Assembly (NCBI RefSeq): GCF_904846415.1 | Contig: NZ_CAJHAR010000001.1 | Location: forward strand, 124,001-188,000 | DNA length: 64,000 nucleotides | Reading direction: 5' to 3' | From: Psychrobacter piscatorii | Lineage (GTDB): Bacteria; Pseudomonadota; Gammaproteobacteria; Pseudomonadales; Moraxellaceae | Shown: positions 1-64,000 of the stretch, piece by piece | Layout: every line of letters begins with the position of its first letter | Numbering within the stretch: the first letter of the stretch is position 1 | Made by a program: the position numbers and the translations under genes | The notes under the pieces: model-generated | The model's input: only the letters and a program-made list of their open reading frames with translations | Told to the model about the DNA's origin: nothing | The model's database searches: none

Positions 1-255
1 TTGCCTATAAAATACGTTAATATTGTAAGAATAGCTTTGTTTTAGTAATATTTACGTTTTTTGTAGGGATAACTTATAAGTTATTCATAACCTAAGAAAA
101 ATGTTACGTTTAAATAAGAATAATCGCTGACTATCAGTCTTTTTATTGACAGTCTTTGATAATATATTGCCTTAATAAGCTTCTGCAAAAACTTGCAGGT
201 TTATATCAATAATTAGCATGATCAGTTTTATGCAAATATAGGGACAAAGGTCGTT
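1..255. other. non-coding leader upstream of ftsQ
   Basis: All frames are broken by stops, so the 3' end of ddl or another upstream gene does not reach this window. The stretch is AT-rich. A TTGACA hexamer lies at 146-151 followed by AT-rich sequence, but no well-spaced -10 hexamer pairs with it, so I do not call a promoter with certainty. It probably drives or leads into ftsQ. Confidence 0.5.
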
Positions 256-1050
256 ATGGCTCAAACTGTCAACGAGGTAACTGACTTGATGAGTGATAAA
301 GCCGGTCGCCCAGCATCTAAACTCCAATTACCGACCTCGGCCCGATATCTTTTTATGATATTGGTATTAGGTTTATTGGTACTAATATTGATAATGGGTG
401 GTAAAGCGTTACGTGATGCACCGCCTGCTGAGATTCATGTCAGTAGTCAAGGGCTCTCTACCGCTCAATATAACTCATTACAGACAGTGATGGACCAGCA
501 AAAAGTCAGCAGTTTTTTTACTTCTGATTTGCAAGCATTAAGAGATATTACGACAAGCCTTGCATGGGTTGATCAAGTGAGTATCTCTCGAGACTGGCAA
601 CGCGGCATTGTGGTTACCGCCTTACCTAAGCAAGCAGTCGCTAATTTTGGGACAGAGCGCTTGGTTGATGCAAAAGGATCTGTGTTCGTTCCTGCTGATA
701 GTAGTGACTTGACGCAAGAGCGCTTTGCTACTCTGCAAGGTGAAATGGCTCAAGCGCCAGTCATTATGCAGCAAATGCAGCAAGTCAATGATTGGTATGC
801 GCCACTTGATATGCAGGTTGAAGACATTATTTTGTCACCAAGAATGACTTGGCTTATTCGTTTTGATAATGGCTTGCGCGTTATCGTCGATAATGAGAAC
901 ACCGCACAAAAATTACTGAATCTAAGCCAGTTACTTGGTAATCAGTTAAGCGGACGCCGAGATGAGATGCAGTCTGTAGACTTACGCTACAAGAACGGTT
1001 TTACGATTGCTTGGGATATGTCAGCGCCGCCAGTTGATGAGCCCAAATAA
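256..1050 (+). CDS. ftsQ: cell division protein FtsQ
   Basis: FtsQ is a bitopic inner-membrane divisome protein that joins FtsB and FtsL and links early and late division proteins. The 264-residue product has a short cytoplasmic N-terminus, one membrane segment at about residues 31-48, a periplasmic POTRA-like region at about 56-125 and a following beta domain. The region around residues 101-120 (AWVDQVSISRDW) matches the FtsQ pattern in which a tryptophan-valine pair is followed by a strand and a basic W motif. The gene leads the conserved order ftsQ-ftsA-ftsZ-lpxC. Length is typical for the family. Confidence 0.95.
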   Translation: MAQTVNEVTDLMSDKAGRPASKLQLPTSARYLFMILVLGLLVLILIMGGKALRDAPPAEIHVSSQGLSTAQYNSLQTVMDQQKVSSFFTSDLQALRDITTSLAWVDQVSISRDWQRGIVVTALPKQAVANFGTERLVDAKGSVFVPADSSDLTQERFATLQGEMAQAPVIMQQMQQVNDWYAPLDMQVEDIILSPRMTWLIRFDNGLRVIVDNENTAQKLLNLSQLLGNQLSGRRDEMQSVDLRYKNGFTIAWDMSAPPVDEPK

Positions 1051-1207
1051 TTAAAGCAATACTGATGAGTGATTACTTGAGCCCAAACTGTTTGCCCAAA
1101 ATGAATAAGATATGTACAACATCATAGCGTATTAACAGCGCTTTTTTTAATGATTCAATAGGATGGCGTTATTTGCGCTCCTATTTAGTAATAATTTGTC
1201 TGGTACC

Positions 1208-2500
1208 ATGAAATATAACGAAAATTTGGTTGTTGTCCATCTAAGTGCCACGGCAGTGTATGTCGTAATTGGCAATGTTGTCTCTGCAAAAGACATTCGT
1301 ATCTTAGGCGTAGGGCAAGTTAAAAATAGCGATTTTTATCAAGGCCAAATCAAGCATCGTGAACGCCTACAAGGTGCTATCAAGCAAGCCATCCAAGAAG
1401 CAGAAGATACTGCCAATTGCCGCGTGCATAGCGTGTGGTTGACGCTCGCAACACCTGAGCTATCTAGTAAAAATAGTGCTGGAGAAGTGAGGGTTGAGGA
1501 CGAGTTCGTACGTGCCAAAGATATGGTACAGGCCTTGTCTAATGCTAAGTCGCGAGATCTGCCATCCGATTACTATCTCATGCATTGCTGCCAGCAAGGT
1601 ATCTATGTTGATGATCAGGACTTCATGGTCGACGATGTGATTGAGATGATGGCACATAATATCACTGTGATGTACCACATGATGATGATGCCTGTCGTTA
1701 GCCGCCAAAATATTCAAAAACTATTACAAAGCTGCGATGTCGGTATTGACCATATCGTGTTTGATGCAGTGACCAGTGCTGAATATAGTCTGATGACTGA
1801 AGAGCGTCAGCAAGGGGTTTGCTTGGTAGATATCGGTGCTAGTACGACCAGTATCTGCGTCTACAAAGAAAACAAATTGATTTTTACGCACTGCATAGCT
1901 ACTGGCAGCCATGAAGTGACAATGGATATCTCAGCTGATTTTGGTATATCGATGATTGAAGCTGAGAAACTGAAAAAGTCTCATGGTACCGCTGACGCCA
2001 ATAGTGTTGATCCAAGCTCATTCTTTTTGTTTAAACCGCAAGGATCGAGCGATGAAATCAACATTGGTATTTATAATTTAGCACGCATCATTGAAGCGCG
2101 TTATGTGCAGATATTCACTGAAGTCGCTCGTCAACTGCATGAAGCAGGTTTGATAGGCTACATTGACAAAGGTATCGTGCTGACAGGCGGCGGTAGTACA
2201 ATTAAAGGTATGATACCGTTTGCTAAACGGTTGCTCAAAATGCCAGTAGTATTGACCAATACACATCCTGCTATTAGTGCTTACAATCATTTTGATAACG
2301 ACGAGTCATTTAAACAGCTTAATAGTCAGGTCAATGACCGGGCTTACCAGACAGCTTTTGGCACACTCTTATATAGTCAAAGCGAGCAGTTTCGCCGTAG
2401 TGAAAAAAGTGAACCTGATACGATTCAAAAAAATCGAGTCACAGGGGTCTTTCAAAGCGCAGGCAAACGTTTTGCTGATGTGTTGAAAAAAATACTATAG
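1208..2500 (+). CDS. ftsA: cell division protein FtsA (divergent nucleotide site)
   Basis: FtsA is the actin-like membrane tether for FtsZ. I start at ATG 1208 (430 aa), because the 15 residues read from the upstream ATG 1163 do not resemble the family; neither start has a strong ribosome site, though AGG abuts 1163. The phosphate-2 motif (VDIGAST, about residues 207-213) and the adenosine motif (TGGG, about 326-329) are present, and the C-terminus is a basic amphipathic helix (FADVLKKIL) fit for membrane binding. The phosphate-1 loop, normally D-x-G-T/S at the N-terminus, reads HLSAT (residues 11-15), so the usual aspartate and glycine are absent. It lies between ftsQ and ftsZ. Confidence 0.93.
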   Translation: MKYNENLVVVHLSATAVYVVIGNVVSAKDIRILGVGQVKNSDFYQGQIKHRERLQGAIKQAIQEAEDTANCRVHSVWLTLATPELSSKNSAGEVRVEDEFVRAKDMVQALSNAKSRDLPSDYYLMHCCQQGIYVDDQDFMVDDVIEMMAHNITVMYHMMMMPVVSRQNIQKLLQSCDVGIDHIVFDAVTSAEYSLMTEERQQGVCLVDIGASTTSICVYKENKLIFTHCIATGSHEVTMDISADFGISMIEAEKLKKSHGTADANSVDPSSFFLFKPQGSSDEINIGIYNLARIIEARYVQIFTEVARQLHEAGLIGYIDKGIVLTGGGSTIKGMIPFAKRLLKMPVVLTNTHPAISAYNHFDNDESFKQLNSQVNDRAYQTAFGTLLYSQSEQFRRSEKSEPDTIQKNRVTGVFQSAGKRFADVLKKIL

Positions 2501-2770
2501 ACCTACTGACCAAACATGTAGAGCATAAACACTTTTGTAAGATGCTCTTAAATAAAGTAAGCAAAAATTGAAGTCATATTGAAAGCAATGCGCTAAGCAG
2601 TAACAGTAATACCTTAAGCGATGATGACATATTATGGTCCGCGCTGAACTATTTGATCCATAGCCCTGTTTTATTTAAATACATTTATATATAGTATGTC
2701 GATAGCGCGCCATATGAGTGCGTTACTACGTATCGACCTACACGCTATCTGCAACTGGAGAATCTTTTTT

Positions 2771-3976
2771 ATGTCAAAATACACCATGCCAGATGATAAC
2801 CAGCTTCAAAATAACGGCCAAGCGAGCTTCACTGTATTCGGTGTTGGCGGCGGCGGCGGTAATGCGGTTGAACATATGGTACAACAAGGGATTAGAGGTG
2901 TAACGTTCGTCTGTGCTAATACAGATAAGCAAGCGCTAGATCGTCTGACTGCACCGCACAAACTACAACTTGGTGCAAAAACGAACCGTGGTCTAGGTGC
3001 AGGTGCAAATCCAGAAGTTGGTCGTGAAGCAGCAGAAAGCGAAGAAGAAGCTATCCGTGCATTGCTTGAACACTCAGATATGGTATTTATCACTGCTGGT
3101 ATGGGTGGCGGTACAGGTACAGGCGCAGCGCCAGTGGTTGCACGTATTGCCAAAGAAATGGAAGTATTGACGGTTGCTGTTGTGACCACACCATTTAAAT
3201 TTGAAGGTGGCAAACGTATCAAAGCTGCGAAAGCAGGTATCGAGCAGTTGACCAATTTCGTTGATTCAATTATCACAATTCCAAATGATAAGTTGATGAG
3301 CGTATACGGCAATATCTCTATGCAAGACGCTTTCAAAAAAGCGGACGATGTTTTGCTACATGCGGTTCAAGGTATTGCAGAGACGATCGCTAGCGAAGGT
3401 ATGATCAATATTGACTTTAACGATATTCGTACAGCAATGACGGCTAAAGGTCATGCAATGATGGGTATCGGCCGTGCAAGCGGTGATGATCGTGCGCGTC
3501 AAGCCACCGAAAAAGCCATCAGATCGCCACTACTTGATGATTTACGTCTAGAAAATGCAAAAGGTCTATTGGTCAACGTGATTTCTTCTGAGTCATTATC
3601 ACTTGATGAGATGAGCAAAATCAGCATTATCGTTGAAGAAATTACTGATATCGACGATGCTCATATTTTCTACGGTTCTGTAATCGATGAAAAAATGGGT
3701 GATGACTTGCATGTGACAGTTATTGCAACGGGTCTGACCTTAGATGAAAACGCAGGCCAAGAGCCAGAAGTGGTTGAGCAACCTGTTCCTTCTGTGAATA
3801 GTACACAACCTGTCGATCCTAATGTACATACCAGTGCATTAAATAGTCAGAAGAAATCACAAGCTCAACTGCATCAAGATAACGTTAATGTTGCACGCCC
3901 AAGCGCGCCTCAAGAGCAGACCAAAACCAAAACCAATAGCATTCAAGACTATCTGAAGCGTCAACAGAACAAATAG
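2771..3976 (+). CDS. ftsZ: cell division GTPase FtsZ
   Basis: FtsZ is the tubulin-like GTPase that forms the Z ring. The start at ATG 2771 (401 aa) is supported by GGAG ten bases upstream; an in-frame upstream ATG at 2696 adds 25 residues with no family likeness. Motifs visible are the glycine-rich N-terminal loop (GVGGGGGNA, residues 24-32), the tubulin signature GGGTGTG (112-118) and the catalytic T7 loop (NIDFNDI). A Gln/Ser-rich linker ends in a C-terminal peptide SIQDYLKRQ, the docking site for FtsA and ZipA; it lacks the proline found in the E. coli peptide. A terminator follows directly. Confidence 0.98.
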   Translation: MSKYTMPDDNQLQNNGQASFTVFGVGGGGGNAVEHMVQQGIRGVTFVCANTDKQALDRLTAPHKLQLGAKTNRGLGAGANPEVGREAAESEEEAIRALLEHSDMVFITAGMGGGTGTGAAPVVARIAKEMEVLTVAVVTTPFKFEGGKRIKAAKAGIEQLTNFVDSIITIPNDKLMSVYGNISMQDAFKKADDVLLHAVQGIAETIASEGMINIDFNDIRTAMTAKGHAMMGIGRASGDDRARQATEKAIRSPLLDDLRLENAKGLLVNVISSESLSLDEMSKISIIVEEITDIDDAHIFYGSVIDEKMGDDLHVTVIATGLTLDENAGQEPEVVEQPVPSVNSTQPVDPNVHTSALNSQKKSQAQLHQDNVNVARPSAPQEQTKTKTNSIQDYLKRQQNK

Positions 3977-4000
3977 TTGTTTAGTATTAAGTTAAAAAAA

Positions 4001-4026
4001 GCCAGCGCTCAAACGCTGGCTTTTTT
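4001..4026 (+). terminator. rho-independent terminator after ftsZ
   Basis: GCCAGCG at 4001-4007 pairs with CGCTGGC at 4014-4020 across a six-base loop, followed by six T. An A-run precedes the stem. It ends the ftsQAZ transcript and implies lpxC has its own promoter. Confidence 0.9.
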
Positions 4027-4087
4027 GTGTCTACGTAGAAAAGACTGGCCTATAAAAGGAGAATTATAAAATCAGGAGTATCGCAAA

Positions 4088-4231
4088 ATGTTTCTGATCG
4101 AAAAAATATGTCCAGAATCTAGTGTTTCAAAGCGTTCAATAGAGCATAAAACTGTGAAAACATATGGTGAGACAATGACGATAAGTGTTATCAATCAAAG
4201 AGATAAGGAAATTAACGCTTTTTATTTGTAG
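4088..4231 (+). CDS. possible small ORF, 47 aa, unknown
   Basis: A 47-codon frame starts at ATG 4088 with AGGAG nine bases upstream (4074-4078) and ends TAG at 4229-4231, between the ftsZ terminator and the lpxC promoter. The product is Lys/Glu/Ser-rich with no membrane segment or motif I recognise. A TATAAA hexamer at 4051-4056 could be a -10 box but has no well-spaced -35. The good ribosome site is the only positive evidence; it may be a chance frame. Confidence 0.25.
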   Translation: MFLIEKICPESSVSKRSIEHKTVKTYGETMTISVINQRDKEINAFYL

Positions 4232-4249
4232 CGAATATGGGGAAGGTAG

Positions 4250-4258
4250 TGGTACACT
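4250..4258 (+). promoter_or_regulatory. extended -10 promoter of lpxC
   Basis: TGGTACACT at 4250-4258 fits an extended -10 element (TG, one base, then a TATAAT-like hexamer). Transcription would begin near 4265, about 30 bases before the lpxC start. No convincing -35 lies 17 bases upstream, which is tolerated by extended -10 promoters. Confidence 0.45.
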
Positions 4259-4293
4259 ATGTCAATTGTAACAAAATATGTGAGAAGACAGCC

Positions 4294-5211
4294 ATGAACC
4301 AAAGAACCATAAAGACAGCGATAGCCGTTACAGGTACTGGTCTCCATAGTGGTCAACCTGTTGACTTGGAGTTTCATCCACAGCCGGTTGATACTGGTAT
4401 TGTTTTCGAGCGCTCTGATATTGTAGGCAGCGAGCCTATTCCAGCAAGTGCTTTTTTGGTGCAAGACACGATGATGTCATCAAACTTAGTATTTGGTGGT
4501 ACGCGTGTAGGTACAGTTGAGCATTTGCTAAGTGCGATTGCTGGGCTTGGGGTAGATAACCTATTGATTCGTGTTTCTGCTTCAGAAATACCGATTATGG
4601 ATGGTAGTGCCGCTCCTTTTGTTGCTTTGCTACTTGATGCAGGATTCTGTGAGCAAGATGCTTTAAAGAAATTCATTAAGATTGTACGACCAGTACGAGT
4701 CAAAGTAGATGATAAATGGGCAGAGCTACGCCCTTATGACGGGTTTGAATTGAACTTTGAGATTGACTTTGATCACCCTGCCATCGACAAAAACTTTCAA
4801 CATGCTCAGTTGCAATTCTCCACCCAAAACTTTATTGAGCAGCTAAGCGAAGCACGTACTTTTGGCTTTTTGCGTGACATAGAACAATTGCGTCAGAATA
4901 ATCTGGCCTTGGGCGGTAGTATGGAAAATGCCATCGTCATTGATGATGCCAATATTCTTAATGAAGAAGGTCTACGCTTTAATGATGAATTTGTTCGCCA
5001 TAAAATTTTAGATGCGCTCGGAGATTTATATCTGATTGGTTATCCTATCGTCGGTCGTTTTAATGCCTACAAATCTGGTCATGCATTAAATAATTTGTTA
5101 GTGCGTGAAATACTCTCTGATGAAAATAACTTTGAAATTGTAACTTTTGATGACAATGTAACATGCCCAATCGAATATTCACCGCTAAATGGTTTAGCAG
5201 TTGAAGGATAA
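4294..5211 (+). CDS. lpxC: UDP-3-O-acyl-N-acetylglucosamine deacetylase LpxC
   Basis: LpxC is the zinc enzyme of the committed step of lipid A synthesis, removing the N-acetyl group from UDP-3-O-acyl-GlcNAc. I start at ATG 4294 (305 aa, as in E. coli) rather than the upstream ATG at 4237, whose extra 19 residues are not family-like. The zinc ligands are H77 (VEHLLS), H236 and D240 (RHKILDALGD); catalytic E76 precedes H77 and H263 lies in SGHALNN. Position after ftsZ matches the usual gammaproteobacterial order. The protein is soluble and complete. Confidence 0.97.
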   Translation: MNQRTIKTAIAVTGTGLHSGQPVDLEFHPQPVDTGIVFERSDIVGSEPIPASAFLVQDTMMSSNLVFGGTRVGTVEHLLSAIAGLGVDNLLIRVSASEIPIMDGSAAPFVALLLDAGFCEQDALKKFIKIVRPVRVKVDDKWAELRPYDGFELNFEIDFDHPAIDKNFQHAQLQFSTQNFIEQLSEARTFGFLRDIEQLRQNNLALGGSMENAIVIDDANILNEEGLRFNDEFVRHKILDALGDLYLIGYPIVGRFNAYKSGHALNNLLVREILSDENNFEIVTFDDNVTCPIEYSPLNGLAVEG

Positions 5212-5266
5212 ATACAGGAATATACACGAAGTATCGAAACATTTACGCAATATTACATAGCAACGC

Positions 5267-5425
5267 TATAATTACATTTATATAATATGCAATATTTTGA
5301 ATATAAAGTCTATAGCATTTCGTGAATTTTATTCCAAGGCAGAGTGCGTAAAAGCTGTAGGTGATTTCCAAATCATCTATTGGTTCTATTCATAAATCGA
5401 ATGGCACCAATAGATGATTTTTTTT
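5267..5425 (+). ncRNA. candidate small RNA between lpxC and dciA-like gene
   Basis: A perfect TATAAT at 5267-5272, with a weak TTACGC at 5243-5248 (18-base spacer), precedes a region with no credible ORF and a strong terminator at 5370-5426. A second TATAAT lies at 5281-5286. The resulting transcript would run from about 5279 to 5425, near 147 nt. The longest frame inside, from ATG 5288, has 12 codons and no ribosome site. It could instead be only the lpxC terminator with chance AT-rich hexamers. Confidence 0.4.
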
Positions 5426-5426
5426 G
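5370..5426 (+). terminator. strong terminator downstream of lpxC
   Basis: Arms at 5370-5383 and 5407-5420 (AAATCATCTATTGG and its complement) form a 14-bp stem with a loop of about 23 bases, followed by an eight-T run ending near 5426. It points rightward, about 160 bases after the lpxC stop, and ends either lpxC or an independent short transcript. Confidence 0.85.
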
Positions 5427-5509
5427 TTTAGGACATTACAAAAAGGCAGCGTTACCAATCTTATTTCATGGTTTTGTTTACATAACTTTACATTGTAATA
5501 TCTGTATTT

Positions 5510-6025
5510 TTAGTGATTTGCTAGGCGTAGGAGGGCTTTTTTTAGATTTTCATCAGTGGTGACATGCTCTGCAGCCTGTGATATAGTCCGTTTTGTGTTT
5601 TGGCTAAGAGCCTGATTTTCATTGGCTTTACAAGGTTTGGACAAGGTTGCTGATAACGCTGATGATTGTTTAGATGAATAATTATTAGCAGATGTTTTAG
5701 CTACTACAACGCGAATTTGCTTGAGTTGTTTAAATGTAATTGACTGCTCTGTTAATACTTGCAGATACGCGTTTTGTAAATAGCGAATATGATTGGCCGC
5801 TGTCATTGAACCTACACTGAGTATTAACTGCTCAGAGGTTAAGCCTACGACCCAACAGGTATTGAGGATTTCCTCAGGTAGACAGTCTACCAGCAGCTCT
5901 TTTACCTCATTGGTCGCTTCTATATATAGACGCATGTTATTAGCAAGAGTTTGAGGTAGCGCACTACCAGCAAACGCTTGATGATCTATAAGCTGGGCAA
6001 GCCGATTAGGCTGTTTTTTTGACAT
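5510..6025 (-). CDS. DUF721 (DciA-like) protein
   Basis: The 171-residue product has a DUF721 core in residues 1-110: a short helical lead, a strand pattern around SEQLILSVGSMTAANHIRYL, and a following KQLKQIRVVV strand. DUF721 includes DciA, which operates with the replicative helicase DnaB in bacteria lacking DnaC. Placement next to lpxC and ftsZ is common for this family in gammaproteobacteria. The C-terminal 60 residues are Ser/Asn/Lys-rich and probably disordered. The family call is fairly sure; the helicase-operator role is inferred from the family. Confidence 0.75.
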   Translation of the reverse strand: MSKKQPNRLAQLIDHQAFAGSALPQTLANNMRLYIEATNEVKELLVDCLPEEILNTCWVVGLTSEQLILSVGSMTAANHIRYLQNAYLQVLTEQSITFKQLKQIRVVVAKTSANNYSSKQSSALSATLSKPCKANENQALSQNTKRTISQAAEHVTTDENLKKALLRLANH

Positions 6026-6270
6026 CGTGATGACTCATCTATTAGGTGACAAACTCGATATGTAGAATAGACATGCTAAAAGCGATATATAGCAAAATTT
6101 TATGAGGTAGTTGACTAAACGGGCGATGATACTGGTGTTAGTCACTATAAAAGAACGAGCTGTTGTGATAAAGATTTTATCATGTTTGTTTAATGATTAT
6201 ATCTTCTAAATTAATTGATGTTTCGTCACGGATGACGAGCAGACTTGTATTAACAATAGGTAGTAAATTT

Positions 6271-6999
6271 ATGAAACAAGCTTTATTAATTTTGTCAGTA
6301 TTGGGAATGGGTATCGCACAGACGAGTGGTGCTGCCGAAACAACCTTTCAACCAAATAATACCTTGAGTCATACCATCACAAATATTTCTACTTCTGCGA
6401 ACTATGGTTCTAGTCGCAACATCTACAGCACTAACAGTGGTGCTCATGTATATAGCAACGATGAGATCAGTCAAGCCATTGACAATCTAAGCGCTCATGC
6501 TAAGCAGAAAGAATATCAGCTTGCGTCACTCACTAGCCGTTTATCATATGAGCAGCGTCAACAGCAAGCAAGCCGTGTACCTGACCGCAACTCTGCCCCT
6601 GCTATTGCTGCAGCAAACGCATCACGAGTCGCACTATCTAGAAGTTCTGGCTACTGTGCTCGCTATGTACGTAAAGCGCTACAGTCAGCAGGCTACGAAT
6701 TTACGCCTAATCCTTCAGCTTATCAATATGCCTCTCGTGGCACACTAGCCCAAGCAGGCTTTACCAAAATCAGTAACGATATGGAACCTCAAGTTGGTGA
6801 CGTCGTTGTCTATAACCGCACATCAAGCCGTCCACACGGTCATATCCAAATTTTTGATGGCAATGACTGGGTATCTGATTTCCGTCAAAACAGCATTAGC
6901 CCATATAGTGGTAACTACAGCTATACGACATGGCGTGACTCGCAGTATGTTGATGATGCATCAGACCGTGGTATCTACCTTGCGATGGCTGATAAATAA
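6271..6999 (+). CDS. secreted CHAP/NlpC-like peptidoglycan hydrolase
   Basis: The start at ATG 6271 (242 aa) gives a classic signal peptide with a probable cut near residue 21-22 (TSGAA). Residues 65-105 form a Gln-rich helical region. The C-terminal domain has the pattern of a CHAP-type cysteine amidase or endopeptidase: C129 in SGYCARYVRKAL, a GDVVVYN strand (residues 186-192 region), and the HGHIQIFDG histidines (189 and 191) followed by WVSDFRQ. The likely job is cleavage of cell-wall peptide cross-links in the periplasm. It stands alone between a minus-strand gene and a terminator. The exact bond cut cannot be read from sequence. Confidence 0.75.
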   Translation: MKQALLILSVLGMGIAQTSGAAETTFQPNNTLSHTITNISTSANYGSSRNIYSTNSGAHVYSNDEISQAIDNLSAHAKQKEYQLASLTSRLSYEQRQQQASRVPDRNSAPAIAAANASRVALSRSSGYCARYVRKALQSAGYEFTPNPSAYQYASRGTLAQAGFTKISNDMEPQVGDVVVYNRTSSRPHGHIQIFDGNDWVSDFRQNSISPYSGNYSYTTWRDSQYVDDASDRGIYLAMADK

Positions 7000-7033
7000 G
7001 TATCAGTTAAACGAATTAAAAGTTTTCTCCAAA

Positions 7034-7071
7034 CTCAGTAATGCTCTTTATGACATTGCTGGGTTTTTTTT
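7034..7071 (+). terminator. terminator after the CHAP-like gene
   Basis: Arms 7034-7043 and 7054-7063 form a ten-pair stem with two G-U pairs and a ten-base loop, followed by eight T. Confidence 0.85.
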
Positions 7072-7134
7072 GTGCTTTAAATAATGATATCTAAGAATAG
7101 CCGTATCTAAATAAGCGCAGCTCATAGAAGCAAA

Positions 7135-7854
7135 TCAAAGCACAAATTTTGGCCAATAGTCGCGATTATGGAAATCAGGGGGGGAGGCGTGGTTTGAGGC
7201 AAAATATAAAGTAGTCTCACCGAGCTGTAAAATAACACAAGGATGTATCTGCTCAATAATCGTATTTGCAATGGCGTATTTTTGATTAGGAAGTTCGACT
7301 AGAGGAACGTTAAAACCTCGCTCATAGTAATGAAGCGAATACGCTGCTGGTGCAAATAACGGGTTCTGTATTATGTCCTGTGTATTTATATTATCCGTCC
7401 ACTCAATAGAGGCACGTGTATGTCCATCAGCTTCGTATAAAGGTGTTGGTGGTAATGTGGCAGGTTGACGATAGCTTTTAAACTTATAGAGTGCATAGCG
7501 GCCATCAGGGTTAGCATTAATCTCAATGTAAGGTTCAGCGTCTTGAATCTCAGTAGCAGCCTTATCACTTAGAGTGTCACCGGAAAAAAAGCATTCAAGG
7601 CAAGTCTCTTCCCACAGATAATCAGCAAATCCTACTCGGGCTTGCTGCCAAGTCGGCCAAGCCAATTGATTGGCTAACATTTGGCTGGGTAAAGTGATCT
7701 GATAGGTCAACTGTAATTGTAATACTGGCTGTCGAACGATCTTGGCGTTCACCTTGACACAAATACGCTGTAACTCTTCTACCGTCACATCCAGTTGCTG
7801 TGCGTCACTTTCTATCGTCTCGGTGGCTATAATAAGATTAAAAAATTGGTTCAT
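7135..7854 (-). CDS. DOMON-like domain protein
   Basis: The 239-residue soluble protein fits the DOMON-like family found in many gammaproteobacteria. The diagnostic middle part reads LWEETCLECFF, followed by YIEINANPDGRYALYKF, and the C-terminus has the PDFHNRDYWP end block that typifies the family. DOMON folds bind haem or sugar in other proteins, but the role of this bacterial group is unknown to me. No signal peptide is evident. It is a single-gene unit facing the CHAP-like gene. Confidence 0.7.
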   Translation of the reverse strand: MNQFFNLIIATETIESDAQQLDVTVEELQRICVKVNAKIVRQPVLQLQLTYQITLPSQMLANQLAWPTWQQARVGFADYLWEETCLECFFSGDTLSDKAATEIQDAEPYIEINANPDGRYALYKFKSYRQPATLPPTPLYEADGHTRASIEWTDNINTQDIIQNPLFAPAAYSLHYYERGFNVPLVELPNQKYAIANTIIEQIHPCVILQLGETTLYFASNHASPPDFHNRDYWPKFVL

Positions 7855-7963
7855 TATTTATCAAACCCGATTGTAATCACAAAAAATTAATAATAAGCAG
7901 CGCTATACCCTCTAACGGAACTAATATTACAGTCTAAGTAAATCCAAAACCAGCAGACAACAT

Positions 7964-7999
7964 AAAAGCCGCGAGCAAGATGCATCGCGGCTTTTATAG
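7964..7999 (-). terminator. terminator after yhbY
   Basis: AAAAGCCGCGA at 7964-7974 pairs with TCGCGGCTTTT at 7985-7995 across ten bases. Read leftward, the stem ends in a short T-run, so it serves the minus-strand yhbY gene. Confidence 0.75.
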
Positions 8000-8061
8000 T
8001 TACCGTCATTATTTAAGCTGATGCGGCATACTGTTACTCAAACAGAGCTTGTCAGCACATA

Positions 8062-8373
8062 TTATTGCGCGTGACGTGCTAGGTTAGACAGTTTAGGGTT
8101 GGCATTTGGGTTTTGACGTAGCAATAATGCCATACGTCCAATAGAATGAACCAAAGACGCATTAGCCGCTTTAGCAAGTTCGGCGCCAACGATGTCACGC
8201 TCTTCTTTTGTGCCAGCAGGTAGTTTTACTTTGATAAGCTCATGATCTGTTAGCGCGCGATCAATCTCTTCGGTAATGGTTGGGGTAATACCCTTGTTGC
8301 CGATCATAACGATAGGCTTTAGCTCATGGCCGATGCCTTTTAGACGTTTGATGGTAGCGTTGTCGAGTTGCAT
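8062..8373 (-). CDS. yhbY: ribosome assembly RNA-binding protein YhbY (CRM domain)
   Basis: The 103-residue product is a single CRM domain, the fold that binds pre-50S rRNA. It shows the usual LKGIGHELKPIVMIGNKG loop, with the GxxG-type turn, then helix and KVKLPAG strand. The start at ATG 8373 is fixed by AGGA six bases upstream; a longer frame from 8415 adds 14 residues that do not fit the family. It is divergent from rlmE, another 50S assembly gene, as in E. coli where yhbY lies opposite rlmE-ftsH. Confidence 0.92.
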   Translation of the reverse strand: MQLDNATIKRLKGIGHELKPIVMIGNKGITPTITEEIDRALTDHELIKVKLPAGTKEERDIVGAELAKAANASLVHSIGRMALLLRQNPNANPKLSNLARHAQ

Positions 8374-8707
8374 AGAATTCCTAGGTGTTGGTAAAAATAA
8401 AAATGGTACTGTCAAAAACAGTTATTGATCATTATAGATAATCTGTGACCATCTTGCATGAGATCAGCAGGATTTTGCACGATTTTACGTGACGAAAATG
8501 TTAAACTGAATGTTTGGTACATTATAAACGCTACTGCCTTATAAAACAGTTATTTAACCAATAGAATTTGGTCAGTTTGTGACCAACCATGAATAAAAAA
8601 TCTGATTAACACCGTATTTAGAATAATCCGCAACGGATTAGTATCAGTTTGTAAGTGATAGCGCAATTAAAGCAGCTAGATTTATTAAAGCAATAGGAGC
8701 AGGTATT
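8374..8707. other. divergent intergenic region yhbY / rlmE
   Basis: This 334-bp AT-rich gap must hold the promoters of yhbY (left) and rlmE (right). I see no ORF with a ribosome site and no stable hairpin; promoter hexamers could not be assigned with confidence. Confidence 0.5.
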
Positions 8708-9340
8708 TTGGCCACGCGTATCGAAAACAAAAAACTATCAAAGAGCAGCAGTGCTTGGATGAAAGAGCACATTGACGATCACTATGTACAAAAAGCTCAA
8801 AAAGATGGCTACCGTGCTCGTGCCGCTTATAAATTATTAGAGATTAATGAAAAAACTAACCTGATTAAAAAAGGCATGACGGTTGTAGACTTGGGTAGTG
8901 CGCCTGGCAGTTGGTCTCAAGTAGCGGGACAGTTGGTTGGTGACGACGGTATCTTGATTGCTTCTGATATTCTGGCGATGGATACCTTGCCTGATGTTAC
9001 CTTTATTCAGGGTGATTTTCGTGAAGCTGAAGTTTTTGACGCGATTATGGCAGAAGTAGGCGATAGGCAAGTCGACGTGGTATTGTCTGATATGGCACCC
9101 AATACGGCGGGAAATAGCGCTATTGATCAGCCGCGTATGATGTACTTATGCGAGCTGGCAGTGGACTTTGCTTTATCAACCTTACCAAAAGGTGGCGCAC
9201 TTATTATGAAAGTGTTTCAAGGTGAAGGCACACAAGAATTACGCAAGCAGATGCAGCAGGATTTTAGTAAGATTCGTAGTATAAAACCAGGTGCGTCACG
9301 TCCGCGCTCAAAAGAGATGTTTTGGGTAGCGATTAAATAG
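8708..9340 (+). CDS. rlmE: 23S rRNA (uridine2552-2'-O)-methyltransferase RlmE
   Basis: RlmE (FtsJ/RrmJ) methylates U2552 in the 23S A-loop at a late stage of 50S assembly. The start is TTG 8708, supported by AGGAG upstream at about 8695 and by the family-like N-terminus. Visible are the SAM motif VVDLGSAPGSWSQ, the K-D-K-E type catalytic residues, including D in LSDMAPN and K in MKVFQGEG, and the terminal SRPRSKEMFWVA block. At 210 aa it is of normal size. It lies upstream of ftsH as in E. coli, but here 400 bp separate them. Confidence 0.95.
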   Translation: MATRIENKKLSKSSSAWMKEHIDDHYVQKAQKDGYRARAAYKLLEINEKTNLIKKGMTVVDLGSAPGSWSQVAGQLVGDDGILIASDILAMDTLPDVTFIQGDFREAEVFDAIMAEVGDRQVDVVLSDMAPNTAGNSAIDQPRMMYLCELAVDFALSTLPKGGALIMKVFQGEGTQELRKQMQQDFSKIRSIKPGASRPRSKEMFWVAIK

Positions 9341-9740
9341 TTTTAACATCAATGAGTTGCTGCTATTGTAAGCGAGATAATGAATCACCATAAACTATTA
9401 TTATCATAGTGTGAAAATCGCTACAATCGTTAACTGAATAATCGTGAAAGCTGCTTGAATTATACGGGTTAGCACCACATATCATGGTATATTACCTTTG
9501 TTTTTAGCATACGTTTTAGGCAAAGTCGTCTGATAATAAGCGTTTTATCAGCTCAATGATGATAAGTTTGCACTTATATTGTATTTATTACTTGTAAAAA
9601 CAGCCTTTATGCTATTTATAGATCATACAAGTCTAAGTGAAGTTTTTTTGATATTAGGAAGTTTATCAAAAATGAGCAATACGTTTATAGACGTCACGTG
9701 TTTAGTAAACACACCAATAAGTAAGGGATGGGAATAACTA
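9341..9740. other. rlmE-ftsH intergenic region
   Basis: A 400-bp AT-rich gap without a credible ORF or clear terminator. It probably contains the ftsH promoter. TTGCAC at 9568-9573 is a possible -35, but no good -10 is found at the right distance. Confidence 0.4.
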
Positions 9741-11636
9741 GTGAGCGACATGGTAAAAAATACCTTATTGTGGCTGGTGGTAATCGGCGTTTTGGTGCTG
9801 GTGTTTAGCGGCTTTGATCAATCATCTGAGCCAGATAACCTTAACTACTCTGAGTTTGTGACCGCTGTGTCAGAAAACCAAGTAGCCAGCGTCGAAATCG
9901 ACGGCGAACAGATCACCGGCGAAAAGAAAAATGGCTCATCTTTTGAGACCATTAGACCAGCTGTGTCAGATGACCAGTTGATGCCAATGCTACGTGAGAA
10001 CCAAGTCGAAGTCCAAGGGACCGCACCAAAGCGCCAAAGCGTATTGATGCAACTACTGATAGCCAGTTTCCCAATTTTACTGATTATTGGTCTGTTTTTA
10101 TTCTTTATGCGTAATATGCAGGGCGGCGCAGGCGGTAAAGGCGGCGGCCCAATGAGCTTTGGTAAGTCAAAAGCGAAGATGCTGACGGAAGACCAAATCA
10201 AGGTGAACTTCGAAGATGTGGCAGGTTGTGAAGAAGCCAAAGAAGAAGTCGTTGAAGTGGTCGAGTTCTTACGTGATCCAGATAAATTTACCAAACTTGG
10301 TGCAACGATTCCTCGTGGTATCTTGATGGTAGGTCCACCGGGTACGGGTAAGACATTGCTAGCAAGAGCCATTGCTGGTGAAGCTAAAGTACCGTTCTTC
10401 TCAATTTCAGGTTCTGACTTTGTTGAGATGTTTGTTGGTGTTGGTGCATCACGTGTACGCGACATGTTTGAACAAGCAAAGAAAAGCGCCCCTTGTATTA
10501 TCTTTATTGATGAGATTGATGCAGTCGGTCGTCATCGTGGCTCTGGTATGGGCGGCGGTAACGACGAGCGCGAGCAGACATTGAACCAATTATTGGTTGA
10601 AATGGATGGTTTTGAAGGCAATGAAGGTGTTATCGTTATTGCCGCAACCAACCGTGCTGACGTGCTTGATAAAGCGCTACTGCGTCCAGGTCGTTTTGAC
10701 CGTCAGGTTCAAGTGGGCTTGCCAGATATCAAAGGTCGTGAGCAAATCTTGAAAGTACATTTGAGAAAGTTGCCAAACACCATCAGTGTCGATGCAGGTT
10801 CTCTTGCTCGTGGTACGCCAGGATTCAGTGGTGCACAGCTTGCCAACCTTGTAAATGAAGCAGCCTTGTTTGCCGCGCGTCGTAACAAGACCAGTGTCGA
10901 CATGAATGACTTTGAAGATGCAAAAGATAAGTTATACATGGGTCCTGAGCGTAAATCAATGGTGATACGCGAAGAAGAGCGCCGTGCGACTGCGTATCAT
11001 GAAGCGGGTCATGCGTTAGTAGCTGAGCTACTGCCAGGTACCGATCCTGTGCATAAGGTCACTATTATGCCTCGTGGTTTTGCCCTTGGTGTGACATGGC
11101 AGCTGCCTGAGCATGATCAAACCAGCATGTATAAATCTAAGATGTTAAGCGACATTGCGATTTTGTTTGGTGGCCGTATCGCTGAAGAGGTCTTTATCAA
11201 TCAGATGTCAACGGGTGCCTCAAACGACTTTGAACGTGCAACCAAAATGGCACGCGCAATGGTCACAAAGTACGGTATGTCTGATGCACTAGGTATCATG
11301 GTGTATGAAGATGATGACAGCTCGCAAGGATACTTTGGCGGCGGTGGCCGTACGATTTCAGAAGCCACGCAGCAAAAGGTCGATGAAGAAGTGCGCCGTA
11401 TGCTAGAAGAGCAGTACGATATCGCTCGCGAATTGATTGAAGCCAATCAAGATAAAATGCATGCAATGGTAGAAGCGCTCATGAATTGGGAAACCATTGA
11501 CCGTGACCAACTGCAAGATATTCTAGCAGGTGAAGAACCGCGTCCACCAAGAGTCTATCAGCATAACGAAGTTAACTTGTCAAAAAATGACATTAAAACG
11601 ACTACTTCTACACCGCCACCATTACCAGCGATGTAG
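9741..11636 (+). CDS. ftsH: ATP-dependent zinc metalloprotease FtsH
   Basis: FtsH is the membrane-anchored AAA+ protease that degrades LpxC, misassembled membrane proteins and heat-shock sigma factor. The 631-residue protein has membrane segments at about 8-25 and 103-123, the Walker A GPPGTGKT at 198-205, Walker B with DEID at 257-260, the second region of homology near RPGRFDRQ, and the zinc site HEAGH at 420-424. The start may be GTG 9741 or ATG 9750; GGGA lies upstream of both. LpxC, a classic FtsH substrate in E. coli, is encoded 4.5 kb away. Confidence 0.98.
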
Positions 11637-11660
11637 TACATATCTGATTTGTATTTGATA

Positions 11661-11690
11661 AAAAGCCCTTTATGAGAAAGGGCTTTTTTA
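11661..11690 (+). terminator. terminator after ftsH
   Basis: AAAAGCCCTTT (11661-11671) pairs with AAAGGGCTTTT (11677-11687) around a five-base loop, followed by further T. Confidence 0.9.
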
Positions 11691-11800
11691 TTGCTTTCAT
11701 TTTATAAAGGCCTTAGGACGTCATAAGATTTACTGGTATCATAAGCACAGATAACGAACCTTCGAGTTATTTTATACAATTTATTTATGATGGATCGGTC

Positions 11801-12724
11801 ATGTCATTATTTCAGCCTCTACCCAACTACAAAATATCGAGCCGTAATAAAACCTTGAATTTGTTTGAGCCGCATATTATGGGCATCTTGAATGTAACGC
11901 CAGATTCATTCTCAGATGGTGGGCAGTTCAATGCGGTAGAGGGTGCCGTTGCTCATTGTCAGCAGATGGTGGATAACGGCGCTACTATTATTGATATTGG
12001 CGGCGAATCTACTCGCCCCAATGCAGATGTGGTAGCGACTACTGAGGAGCTACAACGGGTTGTGCCAGTGGTACAAGCTATACGCCAGCATTGTGGAGAT
12101 GATATTTGGTTATCTATTGATACCAGCAGTCCAGAGGTCATGCAGGCAGCGTTTGATGCCGGTGCTGATATTTGGAATGATGTCAGAGCACTAAAACGTA
12201 CTGGCGCTGCAGAACTGGCCGCTAGCCTCGATATTCCTGTCATGCTGATGCATATGCGCGGTGAGCCAACGACAATGAACGACTTTGCACAGTATGACAA
12301 TGTGATTGATGAAGTGAGCACGGAACTGACCGCACGTATCGAAGAGGTAACGCGCCTTGGTGTTAAGCAGGAAAATATTATTATTGATCCAGGCTTTGGG
12401 TTTGCCAAAAACTATGAGCATCATTGTGCTTTATTAAGTCAGTTAAACAGCCTACAGGCATTGGGTTTGCCAATGATGTTTGGTATTTCACGTAAACGCT
12501 TTTTGGCAGAAGTATTGACCAATAGCGGTGTTAAAGCAGTGCAGACCACTCAAGCGATAGAACGAGACGCAGTAGGGACTGCTGCTGGGATATTTGCGCT
12601 ACAACAAGGTGCCAGCATCATTCGTACGCATAATATAGGGATGATGCAGCAAGCAGTGGCACTATGGAGTCAATTATCAGCGTATCATCATGAGCATTGT
12701 ATTATTAATACAAATACTCGATAA
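11801..12724 (+). CDS. folP: dihydropteroate synthase FolP
   Basis: FolP condenses p-aminobenzoate with dihydropterin pyrophosphate in folate synthesis and is the sulfonamide target. The 307-residue TIM barrel shows the first signature MGILNVTPDSFSDGG (about residues 27-41), the second IDIGGESTRP (about 65-74), a DPGFGFAK block, and the C-terminal RTHN motif. ftsH-folP is a common order in gammaproteobacteria. A terminator separates the two genes, so folP has its own promoter. Confidence 0.96.
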   Translation: MSLFQPLPNYKISSRNKTLNLFEPHIMGILNVTPDSFSDGGQFNAVEGAVAHCQQMVDNGATIIDIGGESTRPNADVVATTEELQRVVPVVQAIRQHCGDDIWLSIDTSSPEVMQAAFDAGADIWNDVRALKRTGAAELAASLDIPVMLMHMRGEPTTMNDFAQYDNVIDEVSTELTARIEEVTRLGVKQENIIIDPGFGFAKNYEHHCALLSQLNSLQALGLPMMFGISRKRFLAEVLTNSGVKAVQTTQAIERDAVGTAAGIFALQQGASIIRTHNIGMMQQAVALWSQLSAYHHEHCIINTNTR

Positions 12725-12818
12725 AGCTGCACTATGATAAATACAATATCTACAATCCAGTTTTCCACTATGGTTGAATACCACATCAAAAACTATTGAA
12801 ATGAAAGAGAGTATCTCT

Positions 12819-13100
12819 ATGACCAGTATCACTCAGCCAGAACCGACCAATGAGCAGCGCCGTATTATCTATCAGGCTCGTCGCGGCTTAAAAGAGTTAG
12901 ATTTTTATATCGATCCTTATGTCAAAGAGCTATATCTGACAGCAGATTCTGCTGAGCAAGAGACCTTTGCCCAAATGCTCACCCATGAGGACCCTGATCT
13001 ATTGGATTACTTTACCAATCAGAATCGTCCAGAAGAAGATGACATATGGGCGCTAGTCAATAAGATCAAAACATGGCGTCATACCAAAGACTTGGTGTAG
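12819..13100 (+). CDS. sdhE: FAD assembly factor SdhE
   Basis: SdhE (YgfY/CptB) assists covalent flavinylation of succinate dehydrogenase. The 93-residue product carries the hallmark RRGLKELD (E. coli RRGMRELD), in which the RG pair is required for flavinylation, followed by the DPDLLDYF block. Start at ATG 12819 is chosen because GAGAG lies eight bases upstream and the frame from TTG 12774 adds 15 unrelated residues. It precedes a YgfX-like membrane gene, as in E. coli. Confidence 0.9.
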   Translation: MTSITQPEPTNEQRRIIYQARRGLKELDFYIDPYVKELYLTADSAEQETFAQMLTHEDPDLLDYFTNQNRPEEDDIWALVNKIKTWRHTKDLV

Positions 13101-13128
13101 ATGCTGTGCAATTGATTAGCATATATAA

Positions 13129-13578
13129 ATGACATTAGTAACGTCTCTACGCATTGATACAGCTATCCAGCCTACCAGTTACTTACGTTGGCTGCTGTAT
13201 GTTAGCTTGGCCGCCATCATGATTGTGTTGGCATGGCTGGCATCTTTAGCATTTTGGCAGTACCTACTCATCTTTATAGTATCAGCAGCGGTTGCAAGTT
13301 ATCTAGCCATATCTCGACCAACCATACTGCATCTTAGCCAACCACCCCTTGGTCAGCGTATGGATAAACAATGGCAGTTGTTGATGCGAACAGGCCGCGG
13401 CGATGAGCTATGGCAAGCGCATTTAATCTCTGTCAACCGCTATCAATGGGCAATGGTTTTTGAGTTCAGTATTGTTGAGCCTTCTCAGCGATCTTTATCA
13501 ATGACTATATTTCGCGATCAAGTAAGCCTTGAGCAGTGGCGAGAGCTCAGTATTTTAGCCAATATCAATAAAGGTTAA
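13129..13578 (+). CDS. YgfX-like inner-membrane protein
   Basis: The 149-residue protein has two close membrane segments at about residues 20-37 and 42-60, then a soluble C-terminal half with WQLLMRT and LSMTIFRDQVSLEQWREL. The layout and the position 28 bases after sdhE match YgfX (CptA), which accompanies SdhE in many proteobacteria and has been described as a toxin acting on cell shape in E. coli. Sequence identity appears low, so the call leans on context. No strong ribosome site is seen, which would fit coupling to sdhE. Confidence 0.6.
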   Translation: MTLVTSLRIDTAIQPTSYLRWLLYVSLAAIMIVLAWLASLAFWQYLLIFIVSAAVASYLAISRPTILHLSQPPLGQRMDKQWQLLMRTGRGDELWQAHLISVNRYQWAMVFEFSIVEPSQRSLSMTIFRDQVSLEQWRELSILANINKG

Positions 13579-13824
13579 ATTTACTAATTAGCATTCATAC
13601 CTTTATTCAGTTTTTCCCTCTTTTTTATGAGCTTACGATTACCTACATGCCATAACAAAACAACTATCTCGATGCTCAAAGAGTTTTGTTATATTAAAAG
13701 TTAATAATAAAGCACATAAACCGACTGTCTCATTTCTCAAATTTATACAAGCGAAAAGCAAGTATTCATAGGATTAGGCAGTAGGTTTTTATGATAAATA
13801 ACATGACAAAAAGAGGAATAGAGT

Positions 13825-14538
13825 ATGAGCTTATTAGGAAATTTGGTTAGCCAAGTTGCACGTAGCGCGATGAATCCAGACGATGCTCAGCGCAATCCAG
13901 TCAACCAACGCACCGACCCACGTCGTACTGGTGGCTTGGGCGATATATTAGGCAGCGTATTGGGCAGCGGTAGTCAAGCAGGTGGCTACAATCCGCAGCA
14001 ATACGATCGTAAGCCTGATAATGGTTTTGGGCTAGACGATATCATTGGTGGTTTGGCTGGTGGCAATCAGCGTGGTAATGTAAGCTCAGGCGCTGGTGGA
14101 CTGGGAGATATCTTAGGTAGCGTATTAGGCGGTCAGCGTAACAGTAGTGGCTTTGGCGGCAAAGGGATGCTTATCGCTGTCCTCATGCCAATGGTACTGA
14201 GCTGGATCAAGCGTAATGGTGGTATAGGCGGTGCATTATCAAAAATTACTGGCATGGGTCATGCTGAACAAGCACGTTCTTGGATGAGCACGGATGAGGC
14301 CAATGACAACTTGGACCCGAATGAAATTAACCAGTTATTTGACGAAGACGAAATCCAGCAAGTAGCAGCGCGTACGGGTGCAAACGAAACAGAAGTACGT
14401 CAAGGTTTGGCTGAATTACTGCCTGAGGTGATGAACCAGCTAACGCCTAACGGCAATCTAGATAATGAAGCGGAAGCCAACGAAGAGATTGATCAAATTA
14501 TCAGCCAGCTGTCTAATCGTCTCGGTACTTTAAAGTAA
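13825..14538 (+). CDS. YidB-like DUF937 protein with internal repeats
   Basis: The 237-residue protein begins MSLLGNLVSQVA and ends in a helical DUF937 domain (about 145-235) like E. coli YidB. The N-terminal half is Gly/Asn/Gln-rich and contains GGLGDILGSVLG at residues 36-47 and again at 91-102, plus a looser copy FGLDDIIGGLAGG at about 68-80. A hydrophobic stretch (114-128) could be buried or membrane-associated. The role of DUF937 proteins is not established. The ribosome site AGAGGA precedes the ATG. Confidence 0.7.
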   Translation: MSLLGNLVSQVARSAMNPDDAQRNPVNQRTDPRRTGGLGDILGSVLGSGSQAGGYNPQQYDRKPDNGFGLDDIIGGLAGGNQRGNVSSGAGGLGDILGSVLGGQRNSSGFGGKGMLIAVLMPMVLSWIKRNGGIGGALSKITGMGHAEQARSWMSTDEANDNLDPNEINQLFDEDEIQQVAARTGANETEVRQGLAELLPEVMNQLTPNGNLDNEAEANEEIDQIISQLSNRLGTLK

Positions 14539-14573
14539 CGAATTGAGTTAAAAAAGCTTAGAGTCATAAATTT

Positions 14574-14602
14574 AGAGTGCGTTTGACGACGTGCTCTTTT
14601 TT
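14574..14602 (+). terminator. terminator after the yidB-like gene
   Basis: Arms 14574-14582 and 14589-14597 form nine pairs (two G-U) round a six-base loop, followed by a T-run to about 14602. Confidence 0.75.
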
Positions 14603-14628
14603 ATATCTATAAAAATAATATTAAAGTT

Positions 14629-15714
14629 TTAAAATCGCTCATCTAACGTCTCTACTGTGTAGTTGAGCGCTGCAAAGCAGATATCTGTATTGAACCCTCG
14701 GTACTGCAAAAATCGCAGTTGTTTGGCTTTGTCTTTTTGCTCAGTAGGTATGTCATCACCGTATTTTTTGGTACGGGCTACCACAGCGAGTTTTAGCCAA
14801 TCTACCCCATCGACCAAATTATCTGCACTGTCATCGACAAATTCGCTAAATTCTTCAGAGTCGCTATTTGCCATATCAATTAATTCATCGATATTGCCTG
14901 GCATAGCGATTTTTTTACGATAGAACTCTTGCTTGATTCGTCCGCGTCCACGACCTTTACGAATATTCTCACGTATGAGCATTAGGGTAGTACGGTAATC
15001 GCTCTGATAGCCTTTTTCCTCGAACTCATCGAGTAGGGCATCGATTTTTTCTGGGTCTTGTTCTTTGTCGATCAGTTTTTGTTTGAGCTCAGCCTTGCCA
15101 TATTCACGGCGTGACAAGTAATAGAATGCGAGCCAACGTAGTCTGCTTTCAGCTTTAATGGCATCAATTTCTGCTTGTTTTTGTTCAGGGGTACGTAAGT
15201 AAGCTTTGAGAACGGCTGGTATATTATCGTCTTGGCTGTCTATGTCGCTATCATTAGCGGTAGACAATTCGGACTCATGATCCAAGCTTTCTAAAGATGG
15301 TTCAATACTGTTATCTATAGCTGAACTATCCTCTGTCTCATCACGATGAACGTTGAGTTTGACTTCTGCCAGCATCTCTTTGATAGTTTGTGCTTCAGGT
15401 GGCTGATAAGCAGGTGTATCGCTTGGCTCAGCGGTGAAGTTAGCAGCTGGATGAAAGCGCTTTTTACGTTTTTTGGATTTGGAGGTCTTTTTTATCTTAG
15501 AAGAAGATTCTTCAAAATACGCTGTATCAACAGTAGGCTCACTAGTGCTTGAATGATCTTGAGCTGGGTATTTGGAAGGTCTGCTAGATTTACCTGATTT
15601 TTTAGATGTGTTTTGATAGGAGTGTTTAGTAGGTTTTTTTCGTTTGCTATCAACAGAACTAGCTGAGTCGGTTTCCGACTCAGCTAAGATTTCAGCCAAT
15701 GTTTTAATTTTCAT
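14629..15714 (-). CDS. recX: RecX with long N-terminal extension
   Basis: RecX binds and restrains RecA filaments. The C-terminal half (about residues 180-361) has the RecX three-helix repeats: WLAFYYLSRREYGKAELKQKL, then LLDEFEEKGYQSD, then the RGRGRGRIKQEF basic block. The first 175 residues are an added Lys/Ser/Glu-rich, low-complexity region, probably disordered; E. coli RecX has only 166 residues in all. It lies 52 bases downstream of recA on the same strand, as is usual, and is probably co-transcribed by readthrough. Confidence 0.88.
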   Translation of the reverse strand: MKIKTLAEILAESETDSASSVDSKRKKPTKHSYQNTSKKSGKSSRPSKYPAQDHSSTSEPTVDTAYFEESSSKIKKTSKSKKRKKRFHPAANFTAEPSDTPAYQPPEAQTIKEMLAEVKLNVHRDETEDSSAIDNSIEPSLESLDHESELSTANDSDIDSQDDNIPAVLKAYLRTPEQKQAEIDAIKAESRLRWLAFYYLSRREYGKAELKQKLIDKEQDPEKIDALLDEFEEKGYQSDYRTTLMLIRENIRKGRGRGRIKQEFYRKKIAMPGNIDELIDMANSDSEEFSEFVDDSADNLVDGVDWLKLAVVARTKKYGDDIPTEQKDKAKQLRFLQYRGFNTDICFAALNYTVETLDERF

Positions 15715-15766
15715 AATAAGTCATGATTATTTATAGCGGTCACTGATAATGGTTACTAGCAAACCA

Positions 15767-16819
15767 TTATTGTACAGATTCAGGTGCCAGTTCTACATCG
15801 TCAGTTTCAGGCGCTTTGCTATCTTTTTTCGTACCAAGTTTTTCGTCACGAATTTTATCTTCGATTTCTTTGGCAATAGCAGGATTTTCTTTTAAGAACA
15901 GGACAGAGTTGGCTTTACCTTGACCGATTTTTTCATCGCCATAGCTGTACCATGAACCTGCCTTACCAACCGCGCCAATCTCGACGCCCAAGTCAATCAC
16001 TTCGGCCAAATGGTTGGTACCTTCGCCATAAGTAATCTCAAACTCAGCTTGACGGAAAGGTGGTGCCATTTTGTTTTTGATGACTTTGACACGGGTTTGG
16101 TTACCGATGATTTCATCACCATTTTTGACCGCACCAATACGGCGGATATCCATACGTACAGAGGCGTAAAATTTAAGGGCATTACCCCCAGTTGTAGTCT
16201 CTGGGCTACCAAACATAACACCAATCTTCATACGGATTTGGTTAATAAACACAACCATACAGTTAGAGCGTTTGGCATTACCCGTGATTTTACGTAGCGC
16301 TTGGCTCATCAGACGCGCTTGCAGACCCATGTGTGAGTCGCCCATCTCGCCTTCAATTTCTGCACGCGGAGTCAGGGCAGCAACCGAGTCAATAACGATC
16401 ATATCGATCGCGCCTGAACGCACGAGCATGTCAGTAATCTCAAGTGCTTGCTCACCGTTATCAGGTTGCGATAGTAGTAAGTCATCGGTATTGACGCCTA
16501 GCTTGCGTGCATAGACAGGGTCAAGCGCATGTTCAGCATCGATAAACGCACAGGTACCGCCTTGTTTTTGACACTCCGCGATAGCTTGTAAGGTCATCGT
16601 GGTTTTACCTGAACTTTCAGGACCGTAAATCTCAACGATACGACCTTTTGGCAATCCACCAATACCAAGCGCGATATCTAGACCAAGAGAGCCTGTTGAG
16701 ACCACGTCAGCGTCAAGAATGGCTGAGTCATCACCCAGATGCATAATGGTGTTTTTACCAAATTGCTTTTCAATCTGACCTAATGCCGCTTTGAGGGCTT
16801 TGGCTTTATTGTCGTCCAT
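15767..16819 (-). CDS. recA: recombinase RecA
   Basis: RecA forms filaments on single-stranded DNA for strand exchange and the DNA damage response. At 350 residues it is full length. Walker A is GPESSGKT, the MAW motif and L1 ([22 protein letters not shown], split across the loop), L2 ([16 protein letters not shown]) are all intact, and an acidic C-terminus is present. AAGGA lies seven bases before the ATG. I could not find a LexA-type palindrome in the 100 bases upstream; Moraxellaceae are known to lack a standard LexA in at least Acinetobacter. Confidence 0.99.
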
Positions 16820-17793
16820 ATTGGATTCCTTATTTTTGATAATTGATTTGGTGCTATAGATAAAATATTTATGCGACTAAGAGTGATAACTGGTGCGTAC
16901 TGAGCGTTGCTAATAAGGTAAGTAACGTAGCTATTAGCGCTCTGACAACGGGCTTAAATAAACAGGTTGTCATATGACTGCTATCAGTAGTAATATCGAG
17001 ATATCGCTCTACTATACAGTAAAATTAAATAACGAGAGAAGTAAAAATAAGTTCATAATCAATCACAGTTACAATAGCTTTTGAGTCGGATATTAACGAC
17101 TAATAGCTATCTGAGTCTCTGTAGTGCTATTGATTCGATAGAGTAATTATAACAAAATCCAAGCGCTATATTGAGTCTTGGACGATGCTAAACGACACTG
17201 AATGTCGTACGATATAAGAGTGAGGATTCACGAAGATAGCCATTTGTTCAAATGTGTTTTTGAACCTGATAACAGCTATGTTTGTCAATAGACTTATGAG
17301 TTGTCCACAACAAATAATTTTTTTATTTTTATTGGTTGTGAAACATTATAAACGGCTAAATTCTTTTTAAAAATATTTAAAATAATTTTTATGGCTTTAT
17401 ATTTAATATAAGTTATTGATTTTAAATGATTTTTAAATTGTACAAAAAATGAACGATTTTACCTTATCCTTTAAGTTTCCTAGGTATATAGTTGTCAAGT
17501 GGCGACTTATACACAGGGTTATCCACAGCTTATGGGGAGAACTCTCGAAGCCCTTATGGTATCTATGCTTGCGTCTATAGGTCATATATTGCAAGCTTCC
17601 AATATTGTACGTCAAAGATGATTTTTCATCGATAAATGAGGCTCTGGGCGCTATGTTTCACATAATTACAATTTATGATTCTTCCATGTATTACCATACT
17701 ATAGGGCTTTGAAGTCAAGAGTATGACGAGATAAAAGCAACCAACGACCCGCTAAGCACATTTATAGCTATGATAGCAAGCTTATAAACGGGC
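16820..17793. other. ~1-kb AT-rich gene-free region behind recA
   Basis: No credible ORF is present over almost 1 kb, the longest gap in the window. The segment 17310-17460 is extremely AT-rich. DnaA-box sequences lie at 17301-17309 (TTGTCCACA, one mismatch), 17507-17515 (TTATACACA) and 17519-17527 (TTATCCACA). The right end holds the trmB terminator and the left end must hold the recA promoter. Confidence 0.6.
17507..17527 (+). other. tandem DnaA boxes
   Basis: TTATACACA (17507-17515) and TTATCCACA (17519-17527) both match the consensus TTATNCACA and are in the same orientation, three bases apart. They flank the AT-rich tract to their left. This is the arrangement of an origin or a DnaA-titration site; which one is not settled by sequence. 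Confidence 0.6.
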
Positions 17794-17826
17794 ATAAAAA
17801 AGCGGCTAAATAGAATAGCCGCTTTG
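17794..17826 (-). terminator. terminator after trmB
   Basis: AAGCGGCTA (17800-17808) pairs with TAGCCGCTT (17816-17824) over a seven-base loop. Read leftward the stem is followed by a six-T run, 30 bases after the trmB stop. Confidence 0.85.
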
Positions 17827-17856
17827 TCAAAATTATCGATAGCAAGATTGTGTTTG

Positions 17857-18696
17857 TTAGTCTTTGATATAGATCAAATCCCAGACCCCGTGACCACGCT
17901 CAAGACCGCGACGCTCAAACTTGGTCATTGGACGAAAGTCAGGACGGTCGGTGAAGTTGCCTGCGCCTGCTTTATTGGTCAATCCAGCAAAACCATCCAA
18001 TACCTCAACCATCCAAAATGCATAATGCTCCCAGTCAGTGGCTGTATGAAACCAGCCGCCTTGTTTTAGACTGCGCGTAACGATAGCCATACGCTCAGGA
18101 CTGACGAAACGGCGTTTGTAATGACGCTTCTTTTGCCATGGGTCAGGGAAGTATAGCTGAATACGATCAATATGATTTTCTGGTAGTTGCTTCAGCAATT
18201 GAATAGCATCGCCATTGATGATTTTGACATTGCTCAAGTCTTGCGTTCCTGCCATATAAGCGCATTTACCAATGCCTGGCTCGTGCACTTCGACGCCGAC
18301 GAAATTGCGTGTGGGCTCTGCGGCTGCCATCTCGATAAATGAATCACCCAAACCAAAACCAATCTCTAAGGTCAGAGGTGCGTCAGAACCATTCGGGCTA
18401 TCAGCGAACAGCGCTCGCAGGTTATCAATACCTGAAAGGTCGCCATCGCCAAAACTGTTATTGACCAGATACTCAGAAAACTCTGGAGCAGTGAGTGCTA
18501 GCTCGGCGTTTTTGTTCATGTGCGTGCGCCGCTTCATAAACGTATTAACGATGCGAATGTGTTTATCAGAGCTAGGTTCTACCTCTTGGCTAGCGTTTGC
18601 ATCCGTATCGATAGGCGCACTAGTATTATTAGAGGTTTGCTCATCAGTAGTATCATTACTATTGATGGTGTCATTGATATCAGAATGTTGACTCAT
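17857..18696 (-). CDS. trmB: tRNA (guanine46-N7)-methyltransferase TrmB
   Basis: TrmB makes m7G46 in tRNA variable loops. The catalytic domain shows the SAM motif [11 protein letters not shown], the acidic VGVEVHEPG strand, the family signature [17 protein letters not shown] and a C-terminal [17 protein letters not shown]. At 279 residues it has about 45 more than E. coli TrmB at the N-terminus, a Ser/Thr/Asp-rich stretch likely to be disordered. Whether the true start is at 18696 or a later codon is not settled; the basic KRRTHM segment before the core is family-like. Confidence 0.93.
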
Positions 18697-18893
18697 AGGA
18701 TTTGTAAGGCTTAATTAAGTGAGTGATGTTGGCTCATTATAAGTTAAATCCATACAACTGTGAACGTACAATCCTATTTTAGCGCGTTTGCTGCTCAGTT
18801 CTGTCGTTTCTCTATCCTAGATATGGGTTTTAGCGTTATCATAGTGTCATCGTTAAGAGATATTTTTTCTAAGAGTCAGTAGAGCGTATTGCC

Positions 18894-19823
18894 ATGCTAT
18901 TTATTGAGACGGATTCACCGCCACCGTTTTATCAAGAGTCATTAACACCTGCCAAGCGCAAGCAACTGGATCAATGGTTTATCGGTGATCGTACCCAGCG
19001 CTATTATCTCAAGCGCTTTGAGCAGTTTGATCAGCAAGGCTATCTGTCGCCAAAATGGCATTGGGCCGCATTTTTTATTACTTTTCCTTGGTTGTTATAC
19101 CGTAAACGCTATATGGATGCCATTGTGTATAGCGTGGCAGGGTGGTCATTTATCCAGCTTAATGTCGCTATTGTCTTAGTTGCCTTTGAGTTTGTGGCGA
19201 TATCTTATGTGCCAGACGCTTATCAGATGGCGACGCGGATTGGTATTGCTGCGATTATTTGGTTGTTTTGGTCTGCTATGGTGGCACGCTGGACAGATGC
19301 ATATTATTACCGGATGGCGCGACGTGAGATTGCGGATGCGATTAACGATTATCCGCGAGATGAGGCGGCACAAAAATCGCATTTAAAAAGAGAAGGCGGC
19401 GTCAGTTTATTTGGATTGGCGCTAGGATTTGGTTTTTTTGCCTTTGCATTATTGGTCATTAAGGTGCAGTTTTTACCTATCATCGCCAAACCAAAAGAAA
19501 ATGAAGTGCTATTTGATGCTTATGATATTGCCAAAAATGCCCAAAACCGAGTGGCATTGATTTATCAGCAGACAGGGCAGTGTCCTGTAGATTTACCACT
19601 CAGTACCGAGGAGCAACAGGTGCGCATGTATGTCGATACTCAAGCTGCTGGCGTGCCGATGACTGATTGTGCAGTGATTGCAACGATTCAAAATGTGACG
19701 TTCCCAATCCGCTATCTAAACGAGCAGACATTGGTTTTTTATCATATACCAAACAGTGATAACTGGGATTGCACAAGCTCACTGAATAAAAAGCAAGCCC
19801 CTAAAAACTGCCTGTCTGACTAG
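18894..19823 (+). CDS. DUF2628-type membrane protein with type IV pilin-like C-terminal domain
   Basis: Residues 25-165 resemble DUF2628: a soluble lead (WFIGDRTQRYYLKRFEQF), then aromatic-rich membrane segments near 56-70, 76-105 and 114-131. A further membrane helix lies at about 170-195. The last 105 residues look like the globular domain of a type IV pilin: a helix DIAKNAQNRVALIYQQTGQCP, then strands, and an end WDCTSSLNKKQAPKNC with cysteines at 230, 259, 293 and 306 that could form two disulfides. The pilin prepilin leader is absent. Function is unknown; an envelope sensor or scaffold is only a guess. Confidence 0.6.
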   Translation: MLFIETDSPPPFYQESLTPAKRKQLDQWFIGDRTQRYYLKRFEQFDQQGYLSPKWHWAAFFITFPWLLYRKRYMDAIVYSVAGWSFIQLNVAIVLVAFEFVAISYVPDAYQMATRIGIAAIIWLFWSAMVARWTDAYYYRMARREIADAINDYPRDEAAQKSHLKREGGVSLFGLALGFGFFAFALLVIKVQFLPIIAKPKENEVLFDAYDIAKNAQNRVALIYQQTGQCPVDLPLSTEEQQVRMYVDTQAAGVPMTDCAVIATIQNVTFPIRYLNEQTLVFYHIPNSDNWDCTSSLNKKQAPKNCLSD

Positions 19824-19846
19824 GGGCTATACCTATCTAGTTTTTG

Positions 19847-21733
19847 CTAGTGTTTAGAGTCTGTTGCAGTATCGTCTGTTTCGTCAACTGGTGTCGCTTG
19901 GCTCTTCAAGGCTTCGTAGAAATCGGTCAAATCCATCTTGCGCGCTTTGCCGATATCTTCATCAAATAGGCTTTCAAGCTCTGCCATCGCTGATTGTGCA
20001 GACTCAATCATGCTGGCTTCATCATCGTAAATGGCTTGCTGACGCTCAATCAGGTCGTCATCATAATCACGGAACGTTTTTACTGTTTCTCGAGCTTTTT
20101 CTGGAGAGATACCGAGTAACTGTAGCGACTCACGTGACATGTCTAAAGATGACAAGTAAGTCTCACGCCAAATGTGACGCACACCAACTTCGCGCAAGCG
20201 GTAGTAATGCTGACGATCACGCGCTCTGGCTAATACAATCAACTCAGGATAGTTTTTGCGTAAATACTGAGCGGTGGTGATGGAACGCTCTAGGTCATCG
20301 ATTGCCAAAATAAAGACACGCGCCTTTTGAATACCTGCAGCTCGTAGAATCTCAGGGTTTTTTGGATCGCCGTAATAGACTTGGTTACCAAATTTACGCA
20401 CGAAATCTACTCGGTTGGCAGAACGTTCAATGGCTGTGAATTCAATGTTATGCATACGAAGCACACGACCGATGATCTGACCGACTCGGCCAAAGCCTGC
20501 GATAATTACCTGATGCTCATGATCAGGAATGGTGTCGTATTCTCGACTTGGTTTGCGTTTGGCAAATAATGGTTCGCCTATTTTTTCTAATAACAAAAAG
20601 GCCAGCGGTGTCAGTGCCATTGAGATCGTAACCACAAGGTTGAGCGTATTGGCAAGCTCAGGACGTAAGACATTTTGGGCGGTGGCGACACTGAACAGAA
20701 CAAAGGCAAATTCACCGCCTTGCGCCAAGGTCACACCCAATCTTATACTCGTTGGCCAGCGGTTGCCTGACACTTTGGCAATGGCTGCAATCACTGCAAA
20801 TTTGATAAACATTAAGGCGAGGGCACAGCCAATGATAAATATCGGTTTGGCTAAGATGAGTTTGACGTCAGTGAGCATGCCAACTGACATGAAAAATAGA
20901 CCCAATAGCAATCCTTTAAACGGTTCGATACTGGCCTCTAACTCGTGTCGATACTCAGAGTCAGCTAACAACACGCCTGTCAAAAACGCACCTAGTGCCA
21001 TTGATAGACCAATTTGACCCATCAGAATAGACACGCCCATAACAATAAACAACGCGACCGCCGTCAGTAGTTCTGAAGCACCGCTTGAGGCCACAAATTT
21101 AAAGAAGGGTCGAACCACATAACGACTGGCAAAAATCAAACCAGCAAAGACGGCAAATACTTTCCCAAAGTACAGTAAATCGTAGCTTTGTTCACGAACT
21201 CCTGACAAGAATGGAATGACCGCTAATAAAGGAATAACCGCAATGTCTTGGAATAGCAAGATAGTAAAAGCTTCGCGGCCATGTGTGCTTGAAAGCTGCT
21301 GTTTTTCGGTCAATATCTGTAGCACAAAAGCGGTCGAGGAGAGTGCCAAACCAAAGCCAACGATAAAAGCGGTATCTAGCTGTAAGGCGAAAAAATGGTG
21401 CAATAACCCCATCAATAGCGTCCCAGTCAGCCCAACCTGTAGACCGCCAAGAACGAATATAGAGCGGCGCAGCGCCCAAAGCCGCGAGGGCTGCAGCTCA
21501 AGCCCGATGATAAATAGCAGCATGACCACACCAAACTCTGAAAAGTGCAAGAGACTTTCGGCGTCACCCGCTACATCCAAACCGCTTGGACCCAATATAA
21601 GCCCTGTGATGAGGTAGCCTAGGACCGTTGCAATACCGAAGCGTTTACCAAGGGGAACAAAGAGCAGCGCTGCTCCCAAAAAGATAGTGGCTTGTAACAT
21701 TAAATTTGGTGAGCCGGCGGCGGCAGCGAACAT
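19847..21733 (-). CDS. KefB/KefC-type monovalent cation:proton antiporter (CPA2)
   Basis: The 628-residue protein has about 12 membrane segments (residues 10-385) with the CPA2 features LGYLITGLILGPSGL near 38-52 and the ion-site region FQDIAVIPLL near 161-170. A cytosolic RCK/TrkA-N domain follows, with the nucleotide fold GFGRVGQIIGRVL starting at 413 and ERSANRVDFVR. The C-terminal 100 residues are charged. It most likely exchanges K+ or Na+ for H+. Glutathione gating as in KefB/C cannot be claimed, and no ancillary KefF/KefG gene is adjacent. Confidence 0.88.
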   Translation of the reverse strand: MFAAAAGSPNLMLQATIFLGAALLFVPLGKRFGIATVLGYLITGLILGPSGLDVAGDAESLLHFSEFGVVMLLFIIGLELQPSRLWALRRSIFVLGGLQVGLTGTLLMGLLHHFFALQLDTAFIVGFGLALSSTAFVLQILTEKQQLSSTHGREAFTILLFQDIAVIPLLAVIPFLSGVREQSYDLLYFGKVFAVFAGLIFASRYVVRPFFKFVASSGASELLTAVALFIVMGVSILMGQIGLSMALGAFLTGVLLADSEYRHELEASIEPFKGLLLGLFFMSVGMLTDVKLILAKPIFIIGCALALMFIKFAVIAAIAKVSGNRWPTSIRLGVTLAQGGEFAFVLFSVATAQNVLRPELANTLNLVVTISMALTPLAFLLLEKIGEPLFAKRKPSREYDTIPDHEHQVIIAGFGRVGQIIGRVLRMHNIEFTAIERSANRVDFVRKFGNQVYYGDPKNPEILRAAGIQKARVFILAIDDLERSITTAQYLRKNYPELIVLARARDRQHYYRLREVGVRHIWRETYLSSLDMSRESLQLLGISPEKARETVKTFRDYDDDLIERQQAIYDDEASMIESAQSAMAELESLFDEDIGKARKMDLTDFYEALKSQATPVDETDDTATDSKH

Positions 21734-21823
21734 CTGGAATCCTCAGAAATTAGGACAAAATAAGCAATTTAAAACGGGTATAACTAAAATTAGTATCGCG
21801 AAAAAATATAGCATCAACATACA

Positions 21824-22528
21824 TTATTTTTTGCGATAAATCTTCCAAATACCATTATCTGCAAGCGGATTGTTATAAGCGTCGTTGCGGCGCTTGCGCG
21901 GTGTTTGCCTGCTGTCAACAATCTTAAAATCAGGCAAAGCATGGACGATAAGACCAGTACGATAAAAACGTACCCGTTCAGGCTCTAGCATCTCACCCTT
22001 ACTATCGCGGCAAAAAACATAAGCACGTAGGTCGATAAACTCACGATGAGCGACCAAACGTGCTTCATCGTCATTATCCAATACTGCTGTCATGCGGGCA
22101 ACTTCATCATCAGTATAGTGTCCACATTTATCAGTCAGCGCACCAACTGAACCAAAGCTTTTAGATTCCTTGGCTCGCGTTTTGGTTAAATGTAGGCGCT
22201 GAACATGGTAGATAAACTGCGGTATCTCAAGACTGGCTGGGAGCGGCAGATAATCAGGTGGCATATTGGCCGCTGGATAAAAATCCTTGGCGCGCTCAAG
22301 TAGATTTTGCCAACGTTGCTGATAAGCCTGTACCTCTGCTAAGTTGCCTTCATAGATAGGCATATCGCGAATCTGGCGCAAAATATCAGGCGGAAACTGC
22401 TCATGACGAAAGTTTGCAATGTCCTCTTGCAACGTCGATAGCAAAACTTTGGCGTGTTTTTTGCCGTCTTTTGACGTAGGATCATCGATATAGTCTGGGG
22501 CGACAAAGGGTGCTGAGCGTCTAGACAT
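21824..22528 (-). CDS. unrecognised soluble protein, 234 aa
   Basis: I do not recognise this family. The product is charged and soluble, with no signal peptide or membrane segment. A helical N-terminal half (residues 20-85) is followed by PQFIYHVQRLHLTK, a DDEARLVAHREFIDLRAYVFCRDSKGEM stretch in two parts, and a basic tail. It lies 90 bases upstream of the antiporter on the same strand and could share its transcript. Codon use looks like its neighbours, so it is likely a resident gene of this lineage. Confidence 0.6.
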   Translation of the reverse strand: MSRRSAPFVAPDYIDDPTSKDGKKHAKVLLSTLQEDIANFRHEQFPPDILRQIRDMPIYEGNLAEVQAYQQRWQNLLERAKDFYPAANMPPDYLPLPASLEIPQFIYHVQRLHLTKTRAKESKSFGSVGALTDKCGHYTDDEVARMTAVLDNDDEARLVAHREFIDLRAYVFCRDSKGEMLEPERVRFYRTGLIVHALPDFKIVDSRQTPRKRRNDAYNNPLADNGIWKIYRKK

Positions 22529-22773
22529 AATGTTATATCATCAATAGATCGTGAAAAGGGGTATTAAGTCTTAAGTATACAGAATTTATATCAAAAATAT
22601 GGTCGAGAGATAGGGTTTTTCATCACTTTTAACATGCTATTACAATCGTAGAAACAAGTTTTAGGCAAACTTAAGTGAAACCTTCTTTTTTTATTGGCTC
22701 ATAGGTTTTTATTTTTAATACTATCTAAGACAACAATGATTTATAGCCAATCAGATTATTGAGAATGACCTTT

Positions 22774-23079
22774 ATGAGCAACTATCCATCAGAACTGACG
22801 ATCTGTCCTAAGTGGCGAGCCTTATTGAAAATTATTGGCAAAATAGCCTTTATCGTCATTTGTACCGGAGTCATACTTGCACTTGCACTTGGGTTTTGGT
22901 TGCTGATGATGTCAAACATGGGCTCAGTCTATTTGCCAAATATCTGCAACGGCTGTCTGGATACTTCAATCAGAATGACATTACTCGTAGTTGGTCTCAG
23001 CCTTTGGGTATTGGTGGCTACTTGGATTATTTGGCACATATTGCTTTATTTCTATCATCTGATAAAACATAACCAATAA
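22774..23079 (+). CDS. small two-TM membrane protein, unknown
   Basis: From ATG 22774 (101 aa; ATG 22765 also possible, GAGAA lies upstream of the former) the protein has two long membrane segments at about 20-42 and 67-92. Between them is a short loop with a CNGC pair, two cysteines two residues apart that would face the periplasm if the N-terminus is inside. I do not recognise a family. It faces the CDF exporter gene and is in a gap between minus-strand genes. Confidence 0.5.
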   Translation: MSNYPSELTICPKWRALLKIIGKIAFIVICTGVILALALGFWLLMMSNMGSVYLPNICNGCLDTSIRMTLLVVGLSLWVLVATWIIWHILLYFYHLIKHNQ

Positions 23080-23113
23080 TTGGTCAGGTTTCGATCAACG
23101 CTGATATTTGCTT

Positions 23114-24232
23114 TTAATGATTATGACCAATATGACTGTTGCCAGCAGGTGCTTGTCCCGCAATGTCGCAAACGAGAGCCTCACTATGTGAGCTGTTTTG
23201 TGGATGTGACAGGCTTTCTACTTGAATAGTCGCATGATGAATGCCAAGCGCTGATAGGCTTTTTTCAAGATTGGCAATGAGGCTACTTGACTCATGAATA
23301 CTCATTTCTCCATCGACCACCACATGGCAAGATAGAGCATTGAGGCCGCTAGTAATGCTCCAAACGTGTAGGTCGTGGACTTTTTGTACTTGAGGGTGTG
23401 CGAGTAATTTTTGCTCAACGTTGACTAGCGATATGTTGGCAGGGGTGCCTTCCATTAATATATGCACAGAATCACGTACGACACGGTATCCACTGACTAA
23501 TATAAGAATGGCGACAATCACGGATGCCACGGCATCTGCCCATACCCAACCAAATCCCATCATCAAGAGTGCAGCGATAATAGCAGCAACAGAGCCCAGC
23601 AGATCGCTCAGTACGTGCAAATAAGCACTTTGCATATTGAGATTGACAGGTTCTTTGTTATCGGATTTTTCTGTTAATGCGACATCGTTACTACCATGAT
23701 TGTGCCCGTGTGACTCTCCACCTTGACTGCCTCGGTGCATGAGCCATGCAACTAAGATATTGACCAGCATACCGACAGTGGCAACGATCAGCATACCTTG
23801 GGTTGCAATTTCTGGTGGAGAATTAAAGCGTTTGATCGCTTCATAAAAAATCATCAAGGCGATAATAACGAGCGTGGCGCCATTAAGGGTTGCGACCAGT
23901 ATCTCAAAACGCTTATAGCCAAATGTTTTTTGATGCGTGGCTGCTTTTTCGCCAATTTTGAATGCCATTAGGGTGGCGCCAAGCGCGATGGCATCGCTTA
24001 ACATATGCCCTGCATCGGATAGTAATGCCAAGCTACCAGTGAGCCAGCCGCCGATAGCTTCAATAAACATATAACCGGTGATAATAATAAAGCTAAAGAG
24101 CAGGGTGCGCTGGTAACCCTTGGTGTCTCGTGATGCTGTCTGCTGTTCTAAATGATTACCATGGTTGTGGCTGCCCTCATGGCTATGGTGATTATGATCG
24201 TGCTCGTCAGTGCTAAGATTATTTTGATTCAT
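23114..24232 (-). CDS. cation diffusion facilitator, CzcD/ZitB type
   Basis: This is an inner-membrane divalent metal/proton antiporter, probably for zinc, cobalt or cadmium. From ATG 24232 (372 aa) the N-terminus is very His-rich (residues 10-30), followed by six membrane segments. The HxxxD pairs typical of zinc transporters are visible as LLSDAGHMLSDA in segment 2 and LHVLSDLLGS in segment 5. The cytosolic loop between segments 4 and 5 holds a second His cluster (GGESHGHNHG), and a CDF C-terminal domain with VHDLHVWSI follows. The frame opens from TTG 24244, but the ATG is more likely. Confidence 0.9.
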   Translation of the reverse strand: MNQNNLSTDEHDHNHHSHEGSHNHGNHLEQQTASRDTKGYQRTLLFSFIIITGYMFIEAIGGWLTGSLALLSDAGHMLSDAIALGATLMAFKIGEKAATHQKTFGYKRFEILVATLNGATLVIIALMIFYEAIKRFNSPPEIATQGMLIVATVGMLVNILVAWLMHRGSQGGESHGHNHGSNDVALTEKSDNKEPVNLNMQSAYLHVLSDLLGSVAAIIAALLMMGFGWVWADAVASVIVAILILVSGYRVVRDSVHILMEGTPANISLVNVEQKLLAHPQVQKVHDLHVWSITSGLNALSCHVVVDGEMSIHESSSLIANLEKSLSALGIHHATIQVESLSHPQNSSHSEALVCDIAGQAPAGNSHIGHNH

Positions 24233-24421
24233 AACAACACTCAAGTCAGCTAGTATCTAGGTTAAGTAAACAGTATCGATTGTGGTTCAGGTAGCAGGAG
24301 GCTTTTGGATACATACCACCTGATAGTGGTTATAAATCTAACATAGCCACGCCTGAGAAGCTGTAACGACGAAGTAAATAGAGCAATATGTCATGTGAAA
24401 AACACCTGCAAGGGAATGAGC

Positions 24422-26710
24422 TTACCAACCAATGGGGTCGATATCTAAGGTAAGCTTGAGGTATTTAGCACTTGGTAAGGCAAGTACGGGCTGCCACCAT
24501 TGATGCAAAACAAGGTGCAGTTGCTGCCGGTCTTTGGCTAAGAGCAGCAGCTGTGCATGATAGCGGCTATTTTTTTTACTCATAGGAGCATCAATCGGGC
24601 CGAGGACAGCCAAATTATGCGCGCTTGGCAGATGAGCAATGGCATCTTTGAGCGCTTGTGTGGTAGCTGCCAGCGTCTTGCCCTCACAGCGTATCAGTGC
24701 GGCATGACTGTGCGGCGGTAAGCCCATCATTTTACGCTCTTGCAATAGCTCGCGGGCAAATGACAAGTAGCCATCTTTGACCAGTTTTAACAGTAGCTCA
24801 TTGTCAGGCTGTAGTGTTTGGATCAACACGCGACCAGCTTTGTCGCCTCGACCAGCACGGCCCGCTACCTGAATCATAAGCTGTGCCGTATGCTCTGGTG
24901 AGCGAAAATCTGCCGATAAAAATCCGCGATCGGCATTGGGTAAGCAGACCAGCGTGACATTAGGAAAGTGATGACCCTTAGCAACCATTTGTGTGCCGAC
25001 TAATATTGCAGGATTGCCCTGGTTAATTTGCTGATAAATGTTCTCCCAGCTGTCTTTACGCCTTGTGGTATCACGGTCAATTTGAATAATCGGATAGAGC
25101 TCTTTACTGGTTTGGGGATTGGCAAAAATCGCATGCAGATTATCGCTGAGCCTTGTCGTACCCATACCTTTGGCATCTAGGTTTTGACTGCCACAATCAG
25201 GGCATACTGTAGGAATATAAGCCTGCCAATCGCAATGGTGGCATTTTAAATAAGAGCTACCTGAATAGCCGCTGCGCTGCGCCAGACTGTTATAGTGAAC
25301 GGTCAAATGAGCATCACAGCGGGGACAATCTGCCTGCCAACCGCAAGCCTCACACAATAAAACAGGCGCATAGCCACGACGATTCAAAAATACCAGGACT
25401 TGATCGCCGGCTTCTAAAGTCTGCTTAATTGCCCCAATCATTGAGTCTGTCAGCCCCGTGTCATAGCGAGCACCATCATGTTGCGCTTGCTGGTGAGTGC
25501 TTTGCAGGCGCGCATCAATCAGTTGCATGGTTGCAGGCTTGGCATTGCCGGGACGAGTCAACAGTTGACACTCTACCAGCTTGCCGTCTTCGACCAGTTT
25601 TAGATGCTCAAGAGAAGGCGTTGCCGTACCTAATATGACTGGAATATTATGCTGTAGGCCGCGATAGAGTGCGACATCAGCTGCATGATAACGCAGTGTG
25701 TCTTGCTGTTTGTACGAGCCATCATGCGCCTCATCAACGACTATCAATCCCAATGCTGCAAATGGATAGAGCACTGCTGAGCGCGTACCGATGATAATTT
25801 GTGCATGGCCCGTGCGGCAGTCTTGCCAGCCTTGCAAGCGATGGGTATCGGTCAAGCCGGAATGCAATAAAACAATATGAGCAGCAAATCGACTGGCAAA
25901 GCGTGCCCGTGTCTGCGGTGTGAGACCAATCTCAGGTACCAAAATAAGTACCTGCTTGCCTGCTTCTAGTACCGCCTGCATTGCTTGTAAGTAGACCTCA
26001 GTTTTGCCGCTACCAGTAATACCATTTAATAAAAAGCCAGTATAAATTTCAGATTCATGCGCAGCAACGATGGCATCAACGGCATGTTTTTGCTCATCAT
26101 TGAGATCAAGTGGCATTTTTGCCAATTTCACGGGGGAAGGGGCTTGCTTGGTTTGGATATAGCGCTCGATTAGACCTTTGTCTTCGAGCGTTTTTAAAAA
26201 TGCTCTCTGCATACCTTCTAGTAGCAAAACATCTTCACTAGCACCGCGCTCACCGTGTAGCTTTAGCATATCAAACTGCTGCTTTTGCTTTTTTGCATTG
26301 GCACGAAAATCATCATCCGTGATATGCGGCAATATTCGCCAATGAGTAATTAGCAGATCTAGTGGCTTACCTTGGCGGACAAGGCTTGGCAGGATGACGG
26401 CTAAGACATCACCGAGTGGATAATGATAGTAACGCGCCAGCCAATAGGCCAGCTTGAGCATGCTGGGATCCAAAATAGGGTCAGCATCCAAACACTTATT
26501 AATTGGTTTGATTTTATTGACGGGTACACTGCTCTCATCTTTAGAAACATGAGCAATCACGATACCAATTAAGGTTTGGCGACCAAATGAAACCTCAACG
26601 CGGCTTCCAATTGGCGGCATCAGACGGTCTGGCGAAGCAAGCATATCCGCCGGTAAGCTATAGTCAAACACCCGATAAAGGGGTACGGGCAGCGCAACTT
26701 GTACCAACAT
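24422..26710 (-). CDS. priA: primosomal helicase PriA
   Basis: PriA restarts stalled replication forks by recognising D-loops and loading the DnaB helicase. The 762-residue protein has the 3'-DNA binding N-terminal domain, Walker A GITGSGKTEVYL, a DEAH box (VVDEAHDGSYKQQD) and the paired zinc-binding cysteines from CEACGWQADCPRCD through CHHCDW to CPDCGS. The C-terminal helicase lobe has the QVAGRAGR motif. Size is close to E. coli PriA (732 aa). It follows ridA on the same strand after 156 bp with a near-perfect palindrome in between. Confidence 0.97.
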   Translation of the reverse strand: MLVQVALPVPLYRVFDYSLPADMLASPDRLMPPIGSRVEVSFGRQTLIGIVIAHVSKDESSVPVNKIKPINKCLDADPILDPSMLKLAYWLARYYHYPLGDVLAVILPSLVRQGKPLDLLITHWRILPHITDDDFRANAKKQKQQFDMLKLHGERGASEDVLLLEGMQRAFLKTLEDKGLIERYIQTKQAPSPVKLAKMPLDLNDEQKHAVDAIVAAHESEIYTGFLLNGITGSGKTEVYLQAMQAVLEAGKQVLILVPEIGLTPQTRARFASRFAAHIVLLHSGLTDTHRLQGWQDCRTGHAQIIIGTRSAVLYPFAALGLIVVDEAHDGSYKQQDTLRYHAADVALYRGLQHNIPVILGTATPSLEHLKLVEDGKLVECQLLTRPGNAKPATMQLIDARLQSTHQQAQHDGARYDTGLTDSMIGAIKQTLEAGDQVLVFLNRRGYAPVLLCEACGWQADCPRCDAHLTVHYNSLAQRSGYSGSSYLKCHHCDWQAYIPTVCPDCGSQNLDAKGMGTTRLSDNLHAIFANPQTSKELYPIIQIDRDTTRRKDSWENIYQQINQGNPAILVGTQMVAKGHHFPNVTLVCLPNADRGFLSADFRSPEHTAQLMIQVAGRAGRGDKAGRVLIQTLQPDNELLLKLVKDGYLSFARELLQERKMMGLPPHSHAALIRCEGKTLAATTQALKDAIAHLPSAHNLAVLGPIDAPMSKKNSRYHAQLLLLAKDRQQLHLVLHQWWQPVLALPSAKYLKLTLDIDPIGW

Positions 26711-26775
26711 AAATGGCTTCGCAGTTCTATCAGATTAATATTGATGTGAAATAAAGAAAAAGAGGCAGAGACCAA

Positions 26776-26800
26776 TAAGCTTAGCATGATGCTAAGCTTA
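26776..26800. repeat. 25-bp near-perfect palindrome between ridA and priA
   Basis: TAAGCTTAGCAT at 26776-26787 and its exact complement at 26789-26800 are separated by one base. There is no T-run on either side, so it is not a standard terminator. It could be a protein-binding site in the priA leader or a hairpin that blunts readthrough from ridA. Confidence 0.6.
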
Positions 26801-26866
26801 TGATGGATTAACTGTTATAAGGTTATCTAAATAATAGAACTATATAAACAAAAATTACTATCAGTT

Positions 26867-27247
26867 TTAGTCAATATATAAGATAGATTCGATTTCGACC
26901 ACGCCACCTTTAGGTAGGGCTGCGACTTGTACGGCAGCACGAGCAGGATATGGTTCGCTTAAGTTCGCCACAAATACTTCGTTTAAAACCGCAAAGTCAC
27001 TTAAATCAGTCAAAGACACATTAAATTTGACCACGTCATTGATACTGCCACCAGCCGCTTCACAGATCGCTTTAATGTTTTCGAACACTTGCTCAGCCTG
27101 CGCTTTAAAACCTTCTCTTAATTCCATGGTTTCAGGGTCGAAACCAAGCTGACCTGAAATATAAACAGTGTTGCCAACTTTCACGGCTTGTGAGTAAGTG
27201 CCTACAGCTGCTGGAGCTTTATCTGTTTGGATCGTTTGACGAGTCAT
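26867..27247 (-). CDS. ridA: RidA family enamine/imine deaminase
   Basis: RidA hydrolyses reactive 2-aminoacrylate formed by PLP enzymes. The start at ATG 27247 (126 aa) has AGGA six bases upstream and gives the standard TRQTIQTDKAPAAVGTYSQAV opening in two parts. The YxISGQLG segment, the R in PYPARAAVQV that binds substrate carboxylate, and the VEIESI end are in place. A 14-residue upstream extension in the frame is not family-like. Its place directly after spoT is common in Pseudomonadales. Confidence 0.93.
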   Translation of the reverse strand: MTRQTIQTDKAPAAVGTYSQAVKVGNTVYISGQLGFDPETMELREGFKAQAEQVFENIKAICEAAGGSINDVVKFNVSLTDLSDFAVLNEVFVANLSEPYPARAAVQVAALPKGGVVEIESILYID

Positions 27248-27391
27248 GTTATGTCCTTTTCGTATTTTATTGGGTGGTCTGTTGCTCACTAACCAGCAAC
27301 AGTACCTATTATTGTTTTAGAGGTTGTCAAAACCTCAGTGTGATGCGTTCAAATCTGACTAGACAATGAGTTTGCTAGCCAGACAAGGTTA

Positions 27392-29590
27392 TTATAATTG
27401 ATATAGCCGTATGATGTTAGGGAAGCCGAGTAATGAACGCAGCTCACGAATGCCTTGAGCCAAGTGATTGCGACTGCGTACGATGATATGGATGATAGTA
27501 TCACTATTACGCACGTCAACGGTCTCAACCCCCATATGCAGCTGGCGCAGATGATAAATCACTTCACTGATTTGCTCATCGCTAAGCGCAATAGACAGCT
27601 TTAAGTAAGCAGGAAAACGAATTTTGCCGCTATTTTTTATATCATGCTCGTCTGTTTCACCTTGTTTTACAGCGTTATCACTACGCCAACGCAGTTGAAT
27701 CACCTGATAGGGATTGTCTTTACGAATGTCGTCAAGCGAAAAGCATTTGTGTCGATGAACGACCAAGCCGTGCCGAGATAAATGCCCAACGATAGGGTCA
27801 CCATAGATTGGATGACAGCAGTTAGCAAAATCAAGCTCAACCCCAGAGGCATTGGCGATCAGCTGCTGTGGCTGTGTCATATCTTCGTTGTGTGCTTTGG
27901 CTTGCACGTCACTGACTTCATCGTTAAACAAACGAGTGACTACAAGCTGTGGCAGTAGTGTACCGGAGCTTATTTGTTCGAATAGGGCGTTTTTTTCAGT
28001 CACACCGCGCCATTCAGTCAGGTCTTTCCAATCATCCTCTGTTAGGTCATCGAGCGTTTTTTGATAGGTTTTAAGGGCACGATCTAACGCTTGACGACCA
28101 TGGTGCTGCTTGTCAGCGGTAGATAAGTCTTTGAACCAACGTAATATCTCTTCACGCGCTTTGTTGGTCACCACAAATCCTAACCATTCTGCTTTTGGTT
28201 CTGAGTGACTGTTTATCTCAATTTCAACGGACTGTCCGTTTTTTACCACGGTACCGAGTTTTGCTGCTTTATCATCGATATTGGCACCGACAGCGACGTT
28301 ACCAACCATAGGCCCGACTGCGTAAGCAAAGTCTAGTGCCGTTGCCCCTTGTGGTAGCTCATAGGCACGACCTTGCGGGCTATAACAAATAATCTTACTT
28401 GAATGCAAATAATCCATTAACTCATTAATAGTCGAGACCGCTGCCGAAAAGTTAGGACTATTTTCATTTAAGTTGTCTTCATCGACCAAGTCTTTCATGT
28501 TACGCAGTGACGCTTGGATAACTGATTGACTCACATCAGAAGCATGCTCTGCACCGATAACACCGAGCCTTGCAGCACTTTGCATTTGCTTGGTCAAGAT
28601 CGTCACTTTTACGACATCGTTGTCGCGCTCATAAATGAGCGTGAGTGATTGATTGCCACCTGGTAACGGCCTGCGAATATTATCCGCAATATGCGTATCA
28701 TCAATTTGATACTTTTTAATAAGGTAATACGCCAACTTGTCGCAAGCTTCGATATTATCGAGGACAATCTCAAATGCATAGTGTCGTAGCAGCGTGTTGA
28801 TTTCTCCGCGATTGCGGAAAAACTGGCGGTAAATGACCACGCGATTGTCTAATACTTTGACCAGTCCGTTGAGCCCCAAATTATTGAGCACGATACTCAG
28901 ATAACGATGAATGGCTTCTCTTTGGAAATTACGCCCAAGTCCATGCTGTAGCAGCTTGTCAGATATCTTGTTGTACATATCAGAATCAAGGTTACGATAA
29001 CACAGCACCTCAATATAATCGGCGATATCATTAAGACCCATCAAGCGTGCAAATGGTACATAAAAATCTAAGGTTTCTTGTGCTGTCGTACGTTGTTTTT
29101 CAGGGCGCACAGCATCAAGCGTAGACATATTATGCAGACGGTCAGCAAGCTTAATGATTAGTACACGTGGATCTGCGAGTGTGGCGGTCAAAATTTTGTG
29201 AAAGGTCGCCGCTTTGTTTTGCTGCTTATTGTGAGAGGAGGACTTTAGTTTTGTCACACCATCGACTAGCCTAGCCACTATCTTGCCATAGCGCTGCTCG
29301 AGCTGCTCGTCACTTACGTCGGTGTCTTCGACCGTGTCATGCAAAATCGCTGCAATAATCGTATCTCGATCTAAGCGAAAGCCAGCCAGTATCTCAGCCA
29401 CTGCGATAGGGTGAGTGATATAAGGTTCCCCTGATTTACGCTTGTCTTTAATGTGCGCAATATCACCGAACTCACAGGCATCAATAATGTCACGGCGCTC
29501 AGCAGCAGTGAGATAACCGACTGAACGCAGCAAGTTATATTGAGCGTCATCGACGAGATGATGACTGAGTTTGGGTAGGGTTTGACTCAT
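27392..29590 (-). CDS. spoT: SpoT, (p)ppGpp hydrolase with degenerate synthetase domain
   Basis: The 732-residue RelA/SpoT homologue has an intact HD hydrolase domain (ILHDTVEDT, then KLADRLHNMSTL), a TGS domain around LPQGATALDFAYAVG and a C-terminal ACT domain. The synthetase region (about residues 210-360) keeps only traces of the motif: the normal PKxNGYQSLHT reads LPGGNQSLTLIY, and the DxxAxR strand reads AFEIVLDN. This suggests a hydrolase-only enzyme, as described for SpoT of Acinetobacter baumannii. Synthesis would then need a separate RelA outside this window. Order gmk-rpoZ-spoT is the classic one. Confidence 0.93.
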   Translation of the reverse strand: MSQTLPKLSHHLVDDAQYNLLRSVGYLTAAERRDIIDACEFGDIAHIKDKRKSGEPYITHPIAVAEILAGFRLDRDTIIAAILHDTVEDTDVSDEQLEQRYGKIVARLVDGVTKLKSSSHNKQQNKAATFHKILTATLADPRVLIIKLADRLHNMSTLDAVRPEKQRTTAQETLDFYVPFARLMGLNDIADYIEVLCYRNLDSDMYNKISDKLLQHGLGRNFQREAIHRYLSIVLNNLGLNGLVKVLDNRVVIYRQFFRNRGEINTLLRHYAFEIVLDNIEACDKLAYYLIKKYQIDDTHIADNIRRPLPGGNQSLTLIYERDNDVVKVTILTKQMQSAARLGVIGAEHASDVSQSVIQASLRNMKDLVDEDNLNENSPNFSAAVSTINELMDYLHSSKIICYSPQGRAYELPQGATALDFAYAVGPMVGNVAVGANIDDKAAKLGTVVKNGQSVEIEINSHSEPKAEWLGFVVTNKAREEILRWFKDLSTADKQHHGRQALDRALKTYQKTLDDLTEDDWKDLTEWRGVTEKNALFEQISSGTLLPQLVVTRLFNDEVSDVQAKAHNEDMTQPQQLIANASGVELDFANCCHPIYGDPIVGHLSRHGLVVHRHKCFSLDDIRKDNPYQVIQLRWRSDNAVKQGETDEHDIKNSGKIRFPAYLKLSIALSDEQISEVIYHLRQLHMGVETVDVRNSDTIIHIIVRSRNHLAQGIRELRSLLGFPNIIRLYQL

Positions 29591-29945
29591 AAATGACGAT
29601 CCTATTTTCCATGACTGACTGACTTGATCATGGATCGAAGTAAGCAGTGAATGGTGACTGAATATTGACCAACCATACGAAATTTAAGTAGGGGTAGGCC
29701 ATTCTCTAATTAATCGCAAATCGCATTCAATGTCAACTGATAAGCGAGTAGGCGATGAAAAAATTTGACTCAGTGGGCTATTTTGATAGATAAATGGCTA
29801 TCAAAACAGCAAATACAATACAGTTACAACCAAAAAACCACAGCCTATGCTGTGGTCTTTGTTATCAATGAAGGTCATGTTGATCTTATAAAGCCATTAT
29901 CAGCTTCAAAGACTTAGTAAAAAAAACCTTATCAAAAATAGCTTT
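29591..29945. other. rpoZ-spoT intergenic region
   Basis: A 355-bp gap containing the rpoZ terminator (29831-29857). The rest must supply the spoT promoter; no ORF with a ribosome site is seen. Confidence 0.5.
29831..29857 (-). terminator. terminator after rpoZ
   Basis: ACCACAGC (29837-29844) pairs with GCTGTGGT (29849-29856) around a four-base loop. Read leftward, the stem ends in a six-T run, so it ends the gmk/rpoZ side and separates spoT. Confidence 0.85.
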
Positions 29946-30206
29946 TTAGAAGCTATGATCGCCTGACAATGCCAAATCAAGTGAGCTCGTTGCAAAGTTA
30001 TGCTCTGGTTGATTTAGAATGTCGCGGGTGATTTTGCCAGCGGCAATTTCACGTAACGCCAGTACTGTAGGCTTGTCGTTATCGACATCAACCAACGGCT
30101 CGGCAATACCTTTGGCCAATTGACGGGCGCGTTTGCTTGCGACCAAAATTAGCTCAAAGCGATTATCAACATTATCCAAACAATCTTCAATCGTCACTCG
30201 TGCCAT
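29946..30206 (-). CDS. rpoZ: RNA polymerase omega subunit RpoZ
   Basis: The omega subunit aids assembly of beta-prime and mediates one ppGpp site. The 86-residue product opens [23 protein letters not shown] in two recognisable pieces, followed by KRARQLAKG and [13 protein letters not shown], all standard. It lies between gmk and spoT. Confidence 0.96.
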
Positions 30207-30380
30207 AAATAGCTACCTCGGTTGTTTTTATTAGCCACGGACCTTGCCCGCCACTCAATAAAAATAATATCAAATACATAAAGGGGGATAGCTAAATATT
30301 ATAGCATTTTTTGCCAAGTCGCGTAGTTGCTTTTTATATCTACTTATTAGATAAGCAACTGACGAACATTGTAGCCTAGT

Positions 30381-31007
30381 TTACTCTTCTACTTGCTTAT
30401 TTAGCAAGTTGCTAATCGTGCGATGATAACGTTGTTGCTGACGGCTAAGGGTTTGTCTATCCGCCACGATAATCGCTTTTAGCTCAGCTAAGGCTACGTC
30501 AAAATTATCATTGATCACCACATAGTCAGCATTTACGTATTGTGCCATTTCGGTGACCGCGCCAGCTAGACGGCGCTCTATCACTTCTACAGAATCCTGC
30601 GCACGGGTTGAGAGACGTTGGCGCAATGTAGCAATACTAGGTGGTAGAATGAAAATCATAATGGCATCGGCGAAGATATTTCTGATTTGCGTCGCCCCTT
30701 GCCAGTCAATCTCCAAAATAACGTCAATACCCGCCGCTAGCTGGGTACGTACGCTTTCCTCTGACGTACCATAATAGTTACCAAATACTTCTGCATGCTC
30801 TAAAAATAGACCCGCATTGATACCATTGGTAAAACTCTCGGTATCTGTAAAATGATAGTGCTGACCATCAATCTCGCCTGGGCGCGGGGTGCGAGTCGTA
30901 TGTGAGATACTAACCGTTAAGTCGTTGGTCGTAGCAAGTAACTGCTTAACCAGTGAGGTCTTGCCAGTACCTGAGGCGGCAGTAACAATGAATAATGAAC
31001 CTGTCAT
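30381..31007 (-). CDS. gmk: guanylate kinase Gmk
   Basis: Gmk converts GMP to GDP. The 208-residue protein shows the P-loop [10 protein letters not shown], the GMP-binding [19 protein letters not shown] (residues 34-52 region), [13 protein letters not shown] and [10 protein letters not shown]. All are usual for bacterial Gmk. It heads the gmk-rpoZ block, with 174 bp to rpoZ. Confidence 0.97.
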
Positions 31008-31360
31008 ACAATTTATCCTAATGGAGTATGTGCTAGTAAAATGTGTCTTAGTAACAGACTAAAAGACGATTCAGTCAGTGGTAGAGACTGGAAAAAAGAA
31101 AAAATGCCATCATGTATGGCGATAGAAATCATAATAGTTGCGTTATTATAAACTGCTTTTATGTGAGATAAAGCGGGTTTTGCAATATGTAGCTAGCATG
31201 TTGATGTTTGCACCTGACACATTGCAATGAGTGTGCTGCTATTTTTGAGGGCAATAAAATCAAATTATGCTAAAGTAGAGCATTGATTTTGCCCCAACTT
31301 TTGAATCAAAGCTTTTATACATAAGCTTTAGATATAAATTATCCGACGATAGGCCTTTTT
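31008..31360. other. divergent region gmk / ispH
   Basis: A 353-bp divergent gap that must contain both promoters. TGCTAAAGT at 31268-31276 fits an extended -10 element pointing at ispH; no well-spaced -35 accompanies it. No ORF is supported. Confidence 0.4.
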
Positions 31361-32317
31361 ATGCAAATTTATCTTGCCAATCCCCGTGGGTTTTGTGCTG
31401 GTGTGGACCGTGCGATTGCGATTGTTAATGAAGCACTAACACGTTTTGAGCCACCCATCTATGTCCGTCACGAAGTTGTACATAATAAATTTGTGGTGTC
31501 GGATTTGGCCAATCGGGGCGCGGTATTCGTCGAAGAACTTCACGAAGTACCGGACGGCTCCATCGTCATATTCTCCGCTCACGGCGTCTCTAAAGCGGTT
31601 GAAGATGAGGCTGAGCGACGTGATTTGACAGTGTTTGATGCAACATGCCCATTAGTGACTAAAGTACATATCGAAGTGGCAAAGTTTGCACAAGACGGTA
31701 TGGATGCGGTGTTGATAGGACATGCCGGACATCCTGAGGTCGAAGGTACAATGGGGCGCTTCAATCGCCGCCATGGTGGGCAGATTCATCTGGTCGAAGA
31801 TGAAGGCGATGTGGCCGCATTGACCGTGCAAGATGCCGAACGTCTGGCATTCGTGACCCAAACGACCCTGTCTATGGATGATACGGCTCGCGTGATTGAT
31901 GCACTGCGTGAAAAGTTCCCTAGTATTCAAGGCCCTCGCAAAGACGACATTTGTTATGCCACCCAAAACCGCCAAGATGCGGTCAAAGATTTGGCCAGTC
32001 GCTGCGAAGTCGTTTTAGTCGTCGGCTCGCCAAACTCGTCAAACTCTAATCGTCTGCGCGAGCTAGCAGAGCGTATGAATTGCCGTGCTTATTTAATCGA
32101 TAACGCTAGTGAGATGGATAAGCGTTGGTTGGATGGTGTGCAGAGTATCGGTGTGACTGCTGGAGCATCCGCGCCTGAAGTGTTGATCCAAGAAGTGTTG
32201 CAGCAGTTGCAGGACTGGGGTGGCGATCTACCTAGTGAGCTATCTGGTATTGAGGAAAACGTAACGTTCAGTCTGCCAAAAGCCTTACGGATTCCTGTCA
32301 CCCAAGTTGGTAAGTAA
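31361..32317 (+). CDS. ispH: 4-hydroxy-3-methylbut-2-enyl diphosphate reductase IspH
   Basis: IspH is the iron-sulfur enzyme of the last MEP pathway step, yielding IPP and DMAPP. The 318-residue protein has the three cluster cysteines in [21 protein letters not shown] and [10 protein letters not shown], plus the [12 protein letters not shown] phosphate site. A C-terminal GASAPE block completes the family pattern. It is a single-gene unit pointing into a small membrane-protein gene. Confidence 0.97.
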
Positions 32318-32370
32318 TTAGGACACGCCCTCGTATTTGTATGAATCGTCATTTATATGGATAAGCTCGC

Positions 32371-32619
32371 ATGAAAGAACCAAAAGCCAGATTTGTATTG
32401 GCAGAAGCCACGCTCGCTGAAGTGAACAAGCAACTGAAACTCAATATGCTCGTCATGGTAGCAGTGGTCTTTGTACTGTTTATGAATATGATGAAGTTTA
32501 TGGCAGAAAAAAGCGTTCTTTACGCTGTACTCGCAGTCATAATGATTTGCTTACTGTTCTTCATACAAAAAGCTCGCGGTATTCTTATGCTAAGAAAACA
32601 AGAGCTTACCCATAAATAG
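32371..32619 (+). CDS. small membrane protein, unknown
   Basis: An 82-residue product with two membrane segments at about residues 24-42 and 46-63, joined by a very short turn, and basic ends. It lies 53 bases after ispH and 54 before the thioesterase gene, on the same strand, so the three may be one transcript. I do not recognise the family. Confidence 0.55.
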   Translation: MKEPKARFVLAEATLAEVNKQLKLNMLVMVAVVFVLFMNMMKFMAEKSVLYAVLAVIMICLLFFIQKARGILMLRKQELTHK

Positions 32620-32673
32620 AAAGTACAAACATAAATAAAAAATACAGGTGAAAGTGCCAAATATAGGATAGTT

Positions 32674-33489
32674 ATGACTGCTTATTACAAATTTATTAAA
32701 CGCGAACAGCCAGAGGACGGCGTCAGTGTGGCGCATTACCAGCCAACCAAGCATGCACAAGGCGCTTGGAATGAGCACGAGCAGCATATGGCACCAGCTA
32801 CAGGTCTTCTGACAGCTGAGATTAATAACTTTGCGCCGCAAGCCAATACCCGTATAGCTCGTGTCAGTCTTGATATTTTGGGCCTGATACCGCTCGATGA
32901 CTTTACCATCACTACTCGCTGTATCCGACCAGGTAAGACTATTGAATTGATTGAAGCAGTTATGAGTAGCCGAGGCCGTGATGCCATCATTGCAAGAGCA
33001 TGGCGACTGATTACGCAAGATACCAGCGAGATTGCCGGACTTGAAGATCAACCAGCAAAATACAAACCTGAAGAGTTGCCCGTTTGGGAAGACATGAAAG
33101 GCTGGCCGGGCGGCTTTATCGAGAGCGTACGTTTGGTGGCGACAGAGGATCGTCGTCCCGGACGCGGCATGGTATGGATTACCAATGATTTTGATATGGT
33201 GGAAGGCGAGCTGACTGATGACTTGGTGCATCTATTAGGTATGGTCGATACTGCCAATGGTGTTGTACCAAGATTGGGTCTTGGGTTGTCTAAGTTAGAA
33301 TGGATGTTCCCCAATACGGATTTGCAAATCCATATGCATCGCTTCCCAAAAGGTCGCTGGCTCGGTATCGAAGCCGTACAACAATATGGCGATGATGGTA
33401 TTGGGTTGACCAGTGCAGTATTGCACGATGTATACGGGCCGTTCGGTCGTAGTGAACAAATTCTCACCATTCGCCCGATGCCACGTTAA
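32674..33489 (+). CDS. thioesterase family protein (double hot-dog)
   Basis: The 271-residue protein fits the acyl-CoA thioesterase-like family with two tandem hot-dog folds. The first half has GLLTAEINNFAPQANTRIARVS and IELIEAVMSSRGRD; the second half carries a GMVDTANGVVPRLG block, a probable active-site Asp region, and ends LHDVYGPFGRSEQIL. It probably hydrolyses acyl-CoA esters; the substrate cannot be read. It lacks membrane segments. Confidence 0.75.
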   Translation: MTAYYKFIKREQPEDGVSVAHYQPTKHAQGAWNEHEQHMAPATGLLTAEINNFAPQANTRIARVSLDILGLIPLDDFTITTRCIRPGKTIELIEAVMSSRGRDAIIARAWRLITQDTSEIAGLEDQPAKYKPEELPVWEDMKGWPGGFIESVRLVATEDRRPGRGMVWITNDFDMVEGELTDDLVHLLGMVDTANGVVPRLGLGLSKLEWMFPNTDLQIHMHRFPKGRWLGIEAVQQYGDDGIGLTSAVLHDVYGPFGRSEQILTIRPMPR

Positions 33490-33638
33490 AAAAGAAAGAA
33501 TCAACTATCTAGTGATTTTGGAAAACGAAACGATATCTTATAATCAATTAATTATACAAATATTGGAGAAATGGTTTTAATAGTAACTAATAAGAAGATA
33601 TTACCAACCAGACGATATCAATCGACATAGAGGTTACT

Positions 33639-33713
33639 ATGAAAGCACATACTCAATTTTCAAAAAAATTAACAACTATTTGGGAGTTATTGATAGAGAT
33701 TTATTCAGAATAG
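33639..33713 (+). CDS. possible 24-aa microprotein
   Basis: ATG 33639 has GAGG five bases upstream and opens a 24-codon frame ending TAG 33711-33713. The product is basic at the front, with a Trp-Glu-Leu-Leu helix at the end. A terminator 43 bases after the stop makes a short transcript plausible. Length gives no statistical support. Confidence 0.25.
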   Translation: MKAHTQFSKKLTTIWELLIEIYSE

Positions 33714-33755
33714 CGGTTAGCTTTCGTTCTTACGCTAAAAAATGATCGATACCAG

Positions 33756-33789
33756 AACACCACCTTGATAAACAAGCGCGGTGTTTTTT
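33756..33789 (+). terminator. terminator upstream of htpG
   Basis: AACACC (33756-33761) pairs with GGTGTT (33780-33785), with inner pairs CTTG/CAAG round a five-base loop, followed by a T-run. It insulates htpG from upstream transcription. Confidence 0.7.
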
Positions 33790-33808
33790 ATTGAATAGGG
33801 CTTTTGAG

Positions 33809-33835
33809 CTTGAATTTTTTCTCAATGCCCCTATT
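33809..33835 (+). promoter_or_regulatory. sigma-32 (RpoH) type promoter of htpG
   Basis: CTTGAA at 33809-33814 and CCCCTATT at 33828-33835 are 13 bases apart. This closely matches the RpoH consensus CTTGAAA and CCCCATNT. Start of transcription would be near 33842, giving a leader of about 110 nt to htpG. Confidence 0.85.
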
Positions 33836-33951
33836 AGTATAGACAGTTTAACGGTATCACATACGGCAGGTTCTCTAACATTATGTGAGCATCTTTAGTG
33901 AGTATATCGTTATCTGATAATAGGTCTTTCATAGAATTTAAAGGAGTTTTT

Positions 33952-35913
33952 ATGAGTGAAGCAACTCAAGCTGAAGGTCTGAATCCAGAATTAAAAAAAC
34001 ATACGTTTGAAGCGGAAGTGGCGCAGTTGCTGCATTTGGTCACGCATTCACTATATTCTAATGCGGATATTTTTGTCCGTGAGCTCGTCTCTAACGCGTC
34101 GGATGCTTGCGATAAGTTGCGCTTTGAAGCTACCAATGATGACAGCCTTTATGAAGATGATGGCGAATTAAAAATCCGCATTGCTGTCGATGAGGAAGCT
34201 AAAACCATTACCTTTACCGACAACGGTATTGGTATGAATGAAGCCGATGCCATCGAAAACTTGGGTACGATTGCTAAGTCAGGCACCAAAGCATTTTTGG
34301 ATAAATTGTCTGAATCACAAAAACAAGACGGTCAACTGATTGGCCAGTTCGGTGTTGGTTTCTACTCTGGTTTTATCGTCGCTGATACCATCAGTGTTGA
34401 ATCGCGCAAAGCGGGTGAGCCTGCTGATAAAGGCGTGCGCTGGGTATCAGATGGTACTGGTAGCTTTACTGTTGAGCCTATTACCAAAGACACACGCGGT
34501 ACGGCGATTACTTTGCACCTAAAAGAAGAATATAGCGAGGGCGAAGATAACTACCTAGATCGCAGCAAAATCAAGCGCTTGGTTAATAAATACTCTGACC
34601 ATATCAGCTTGCCCATTCAGATGCGTAAAGAGATCTGGCAAGAAGACGTAAAAGAAGACGAAAACGATGACACGCCTGCTGGTGGCGAAATGGTACTCAC
34701 TGATGAGTGGGAAACCATCAACAAAGCCAGTGCACTATGGACTCGCTCTAGCTCTGAAATTGAAGATGATGAGTATGTCGATTTTTATAAGAATATCTCT
34801 TATGACATGGATGGGCCGCTTACTTGGACGCATAACCGTGTCGAGGGCCGTGTACAGTACACGCAGCTACTATACATCCCTAAAAAAGCACCAATGGATC
34901 TATACACTCGCGAGCAGCAGCATGGTCTAAAGCTGTATGTGAAGCGCGTCTTTATCATGGATGAAGCTGAGCAGCTGCTACCGATGTATTTGCGTTTTGT
35001 GAAAGGGGTCATCGATTCAGCAGACTTGCCATTGAACGTGAGCCGTGAGCTACTACAAGAGTCACGTGATGTAAAATCTATTCGTGATGGTAACGCTCGC
35101 CGTATCTTGACTTTGCTGGCCAGCCTTGCCAATAGCGAAGACAGTGATAAGCAAGAGAAATTTGCGCAGTTCTATGCAGAGTTCGGCGATGTCATCAAAG
35201 AGGGTCTAGGTGAGGACGCCGGTAATAAAGAACGTATTGCTAAGCTATTGCGTTATGCTACCAGTACCCAAGATGGCCTTGAGACCAGCTTTGAAGATTA
35301 TAAAGGCCGAATGAAAGATGGCCAAAAAGCGATCTACTACCTCACCGCTGATAATCTAGCTGCAGCAAAAAACAGCCCGCAACTTGAGCTGTTTAAGAAA
35401 AAAGGCATCGAAGTTATTTTGATGACCAGCCGTGTTGATGAATGGGCAATGAATTTCTTAACCTCATTTGATGACACACCGCTACAAAATATCGCAAAAG
35501 GCGCGGTAGATTTGGGCGACTTGCAAGACGAAGCAGAAAAAGCCGAAGCAGAGAAGGCCGAAGAAACTTTAAAGCCTATCGTTGATAAGCTTAAAACTGC
35601 GTTAGGTGAGCGTGCTAAAGATGTCAAAGTCTCAACGCGTTTGGTTGATAGCCCTGCTTGCTTAGTCGTTGGTGAAGGCGAGCTATCACCGCAAATGATT
35701 CAGATGCTACAGCAAATGGGTCAAGATGTGCCAGCAAGTAAGCCCACGCTAGAGGTCAATCCTGATCATCCATTAATTAAGAAGCTTGAGAGCAGCGAGC
35801 AGTTTGATGATTTGGCGCAAGTCATTTTTGATCAAGCATTGTTAGCCGATGGCGGTCAGTTAGAAGATCCAGCCGCTTATCTAAAGCGCGTTAATGAGCT
35901 ATTGATGAGATAA
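33952..35913 (+). CDS. htpG: molecular chaperone HtpG (Hsp90)
   Basis: HtpG is the bacterial Hsp90, an ATP-driven dimeric chaperone in the cytosol. The start at ATG 33952 (653 aa) has AAGGAG six bases upstream; the longer frame from 33898 adds 18 residues. The N-terminal GHKL domain shows [19 protein letters not shown] and the [11 protein letters not shown] lid; the middle domain has [11 protein letters not shown] and the C-terminal dimer domain is complete. A heat-shock promoter precedes it and a strong terminator follows. Confidence 0.98.
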
Positions 35914-35930
35914 TGTCTGGTAATTGATGT

Positions 35931-35966
35931 AAAAGGAGGTCTTGTCTGCAAGGCCTCCTTTTTTAT
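35931..35966 (+). terminator. terminator after htpG
   Basis: AAAAGGAGG (35931-35939) pairs with CCTCCTTTT (35954-35962), extended by CTTG/CAAG inside and a four-base loop; a T-run follows. Confidence 0.92.
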
Positions 35967-36230
35967 TGAGGTTTATGGTCATATTTGAATGAATTTTACA
36001 AATCATCCTTATCCTCTTGACCGACAATCCGTTACAATCGCGATAGATTAGCGAGCTAAACTATTAGGCAGTGCTAGTCATCTTCGATAAACATTCCATC
36101 GTGAATTCAATATAAATAGATGTCTACAGCCGTGAAAAAATCGTAAGTCGATTACATCAAACGGCGACGACATCATGATAGTTATCATTGGGTCATTTTA
36201 TTTTTCTCGACTGGCTAGAGGTCTAAGTCT
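35967..36230. other. htpG to C13 peptidase gap
   Basis: Together with the terminator this makes 317 bp without a gene. I see no ORF with a ribosome site and no clear hairpin; the C13 peptidase promoter should be here. Confidence 0.4.
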
Positions 36231-37712
36231 TTGTCACTTACGTCGTTAAAAACCGTATCGCTCCAGCGTTTTTCGCTTAATTTCGCTGCCAACATTATCG
36301 CAACTTTGTGGATGTTGGTGGGTTCAACTCGGGCGTTTTCTTGGGTAAAGCCCACTTTTATACAGTTTGCTGTATTTGCCTTATTGGCACTTGGTAGTAA
36401 CGTCCTATTTTCGTGGTTAGCGGCTGAAAGTAGCAGCACGTTCAATGAGCAAGGCTTGGTCAGTTATTTGATCTGGCCGATGATTATTTTATTAAGTGGT
36501 ATTATCTTGGCACGGCGAGCGAGCAATCAGACACTGGTTTTTGTGCCTGTTGTTCTTTGGTTGGTTGCTGATACCTTATCTGCATTATTGCAGAGTTTGG
36601 TACAGTTTTTTGGTAGCTATGGCTGGTTACCTGAGTGGAGTTACTCGTTTTTACCCATACTATTTTTGGTATTGTTTTTATGGCAGACGCTTGCTTTGCT
36701 ATGGATTTTTTCTCGTCGCCTGCGCATACCATGGTGGGAGCGAATTATTATCCTAGTTGGTGCTGTGGCATTGTTGACGATCTGGCAGCGCAATGTCGCT
36801 GATCAGCCTATATTTAAGCAAATTCCAGTAGAGCCTGTGTTGGAAGAGGCGGCACTATATGAGCAGCCCCGTTTATTACAGCAAGCATTAAATAGTATAG
36901 ACCCAAGTATCGATGGCAAAACCGACTGGTACTTTATGGGTGTGGCAGGGTTCTCTGGTCAAAACGTCTTTCGTTCTGAGATCAATAAAGTACGTGAGCT
37001 GTTTGATGTACGCTTTGGGACCAGCGGGCACTCGTTGTCTTTAATTAACAATACGTATAGCTGGATGGACGAGCCAATTGCGACCAAAACCAGCATTTTA
37101 CGCGGCTTAAAGAAAATCGGTCAGCAGATGAATGCTGACGAAGATGTGTTGTTTTTGACGTTGTCTTCACATGGTAACGAGGATATCGTTCAGTTAGCGA
37201 ATCCGCCAATCGCGATGGACAATCTAGATGCTGCATGGCTTCGTGAAGCGCTGGATGCTTCGGGTATTCGCTGGCGCGTGATCGTAGTGTCTGCTTGTTA
37301 TTCGGGATCATTCATCGATGAACTGGCGTCTCCGACCACAGTGGTGATAACGGCATCAGCCGCTGACAAAGCATCGTTTGGCTGTACCAATACGGCTGAG
37401 ATGACGTATTTTGGTCAAGCATTTTTTGCTGAAAGTTTGCGAGGAAATACCAGTTTTGAGTCCGCTTTCAAGGATGCTCGTATACGTGTCAATGAGCGTG
37501 AGAGCGCAATGGGATTTGAGCCATCAGAGCCGCAGATGGTAATCGGCAGTTTAATGGAAACCGCCTTACCTGCGTTTGAGCAAGTGCTGTTTGATAAAGC
37601 GCGTCCTTCAGTTGCAAGTATTACGAATAATGCTGCTTCTACGACCGTTAATGTTTTACCTGAAACTAATACTAATCTATCGGTAGGCGAAGTAGATACA
37701 GCTGCCGAATAA
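36231..37712 (+). CDS. membrane-anchored C13 (legumain-like) peptidase
   Basis: The N-terminal 195 residues hold five or six membrane segments. The C-terminal half is a clan CD cysteine peptidase of family C13: the catalytic histidine is H314 in LSSHGNED and the cysteine is C356 in VVSACYSGSF, with TASAADKASFG downstream shaping the specificity pocket. Eukaryotic relatives include legumain and GPI8; bacterial forms are poorly studied. The start is TTG 36231 with GAGG about ten bases upstream. Membrane anchoring with a C-terminal protease domain suggests envelope protein processing, but the substrate is unknown. Confidence 0.82.
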   Translation: MSLTSLKTVSLQRFSLNFAANIIATLWMLVGSTRAFSWVKPTFIQFAVFALLALGSNVLFSWLAAESSSTFNEQGLVSYLIWPMIILLSGIILARRASNQTLVFVPVVLWLVADTLSALLQSLVQFFGSYGWLPEWSYSFLPILFLVLFLWQTLALLWIFSRRLRIPWWERIIILVGAVALLTIWQRNVADQPIFKQIPVEPVLEEAALYEQPRLLQQALNSIDPSIDGKTDWYFMGVAGFSGQNVFRSEINKVRELFDVRFGTSGHSLSLINNTYSWMDEPIATKTSILRGLKKIGQQMNADEDVLFLTLSSHGNEDIVQLANPPIAMDNLDAAWLREALDASGIRWRVIVVSACYSGSFIDELASPTTVVITASAADKASFGCTNTAEMTYFGQAFFAESLRGNTSFESAFKDARIRVNERESAMGFEPSEPQMVIGSLMETALPAFEQVLFDKARPSVASITNNAASTTVNVLPETNTNLSVGEVDTAAE

Positions 37713-37810
37713 ATATGAGAAATGATCTAGTAACTGACAAATGCTAGTATCAAATAACGAGCACTTATTAAACGCTATCGTTGGTTTTTTGAATAAAAAG
37801 GATATCACTC

Positions 37811-38701
37811 ATGCAGAATTCTTATAGTCATAGTTTGTCTAACAATAAGCAGCTTACGCAAAAAAGTGTGAATCGCTGTTTTAATGGTGAGCAGCATTAT
37901 TATAGCCATGAATCAAAAGCCACCCAGTCCCCAATGACGTTCAGCATTTATTTGCCTGATGAAGCTTTGGCTGGGAGACGTTGTCCTGCGATATTATATC
38001 TATCGGGTTTGACGTGTAACGCGGACAATGTGACGCATAAAGGGCACTTTCAACAAAAATGTAGTGAGCTTGGTATTATTTTTATTGCCCCTGATACTTC
38101 TCCACGTAGCCATGCTGATATCGATGTGGCTGATGATGAGCGCTATTTTGTTGGTCAAGGTGCAGGTTATTATGTAGATGCCACTCAAGCACCATGGGCG
38201 CAGCATTTCAATATGGAAACCTACATCGTTGATGAGTTGTATGATTTGCTACGTGCAGAGTTCCCAATTATCAATATGGGTATCATGGGACACTCAATGG
38301 GCGGACACGGGTCATTGTTATTAGGCTTCAAACACCCCAGTAAGTTTATTAGTGTCTCAGCCATGTCGCCTGTGTGTGCAGCCAGTGAGTCGTCATGGGG
38401 GCAACAAGCGTATACCGAGTATTTCGGCGACGACAAAGCCCTATGGGAACATTTTGATGCCTCAAAAATCGTTGCACGCGCAGGCCAGCAGTATGTCAGT
38501 ATTTTGGTGGATCAAGGCGGTGCTGATGAATTTTTCTTAGAGGGCCACCTGCAGACGTCAAAACTCCAAGAGGCCTGCGAAAAAGCCAAGCAACCATTGA
38601 CACTACGTTATCACGCTGGACATGATCACAGCTATTATTTTATACAAAGCATGATGAGCGATCATATCGAGCATCATTGGCATATGGCTCAACTGAGTTA
38701 A
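37811..38701 (+). CDS. fghA: S-formylglutathione hydrolase FghA
   Basis: FghA hydrolyses S-formylglutathione in glutathione-dependent formaldehyde removal. The 296-residue alpha/beta hydrolase has the nucleophile elbow GHSMGGHG (esterase D type), the YLSGLTCNADN oxyanion strand, the Asp in VDQGGADEF and His in YHAGHDHSYYF. The usual partner, formaldehyde dehydrogenase (adhC/frmA), is not adjacent. Confidence 0.92.
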   Translation: MQNSYSHSLSNNKQLTQKSVNRCFNGEQHYYSHESKATQSPMTFSIYLPDEALAGRRCPAILYLSGLTCNADNVTHKGHFQQKCSELGIIFIAPDTSPRSHADIDVADDERYFVGQGAGYYVDATQAPWAQHFNMETYIVDELYDLLRAEFPIINMGIMGHSMGGHGSLLLGFKHPSKFISVSAMSPVCAASESSWGQQAYTEYFGDDKALWEHFDASKIVARAGQQYVSILVDQGGADEFFLEGHLQTSKLQEACEKAKQPLTLRYHAGHDHSYYFIQSMMSDHIEHHWHMAQLS

Positions 38702-38765
38702 GATACCGTGCGGACAACCGTGATACATTTTTAACGATCTCATTCATGCTCAACAGGTGATTTTT

Positions 38766-39212
38766 ATGGCAAGTTATCAAGATTTGACAGCTTCTAACTC
38801 AAAGAATAAGTCAGCAGATACTAGCGCTACAAAGGCTACTATGCAGGCTGATATGGATGCCGCTTTGGCAAAAAAACAACGTAATACGACTGATAATGAT
38901 CAATTATCTCAGATTAAGTCAGACGAGCTGATTGCAAAAACCGTCAATGATACGGGCGATAGAGTACTTGATGAGGTACAAATATCTCGCGTGATAGAAA
39001 TGGCGTGGGAAGATAGAACGCCATTCGGTGCGATAGAGCATAGCTATGGTCTCGATGAGACTGCGGTTATCAAACTCATGCGCCAAGAGCTAAAGCCGTC
39101 ATCGTTTCGCTTATGGCGTCAGCGCGTGAGTAATCGCGCTACCAAGCATGAGGCAAAGCGCTCTTTTGAAGTTGGCCGTGCTTATTGTAAGACCCAATAC
39201 AAGCAGCGCTAA
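38766..39212 (+). CDS. TIGR03643/DUF2805 family protein
   Basis: The 148-residue product (ATG 38766, AGGTGA upstream; GTG 38757 also opens the frame) has a disordered N-terminal 55 residues. The conserved core follows: ISRVIEMAWEDRTPFGAIEHSYGL, in two halves, then KLMRQELKPSSFRLWRQRVSNR. This is the small helix-turn-helix-like family TIGR03643, often found alone. DNA or RNA binding is plausible from the basic C-terminus but not shown. Confidence 0.75.
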   Translation: MASYQDLTASNSKNKSADTSATKATMQADMDAALAKKQRNTTDNDQLSQIKSDELIAKTVNDTGDRVLDEVQISRVIEMAWEDRTPFGAIEHSYGLDETAVIKLMRQELKPSSFRLWRQRVSNRATKHEAKRSFEVGRAYCKTQYKQR

Positions 39213-39243
39213 ACAACTAAGTATTTAACATCAATATGTCAAA

Positions 39244-39280
39244 GGCTCGCAGCATATGTGAGCCGATTAGAATTTTTTTT
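39244..39280 (+). terminator. terminator after the TIGR03643 gene
   Basis: GGCTCGCA (39244-39251) pairs with TGTGAGCC (39257-39264), one G-U pair, five-base loop; an eight-T run follows at 39273-39280 after a short gap. Confidence 0.65.
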
Positions 39281-39324
39281 AATCTATCCATATCTTATAC
39301 AAACATGAATTAGGTAGCCCAATT

Positions 39325-40014
39325 ATGAACAGTCCTGCTAAACCTTACCTTATTGCCCCATCGATCCTTTCAGCTGATTTCGCGCGGTTGGGCGAAGAAG
39401 TAGAGAAGGTACTAGAGTCGGGTGCTGATGTGATTCATTTTGATGTGATGGACAACCATTACGTACCCAATCTGACGTTTGGTAGCATGATTTGTAAGGC
39501 ATTGCGTGACTATGGTGTTGAAGCGCCAATTGATGTGCATCTAATGGTATCACCTGTCGATAGTATGATTGAGCAGTTTTTGGAAGCAGGGGCTAGTATC
39601 ATTACCTTTCATCCAGAGGCCAGCGCTCATATCGATCGCTCACTTCAACTTATCAAAGATGGCGGCGCAGAGTGCGGTTTGGTATTGAACCCAGCGACCC
39701 CATTACATTATCTTGATTACGTCATGGATAAAGTAGATCAGATTTTATTGATGAGTGTGAATCCTGGCTATGGTGGACAGTCGTTTATCGATAGTACTTT
39801 AGATAAAGTCCGTCAGGTACGTCAGCGTATCATTACTAGTGGTCGAGACATTCGATTGGAAGTTGATGGTGGTGTCAAAGCCAGTAATATCCGTGCGATT
39901 GCTGAAGCAGGGGCTGACATGTTTGTCGCGGGTTCTGCGATTTTTAATCAAGAAGATTATAAAGCGGCTATTGATGAGATGCGAGCAGAGTTAGCATTAG
40001 CCAACAACAGCTAG
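39325..40014 (+). CDS. rpe: ribulose-phosphate 3-epimerase Rpe
   Basis: Rpe interconverts ribulose-5-P and xylulose-5-P in the pentose phosphate pathway. The 229-residue TIM barrel shows [16 protein letters not shown], the metal-site [16 protein letters not shown], the DVHLMV strand, [13 protein letters not shown] and the final EVDGGV and GSAIF phosphate motif. Length and motifs are typical. Confidence 0.96.
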
Positions 40015-40019
40015 CAAGT

Positions 40020-40055
40020 GTTGGATGGTTAATAAAACGCTATTAGCCATCCAAC
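40020..40055 (+). terminator. long hairpin after rpe
   Basis: Arms 40020-40034 and 40041-40055 form 15 pairs (one G-U) with a six-base loop directly after the rpe stop. The following sequence is AT-rich but has no T-run, so it may be a weak terminator or an mRNA 3'-end stabiliser. Confidence 0.6.
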
Positions 40056-40119
40056 AATACTATTAAAATGTGCTGTATAACTTATGACTATATAACGGTC
40101 AGTCACGTAAAGGTGAAAT

Positions 40120-40515
40120 ATGGACACAAAAAATTCTAGCAGTTCGGCAGAGCCTTCTGAGCAAGCAAACTCTCATGAAGCGTTGAATCAGCAGGTTAGG
40201 CAGTCAAGAAGTGGAACACCGCAACGTAGCTTGGTGCCGAAAGGTATTACCATTGGCATGGCTATGTTTGCACTGGTACTGAGCTTGGCAGGTTATGGCT
40301 TTCGTTTGATGGTGGGTGATGATGTCGGAACAGTGCTGCGCCATGCTGCGGTCATTGTGCCTGCATTTATGTTAGGTATTCCGCTATTTTTTTGGGTGGG
40401 TTCTCGCATACTCAATAAAGTCAAAGGCCTGCATATCGAGAGTTGGAATGCCATTAGTTTGGGCTATTTGACCTCTTGTATATTGATGCTATGGCTGATG
40501 GGTACTTATAGTTAA
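40120..40515 (+). CDS. three-TM membrane protein, unknown
   Basis: A 131-residue product: a Ser/Gln-rich N-terminal 35 residues, then membrane segments near 44-62, 73-93 and 108-127. GGTGA precedes the ATG. I do not recognise the family. It may form a unit with the next small membrane gene. Confidence 0.5.
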   Translation: MDTKNSSSSAEPSEQANSHEALNQQVRQSRSGTPQRSLVPKGITIGMAMFALVLSLAGYGFRLMVGDDVGTVLRHAAVIVPAFMLGIPLFFWVGSRILNKVKGLHIESWNAISLGYLTSCILMLWLMGTYS

Positions 40516-40634
40516 ATGCTTTAGCACAAAGATAATATCTATTCATAAATATAGCGTCGTAATATTTTTATAAGCTATTTTCTATACCTTTTTAATCGTT
40601 AAGCCTTGCTTTGCAAGCATGGCTGGAATTTTAT

Positions 40635-40946
40635 ATGCGAATTGTACCGGCCAGTATTGCCAAAATTATCTATCCAAAAGATTTACCAAATGGCTTATTT
40701 ACCAGCTTAATTATCGCGTGTTTGTTAATGGGGCTCGCTTCACTGCGTAACGGGACGGATCTACAGGGTTGGCTCAATGTGATTGAGAACTGGCTGCTGA
40801 TGTTATTGATACTTCCGACTGCAACGGCGACTGTTGCTCTGCCTTTTAAATACCGCGATCCCACCCTTGAGCTAAAGCTGGTCTATTACCTTGGGATGTT
40901 CGTTGCTTTCTTATTTACGTTAGCGAAACTGCGCTATTGGCGCTAA
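40635..40946 (+). CDS. three-TM membrane protein, unknown
   Basis: From ATG 40635 (103 aa) the protein has membrane segments near residues 18-33, 45-64 and 77-97. TTG 40611 opens the frame eight codons earlier. The start ATG has GGA eight bases upstream. Family not recognised; small inner-membrane protein next to another one. Confidence 0.5.
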   Translation: MRIVPASIAKIIYPKDLPNGLFTSLIIACLLMGLASLRNGTDLQGWLNVIENWLLMLLILPTATATVALPFKYRDPTLELKLVYYLGMFVAFLFTLAKLRYWR

Positions 40947-41167
40947 TGTGTCCTTATTGCAAGGCATTCAAGTTTGTTTTTATAGTGAAGACTTATGTGA
41001 TAGCCCTTGAATTCTAGTGTTAAAGCGTCCATTGTATGAGTAAGACAGATTTACCCGCGTTACTGTAAGATGATAGATTTGCCGAATGAGTTTGTTTTCA
41101 ATCAATAACTGCTTTGCAATGACTAGTTTCTCTACCAGTACTAAACGGGATAATAAGGAACATATTA

Positions 41168-41479
41168 ATGCCATATGATATCGATAATGATATAGAAGTA
41201 GACAACGAAAGTAGCGATCAGTTTGCAGGATTTGCCAAAGAAACCACGTTAGAGTTGGTGGAAGCAGATGATGGCAGGTTGTTGTTGCGTGATGCCGAGC
41301 AAGACGAAGCGCCGCTGATGACGATTGATTTCTCCGATAAGCTCAAAGAACTACTTGGTAGTGATACTCAGGCGATTGGTCAACATATGATTCATGCTGC
41401 GATTCAGGTCATTATGCAAAAGCAGATGAGTAAGTGGCATGCGCATGTGTATGATAAAGAACCAACGCACTACAGTTGA
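41168..41479 (+). CDS. acidic small protein, unknown
   Basis: A 103-residue, strongly acidic, soluble protein with AAGGA eight bases before ATG 41168. The first 20 residues are Asp/Glu-rich; the middle (LELVEADDGRLLLRDA) looks like a beta hairpin and the end is helical with His and Met. I do not recognise it, but the good ribosome site and the terminator after it support a real gene. Confidence 0.6.
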   Translation: MPYDIDNDIEVDNESSDQFAGFAKETTLELVEADDGRLLLRDAEQDEAPLMTIDFSDKLKELLGSDTQAIGQHMIHAAIQVIMQKQMSKWHAHVYDKEPTHYS

Positions 41480-41525
41480 TCTTTAGTGTATTAGCGAGCT
41501 GAAGATAGCTAAATATACAAGCATG

Positions 41526-41560
41526 AAAAAAGGGTTTATCAATTGATAAACCCTTTTTTT
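41526..41560. terminator. bidirectional terminator between the acidic gene and rpmG
   Basis: A 15-bp arm (41526-41540) and its exact complement (41545-41559) flank a four-base loop, with A-run and T-run at the two ends. It can serve the plus-strand acidic gene and the minus-strand rpmB-rpmG transcript. Confidence 0.92.
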
Positions 41561-41590
41561 GTTCAAATAATATCATTCATAAAATGAAGA

Positions 41591-41746
41591 TTATTTGATT
41601 TTAGCTTCTTTAAAAATCACGTGCTGGCGTACTTTTGGATCAAACTTTTTGATTTCCATTTTGCCAGGCATAGTGCGCTTGTTTTTAGTAGTGGTGTAGT
41701 AATACCCAGTACCAGCTGTTGATACTAATTTAATTTTATCTCTCAT
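41591..41746 (-). CDS. rpmG: 50S ribosomal protein L33
   Basis: A 51-residue frame on the minus strand, with ATG at 41746 and TAA at 41591-41593. It reads [20 protein letters not shown] then [17 protein letters not shown], which is bacterial L33 of the cysteine-free type. It follows rpmB by 128 bp, the standard rpmB-rpmG pair. A shared terminator lies beyond it. Confidence 0.97.
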
Positions 41747-41874
41747 GATAGCTTTCCTGTAAATGAGGGGTCTTCAAACGATAGGTATGTGTCTAGAAGA
41801 ATAAGTCGCTACCTATAATGTAGCAAAACAGCAGCCTAAATGATGAGAGTCATCACTCAGCTGCTATTTTTAAC

Positions 41875-42111
41875 TTAAACTTTTTGACCTTGTGCGCGTA
41901 GATCCGCTAACACTTTATCGATACCAAGTTTGTCAATGATGCGCATACCTTTGGTAGACACACGTAGACGTACAAAGCGGTTTTCAGACTCTACCCAAAA
42001 ACGATGGTTGTGAAGGTTTGGTAGAAAGCGACGACGGGTTTTGTTGTTTGCATGCGAAACATTATTACCCACCATAGGGCGCTTTCCAGTCACTTGGCAA
42101 ACTCGAGACAT
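41875..42111 (-). CDS. rpmB: 50S ribosomal protein L28
   Basis: The 78-residue product begins [21 protein letters not shown], slightly shortened here, and has the [15 protein letters not shown] block of L28. TTAGGAG precedes the start. It heads the rpmB-rpmG pair and is preceded by a leader of about 180 nt with hairpins. Confidence 0.97.
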
Positions 42112-42131
42112 GGCGAACTCCTAATCTATGA

Positions 42132-42152
42132 GGTATGAGTTTTTCTCATACC
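42132..42152 (-). promoter_or_regulatory. hairpin in the rpmB 5' leader
   Basis: GGTATGAG (42132-42139) pairs perfectly with CTCATACC (42145-42152) around five bases, about 20 bases before the L28 start and just ahead of its ribosome site. It may be a translation or feedback control element. Confidence 0.5.
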
Positions 42153-42299
42153 AGTCTGGGCAAGTTGCACGTTTTTGCGGCATGGACACAGCAAGCGGCA
42201 GCTTTGCACCAAACAAAACTATATGAAGGTTGAGCTGGTTTTGCTGTTATCTAAAGGCAAATAACAGGCTGACCAATTCAGAAAATTTTAAAGCCGACA

Positions 42300-42328
42300 T
42301 TTATACCATAAAACAGATGAATACTCAA
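42300..42328 (-). promoter_or_regulatory. sigma-70 promoter of rpmB-rpmG
   Basis: On the minus strand, TTGAGT (42328-42323) and TATAAA (42305-42300) are separated by 17 bases, and a TG precedes the -10 by one base. Transcription should start near 42293, giving a leader of about 180 nt. Confidence 0.8.
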
Positions 42329-42595
42329 ATATTTTTACAATAACTGTCGAATTAAAGGAGGGCTATTATACCCTGAAATGAGCGCGCTATGTTGTTGATT
42401 GTTTAATAGTAAAGATTAATTTTTAGTTGTAAGTTATAACAAAAGTCAGTAAAGTTGCTGTTATATATTTAATACAATCTGTTAATACATCGGTATCACT
42501 GTAAATCTAAGTATCATTACCAATCTTATTTAATTCTGTGTAATGGTTTTCTGCCTTTTTGCTTCATAAATCACTGCTCATGCGGAGTCAAAAAC

Positions 42596-44905
42596 ATGTC
42601 ATATCCCTCGCTACCTACTTCTAAATTGTTTCAACTGACAGCGCTAACTTTATCATTGGCCTTGGCGGGTTGTGGTGGTGGGGGCACAGATACGGTTGCG
42701 CCAGAGCCTGATACTGGCGTGCAACTACCTGGTACGGATAATGGTGGCGGTACAGAAGTTCCAGTGGGTGCTTTAAATATTAGTAGTAGTCAATTGGTAG
42801 ATGCAGACAATAACCCAATAAATGCTATTGGTCTAGAAGGGGCTTACTACGAAGTTTTAGTAACTGACGATAATAGTGAGCCTGTTATTGGTGCTAGAGT
42901 GAGCTTTTCAATCGATGCCGAAGGCATTGCTTTGTCACAAACAACATCAGGATCTACTCTAACGAACAGTGATGGCGAAGCTCGTATATTTTTAAAGCCT
43001 AATGCTCCTGATGTTTCGGGCGCTTATATTATTACTGCGAATGCGAGTAATGGTAATAATACCGCGATTGATAACCTGACTTTTTCAGTGCAGGCGACTA
43101 ATGTGAGTTTGAGTGCGTTACAGGTTACTGACTCACAACTGAATGCAGGTGGACAGACAGCTGTATCTTTAAAAACCACTGATACAAATGGTAACGCCAT
43201 CAGCGGTGTGCTGGTTAACCTAAATGCTGCTTGTGGTCAGCTACCTGAGCAGGTCACTTCTGATGAAAATGGTATGATAAATTTTGTGTACAAAGCCATT
43301 AACATCGATAACACTTTATGTAGTGGTGCCGTGCGAATCTCAGCCAATACCGGTAATGTTACTCAATCGGCTAGTATTTCTATACAGGCTCCTGAAGCGA
43401 CTTCCATTGTCTATACAGCTAATGATCTAACGCTAGGTATTCAAAATAGTGGCTCCTCAGCAACAGGCGCAGTTGAGTTTACTGTATTTTCAAATAGAAC
43501 GCCGCTTGCCAACGCCGATGTAACTTTGTCCTTGGAGAAATCTCCGTTAGGGCTAACTTTTGGTGTACTTGGCAATACATCTAATATACCTGCTACTACT
43601 GATAGTAATGGTGTTGTATCAGTTAATATTTATCCAGGCACAACGCCTGGACCCGTAGAAATAAAAGCTACTTTGGATAGTGATCCTCGCATCAATGCCC
43701 TATCAAAAAATATCTCTATTGCAAGTTCAAGGGTGACTCAGACGGGCCTTAGCCTATCATGGGAAAAGAATGTTTTGGATTGGTCTTTAGATGGCGATAC
43801 TAGTAATATTACAGCGCGTATGGTCGATCGTAATGGCAATGCAGTACCTGATGGTACGGTCATTAACTTTACTGCCGAAGGTGGCAAGGTAACTTCAAGC
43901 TGTCCAACTAGCAATGGTGTATGTTCGGTCACTTTCTCAACGCAAAATCCACGTCCAGGTGATGGGCGTGTGAGCATTCTAGCGGTAGCGGAAGGTGAAA
44001 AAGAGTATATTGATTTGAATCAAAATAACGCTTGGGACAAAGATACCGATATTTTAGTTCATAATATTGGAGATACTTTCCGTGATGACAATGAAAACGG
44101 CACTTATCAACTTGGTGAGTTTACTTATCCGTTAACGACGAGTGCTAGCGAGTCATGTGATAATAACCTTGATCGATATATTAATCTTAAGTTTCCATCG
44201 TTATCTGATTTGAAAAGAATGCAGTATAAGGCAAATTACATTGGTGAGTTTGTCTCGCCAAATAAAGTTAATACCTGTAATAACGATTTGGATGCTGTAG
44301 TACGTTATCAGGGTATTACTTTGCTTGCTGATAAGGATGCTAGATTCACGATAATCGCTCCCCAACTCAATGCGCAAACGCAAGAAGTCTATGCTAATAA
44401 CAGCCTGATTTCGATAAGAATGAATAGTGATGGTTTTTATGATCTAAACCCTATGCCTTCTGGCACTACGATTAGTGCTACGGCTACTGATAACACTGAT
44501 TCTGATTCGATTAATATTGATGTGAGTCCATCTGGTCGAGCTAATACTTATGATATTTTATTTAGCGGTGTAGGGTCTGGACGCATTCTAAAATTCACTC
44601 TTGATGGAAACACATATACAGCTACAGAAAATAATAATGGCACATATGTTTTTGAAGATTTAGAAAGAGATACTCCACCAACGTCTGATGACATTCAGGT
44701 AGAGAGCGAAAATGGTTCTTGTTCAGCTGAGATTCGCTCTGGTGTAGAAAAAGTACCTGCTAACGTTGCTACTGGTAGTCCTGGAGATAATTTGGGAACT
44801 GTTACTACATTCAAGTTGAAAGACTGTTCAGTTGGTGATGAGTTTACAGTAATAGCGACTACTCCAAATGGTAATGTGACAAGACTTACTTACCCAATTC
44901 GCTAA
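42596..44905 (+). CDS. Ig-like (Big-1/invasin-type) repeat lipoprotein
   Basis: The 769-residue product has a lipoprotein signal peptide with lipobox LALAGC (Cys 26), then a Gly/Pro linker. At least four Ig-like repeats of about 100 residues follow between residues 55 and 470, with repeated blocks of the type VTDxxxNPxxGAxVxFS and TNSDGEAxxxL typical of bacterial Big-1 domains. A Cys-containing, Asp/Asn-rich middle (DLNQNNAWDKDTDILV) may bind calcium. The C-terminus is a further beta domain. It is probably a surface-exposed adhesin-like lipoprotein. Codon use is more AT-rich than neighbouring housekeeping genes. Confidence 0.75.
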   Translation: MSYPSLPTSKLFQLTALTLSLALAGCGGGGTDTVAPEPDTGVQLPGTDNGGGTEVPVGALNISSSQLVDADNNPINAIGLEGAYYEVLVTDDNSEPVIGARVSFSIDAEGIALSQTTSGSTLTNSDGEARIFLKPNAPDVSGAYIITANASNGNNTAIDNLTFSVQATNVSLSALQVTDSQLNAGGQTAVSLKTTDTNGNAISGVLVNLNAACGQLPEQVTSDENGMINFVYKAINIDNTLCSGAVRISANTGNVTQSASISIQAPEATSIVYTANDLTLGIQNSGSSATGAVEFTVFSNRTPLANADVTLSLEKSPLGLTFGVLGNTSNIPATTDSNGVVSVNIYPGTTPGPVEIKATLDSDPRINALSKNISIASSRVTQTGLSLSWEKNVLDWSLDGDTSNITARMVDRNGNAVPDGTVINFTAEGGKVTSSCPTSNGVCSVTFSTQNPRPGDGRVSILAVAEGEKEYIDLNQNNAWDKDTDILVHNIGDTFRDDNENGTYQLGEFTYPLTTSASESCDNNLDRYINLKFPSLSDLKRMQYKANYIGEFVSPNKVNTCNNDLDAVVRYQGITLLADKDARFTIIAPQLNAQTQEVYANNSLISIRMNSDGFYDLNPMPSGTTISATATDNTDSDSINIDVSPSGRANTYDILFSGVGSGRILKFTLDGNTYTATENNNGTYVFEDLERDTPPTSDDIQVESENGSCSAEIRSGVEKVPANVATGSPGDNLGTVTTFKLKDCSVGDEFTVIATTPNGNVTRLTYPIR

Positions 44906-44921
44906 GGTATATTTCAAATAA

Positions 44922-44946
44922 AACCCCCAATCTTACATTGGGGGTT
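44922..44946 (+). terminator. terminator after the Ig-like lipoprotein
   Basis: AACCCCCAAT (44922-44931) and ATTGGGGGTT (44937-44946) form a perfect ten-pair stem with a five-base loop. The T-run after it is weak. Confidence 0.7.
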
Positions 44947-44975
44947 CTTGCGTTATATCTCCCTGAATATATAAA

Positions 44976-45690
44976 GGGGCTGTAGTAGATAAGCACTATG
45001 CTAGACTACTTTTATGAAGATAACCCATTGTAAACTCAGTAAAAAAGTACAGCGAAGGCTGTTAGAGTTTTTCACAGCTGAAGTGACTGCTAGAACAGCC
45101 GCAGATTTGCTTGATATTCAGCCTAATACTGCTGCACTTTTTTATCATAAAATAAGACTTGTGATAGATCATCATCTCTCATTAGAAGCTGATGAGCTTT
45201 TTGATGGTGAGGTCGAATTAGATGAAAGTTACTTTGGCGGCGTACGCAAAGGCAAAAGAGGTCGCGGAGCTGCTGGTAAAACAGCCGTGTTTGGTATCCT
45301 AAAACGAAATGGTAAGGTTTATACCATTGTCGTAGCAGACACCAAACAAACCACCCTAATGCCTGTCATCAAGCGTAAAATCAAGCCTGACAGCTTTGTT
45401 TATACGGATAGCTATCGAAGTTACAATGCACTGGATGTGAGCGAGTTTAAACATTTCAGAGTCAATCACTCTATAGAGTTCACTTGCGGTAAAAACAATC
45501 ACATCAACGGCATTGAGAACTTTTGGAACCAGTCTAAACGAACACTCAGAAAGTATAATGGGATTAATAAGAAAAACTTCCATTTATTTTTAAAAGAATG
45601 TGAGTTTAGATTTAACTATGGCTCACTATCTAATCAGCTGAAAACCTTGAAAAAATAGTATGATATTTAATCCTTATCTACTACAGCCCC
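44976..45690 (+). mobile_element. complete IS1016/IS1595-family insertion sequence, 715 bp
   Basis: The element is bounded by perfect 18-bp inverted repeats: GGGGCTGTAGTAGATAAG at 44976-44993 and its complement at 45673-45690. It holds one intact transposase gene and is flanked by an 8-bp direct duplication. Size and layout match the IS1016 subgroup of IS1595. Intact ends and duplication suggest recent insertion between the lipoprotein gene and purU. Confidence 0.93.
45014..45658 (+). CDS. IS1016-type IS1595-family transposase
   Basis: The 214-residue transposase has a short helical N-terminus without the zinc finger of longer IS1595 members. Its DDE-type core is intact: D70 in VELDESYFGG, D132 in YTDSYRSYN, and the third acid in NGIENFWNQSKR (about E168). 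The KGKRGRGAAGKT segment is basic and DNA-binding. No frameshift or stop is present, so it is probably active. Confidence 0.93.
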   Translation: MKITHCKLSKKVQRRLLEFFTAEVTARTAADLLDIQPNTAALFYHKIRLVIDHHLSLEADELFDGEVELDESYFGGVRKGKRGRGAAGKTAVFGILKRNGKVYTIVVADTKQTTLMPVIKRKIKPDSFVYTDSYRSYNALDVSEFKHFRVNHSIEFTCGKNNHINGIENFWNQSKRTLRKYNGINKKNFHLFLKECEFRFNYGSLSNQLKTLKK

Positions 45691-45826
45691 TATATAAATC
45701 ATCCTAAATAACCAAAAACAACCAACTCGCTCAGCAAAGCATTGCAAAAAAGATTAAAATAACCGGTTTACTCCGCTGCCAGCAATTTTTCAGCGATAAG
45801 TCATCATTTTTTATATTGGGCGAATT

Positions 45827-46747
45827 ATGTCAGACAACACTAAAACGGTTTCATTATCGACCATAGCTTCTCAGAATAAACAGATTCCTAGCGCCATCGA
45901 TACAGCGACATTGCTCATCAAATGCAAAGATCAGGCGGGTATCGTACAGGCGGTATCTGAATTTATTCATCGCTATGGCGCGAATATCATCACCTTGGAT
46001 CAGTACTCCACCGCGCATGAGGGCGGGCAGTACTTTATGCGTTTGGAATTTGCGTTGGCAGGCTTGAGCGATATCATCGATAATTTTGAAGCCAGCTTTG
46101 CGCATACTGTGGCTAAGCGCCATAACATGGATTGGCGTCTGCATAACAATGCGACCAAGACCAAAGTGGGTATTTTGGTCTCAAAGTTTGATCATGCATT
46201 GTTAGATTTATTATGGCGACATCAGCGTGGCTTGCTAGATTGCGAGATTACTTGTGTGGTCAGTAACCATCCTGACTTACAGCAAGCGGTCGAAAATTTT
46301 GGTATCACCTTTCACCATGTGCCCGTGACCAAAGAGAATAAGGTAGAAGCAGAAGAGCAAATTCATAAGCTGATGGCAGGAAATGACTTGCTGGTGTTGG
46401 CGCGCTATATGCAGATTCTATCGTCTGATTTTGTGAAGCGTTGGCCGATGCAAGTAATCAACATTCATCATTCGTTCTTGCCTGCGTTTGTGGGTGCAGA
46501 TCCATACCGTCAAGCTTATGATAAAGGCGTCAAGCTCATTGGGGCAACTGCGCACTATGTCACAGCGGAGCTTGATCAAGGCCCTATCATTGAGCAGGAT
46601 GTACACCGTGTGACCCATCGCCAAGGGGTAACAGAATTACGGGCGATTGGGCGCGATATCGAGCGCAATGTCTTGGCTCGTGCTGTCAATTGGCATGTGC
46701 AAAACCGTGTGATTGTGGCAGGTAACAAGACCGTGGTTTTTAACTAG
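45827..46747 (+). CDS. purU: formyltetrahydrofolate deformylase PurU
   Basis: PurU hydrolyses 10-formyl-THF to formate and THF, balancing one-carbon pools and supplying formate to PurT. The 306-residue protein has an N-terminal ACT domain (LIKCKDQAGIVQAVSEF) and a formyltransferase-like catalytic domain with ARYMQILS, the INIHHSFLPAF motif (catalytic His) and the Asp in AELDQGPIIEQD. N-terminus has about 20 extra residues against E. coli PurU. Confidence 0.94.
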   Translation: MSDNTKTVSLSTIASQNKQIPSAIDTATLLIKCKDQAGIVQAVSEFIHRYGANIITLDQYSTAHEGGQYFMRLEFALAGLSDIIDNFEASFAHTVAKRHNMDWRLHNNATKTKVGILVSKFDHALLDLLWRHQRGLLDCEITCVVSNHPDLQQAVENFGITFHHVPVTKENKVEAEEQIHKLMAGNDLLVLARYMQILSSDFVKRWPMQVINIHHSFLPAFVGADPYRQAYDKGVKLIGATAHYVTAELDQGPIIEQDVHRVTHRQGVTELRAIGRDIERNVLARAVNWHVQNRVIVAGNKTVVFN

Positions 46748-46777
46748 TAAAATTCCGTAAGAAACCAGTTCAAAAGT

Positions 46778-46818
46778 AAAAAAGGCGGTCAGTAGCAACA
46801 GTTACTGTCCGCCTTTTT
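46778..46818. terminator. bidirectional terminator purU / ypjD-like gene
   Basis: AAAGGCGG (46781-46788) pairs with CCGCCTTT (46809-46816), extended inward by CAGTA/TTACTG-type pairs, with A- and T-runs outside. It lies between convergent genes and can end both. Confidence 0.88.
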
Positions 46819-46832
46819 TATGATGTGATATT

Positions 46833-47624
46833 TTATATCAGCATTTCCAAAACAAACTTGCTACCCACAAAGCCAATCGCTAACAGAACAAAGGCATAAA
46901 TAGTGATATTCGCCGCACGTTTGCCTCGCCATCCTGCACGCCAATTGCCAAGCAGCAACGTACCAAATAACAACCACGACAGCAGACTAAATACCGTCTT
47001 GTGTACGATATGCTGTGCCATCAAATCTTCGACATAGATAAACCCGATACCCAGTGCGATACTAAGCAGCACAAAGCCTACCAAGAGCATATCGAATAAT
47101 AGACTCTCCATACTTTGTAATGAGGGTAATTTATTGACCCAAAAGCGGTGAATGGTATGATGCTTGAGCTCGCGAATTTGTAGACGCAAAAATAGCGCTT
47201 GTACTGCCGCCATCAACAGCACACAATAGGCCGCTAACGATAATAGGATATGAGCTTCAAGACCGACACTGACGTCAGTAAGCGGTTGATAGGGTGCGCG
47301 GCCAATATAGCCGACGGTCATACCTATTAGTGCAGTAGGCGCAGCCAAAATACCAAGGCTCAGAATAGGGCGGTACAAACAAAACAGCAGATAAAAGAAT
47401 AAGAAAAACAAACTGGTCAGGCTAATGATATTGAACAAATTGAAATTCAGACCATAAAGCGTCACAACATATGGATAGAGTAAGGTCGCATGTGCGGCCA
47501 TCCCTACCAATAAAAGCCCCAAACTGACGCCTTTATGAATAGGTTTGTCCTGAATCAGCGCCCAACCAATGTGGAGGCTGACTAAGACATAAGCCATGCT
47601 AGCAAGTAAGAATGCAAGGTGCAC
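46833..47624 (-). CDS. CcsA/YpjD-type cytochrome c assembly membrane protein
   Basis: The 263-residue protein has eight membrane segments and resembles the CcsA/CcmC family as seen in YpjD, the gene divergent from ffh in E. coli. The segment LLSLAAYCVLLMAAVQALFL and the final LLSWLLFGTLLLGNWRAGWRGK fit, though the full WWD motif of haem handlers is incomplete. Divergent placement from ffh supports YpjD. Its role in E. coli is not established beyond family membership. Confidence 0.8.
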   Translation of the reverse strand: MHLAFLLASMAYVLVSLHIGWALIQDKPIHKGVSLGLLLVGMAAHATLLYPYVVTLYGLNFNLFNIISLTSLFFLFFYLLFCLYRPILSLGILAAPTALIGMTVGYIGRAPYQPLTDVSVGLEAHILLSLAAYCVLLMAAVQALFLRLQIRELKHHTIHRFWVNKLPSLQSMESLLFDMLLVGFVLLSIALGIGFIYVEDLMAQHIVHKTVFSLLSWLLFGTLLLGNWRAGWRGKRAANITIYAFVLLAIGFVGSKFVLEMLI

Positions 47625-48088
47625 AGATAAAAAGCCTCATCTTATACTGAGCGTAAACTGCCGCTCAATGTGTCGCTAAAATAGTATTATCAGAATGATT
47701 AGAATAATCGTCCAATTTATCATAAAATGGGTGCCAGTTGAGTACCATCTTGATTATTCCTTATAAATGTTTGCCAAGGCTGCAACGAGCAAAATATAAA
47801 ATCAGTCGCTTATAAATAGTCACTGACAAGAAATTACTGATAAGAAATCATTATAAAGATAAGAACTGAGTCTTTTGCAAAACCACTATAAGTTTTGAGC
47901 CATGTTGATGCTATAGTATTGATAATATGATTTTTTATACATTTCTTATCAGAGAAACCCCAGTATTTGATAGTCCATCCTAATAGTATTGATGAACCAT
48001 TTGAATGGTTTGATTCGCCACCATTTTATTGAAAGTTATTTTAATTGCGTATTATTTAATTGAAAACCATTTTAATTGAGAGTTATTT
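47625..48088. other. ypjD-ffh divergent region
   Basis: A 464-bp AT-rich gap. Near the right end the phrase ATTTTAATTG recurs with variants at 48037-48085, just before ffh, giving a loosely repeated leader. No ORF or SRP RNA gene is evident. Confidence 0.4.
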
Positions 48089-49630
48089 ATGTTTGATACC
48101 TTAACAGAACGCTTATCGTCCAGCCTACGTAATATCGTCGGTACGGGGCAGTTGACCGAAGACAATATCAAAGACACCCTGCGTGAAGTACGTATGGCAC
48201 TGTTAGAAGCTGACGTAGCACTGCCTGTCACTCGTGATTTCGTCAAACGCGTGAAAGAGCAAGCGCTGGGTGCTGAAGTGCTCAAAGAGCTAGCCCCAGG
48301 TCAAGCCTTTGTCAAAATCGTGCACGATGAGCTGACCGAAATGATGGGCAGCGCCAATCAGCAGTTAGAGATGACAGGCAAACCGCCCGTTGTCTATTTA
48401 CTAGCAGGTTTGCAAGGTGCGGGTAAAACGACCACAGCTGGTAAATTGGCCAAATATCTACAAGAACGCCAAAAGAAAAAAGTCATGCTGGTATCGGCCG
48501 ACGTCTACCGTCCAGCGGCTATCAAACAGCTTGAGCAAGTCGCCGGTCAGGTGAATGCTAAGTTTGTGAACTCAAGCACGGATGAAAATCCGATTGATAT
48601 CGCAAAGCGTGCGATTGAAGAAGCCAAAATCCAGTATCAAGATATCCTGATTATTGATACCGCGGGTCGTCTACATATCGACGATACCATGATGGATGAG
48701 ATTAAGGCGCTAACGGCTGCGGTTAACCCATCTGAGACGCTATTCGTCGTCGATGCAATGACGGGTCAAGATGCCGCCAATACCGCAAAAGCCTTTAATG
48801 ATGCGTTGCCATTGACGGGTGTTATCTTAACCAAGACTGACGGCGATGCACGAGGCGGCGCGGCGCTGTCTGTACGTGCTATCACCGGCAAGCCAATTAA
48901 GTTCTTGGGTCGCGGTGAAAAACTCGACGAGTTAGAGCTGTTCCACCCTGAGCGTATTGCCCAGCGTATCCTTGGTATGGGCGACGTACTGAGTTTGGTC
49001 GAAGAAGTTGAGCAGAAAATTGACCGTGATAAAGCCGAAAAAATGGCGAAAAAGATGCAAAAAGGCGGTGATTTCGACCTTGAGGATCTGTTGACTCAGT
49101 TCCAGCAGATGAAAAGTATGGGCGGCATGGCAGGCTTTTTAGATAAAATGCCTGGTATGGGCGGCTCAGACATGCAAAAAGCCGTTGAGGACGCCAAACC
49201 AGAAGAGAAAGTACGTGAGATGGAAGCATTGATCAACTCAATGACGCCATTTGAGCGTAAAAACCCTGATAAAATTAACCCAAGTCGTAAGCGCCGTATC
49301 GCTGCAGGCTCAGGGCGTGAGATTCAAGATGTTAACCGCTTGCTCAAACAGCATAAGCAAATGGCAAAGATGATGAAAATGATCTCAAAGCCTGAAGGTA
49401 TCAGTAAAATGATGAAGTCTATGCAAGGCCTCATGGGTGGCGGCAGCGCGGGCGGTGGCGGCGGTCCATTGTTTGGCGGCGGTCAGCAAGGCACTAAAGA
49501 CGTGAATCCAGAACAAATGGCTAAGCAAATGGGACTGGATCCGAACAATATGCCAAGCACCGAAGAGATGCAAAAGCAGATGCAAGAAATGCAAAACCAA
49601 GCACCAAAGAAGTTTAAAACACGCTTCTAA
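48089..49630 (+). CDS. ffh: signal recognition particle protein Ffh
   Basis: Ffh binds 4.5S RNA and signal sequences and delivers nascent membrane proteins to FtsY. The 513-residue protein has the N domain, the SRP GTPase domain with GLQGAGKTTTAGKL, DTAGRL and TKTDGDARGGAALS, and a Met-rich M domain with RKRRIAAGSGR for RNA binding. A Gly-rich stretch near residue 450 and a Met/Gln-rich end make it longer than E. coli Ffh (453 aa). Confidence 0.97.
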   Translation: MFDTLTERLSSSLRNIVGTGQLTEDNIKDTLREVRMALLEADVALPVTRDFVKRVKEQALGAEVLKELAPGQAFVKIVHDELTEMMGSANQQLEMTGKPPVVYLLAGLQGAGKTTTAGKLAKYLQERQKKKVMLVSADVYRPAAIKQLEQVAGQVNAKFVNSSTDENPIDIAKRAIEEAKIQYQDILIIDTAGRLHIDDTMMDEIKALTAAVNPSETLFVVDAMTGQDAANTAKAFNDALPLTGVILTKTDGDARGGAALSVRAITGKPIKFLGRGEKLDELELFHPERIAQRILGMGDVLSLVEEVEQKIDRDKAEKMAKKMQKGGDFDLEDLLTQFQQMKSMGGMAGFLDKMPGMGGSDMQKAVEDAKPEEKVREMEALINSMTPFERKNPDKINPSRKRRIAAGSGREIQDVNRLLKQHKQMAKMMKMISKPEGISKMMKSMQGLMGGGSAGGGGGPLFGGGQQGTKDVNPEQMAKQMGLDPNNMPSTEEMQKQMQEMQNQAPKKFKTRF

Positions 49631-49666
49631 TACATCGTGATGTATACTGAAAGTATTTTATATAGG

Positions 49667-49697
49667 CCCTAAAGCTACCTAAGCTTTAGGGTTTTTT
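49667..49697 (+). terminator. terminator after ffh
   Basis: CCCTAAAGCT (49667-49676) and AGCTTTAGGG (49682-49691) form a ten-pair stem with a five-base loop, then six T. Confidence 0.92.
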
Positions 49698-49897
49698 ATG
49701 GTTAGCTATGAATGAGTACAGATGAATAAAGTATGGAAAACGTAGAAATTCATAAAATTCAGTTAGCCTAAATGCTATGATAGGCGCTGCTTCACTCTGT
49801 CTAGATTATTACAGGACATGAATGATAGATCGTTATAAAAAATTAGTAAAATCTGATAAATCAATTTAGAACGCCAAAAGTAAAAGCCGAGGTTGTG

Positions 49898-50599
49898 ATG
49901 TTTTTAGCAATGGATACCGTGTTCGATCAGTGTTCGATCGCGATTTTAGATTCGAGCGGACAGATACTGTCGAGCCATACCGAAACAGGCAAGCGTCAGC
50001 AGACTCAGCAGATTTTACCGATGATTGATGCGGCACTATCTGATGCGCAGTTACGTCTTGCTGATATACAGGCTCTAATATTTAATCGCGGGCCGGGTGC
50101 ATTTAGCGGTATCCGCATTAATACGGCAGTGGTGCAAGCGTTGTCTGTCGCGCATGACTTGCCTTGCGTTGGCGTCTCAAGCCTACAAGCGATTGCACAA
50201 TCTGCGTATCAGCAGTACGGACTGAAACACCTATACAGCGCCCTTGATGCTCGTATGCAGCAAGTCTATTTCGGACAGTATAAGTTATCCGTAGATGATC
50301 AGTCAGGTCAGGGCATCATGCAGCCAGTATTAGATGATCGTAGCGACAGTACAGAACAGCTACTAGATTATGATAGTAAAACAGCACTGAATCTCCCTAT
50401 CACGGGGAATGGCGCGATGCTATTAGCACGACATGATCAGCAAGTGTGCCATGAAGACGTTTGGCCAGACGCTGTTATCATCGGGCAGCTTGGTGTTGCC
50501 CAATTTGCAAACGATGGTGGTACGGAGGCAGCGCAAGCATTACCAAAATATCTACGCAATCAAGCTTGGAAAACGCTCAAAGAACAAGGTAAAGCATAG
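49898..50599 (+). CDS. tsaB: tRNA t6A synthesis protein TsaB
   Basis: TsaB is the partner of TsaD in making threonylcarbamoyl-adenosine at tRNA position 37. The 233-residue ASKHA protein opens FLAMDTVFDQCSIAILD and has the RGPGAFSGIRI motif, the GVSSLQAIA helix and ALDARMQQVYFG. ATG 49898 is preferred (GAGG upstream); GTG 49895 also opens the frame. It is the degenerate family member without the ATPase zinc site, as expected. Confidence 0.92.
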   Translation: MFLAMDTVFDQCSIAILDSSGQILSSHTETGKRQQTQQILPMIDAALSDAQLRLADIQALIFNRGPGAFSGIRINTAVVQALSVAHDLPCVGVSSLQAIAQSAYQQYGLKHLYSALDARMQQVYFGQYKLSVDDQSGQGIMQPVLDDRSDSTEQLLDYDSKTALNLPITGNGAMLLARHDQQVCHEDVWPDAVIIGQLGVAQFANDGGTEAAQALPKYLRNQAWKTLKEQGKA

Positions 50600-50684
50600 C
50601 TTTTGAGTATCTTTTAAGCATTAATCAATATAAAACCAACGTTAATATAGGACAGCCAATCGGCCTGTTTTTAGGAAAGTCATT

Positions 50685-51527
50685 GTGGATATACTGTTAT
50701 TCGTTCAAGCTGTCATCATGGGTATCGTGGAAGGTATCACTGAGTTTTTACCTATCTCTAGCACGGGATATTTGATTCTATCAGCAGATGTGATGGGATT
50801 TTGGACCAAAGAAAAAGTCGATTTGTTTGTGGTCGTGGTACAGCTTGGTGCTATTTTGGCAGTGATATATGACTATTGGGGCAGACTGTGGCAGGCGTTA
50901 ATGGGTCTCATAACAGGCAAAGCAGAAGGTATGAGCAATCCTAGGCAGCTGGGACTCAGTCTCATTGTCGCGACCATTCCTGTGATGATTGTCGGTTTTA
51001 CCTTTGCTGATGAAATCAAAGCGTATTTATTCAACCCTATCGTCGTTGCTATTATGCTCATCATCGGCGGTCTGCTCATATTCTATGTGGAAAAACGCCC
51101 TAAAACCATCATTGCAAAAGAAGCAGAAGATGTCAGTATAAAAACGGCCCTAATGATTGGTCTGTTTCAATGTCTGGCTTTGATACCTGGGACATCGCGT
51201 TCAGGAGCCACTATTATTGGGGCACTATGGCTTGGGGTCTCACGCAAGGCATCTGCTGAGTTCTCATTCTTTTTGGGCATTCCTGTCATTGTAGGCGCGG
51301 CATTATTAGATCTGCTCAAACACGGTGATGTACTGAGCAATCGTGAAGACTGGTTGGTATTAGGTGTTGGGACCATCGTATCATTTGTCGTCGCGCTTCT
51401 TTGTATTCGCCTACTTGTGGCGTGGGTGAGTCGCCGTGACTTTACCATTTTTGCTTGGTTACGCATTATTACGGGTGTTATCGTGTTGGTTGCGGCTTGG
51501 GGCTTTGGTTACCAAATGGCGGGCTAA
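50685..51527 (+). CDS. uppP: undecaprenyl-diphosphatase UppP
   Basis: UppP (BacA) recycles the lipid carrier C55-PP for peptidoglycan and other envelope polymers; loss raises bacitracin sensitivity. The 280-residue membrane protein starts GTG (50685) with AGGA nine bases upstream. It shows the first signature GIVEGITEFLPISSTGY and the second PGTSRSGATIIGAL, both catalytic, in eight membrane segments. Confidence 0.96.
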   Translation: MDILLFVQAVIMGIVEGITEFLPISSTGYLILSADVMGFWTKEKVDLFVVVVQLGAILAVIYDYWGRLWQALMGLITGKAEGMSNPRQLGLSLIVATIPVMIVGFTFADEIKAYLFNPIVVAIMLIIGGLLIFYVEKRPKTIIAKEAEDVSIKTALMIGLFQCLALIPGTSRSGATIIGALWLGVSRKASAEFSFFLGIPVIVGAALLDLLKHGDVLSNREDWLVLGVGTIVSFVVALLCIRLLVAWVSRRDFTIFAWLRIITGVIVLVAAWGFGYQMAG

Positions 51528-51587
51528 ATTTGTACGATGGCTTGTAATGCTATAGGTAAAAAGTGAGTAGTAAAAAGGATGATAGTT

Positions 51588-52487
51588 ATGACAGCGCTGC
51601 ATCACACAGATAATAAGTCAGGTGACCTTGTACAGTGCCAGTTGTTCTATGTGAATGACAACCAACAAGCTCAGATTGAGCGCCTACAGTCATTAATAGC
51701 TGAGCACAAATTACCAATCGTCCTAAAGACTGAGCTCTCCACAGAGAAATTAACACAAAAACGTCGCCAGCAACTGAGCCAAACATCCTCTCAACCTATT
51801 TTGCTGCTTGATGAAAAAGATAAGCTATCATGGCTTAGTGATGGACTGAGCGTGTCACCAGAGTGGGATAAGCTGCAACGCCGCGTGGTGAGTGCTGGTC
51901 GTAAGTCGGAGCTATTACTGCAAGCAGCAAAGATTACCGCAGATAGCTGTGTTATCGATGCCACTGCTGGCTTTGGCCATGATAGTTTGATATTGGCCAG
52001 TACTGGCGCACAAGTCGTTATGCTTGAGCAGCAGCCGTTGATGGCATTGCTGTTACTTGCAGAGCAGCAGCGTATGAGTACATACCCAAATTGGCAAAAG
52101 CTTATGGGGCGTCTACAGATTATTAATGCCGATGCGCTCAGTTATTTTGCGAGCCTAAAAGCTGACGATATATCGAATGATGCCAATGCAGTCGATGTAG
52201 TGTATTTGGACCCCATGTTTCCAGAGGATAGCTATCAAGATAGTAAGACAGGCAAAGGCGCAAAAGTCGGTAAGCACATGCAAGCGCTGCATCAATTGGC
52301 TCGTCCACCAACGCTAGATGAAGAGTGCCAACTGCTCAATAGCGCCAAGGCAATTGTGAGTCGAAGCGCGCAAGGACAAGGCCGTGTGGTTGTGAAGCGT
52401 CCGCAATTTGCGCCATTACTTGCCGATGAGCCGGCTAGTGAAAGCTGGCATAATGAAGCCGTGCGCTTTGATGGGTATTTTGTTTAA
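51588..52487 (+). CDS. rsmJ: 16S rRNA (guanine1516-N2)-methyltransferase RsmJ
   Basis: RsmJ makes m2G1516 in 16S rRNA. The 299-residue protein has a helical lead, then SAM motif IDATAGFGHDSLIL, MLEQQPLMALLL and the family-specific YLDPMFPEDSYQDSKTGKGAK catalytic block in two parts. ATG 51588 has AGGAT eight bases upstream; ATG 51579 is too close to the same ribosome site. Confidence 0.93.
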   Translation: MTALHHTDNKSGDLVQCQLFYVNDNQQAQIERLQSLIAEHKLPIVLKTELSTEKLTQKRRQQLSQTSSQPILLLDEKDKLSWLSDGLSVSPEWDKLQRRVVSAGRKSELLLQAAKITADSCVIDATAGFGHDSLILASTGAQVVMLEQQPLMALLLLAEQQRMSTYPNWQKLMGRLQIINADALSYFASLKADDISNDANAVDVVYLDPMFPEDSYQDSKTGKGAKVGKHMQALHQLARPPTLDEECQLLNSAKAIVSRSAQGQGRVVVKRPQFAPLLADEPASESWHNEAVRFDGYFV

Positions 52488-52534
52488 CTAAGACTATTGT
52501 TCAATAGGCAATTTGCTGAATGGCTTAACATTAC

Positions 52535-52670
52535 CGCCTTTAATGTTACAGGGTTTAATATTAAAGCAGCAGCCATCAAAGTACTTAGCATTCAAGTGCT
52601 TAGAATTAAGATACTTAGTATTAAAGTACCTAAAAGCACTTAACATGAACATCAAAGTACTCGACACAAA
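52535..52670. repeat. degenerate repeats with 15-bp period
   Basis: The units AAGTACTTAGCATTC (52579-52593), AAGTGCTTAGAATTA (52594-52608) and AGATACTTAGTATTA (52609-52623) follow head to tail. A decayed unit starts at 52624, a further AAGTACT lies at 52655, and TTTAATGTTACAGGG (52539-52553) and TTTAATATTAAAGCA (52554-52568) sit to the left. The whole lies in the 269-bp gap before ubiA and reads as no ORF. Confidence 0.7.
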
Positions 52671-52756
52671 GACATTACATCAATAGTGCTTTATTACCAT
52701 TCAAGCTTTAGTCGACGCAGATCAATCAAAGCGACAAGCATAGAGACCATCATACT

Positions 52757-53695
52757 ATGACACAAACCAGCTCCTCCATGACGCTCAAGGACAAGCTTTA
52801 CGCTTATATGCAGCTGACACGCTTTGATAAGCCAGTGGGTATTGAGCTATTGCTGTGGCCAACGTTATGGGGCGTGATGTTAGCAGCGATGGGGCAGGCG
52901 CAGCAGCAAGGAATGGCAGCAGGCTTGCCAAGCCTCAAGATATTTGTGATATTTGCGCTTGGGGCGATTTTTATGCGCGCCGCTGGCTGTGCGATTAATG
53001 ATTTTGCCGATCGTAAAGTAGATGGTCATGTGACTCGCACCAAAGGCCGACCATTAGCAGATGGACGTCTGTCTGGCAAAGAAGCCATTGCTGCATTTTT
53101 GGTACTGGTATTACTCAGTGCCAGTTTGCTGCTTTTCTTACCCATAGCTGTATTTTATTGGTCGCTTGGTGCTGTTGTCTTGGCCTTTATTTATCCATTT
53201 ATGAAACGCTATACCCATCTACCGCAAGTGTTTTTGGCAGCGGCGTTTGGGTGGGCCATACCGATGTCTTATGTGGCGGTGCAGGGCGCTCCCGATATTT
53301 GGTGCTGGCTATTGTTCTTTGCTTATATGTGCTGGACGGTGGCCTATGATACGCAGTACGCGATGGCCGACCGCGAAGATGATCTCAAGATTGGTGTCAA
53401 ATCAACAGCAATATTATTTGGCCGCTATGATGTGATTATTATCTCAATTCTGCAAATGCTATTTTTGCTGATGATGGGCGCGGCTATATGGCATTACTTT
53501 GCACCGACGACGCTAGGAGTGACACCCGTATTCGGATTGGCATTGGTGGCGATGATGTTTGCTAAACAAAACAGCGCGTGTGCCAGTCGCAATGCACAGG
53601 CTTGCTTTCAGGCATTCTTAGCCAATATCTGGGTAGGACGCTATGTTTTTGCGCTCATTGCAATTGCTTGTATATGGACGACTCTAAATGGATAA
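52757..53695 (+). CDS. ubiA: 4-hydroxybenzoate octaprenyltransferase UbiA
   Basis: UbiA attaches the octaprenyl chain to 4-hydroxybenzoate in ubiquinone synthesis. The 312-residue membrane protein has the two Asp motifs: [18 protein letters not shown] near residues 77-94 and [16 protein letters not shown] near 197-212, plus KGRPLADG. Eight or nine membrane segments are visible. It overlaps the next gene by eight bases. Confidence 0.95.
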
Positions 53696-54362
53696 ATTTA
53701 AGAAGTTACCGAGATTCAAAGCAAAGCGACCATCAAACGCTAGTGAGTCAGGCGTCGACTATCAGGCAAAACTTGCTGAGCATGGACTGACACGCGAGCA
53801 AGTCATTGCCACTGAGCGTAAGCTGGCAAAGTTTGCTAATACAATGGATTCTCTTGTCCGCGTGCCTTTTACCAAGCAAGGCATGGGTGCGGATGCGGCG
53901 CTCTCTACCATTCCTCTCGCAGGGGATGTCGCAGGACTGATATTGACGAGCTATGCTTTTATACTGGGTCGTCAGTTGGGTGTTCCTGCCGATAAAATGA
54001 CACCCGCTGTTAGACTGGCGCTGATTGATATGGTGGTCGGTATTGTACCGGGTATTGGAACATTGCTAGATATTTTTATTCGCCCTAGCCGCAAGACATT
54101 GAGTATCGTACACGAGCATTTGCACGATGAGTATGGCATTACCGAAACGATGCATATGGATCGGCCTTTTTTGCATCAATCACTAGAAGACAAGCAGCAA
54201 GGCCGCTTTGGTGACTTTTGGCGAAATCCTATAGTGGCTTGGCTGTACTTGCATATCCCTGACATGTTGGGAATCATCGTGATTGTATTTGTTGGCTGGG
54301 GGATATGGACGGCGATAAGTTGGTTGGTCGGACTTTTTGGTCAATCGACTGGGTTTGGTTAA
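53688..54362 (+). CDS. DUF4112 membrane protein
   Basis: The 224-residue protein contains the DUF4112 core: [20 protein letters not shown] followed by [20 protein letters not shown] and [11 protein letters not shown] second membrane segment lies near 185-210. The ATG overlaps the ubiA stop (ATGGATAA), so translation is probably coupled. The role of DUF4112 is unknown. Confidence 0.8.
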
Positions 54363-54423
54363 ATAAAATCATCTACCAGAAAGTTAAGTAAATACGAGTG
54401 AGTAGAGACCAGTAAATAGAGAT

Positions 54424-54464
54424 AAAAAAAGCGGCAACGATAGTAACGTTTGCCGCTTTTTTTT
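54424..54464. terminator. bidirectional terminator DUF4112 / lipoprotein
   Basis: GCGGCA (54431-54436) pairs with TGCCGC (54451-54456), with inner ACG/CGT pairs and flanking A- and T-runs of seven or more. It lies between convergent genes. Confidence 0.9.
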
Positions 54465-54504
54465 GGTTTTAAATACCGAGTTAGATAAAGTACATGTTTA
54501 GGTT

Positions 54505-55137
54505 TTATTCAGTGACGACTTCTGCTTCAGCACTGACCGCATCAAAGCTAGTGACTTTATTGTTTTGGATAAGATCAATGGTACCGCCACCTGCATGACT
54601 CACCAGTTGGACGTTACCGTCAGCTGAGCGATAAGTGGGATTGTTACCTTGACCTTCTGGTGCGCTGAGTGTCATTTTTGGCTGGTTGGGTCGAGTGACG
54701 ATAGCATTGAGCAACCCTGCTGCTGACGTTTCAAAAACGACCGATAAGATGTCGCCTGCTTCGCTTTTGTAGCGCACATCAGTGATTTGTGCGCCTTTGA
54801 TCGCCTGTTCTGGGTTGGGCGCTGTACCAGTATTACTTGGTGCAGCGACAGTGCCTCCAAGATCTTGCTCTAGTTCAGTCAAACTCACATCGCGCTCTGA
54901 ATCAATATCAGTCTGCGCTACATTTTGAGTGTCATCTGCATTGCTGTTTTCAGCTTTATCTACATTGATATTTGTGGTGACTGGCGTGGTCTGTGTTGGT
55001 GTTTCGGTAGGTGCTTCAGGTTCTGGCGTTTCTTGACAGGCAGTCAGCAGAAATAAACTCAAAAAAACAGCAGAAGTCTTGAGACAGTTAACCTTAGCGT
55101 TTGTTGAGCTTGGCAATTTTGAGACGAAAGTGGTCAT
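54505..55137 (-). CDS. lipoprotein, unknown
   Basis: The 210-residue product has a signal peptide with a lipobox LLTAC (cysteine near residue 34), so lipid anchoring is likely. Residues 36-100 are a Thr/Pro/Asp/Asn-rich linker; the last 95 residues form a compact beta-rich domain (KMTLSAPEGQGNNPTY) of a type I do not recognise. Single-gene unit. Confidence 0.65.
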   Translation of the reverse strand: MTTFVSKLPSSTNAKVNCLKTSAVFLSLFLLTACQETPEPEAPTETPTQTTPVTTNINVDKAENSNADDTQNVAQTDIDSERDVSLTELEQDLGGTVAAPSNTGTAPNPEQAIKGAQITDVRYKSEAGDILSVVFETSAAGLLNAIVTRPNQPKMTLSAPEGQGNNPTYRSADGNVQLVSHAGGGTIDLIQNNKVTSFDAVSAEAEVVTE

Positions 55138-55219
55138 AATCAGGTTTATCCGTTAATAGCGCGCTATATAGATGTGGCAATTTGCAAGGGTCAACCTGCC
55201 AGTTAATGACCCTATATTA

Positions 55220-55654
55220 TTATGTATTGACCGTAATAACCAGCTTGCGCTGTCCGCCATATCCAGTCACGTCTTTATGCTCACACAAGTAAACCCCTTG
55301 CCACATGCCTAAACCCAATGCACCATCAATCAGCGGAATGGTTAAACTGACGCCTAGCATCATACTTTTAAAATGAGCCGGCAAGTCATCTGACCCTTCT
55401 ATTGTATGGCGGTACTCTGGCTGATCGGCTGGGGCGATTTTATTGAGCCAGTCTTCAGTATCTAGTCTGACGTCTGGGTCAGCATTTTCATTAATTGTGA
55501 GACTGGCTGAGGTGTGTAGCAAGAACAAATGGACCAGCCCTGCTTTGTTAGAGTGCGGTATCAGCTGAGCAATGGCCGCTTCGATAATCGGGGTGATGAT
55601 ATGAATACCACGGGCATAAGTAGGTAGGGTAATGGTGGTTTGATGGTAGCTCAT
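55220..55654 (-). CDS. YjbQ family protein
   Basis: The 144-residue product (ATG 55654; GTG 55666 overlaps the previous stop and is also possible) has the YjbQ hallmark LLHTSASLTINENADPDVR and a C-terminal LGLGMWQGVYLCEH with GYGGQRKLVI. These residues form a trimer active site. E. coli YjbQ shows thiamine-phosphate synthase activity in vitro, but the true role is uncertain. It overlaps or abuts the upstream gene, so they form a unit. Confidence 0.88.
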   Translation of the reverse strand: MSYHQTTITLPTYARGIHIITPIIEAAIAQLIPHSNKAGLVHLFLLHTSASLTINENADPDVRLDTEDWLNKIAPADQPEYRHTIEGSDDLPAHFKSMMLGVSLTIPLIDGALGLGMWQGVYLCEHKDVTGYGGQRKLVITVNT

Positions 55655-55662
55655 TTGTTGTC

Positions 55663-56295
55663 TCACTTAATTTTTAAACTGTCAGCGGCCATGCCACTTT
55701 CTTTATAGACATCATCTAGATATCGGCGGCTGGCAAGTAGCTTGTCCACAACACCACTCTGGCTTTGGGTATTGAGCTTTTGCGCAAAATCTAAAATCGA
55801 GGTTAACTGCTCAAGCACCATATCATAGCTGGTATTTTGTTTATCCGTATCAATTAGGACGGTTTTTGCATAGTGCGTATCAAGGCTTAGATAGTCAGTA
55901 ATCAGCTCTGGCACTCGAGTCGCGATAAGCTTATTGAGCGTAAATAACTGTGATTCAGTAATCTGCTCGTGATGGGTAGACTCATATTGTTGGCCGATCG
56001 CGTCCATAGTGGCTCGAAACGTGTGCGGGACTTGCTCATCATAGAGCAATTTTACAAATGGATGATGCGCTGAAAAATGAATGACGTTCAGACCGTGGCT
56101 TGTTTCATTATTTGTCTTTTCTTTTGATGCCATTTGCGTTTGAGAGTGGTCAGCCTTCAGACTTGCCGCTGTCAAATACTCCTGATGACGCTGCGCCATA
56201 TCCATTTGCGACTGCTTAGATTTTTCTTTCATCACAAAAAATATAGGCACAATAAGGATGAGGCTAAGCAAAATGAGTAAGGTAAAAAAAGACAT
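55663..56295 (-). CDS. membrane-anchored protein, unknown
   Basis: The 210-residue protein has one N-terminal membrane segment (residues 3-21) followed by a basic stretch and a Gln/Lys/Ser-rich linker. The C-terminal 130 residues are helical (FTLNKLIATRVPELITDYL, MVLEQLTSILDFAQKL). I do not recognise the family. Its stop overlaps a possible GTG start of the yjbQ-like gene. Confidence 0.6.
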   Translation of the reverse strand: MSFFTLLILLSLILIVPIFFVMKEKSKQSQMDMAQRHQEYLTAASLKADHSQTQMASKEKTNNETSHGLNVIHFSAHHPFVKLLYDEQVPHTFRATMDAIGQQYESTHHEQITESQLFTLNKLIATRVPELITDYLSLDTHYAKTVLIDTDKQNTSYDMVLEQLTSILDFAQKLNTQSQSGVVDKLLASRRYLDDVYKESGMAADSLKIK

Positions 56296-56444
56296 GTTAG
56301 GACTCTGTCGTTAAAAATGCTATTTATTTAAAAGATAATTTTTAGCTTACAATATAGCATGGTTGTGTTATTTTAAGGCGAAACAAAGGTCGATAAAATA
56401 CTTATCTGATCACAGGGTTTATCTACTTCTAATTGAGGATAATA

Positions 56445-57002
56445 ATGAATAATGACACGATTACCAAGAGTCAGCTCGCCGCTTATAAGCCGACTACCGC
56501 TTACGTGGGCACGTCTTGGGCCGTTATGTTGGTCGGTGTCCTTGCGTATTTACTGGGACTATGGAATGCTCAAAGTATGTTGTTAAATGAGAAGGGCTAT
56601 TATATCGCGGTACTGGCGCTTGGTCTGTACTCGGCCATCAGTCTACAAAAAACGCTACGTGATCGTAGTGAGGGTATTCCAACGACCAATATGTACTACT
56701 TCATTAGCTGGGCTGCGCTTGGTTTGTCCATTGCGCTTATCGCCCTTGGTCTTATGAATGCAGGCAGTCTCAGCCTGAGCGAAAAAGGGTTTTATATGAT
56801 GGCGTTTACCATGAGTTTGTTTGCTGCGGTCACCATTCAAAAAAACACCCGTGATGAAGCGCAGATTCGAACCCTAACAGCATCATCAACTGGCATTGAT
56901 AACGACAGTAGCGCGAAAATTTCTCATCAAACGCCACGCGAGCCTGAGGCTGGCAAGTCATTGTTTGGTGCGGTTAAGTCAAGAATGGAGAGTGGTGAAT
57001 AA
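56445..57002 (+). CDS. YiaA/YiaB family inner-membrane protein
   Basis: From ATG 56445 (185 aa, GAGGAT upstream) the protein has two repeats of a two-helix unit: segments near 21-37 and 47-63, then 82-100 and 110-125. Each repeat has the pattern LLNEKGYYIAVLALGLYSAISLQK or SLSEKGFYMMAFTMSLFAAVT, split for length, and is typical of YiaA/YiaB. The C-terminal 45 residues are soluble. Function unknown. Confidence 0.82.
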   Translation: MNNDTITKSQLAAYKPTTAYVGTSWAVMLVGVLAYLLGLWNAQSMLLNEKGYYIAVLALGLYSAISLQKTLRDRSEGIPTTNMYYFISWAALGLSIALIALGLMNAGSLSLSEKGFYMMAFTMSLFAAVTIQKNTRDEAQIRTLTASSTGIDNDSSAKISHQTPREPEAGKSLFGAVKSRMESGE

Positions 57003-57027
57003 AGGCTATTTGGCGATAAATCACCTA

Positions 57028-57197
57028 GGGCGTGTCATCATTTAGATAGCGAGGCTTAAAATGAGATAAATTGCAGTCAAACAAGGAAAAAATTGCAGAG
57101 AAAATAGGTATATTCGCAAAATTTTTGACGATGTTTAACAAGATTTAGCCAGTTTAAGACCGCTAAATGATTTAATGGGCTAATTGATGACACGCCC
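57028..57197. mobile_element. 170-bp MITE-like element with TA target duplication
   Basis: GGGCGTGTCATCA at 57028-57040 has its exact complement at 57185-57197, with further near-matching inward (one mismatch, then TTAG). TA lies on both outer sides (57026-57027 and 57198-57199). There is no ORF within. Inverted ends and a TA duplication are those of Tc1/mariner-IS630-type miniature elements. The right end supplies the last base of the mnmC stop codon. Confidence 0.75.
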
Positions 57198-59269
57198 TAA
57201 GTCAATGGCGTCTGTAGACGTGTACGCTGCGGCGATAGACGTGCAAGCATCGCTGTTGATAGCGGCGCAAATGATCCTAGCATCATACCTGCTAATGCTT
57301 CAGCACAGATGGGTGCCAACGCATAGCCTTTTGCGCCCATCGCACTCATGGTCCATATACGCTGACTGTTGGTTAGTTGCCCAACGATGGGATGATAGTC
57401 AGGCGTTTGGGTGCGAATACCAGCGCGCCCTTGCCACAAGCTCGTATCGACCGGCACGACGGTTTCCATCTCAGGAATGGCAGTAACGAGCTTGTCTCGG
57501 CTGATTTGATGTTCCTCATCTCTTATATCAGTATCGGTATCATTACGAATAAAACTTGCACCAAGTAACAAATACGGCTCGCCCGCAACCAACGTATTTA
57601 GATCATCATCACCTGTCTGTGCGTTAAATAGCGCACAGTAACCGCTATATTTAAGTGGTATTTTGGGTAGATGTGCGAGTTGTTCTACATCAGGTGTAAA
57701 CCAAGACAGCTGCCCACGAATCTTACGGCAATCAAATATCCGCTTATCCAATTGATGACTCTCAAACGCGGCGCAAATGACGACATTATCGGCAAAGACA
57801 GAAACCATTTCCTTATGTTGATTACTGCCCTCAATAAACACCTGAGCGTCAGTTTCATTGATTTTATCAACGTTTAATTGCTGAAAGCGAATGAGCGGGT
57901 GCGCTAGTATGATGTCTTTCAATGCTTGCGGGTTGACCAAACCAGACTCAGGCAGGTATAAATTCTCTGATAAGTCTTGTGCTTGCAACCCACTAATATT
58001 TTGTGCCTGTTCAACGGGTAGGGTAGTCGCCATCTCATCAGGGTATTCGGTAATTTGCTCGGTGCCAATATTGGCTTTTATCAGTAAATCAAGCGCACCA
58101 GTCGGTTCAAGTATTGGCGCTGTATTGAGCTTTATGGCTTTTTGATTAAGGTCTCGATATAGCCTGCTGCTATAGAGATAGCCGATGGTGTGCAAATGCT
58201 CGTCAACGTGGTGAATAGGCGTCATTTTGGGCGCAAGCAAGGCTCGAGGGTTGCCTGAAGCCCCTGCTAAAGGCGCTGATTTATCCAATAAGGTCACGGT
58301 AATCCCGCGATTGGCAAGCGACCAAGCCGTTAGCAATCCTGAGACGCCTGCACCAATGATGGCAGTGTGATTAAAGGTGCTATCTGTTGTTATCTGCTTC
58401 GCATCGTGGCTTTCGTTATCACAACTTTTATTATCACTAGTAACGTCAATATGGTCTGTATCGGTCATGATGGCGGTGAGCATTTCTCGCTTGCGACCAA
58501 ACCCTTTTACCTTTTTGATGTCAAAGCCATGTTCCTTGAGCCCGCGCTTGACGATGCCTGCACAGCTATAAGTAGCGGCGGTCGTATGCGTATGCGATAG
58601 GCGCTGCATCTGTGCAAAGATACTGTCAGCCCACAATGTACTGTTGCAAGACGGCGCAAAGCCATCCAAAAACCACGCATTGATATGAGGCTGAGGCGCA
58701 GACTGCTGAGGGTGACCTATTGCCAGTTTGCTAAGACTCTGGGCTGCATCACCAAGCCATATATCGACCGTCAGATTATCATAAGAGAAATCCAAACGAT
58801 GACAGCCTGCGATAAGAGGCGGATACGCTGCCAAAAGTGGCTCAATCAACGTTACAAGCTCAGGCGCACGTTGACCCCATAGGGCAAGTATGTGCGTCAG
58901 ATCTGCAAGTGGTATGGGAAATTTTTCAGTGGTAATGAAATGTAGGCGAGCATCTGCCAGTTGTGGGTGGGTGTCGCGCAGCTGTCGCCATAACTGCCAC
59001 GTCGCTAAGAGGTTAAGCCCAGTACCAAAACCCAATTCCGCAATCGTAAAACATTGCTGTGGTGCAAGGCGCATTAAGCGATCAGGCAGCTGATTGTGCT
59101 CTAAAAACACATGACGTGTCTCTGCCAGGCCATCCGCATGCGAGAAGTACACATCCCCAAACTCACCGGATACTGGCACCATATTGCCAGTATCATCCAT
59201 TTGCCAGTCAACCTTAGCAGGTGTGATAATCTTTAATGGTTCAGCGTTTGTGTGATGAGCGATAGACAT
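57197..59269 (-). CDS. mnmC: bifunctional tRNA mnm5s2U synthesis protein MnmC
   Basis: MnmC completes 5-methylaminomethyl-2-thiouridine at the tRNA wobble position. The 690-residue protein has the N-terminal methyltransferase ([25 protein letters not shown]) and the C-terminal FAD oxidase, with the dinucleotide motif [17 protein letters not shown] near residue 310 and the end block [17 protein letters not shown]. The stop TAG is formed at the boundary of a MITE; the pre-insertion sequence would also have read TAG, so the protein is unaltered. Confidence 0.94.
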
Positions 59270-59398
59270 GGGAACTTCTTAGCAGGATGATTTACTATAA
59301 TAAAAATGTTCTGGATGACAGAATCAAGTTCATAAAAATACAATGAGACGTCGCAGAATAGAGCAGGTCAAAGACTAAACTTATAAAGAGCGCATCGC

Positions 59399-59830
59399 TT
59401 ACCAACGATCACGGCGGACAAAAACCAGCCATGAGATAAAAATACCTACCAACAAACTGATCAAAACGGTAAATGCACCATACAAAAACAGCTGACCTTT
59501 GCTCTCATAGACTAAAACGTTTGCTTGGGTCTGCAAGTCGTTCACTTGACGTTGCAATTGTGCGTTACGGCTGAGCAGTTCTTGATTGGCCGCTGACAGC
59601 GCTTTAGTAGACGGTTGCAACTGTGCGGCCAGAGTATCATTGATATCTAGTGCTGAACTTGTTGACGCATCGCCTACGGCAGGTTGACTTGTAGGGGCTG
59701 CTGTAGGATTCGCTGCATCTGCGTTGGGTGCCGTTGGTGCGGCATGCACTGATACTGCTGCCATCAGTAGCAGGCTAGCCAAGCTGTTTTTATAGAATCG
59801 AGTATTCAAATAAAGGACTTTCTGACTCAC
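59399..59830 (-). CDS. exported coiled-coil protein with C-terminal membrane anchor
   Basis: The 143-residue product has a signal peptide (cut near residue 31, VHA), an Ala/Thr/Pro-rich linker, a coiled coil at about 80-110 (NQELLSRNAQLQRQVNDLQ) and a C-terminal membrane helix (116-137) ending in RRDRW. The architecture recalls small SH3-less relatives of TIGR04211-type proteins, but I do not make that call. Its start overlaps the yciI stop by four bases (ATGA), so they are coupled. Confidence 0.6.
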   Translation of the reverse strand: MSQKVLYLNTRFYKNSLASLLLMAAVSVHAAPTAPNADAANPTAAPTSQPAVGDASTSSALDINDTLAAQLQPSTKALSAANQELLSRNAQLQRQVNDLQTQANVLVYESKGQLFLYGAFTVLISLLVGIFISWLVFVRRDRW

Positions 59831-60144
59831 GATGCAGCTACTGTATCAGTTGGTGCTGGTAATGCTTGAATAAATGGCTTGATATCCACATGACTATAGA
59901 CGCCATCACGTAAATAAGGCTCATCGTTTGCCCACGCTTGTGCCGCCTCGATAGAGTCAAACTCAGCAATAATTAAGCTGCCTGACATATCGCTCTTGCC
60001 ATGTTCGATAGGCGTTGGGCCTGCAATCACCAGACGATCTTCACGACTGAGCGCCTGTAATCGCTCAATATGTTCAGCGCAAGTAATCAGACGCTGTGCG
60101 CTGCTATTAGCCACATCATGACCAATAATGACAAATAATGACAT
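59827..60144 (-). CDS. yciI: YciI family protein
   Basis: The 105-residue ferredoxin-like protein shows the YciI pattern: IGHDVANSSAQRLITCAEHI (His-Asp pair), RLVIAGPTP and the C-terminal DPYxxDGVY equivalent DEPYLRDGVYSHV. It lies next to yciB and an exported coiled-coil gene. Role is unclear; a dehydrochlorinase-like catalytic pair is known in some relatives. Confidence 0.88.
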   Translation of the reverse strand: MSLFVIIGHDVANSSAQRLITCAEHIERLQALSREDRLVIAGPTPIEHGKSDMSGSLIIAEFDSIEAAQAWANDEPYLRDGVYSHVDIKPFIQALPAPTDTVAAS

Positions 60145-60278
60145 GGAACTTCCTTAGTTGATAATAAAACGTGATGATTGATTTGAAATACATCGTATAA
60201 CGCTAATGGGTGATTGCTTTGAGCTTTAAAAGCAGTTTTATCAATTATAAGACAGTAGCTGCAATCAGCACATAACCG

Positions 60279-60830
60279 TTATTTGGTGGTTTTGTCCGTC
60301 AGCGCAGGATTGAGATGCTTTTTGAGTACAGCAAACTGAGCCACGACGAATACCAGCATAATCGGAATCCAGCCATAAGTCTTGAAGTTAATCCACGCTT
60401 CATCTGACATGGTGAATGCTGTGATATAATGAAGTACAGCCATGAGGGCGAAGAAAAATGCCCAAGCAACGGTCAGTTTTTTCCAACCACTAAGTGTCAA
60501 AGTAAATACTTCTTTCATTGCTAGCTGCATTAATGGCTTATTGATAGCGGCACTGACAAACAAGGTCAACGCAAAAATACCATTGATAATGGGCGATTTC
60601 CAACGCAGATAGATGTCATCTCGCAACAGCAATGTGCCACCGCAAAATAAAATGGTTAATAGTAAGACGACCCATTGTTGCTTATCAAACTTGCCTTTTT
60701 GGCGAATAAAGTGAATGGCATAAACGACAATGGTAGCGACGAGCAAAGCCCCTGCCGCTGCCAAAATACCGTTATAACGCGCCGCGATAAAAAAGGCAAT
60801 CAAAGGGATAAAGTCTAATAATGCTTTCAT
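60279..60830 (-). CDS. yciB: YciB / septation protein A family
   Basis: From ATG 60830 (183 aa) the protein starts KALLDFIPLIAFFIAA, as usual for YciB, and has five or six membrane segments and the family phrase KSPIINGIFALTLF. YciB (IspA) is an inner-membrane protein tied to cell shape and envelope assembly. The frame opens at 60851 with a TTG, which I reject. Near yciI as in E. coli. Confidence 0.92.
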   Translation of the reverse strand: MKALLDFIPLIAFFIAARYNGILAAAGALLVATIVVYAIHFIRQKGKFDKQQWVVLLLTILFCGGTLLLRDDIYLRWKSPIINGIFALTLFVSAAINKPLMQLAMKEVFTLTLSGWKKLTVAWAFFFALMAVLHYITAFTMSDEAWINFKTYGWIPIMLVFVVAQFAVLKKHLNPALTDKTTK

Positions 60831-61145
60831 AGCAAAGGTTGTGTCCAACAAAAACGTATGGGGTAGTTTACACGTCTACTGCATCAAAAAAAAGCAATCA
60901 ACACGATAATCCTGCGATATACGTCACCTACAGAGTAATACGGTCTTATTGTGGCTAGTGACAATACCACTGACCAAATATAACCATCAAATACAGTAGC
61001 AATAGTCGCTAAATCCAGAGAATTGGCTCAGACATTATCATTAACAATAGCAACCAATATGAATAGTGACTATCTACTACCTACTACTAAATTCTACTAC
61101 TAAATTGTTTATACGCTTATTTTTTAAAACATTAAGGTTTATCTT
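60831..61145. other. yciB / PHP gene divergent region
   Basis: A 315-bp gap holding both promoters. CTACTACTAAATT occurs twice in tandem at 61081-61093 and 61094-61106, just before the PHP gene. No ORF is seen. Confidence 0.45.
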
Positions 61146-62027
61146 ATGAAATACGACTTACATTGTCACAGTACCTGTTCGGATGGTACTTACGCACCAA
61201 CTGAAGTAGTAAAGCGCGCGCACGCAGCGGGCATCAATGTACTGGCACTAACTGACCACGACACGCTGGCGGGCATTGATGAGGCAAGAGCAGTTGCCAA
61301 TGCTCATGATATACAGCTGATCAATGGGGTGGAAATCAGCTGTGAGCATACGTTGAGCGGTGGCTATGGCAAAAATAAATCTGCCAATAAGATCATCCAT
61401 GTGCTTGGGCTAGATTTTGCTGATCGCGAAAAGATGCATGCCACTCTGCAGCAACTACAAGACAGTCGGGCCACACGTGGTCAGCGCATCACCGAAAAGC
61501 TCAGTGAGCTGCTGGATATAGATTTCGATGAGTTGTGGCAAGCTATTCTCGACAAGGCAGGTGGCAACCCACAAGCAGTCGGACGCGCACATATTGGGCA
61601 AGTGTTATTTGAGCGGGGCGAGGTCAAAACCGTTCAGAAAGCCTTTGATAAATATTTGGCAGACAATAAGCCTGCTTATGTGGCAATCGAGGCGCTGACG
61701 ATGCAGCATGGTATCGAGTTGATTCATGCTTGTGGTGGCAAGGCGGTGCTTGCGCATCCCACACGTTATCAGCTATCCGCCACACGAGTGCGCAAGCTGA
61801 TTGAGGAGTTTGCTCAGCTTGGCGGCGACGCCTGTGAGCTACCAGCCACGAGTGAACCAATCAGCACGCGCAGAATGGTTGATCGTAGTATTGCCGAGCA
61901 CAATCTTGTCACCTCAATTGGCAGCGATTTTCATGGCAGTAATATGCCGTGGCGTCGCTTGGGTGATGTGCCCGTCTTGAATGCTGACCAACAAGGGGTT
62001 TGGGAGTCTTTTACAACTCTTGCTTAG
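61146..62027 (+). CDS. PHP-domain phosphoesterase, TrpH/RNase AM type
   Basis: The 293-residue PHP-domain protein has metal ligands in YDLHCHSTCSDG, LTDHDT and IHVLGLDF, and the late VTSIGSDFHGSNMPW. This is the pattern of E. coli RNase AM (TrpH/YciV), a 5'-3' exonuclease and 3',5'-nucleoside bisphosphate phosphatase. AAGG precedes the ATG. Near yciB/yciI, a loose echo of the E. coli yci-trp region. Confidence 0.88.
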   Translation: MKYDLHCHSTCSDGTYAPTEVVKRAHAAGINVLALTDHDTLAGIDEARAVANAHDIQLINGVEISCEHTLSGGYGKNKSANKIIHVLGLDFADREKMHATLQQLQDSRATRGQRITEKLSELLDIDFDELWQAILDKAGGNPQAVGRAHIGQVLFERGEVKTVQKAFDKYLADNKPAYVAIEALTMQHGIELIHACGGKAVLAHPTRYQLSATRVRKLIEEFAQLGGDACELPATSEPISTRRMVDRSIAEHNLVTSIGSDFHGSNMPWRRLGDVPVLNADQQGVWESFTTLA

Positions 62028-62282
62028 TGAGTAGGATTTAAATTTTTATAGTTACTTCTAATAGGGTTACTTCCAATAGTGATAGGGCCTTATTGATCAT
62101 GATGAGTAAGGCTAGGAATGGATATGTAAACGTAACTACATTCATAGAGAAATTATCGGGAAATAAATGCGTAAAACTGATTGATAATTAAGGTATAAAT
62201 TGCCACACTGAATAGACCTTAGTCGTGGCTCACGGCTCACTATTCTTAACTCTATAAATTTGACTATCCGCGGTAGTGCATT

Positions 62283-63716
62283 ATGGCTGTATATAAGTTC
62301 TATCTAGGCCACAGAGAGCTTTCTAAGGCGGTTTTTGAGTGGGAGGCTGCTGATAGGACGGCCCTACTAGCAGCATTTATGTTAATGGAGGTTTTTTCAC
62401 ATTGGCTATGGTGCTTATTTGTATGGTATCGCCGCGATACTTATGGTGCTTACGTTGATATCAACCTGCTCTATCTAGTATGGATTAGCGTGTCTATAGT
62501 TGGTGTTTTCTTGCTATGGATGTCCAGTCGTTTTTCACCAGTTAGAAGTGCTAATAGCAATCTGCACATATGGCAAGCTTTGCTCATCACTATTTATAGT
62601 GTCTACATTACTTTTATTGTCGCCATACTAGGGCATAGTAGTCTAGTAACGGGTGTGTCATTAGTAGGTGGTGCTATGCTAGGAATGATGCTCATTAACC
62701 GGAATTATGTTTGGCGAGCATTTATAGGGCAAATTATTGTGACCTTAGCAGTATCGCTACTTCCTTATTTTGGTATTACGATACCCAATCTACGCCAACT
62801 TACGGCCATTACTCTTCCTTCTAATATTCATAGTTATATGACTTATAGTGATATGACTATCGTTAAAAATGAGGCGTTGACTTGGGAAGGGCTTAATCAC
62901 CTTCGTCAATCTTCCAACCTTTTGTGGCGATCTACCCATATTTATATGTCACTACCAAAAGCGATTTTTATCATTTATATGTTTCGTATTTTGTTAGTGT
63001 CATTAGACGATAGTAGGCAAGAAACCTTGCAGTATGCCAACCAAGATGAGCTTACTCAGCTAAAGAACCGTCGCTACGGCCTAAAGAAAATGAAGTATGC
63101 GTTGTCAACGGTACAAGACGATCAAGATTTTAGCGTGATGCTATTTGATTTGGATTGGTTTAAACGCATCAACGATAATTATGGCCATGATGTGGGGGAT
63201 CAAGTGTTGATCGAAATATCGCAGACGCTATTGCAGTCGTTATCAGATGAAACCATCATTAGCCGTTACGGTGGTGAGGAGTTTTTGGTTGTGCTACCAA
63301 ATACGTCGCACGATAGTGCAATGGTGATTGCTGAGCAATTACGGCTTAGTATTGCTCAGCATGTCATCAATGTCGGTGATGTGTTTGATTTTAGCGTGAC
63401 AGCAAGTTTTGGGCTGTATACCTTGACCCATCAAGAAAGGGCTCGCATTGTCAAAAACTATAAATCTATTTTGGCAAAAAAAGCCCAGTCTCAATCAAGT
63501 GCATCATCTCTTATCAAGCCGATTGCCACGCAGAGAGCTGAGAGCCAAATGGCCTTTATGCAAAAACTACCTAGCGATATCTGTCAACGTTTGATTAGCA
63601 CAGCAGATAAGGCTCTTTATGAAGCCAAGCACCGTGGACGCAATCAAGTCGTGAGTGCCAATCATATGTTTGCCGAAAAAAACGGTGGTATCCATTCACT
63701 CTACAAAAAACGCTAG
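62283..63716 (+). CDS. membrane diguanylate cyclase with insertion in GGDEF domain
   Basis: The N-terminal half (residues 25-250) has six or seven membrane segments and no known sensor domain. The GGDEF domain starts near DELTQLKNRR (265), has metal site FDLDWFKRIND, and an active RYGGEEF at 328-334. The inhibitory site RxxD is SLSD, so product inhibition is probably lost. Between FGLY (386-389) and ADKALYEAK (441 on) about 50 extra residues, Lys/Ser/Gln-rich, are inserted. It is expected to make c-di-GMP at the inner membrane. Confidence 0.85.
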   Translation: MAVYKFYLGHRELSKAVFEWEAADRTALLAAFMLMEVFSHWLWCLFVWYRRDTYGAYVDINLLYLVWISVSIVGVFLLWMSSRFSPVRSANSNLHIWQALLITIYSVYITFIVAILGHSSLVTGVSLVGGAMLGMMLINRNYVWRAFIGQIIVTLAVSLLPYFGITIPNLRQLTAITLPSNIHSYMTYSDMTIVKNEALTWEGLNHLRQSSNLLWRSTHIYMSLPKAIFIIYMFRILLVSLDDSRQETLQYANQDELTQLKNRRYGLKKMKYALSTVQDDQDFSVMLFDLDWFKRINDNYGHDVGDQVLIEISQTLLQSLSDETIISRYGGEEFLVVLPNTSHDSAMVIAEQLRLSIAQHVINVGDVFDFSVTASFGLYTLTHQERARIVKNYKSILAKKAQSQSSASSLIKPIATQRAESQMAFMQKLPSDICQRLISTADKALYEAKHRGRNQVVSANHMFAEKNGGIHSLYKKR

Positions 63717-63757
63717 CCGCCACTCTGCAAGTAGCCGCTACGCTATCAATAATTCAA

Positions 63758-64000
63758 TCATGAATCCATCTGCTGAACCAAACTTGCCAGCACACTGGTG
63801 GCAAAGCTACCCGTGGTCAACGTAAAGCTCAATACCAATGTCTGCTCATCCGACCACTCCCAGCGTAATTGCTCGATAGGCAGTCTTAATGGGCGTCTTT
63901 GTGCTTTGATATCACGCTGCTCCAATCCCGTTGCTAGCTGCATGAGTAATGGGCTGTGTTGTACGACTTCGTTTTCTAACGCGGCAGCACTACCACTGAC
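63758..64000 (-). CDS. truD: tRNA pseudouridine synthase TruD, C-terminal part
   Basis: The frame is open from 64000 to the stop at 63758 and gives the last 80 residues of TruD: SGSAAALENEVVQHSPLL, then RRPLRLPIEQLRWEW and the family end GSFATSVLASLV. TruD makes pseudouridine 13 in tRNA-Glu. The 5' part lies beyond the window. An internal ATG at 63943 is not the start. Confidence 0.88.
   Translation of the reverse strand, partial: VSGSAAALENEVVQHSPLLMQLATGLEQRDIKAQRRPLRLPIEQLRWEWSDEQTLVLSFTLTTGSFATSVLASLVQQMDS

Follow-up and report, generated by a model that had tools for sequence, protein, structure and literature searches.

A MITE with IS5-family ends occupies the mnmC stop codon of Psychrobacter piscatorii and leaves the protein end unchanged

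Within the 64,000-nucleotide stretch of Psychrobacter piscatorii DNA analyzed here (the window), a short inverted-repeat element lies in the stop codon of mnmC. We consider it very probable that this element represents a genus-wide family of MITEs, that an IS5-family transposase of the IS427 group (ISPssp5-type) moved it in trans, and that it entered a YTAR target in the mnmC stop. Features readable in the DNA itself comprise the ends of the element, its target and duplication, an insertion sequence sharing those ends, further copies, element-free gaps in relatives and an unchanged protein end; from sequence we infer mobilization in trans and near-neutrality for both mnmC and its neighbor yiaA. 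In the proposed mechanism, an IS5-family transposase would recognize ends of 17-19 bp, insert into YTAR and duplicate the central TA. Since the target in the window would have been the mnmC stop, MnmC would remain unchanged, and both convergent transcripts, if they reach that far, would gain a long hairpin in their 3' regions.

The element itself is non-autonomous, spans 170 bp (57028-57197) and contains no open reading frame of 80 or more amino acids. As the earlier note had described, it is flanked by TA on either side (57026-57027 and 57198-57199), where the empty target reads C-TA-A on the plus strand and T-TA-G on the mnmC strand, and the right TA read on the minus strand is that of the mnmC stop codon. 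The left terminal inverted repeat, GGGCGTGTCATCATTTA (57028-57044, plus strand), is identical to the IS5-family end at 16 of 17 positions, and the right one, GGGCGTGTCATCAATTA (57181-57197, minus strand), equals both the ends of a resident IS5-family element and the published right inverted repeat of ISPssp5. The terminal inverted ends measure 17 bp, and the inverted arms that include them (57023-57045 and 57180-57202) are 91% complementary. A 13-bp end sequence, GGGCGTGTCATCA, has two exact occurrences in the window, one per strand, and these are the two ends of the element. DNA folding of 57026-57201 gives a z-score of -6.8, with an equally good fold in none of 200 shuffles. The interior also holds an imperfect 19-nt direct repeat (79%; 57068-57086 and 57090-57108). 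Being no longer than a few hundred base pairs, non-coding, bounded by terminal inverted repeats, present in dispersed TA-flanked copies and sharing its ends with a resident insertion sequence, the element belongs to a known kind, the MITE with IS5-family ends, which is common in the genus.

Inspection of the surrounding genes places the element between convergent neighbors, as the earlier note also held. To the left, a gene for a yiaA-like inner membrane protein (56445-57002, plus strand; NCBIfam and Pfam matches) ends 23 bp before the left TA. To the right, mnmC (57197-59269, minus strand) forms a 690-amino-acid open frame for the bifunctional tRNA (mnm5s2U34) enzyme. This identification comes from NCBIfam and Pfam, where the match to the full-length MnmC equivalog model reaches 503 bits, below its cut-off of 540, and both domain models score above theirs. 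The third base of the mnmC TAG stop (57197-57199, minus strand) is the first G of the element. When the flanks are rejoined over a single TA, the mnmC strand reads CCA TTG ACT TAG GTG ATT, so that TAG stands with or without the element, which agrees with the proposal that insertion took place inside the stop codon and that the first G of the element remade it. The predicted empty site on the mnmC strand would read ACT TAG (or ACT TAA), followed by GTGATTTATCG.

We read the 3' end of mnmC in all 104 of the 105 genus genomes with a match, the window included. The stop is TAA in 61, TAG in 25 and TGA in 18, and 68 of the frames stop at the aligned residue at which the window's frame stops, with 98 ending no more than three residues away. 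Since homologues share this end or nearly so, truncation of mnmC by the insertion was rejected, and the claim of an unchanged MnmC protein holds. A convergent yiaA lies near mnmC in at least 36 of the 104 genomes, the window's included, given that the stretches read differ in length. The expectation of an empty site in relatives was borne out in part: in the other 35 convergent mnmC-yiaA gaps no pair of element ends was found with one mismatch allowed, making these element-free orthologous gaps, but the exact predicted sequence, TAG GTG, was not found in the relatives' mnmC ends shown, where the stop is TAA, TGA or TAG and the intergenic stretch has diverged. On the basis of the far flank, therefore, the stop before insertion was probably TAG.

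A detected element occupies the mnmC stop in 2 of the 104 genomes, the window included, and 102 lack one. The second case, in genome G007, carries another end type (CCTCA) in a different flank and reads CTT GCA GAC TAG; by sequence, the two are independent insertions in different species. In two further genomes (G033 and G014) an element starts 28 bp beyond the first base of the mnmC stop, with the full end-pair seen for G014. In 12 genomes (G023, G047, G048, G052, G056, G057, G059, G063, G065, G069, G084 and G094) a family member lies on the 5' side of the gene; its distance to the 3' end of the mnmC match is 9.8-9.9 kb, and it is probably one old inherited insertion. It is not among the blastn matches in the window's own genome.

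The likely parent was sought among transposons with the same ends. An 841-bp element on contig C24 of the same genome (L038, 404-1244) carries TAGGGCGTGTCATCAATTA at both ends; it shares the 17-19 bp ends and TA duplication of the MITE and contains two overlapping transposase frames. The upstream frame of the resident copy (L021) scores above the curated cut-off of NF033580, the model for IS5 family transposases, as does the downstream frame, which was scored on a copy from another genome (L276); the upstream frames of these two copies are 90% identical. The right end of the window element equals the right end of the 841-bp element over 21 of 21 bp. Like an ISPssp5-type derivative, the window element combines the inverted repeat GGGCGTGTCATCAATTA with a TA duplication, with one mismatch in its left end, and likeness to ISPssp5 is what suggests the IS427 group. 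Comparison of the element body with four copies of the insertion sequence yields significant alignment for the ends only (up to 21 bp), and the element is therefore filed as an end-sharing MITE and not as a simple deletion derivative. An origin of the body by internal deletion of the insertion sequence was tried and set aside on the same four copies, in which the alignment is limited to the ends.

The earlier note had expected an IS630-type parent with the same ends. A parent of the IS630/Tc1-mariner type, in the manner of Correia or RUP elements, would account for the TA duplication, and the genome does hold DDE_3 (IS630-like) transposase sequences, with five matches. Correia elements, RUP and ERIC have a TA target, a folded structure and IS630-type parents, and their ends and parents differ from those of the window element. 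The exact MITE ends, however, are found on an IS5-family element of the same genome and on the published ISPssp5, and the sole DDE_3 copy read among the five, on contig C65, begins TATACCAAACCC at the one end located, unlike the MITE ends, and seems to be inserted within what is left of an IS5-family element. We accordingly rejected an IS630 parent, which we regard as extremely improbable. The apparently interrupted IS5-family remnant lies on C65 at L047 2568-3100, where the DDE_3 element has a different start.

Several IS5-type lineages with distinct but related ends occur in the genus: GGGCGTGTCCTCA/CCCTA, GGGCGTGTTGAACA and others (L390-L393; L378, L384 and L388 types), and the GGGCGTGTCCTCA/CCCTA ends match end variants of the MITE. 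Elements of 843-848 bp with CCTCA/CCCTA ends (L390-L393), one L390 frame of which scores against NF033580, would by their sequence serve the CCTCA sub-family of MITEs. Some genomes hold MITEs and have no match to this transposase, for example G004 with six copies and G006 with three. In the window's own genome, nine contig ends (on C4, C7, C21, C22, C24, C35, C40, C42 and C51) fall 123-127 bp inside an element copy with IS5-family ends; a multi-copy insertion sequence with these ends seems to break the draft assembly.

To place the window element in its family, copies were counted in its own genome and across the genus. A blastn search with the element returns 12 matches in its own genome, nine of them of at least 100 bp, and a 14-bp end pattern with one mismatch allowed returns 20 matches against one for the reversed control; this copy number excludes a chance origin. 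Matches extend to 90 of the 105 genus genomes, which bears out the other copies that the earlier note had called for, and a search for exact, correctly spaced end-pairs gave 666, spread over 73 of the 105 (reversed control, 0). Insertion sites differ across genomes, and these sequence differences imply past mobility. The element had no match in a plasmid collection, and in a wider search of the class its ATC-type end appeared in one of 369 genomes, the window's own. Among the literature matches listed, from a search that reached few subscription papers, no paper names this MITE.

For closer comparison we collected copies from the best blastn loci, 30 end-pair loci, some copies of the own genome, loci outside the genus and the 75 end-pair places listed for ten genomes (for G012, 14 of its 21), a collection that is not a random sample and for which the collecting patterns demanded TA at both ends. 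Removal of 11 copies with identical flanks reduced 162 copies to 151, which form 132 insertion clusters and include 23 out-of-genus copies. We dropped copies whose flank on one side or the other was shorter than 400 bp, among them 4 of 27 out-of-genus loci; in one of the four (L173) a 217-codon open frame runs up to the TAG of the element, and the other three have no open frame of 20 or more codons on their readable sides. A body related to the window element over at least 80 bp is present in 127 of the 151 collected copies and in 127 of the 128 from within the genus, where 113 of 128 are intergenic. The commonest continuations after GGGCGTGTC are CTCA, ATCA, TTCA and CCTA, and the continuation type is identical at both ends in 111 of 127 copies.

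The target conforms to YTAR in 142 of the 151 unique copies (CTAA 73, CTAG 52, TTAA 17). Because YTAR includes a TAA or TAG triplet on either strand and the elements begin 5'-GGG, a TAA or TAG stop whose TA is hit will always read TAG afterwards. To assess how often stops are hit, copies were set against the remaining YTAR sites of their flanks, matched by tetranucleotide; a single member represented each shared insertion (132 clusters), and genes were called by a simple open-reading-frame rule of 80 amino acids. Within the genus, 4 of 103 YTAR copies lie inside genes against 72.5 expected, and 10 of 99 non-genic copies fall on stops against 7.7 expected (z 0.87; with a 120-amino-acid gene cut-off, 10 of 99 against 6.1, z 1.64). 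Stop-codon targeting within the genus is therefore not supported by these counts. The rate of stop landings is the one to be expected from the target rule combined with avoidance of genes.

A first pooled test with the groups unsplit had given an odds ratio of 1.88 (p 0.018), and splitting by group traces this excess to the out-of-genus copies. There, in a sample of few copies in which the excess was noticed post hoc, 9 of 16 non-genic YTAR copies lie on stops, where 1.29 would be expected (with the 120-amino-acid cut-off, 7 of 16 where 1.05 would be expected). These copies come from unrelated bacteria and share the same 15-bp end; in all 23 the best match to the window element covers at most 57 bp, mostly the end alone, and their bodies are therefore taken as different. 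Exact stop-codon insertions number 9 among the 23 (L153, L156, L168, L180, L183, L192, L199, L201 and L204), and by group they amount to 4 of 6 in an alphaproteobacterial metagenome-assembled genome (MAG), 2 of 5 in Xenococcaceae, 1 of 7 in Uabimicrobium, 1 of 1 each in a Legionella MAG and a Comamonadaceae MAG, and 0 of 1 in each of three others. Ten proteins end at out-of-genus elements, each with a Pfam match. At L168 two convergent genes flank the element, and their stops had the target TA in common.

These counts bear on a possible active targeting of stop codons or gene ends by the transposition system, over and above its YTAR preference. The out-of-genus excess, the ten Pfam-matched gene ends and the mnmC stop having been hit twice all point that way. 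Even so, the in-genus figure of 10 against 7.7 shows no such preference, four of the nine out-of-genus stop hits come from a single metagenome-assembled genome and Uabimicrobium contributes one of seven, and purifying selection against insertions in coding sequence would push in the same direction; we judge active targeting quite unlikely. Another proposal, which we offer tentatively and would not favor at present, is that IS5/IS427-type ends combined with YTAR are self-healing, such that stops may serve as harmless pads, and that in some other genomes, across at least five lineages, elements with other bodies may have accumulated there far above expectation.

The body of the element was also analyzed for conserved structure. 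The whole 174-nt stretch 57026-57199 folds into a single imperfect hairpin, and covariation of its pairs extends inward past the terminal repeats. After removal of copies at least 92% identical to a kept one (127 reduced to 38), RNAalifold on the 38 copies gives a hairpin in which one copy or more shows changes to both partners at 16 of 32 pairs, a result well above those of shuffles and slid controls. In a fuller drawn hairpin 96.0% of cells are paired, with 112 double changes against 25.5 in shuffles. For pairs inside the ends only, 14 of 33 show double-sided changes; the cells concerned number 56, compared with 10.3 (sd 2.6) for shuffles and 6-22 for slid controls. In the fuller hairpin and its inner part alike, the structure was fitted to the same alignment and the shuffles ignore kinship. 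Such paired changes could have arisen through selection acting on a hairpin in RNA or DNA, or through repair in which one arm served as template for the other.

The hairpin and its covariation, together with the intergenic placement of 113 of the 128 in-genus copies, would fit an element kept for an RNA role at gene ends, such as processing, stabilizing or shielding convergent transcripts, with its placement at mnmC being functional. Against this, hairpin-templated repair between the arms would also yield paired changes, the fitted structure and kinship among copies temper the contrast with shuffles, no terminator-like site was found in 56900-57400, Rfam gave no meaningful match (best 20.6 bits against a gathering score of 211), and 102 of 104 genus mnmC stops have no detected element. 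A retained RNA function is accordingly an unlikely reading, and a mobile MITE at a YTAR target remains the preferred one.

The element was also compared with described systems. ISPssp5, from the Psychrobacter plasmid pP32BP2, is listed in Table 1 of PMC6514802 as an IS5/IS427 element of 837 bp with right inverted repeat GGGCGTGTCATCAATTA and a TA direct repeat. As described there, it resembles the window element in its 17-bp inverted repeats, in a right repeat equal to the window's right end and in the TA duplication, and it resembles the resident 841-bp element in its length of about 840 bp and two overlapping transposase frames. ISPssp5 is autonomous, whereas the window element is gene-less and its body shares only ends with the IS copies compared, a set that does not include ISPssp5. 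MITEPsy1 of Pseudomonas syringae, as presented in PMC3189936, was tied by its authors to the IS5-family ISPsy2, has the target CTAG or YTAA, close to YTAR, and was observed to transpose; it is likewise an IS5-family-linked MITE, but differs in its length of 100 nt, its 18-nt ends of other sequence and a reported 4-nt duplication. MITEAba12, as reported in PMC6382973, is a short, non-autonomous element of the same bacterial family, Moraxellaceae, and differs in being mostly 113 bp with ISAba12-type ends and a 9-bp duplication. Correia elements, RUP and ERIC are, like the window element, small repeated elements in the account of a review (PMC10969869), according to which RNase III also cleaves transcripts carrying Correia elements.

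Taken on these terms, the insertion at mnmC is a real but largely ordinary event, in that landing on a stop is usual for the family within the genus. Only the excess of stop-codon hits in out-of-genus copies is a surprising lead, in a small, post-hoc sample, and the covarying hairpin comes next. A target and a first base that together restore a stop codon may explain why some mobile elements spread in compact genomes at little cost, and a genus-wide family with a likely parent and a target rule would provide a test set for stop codons as safe landing sites.
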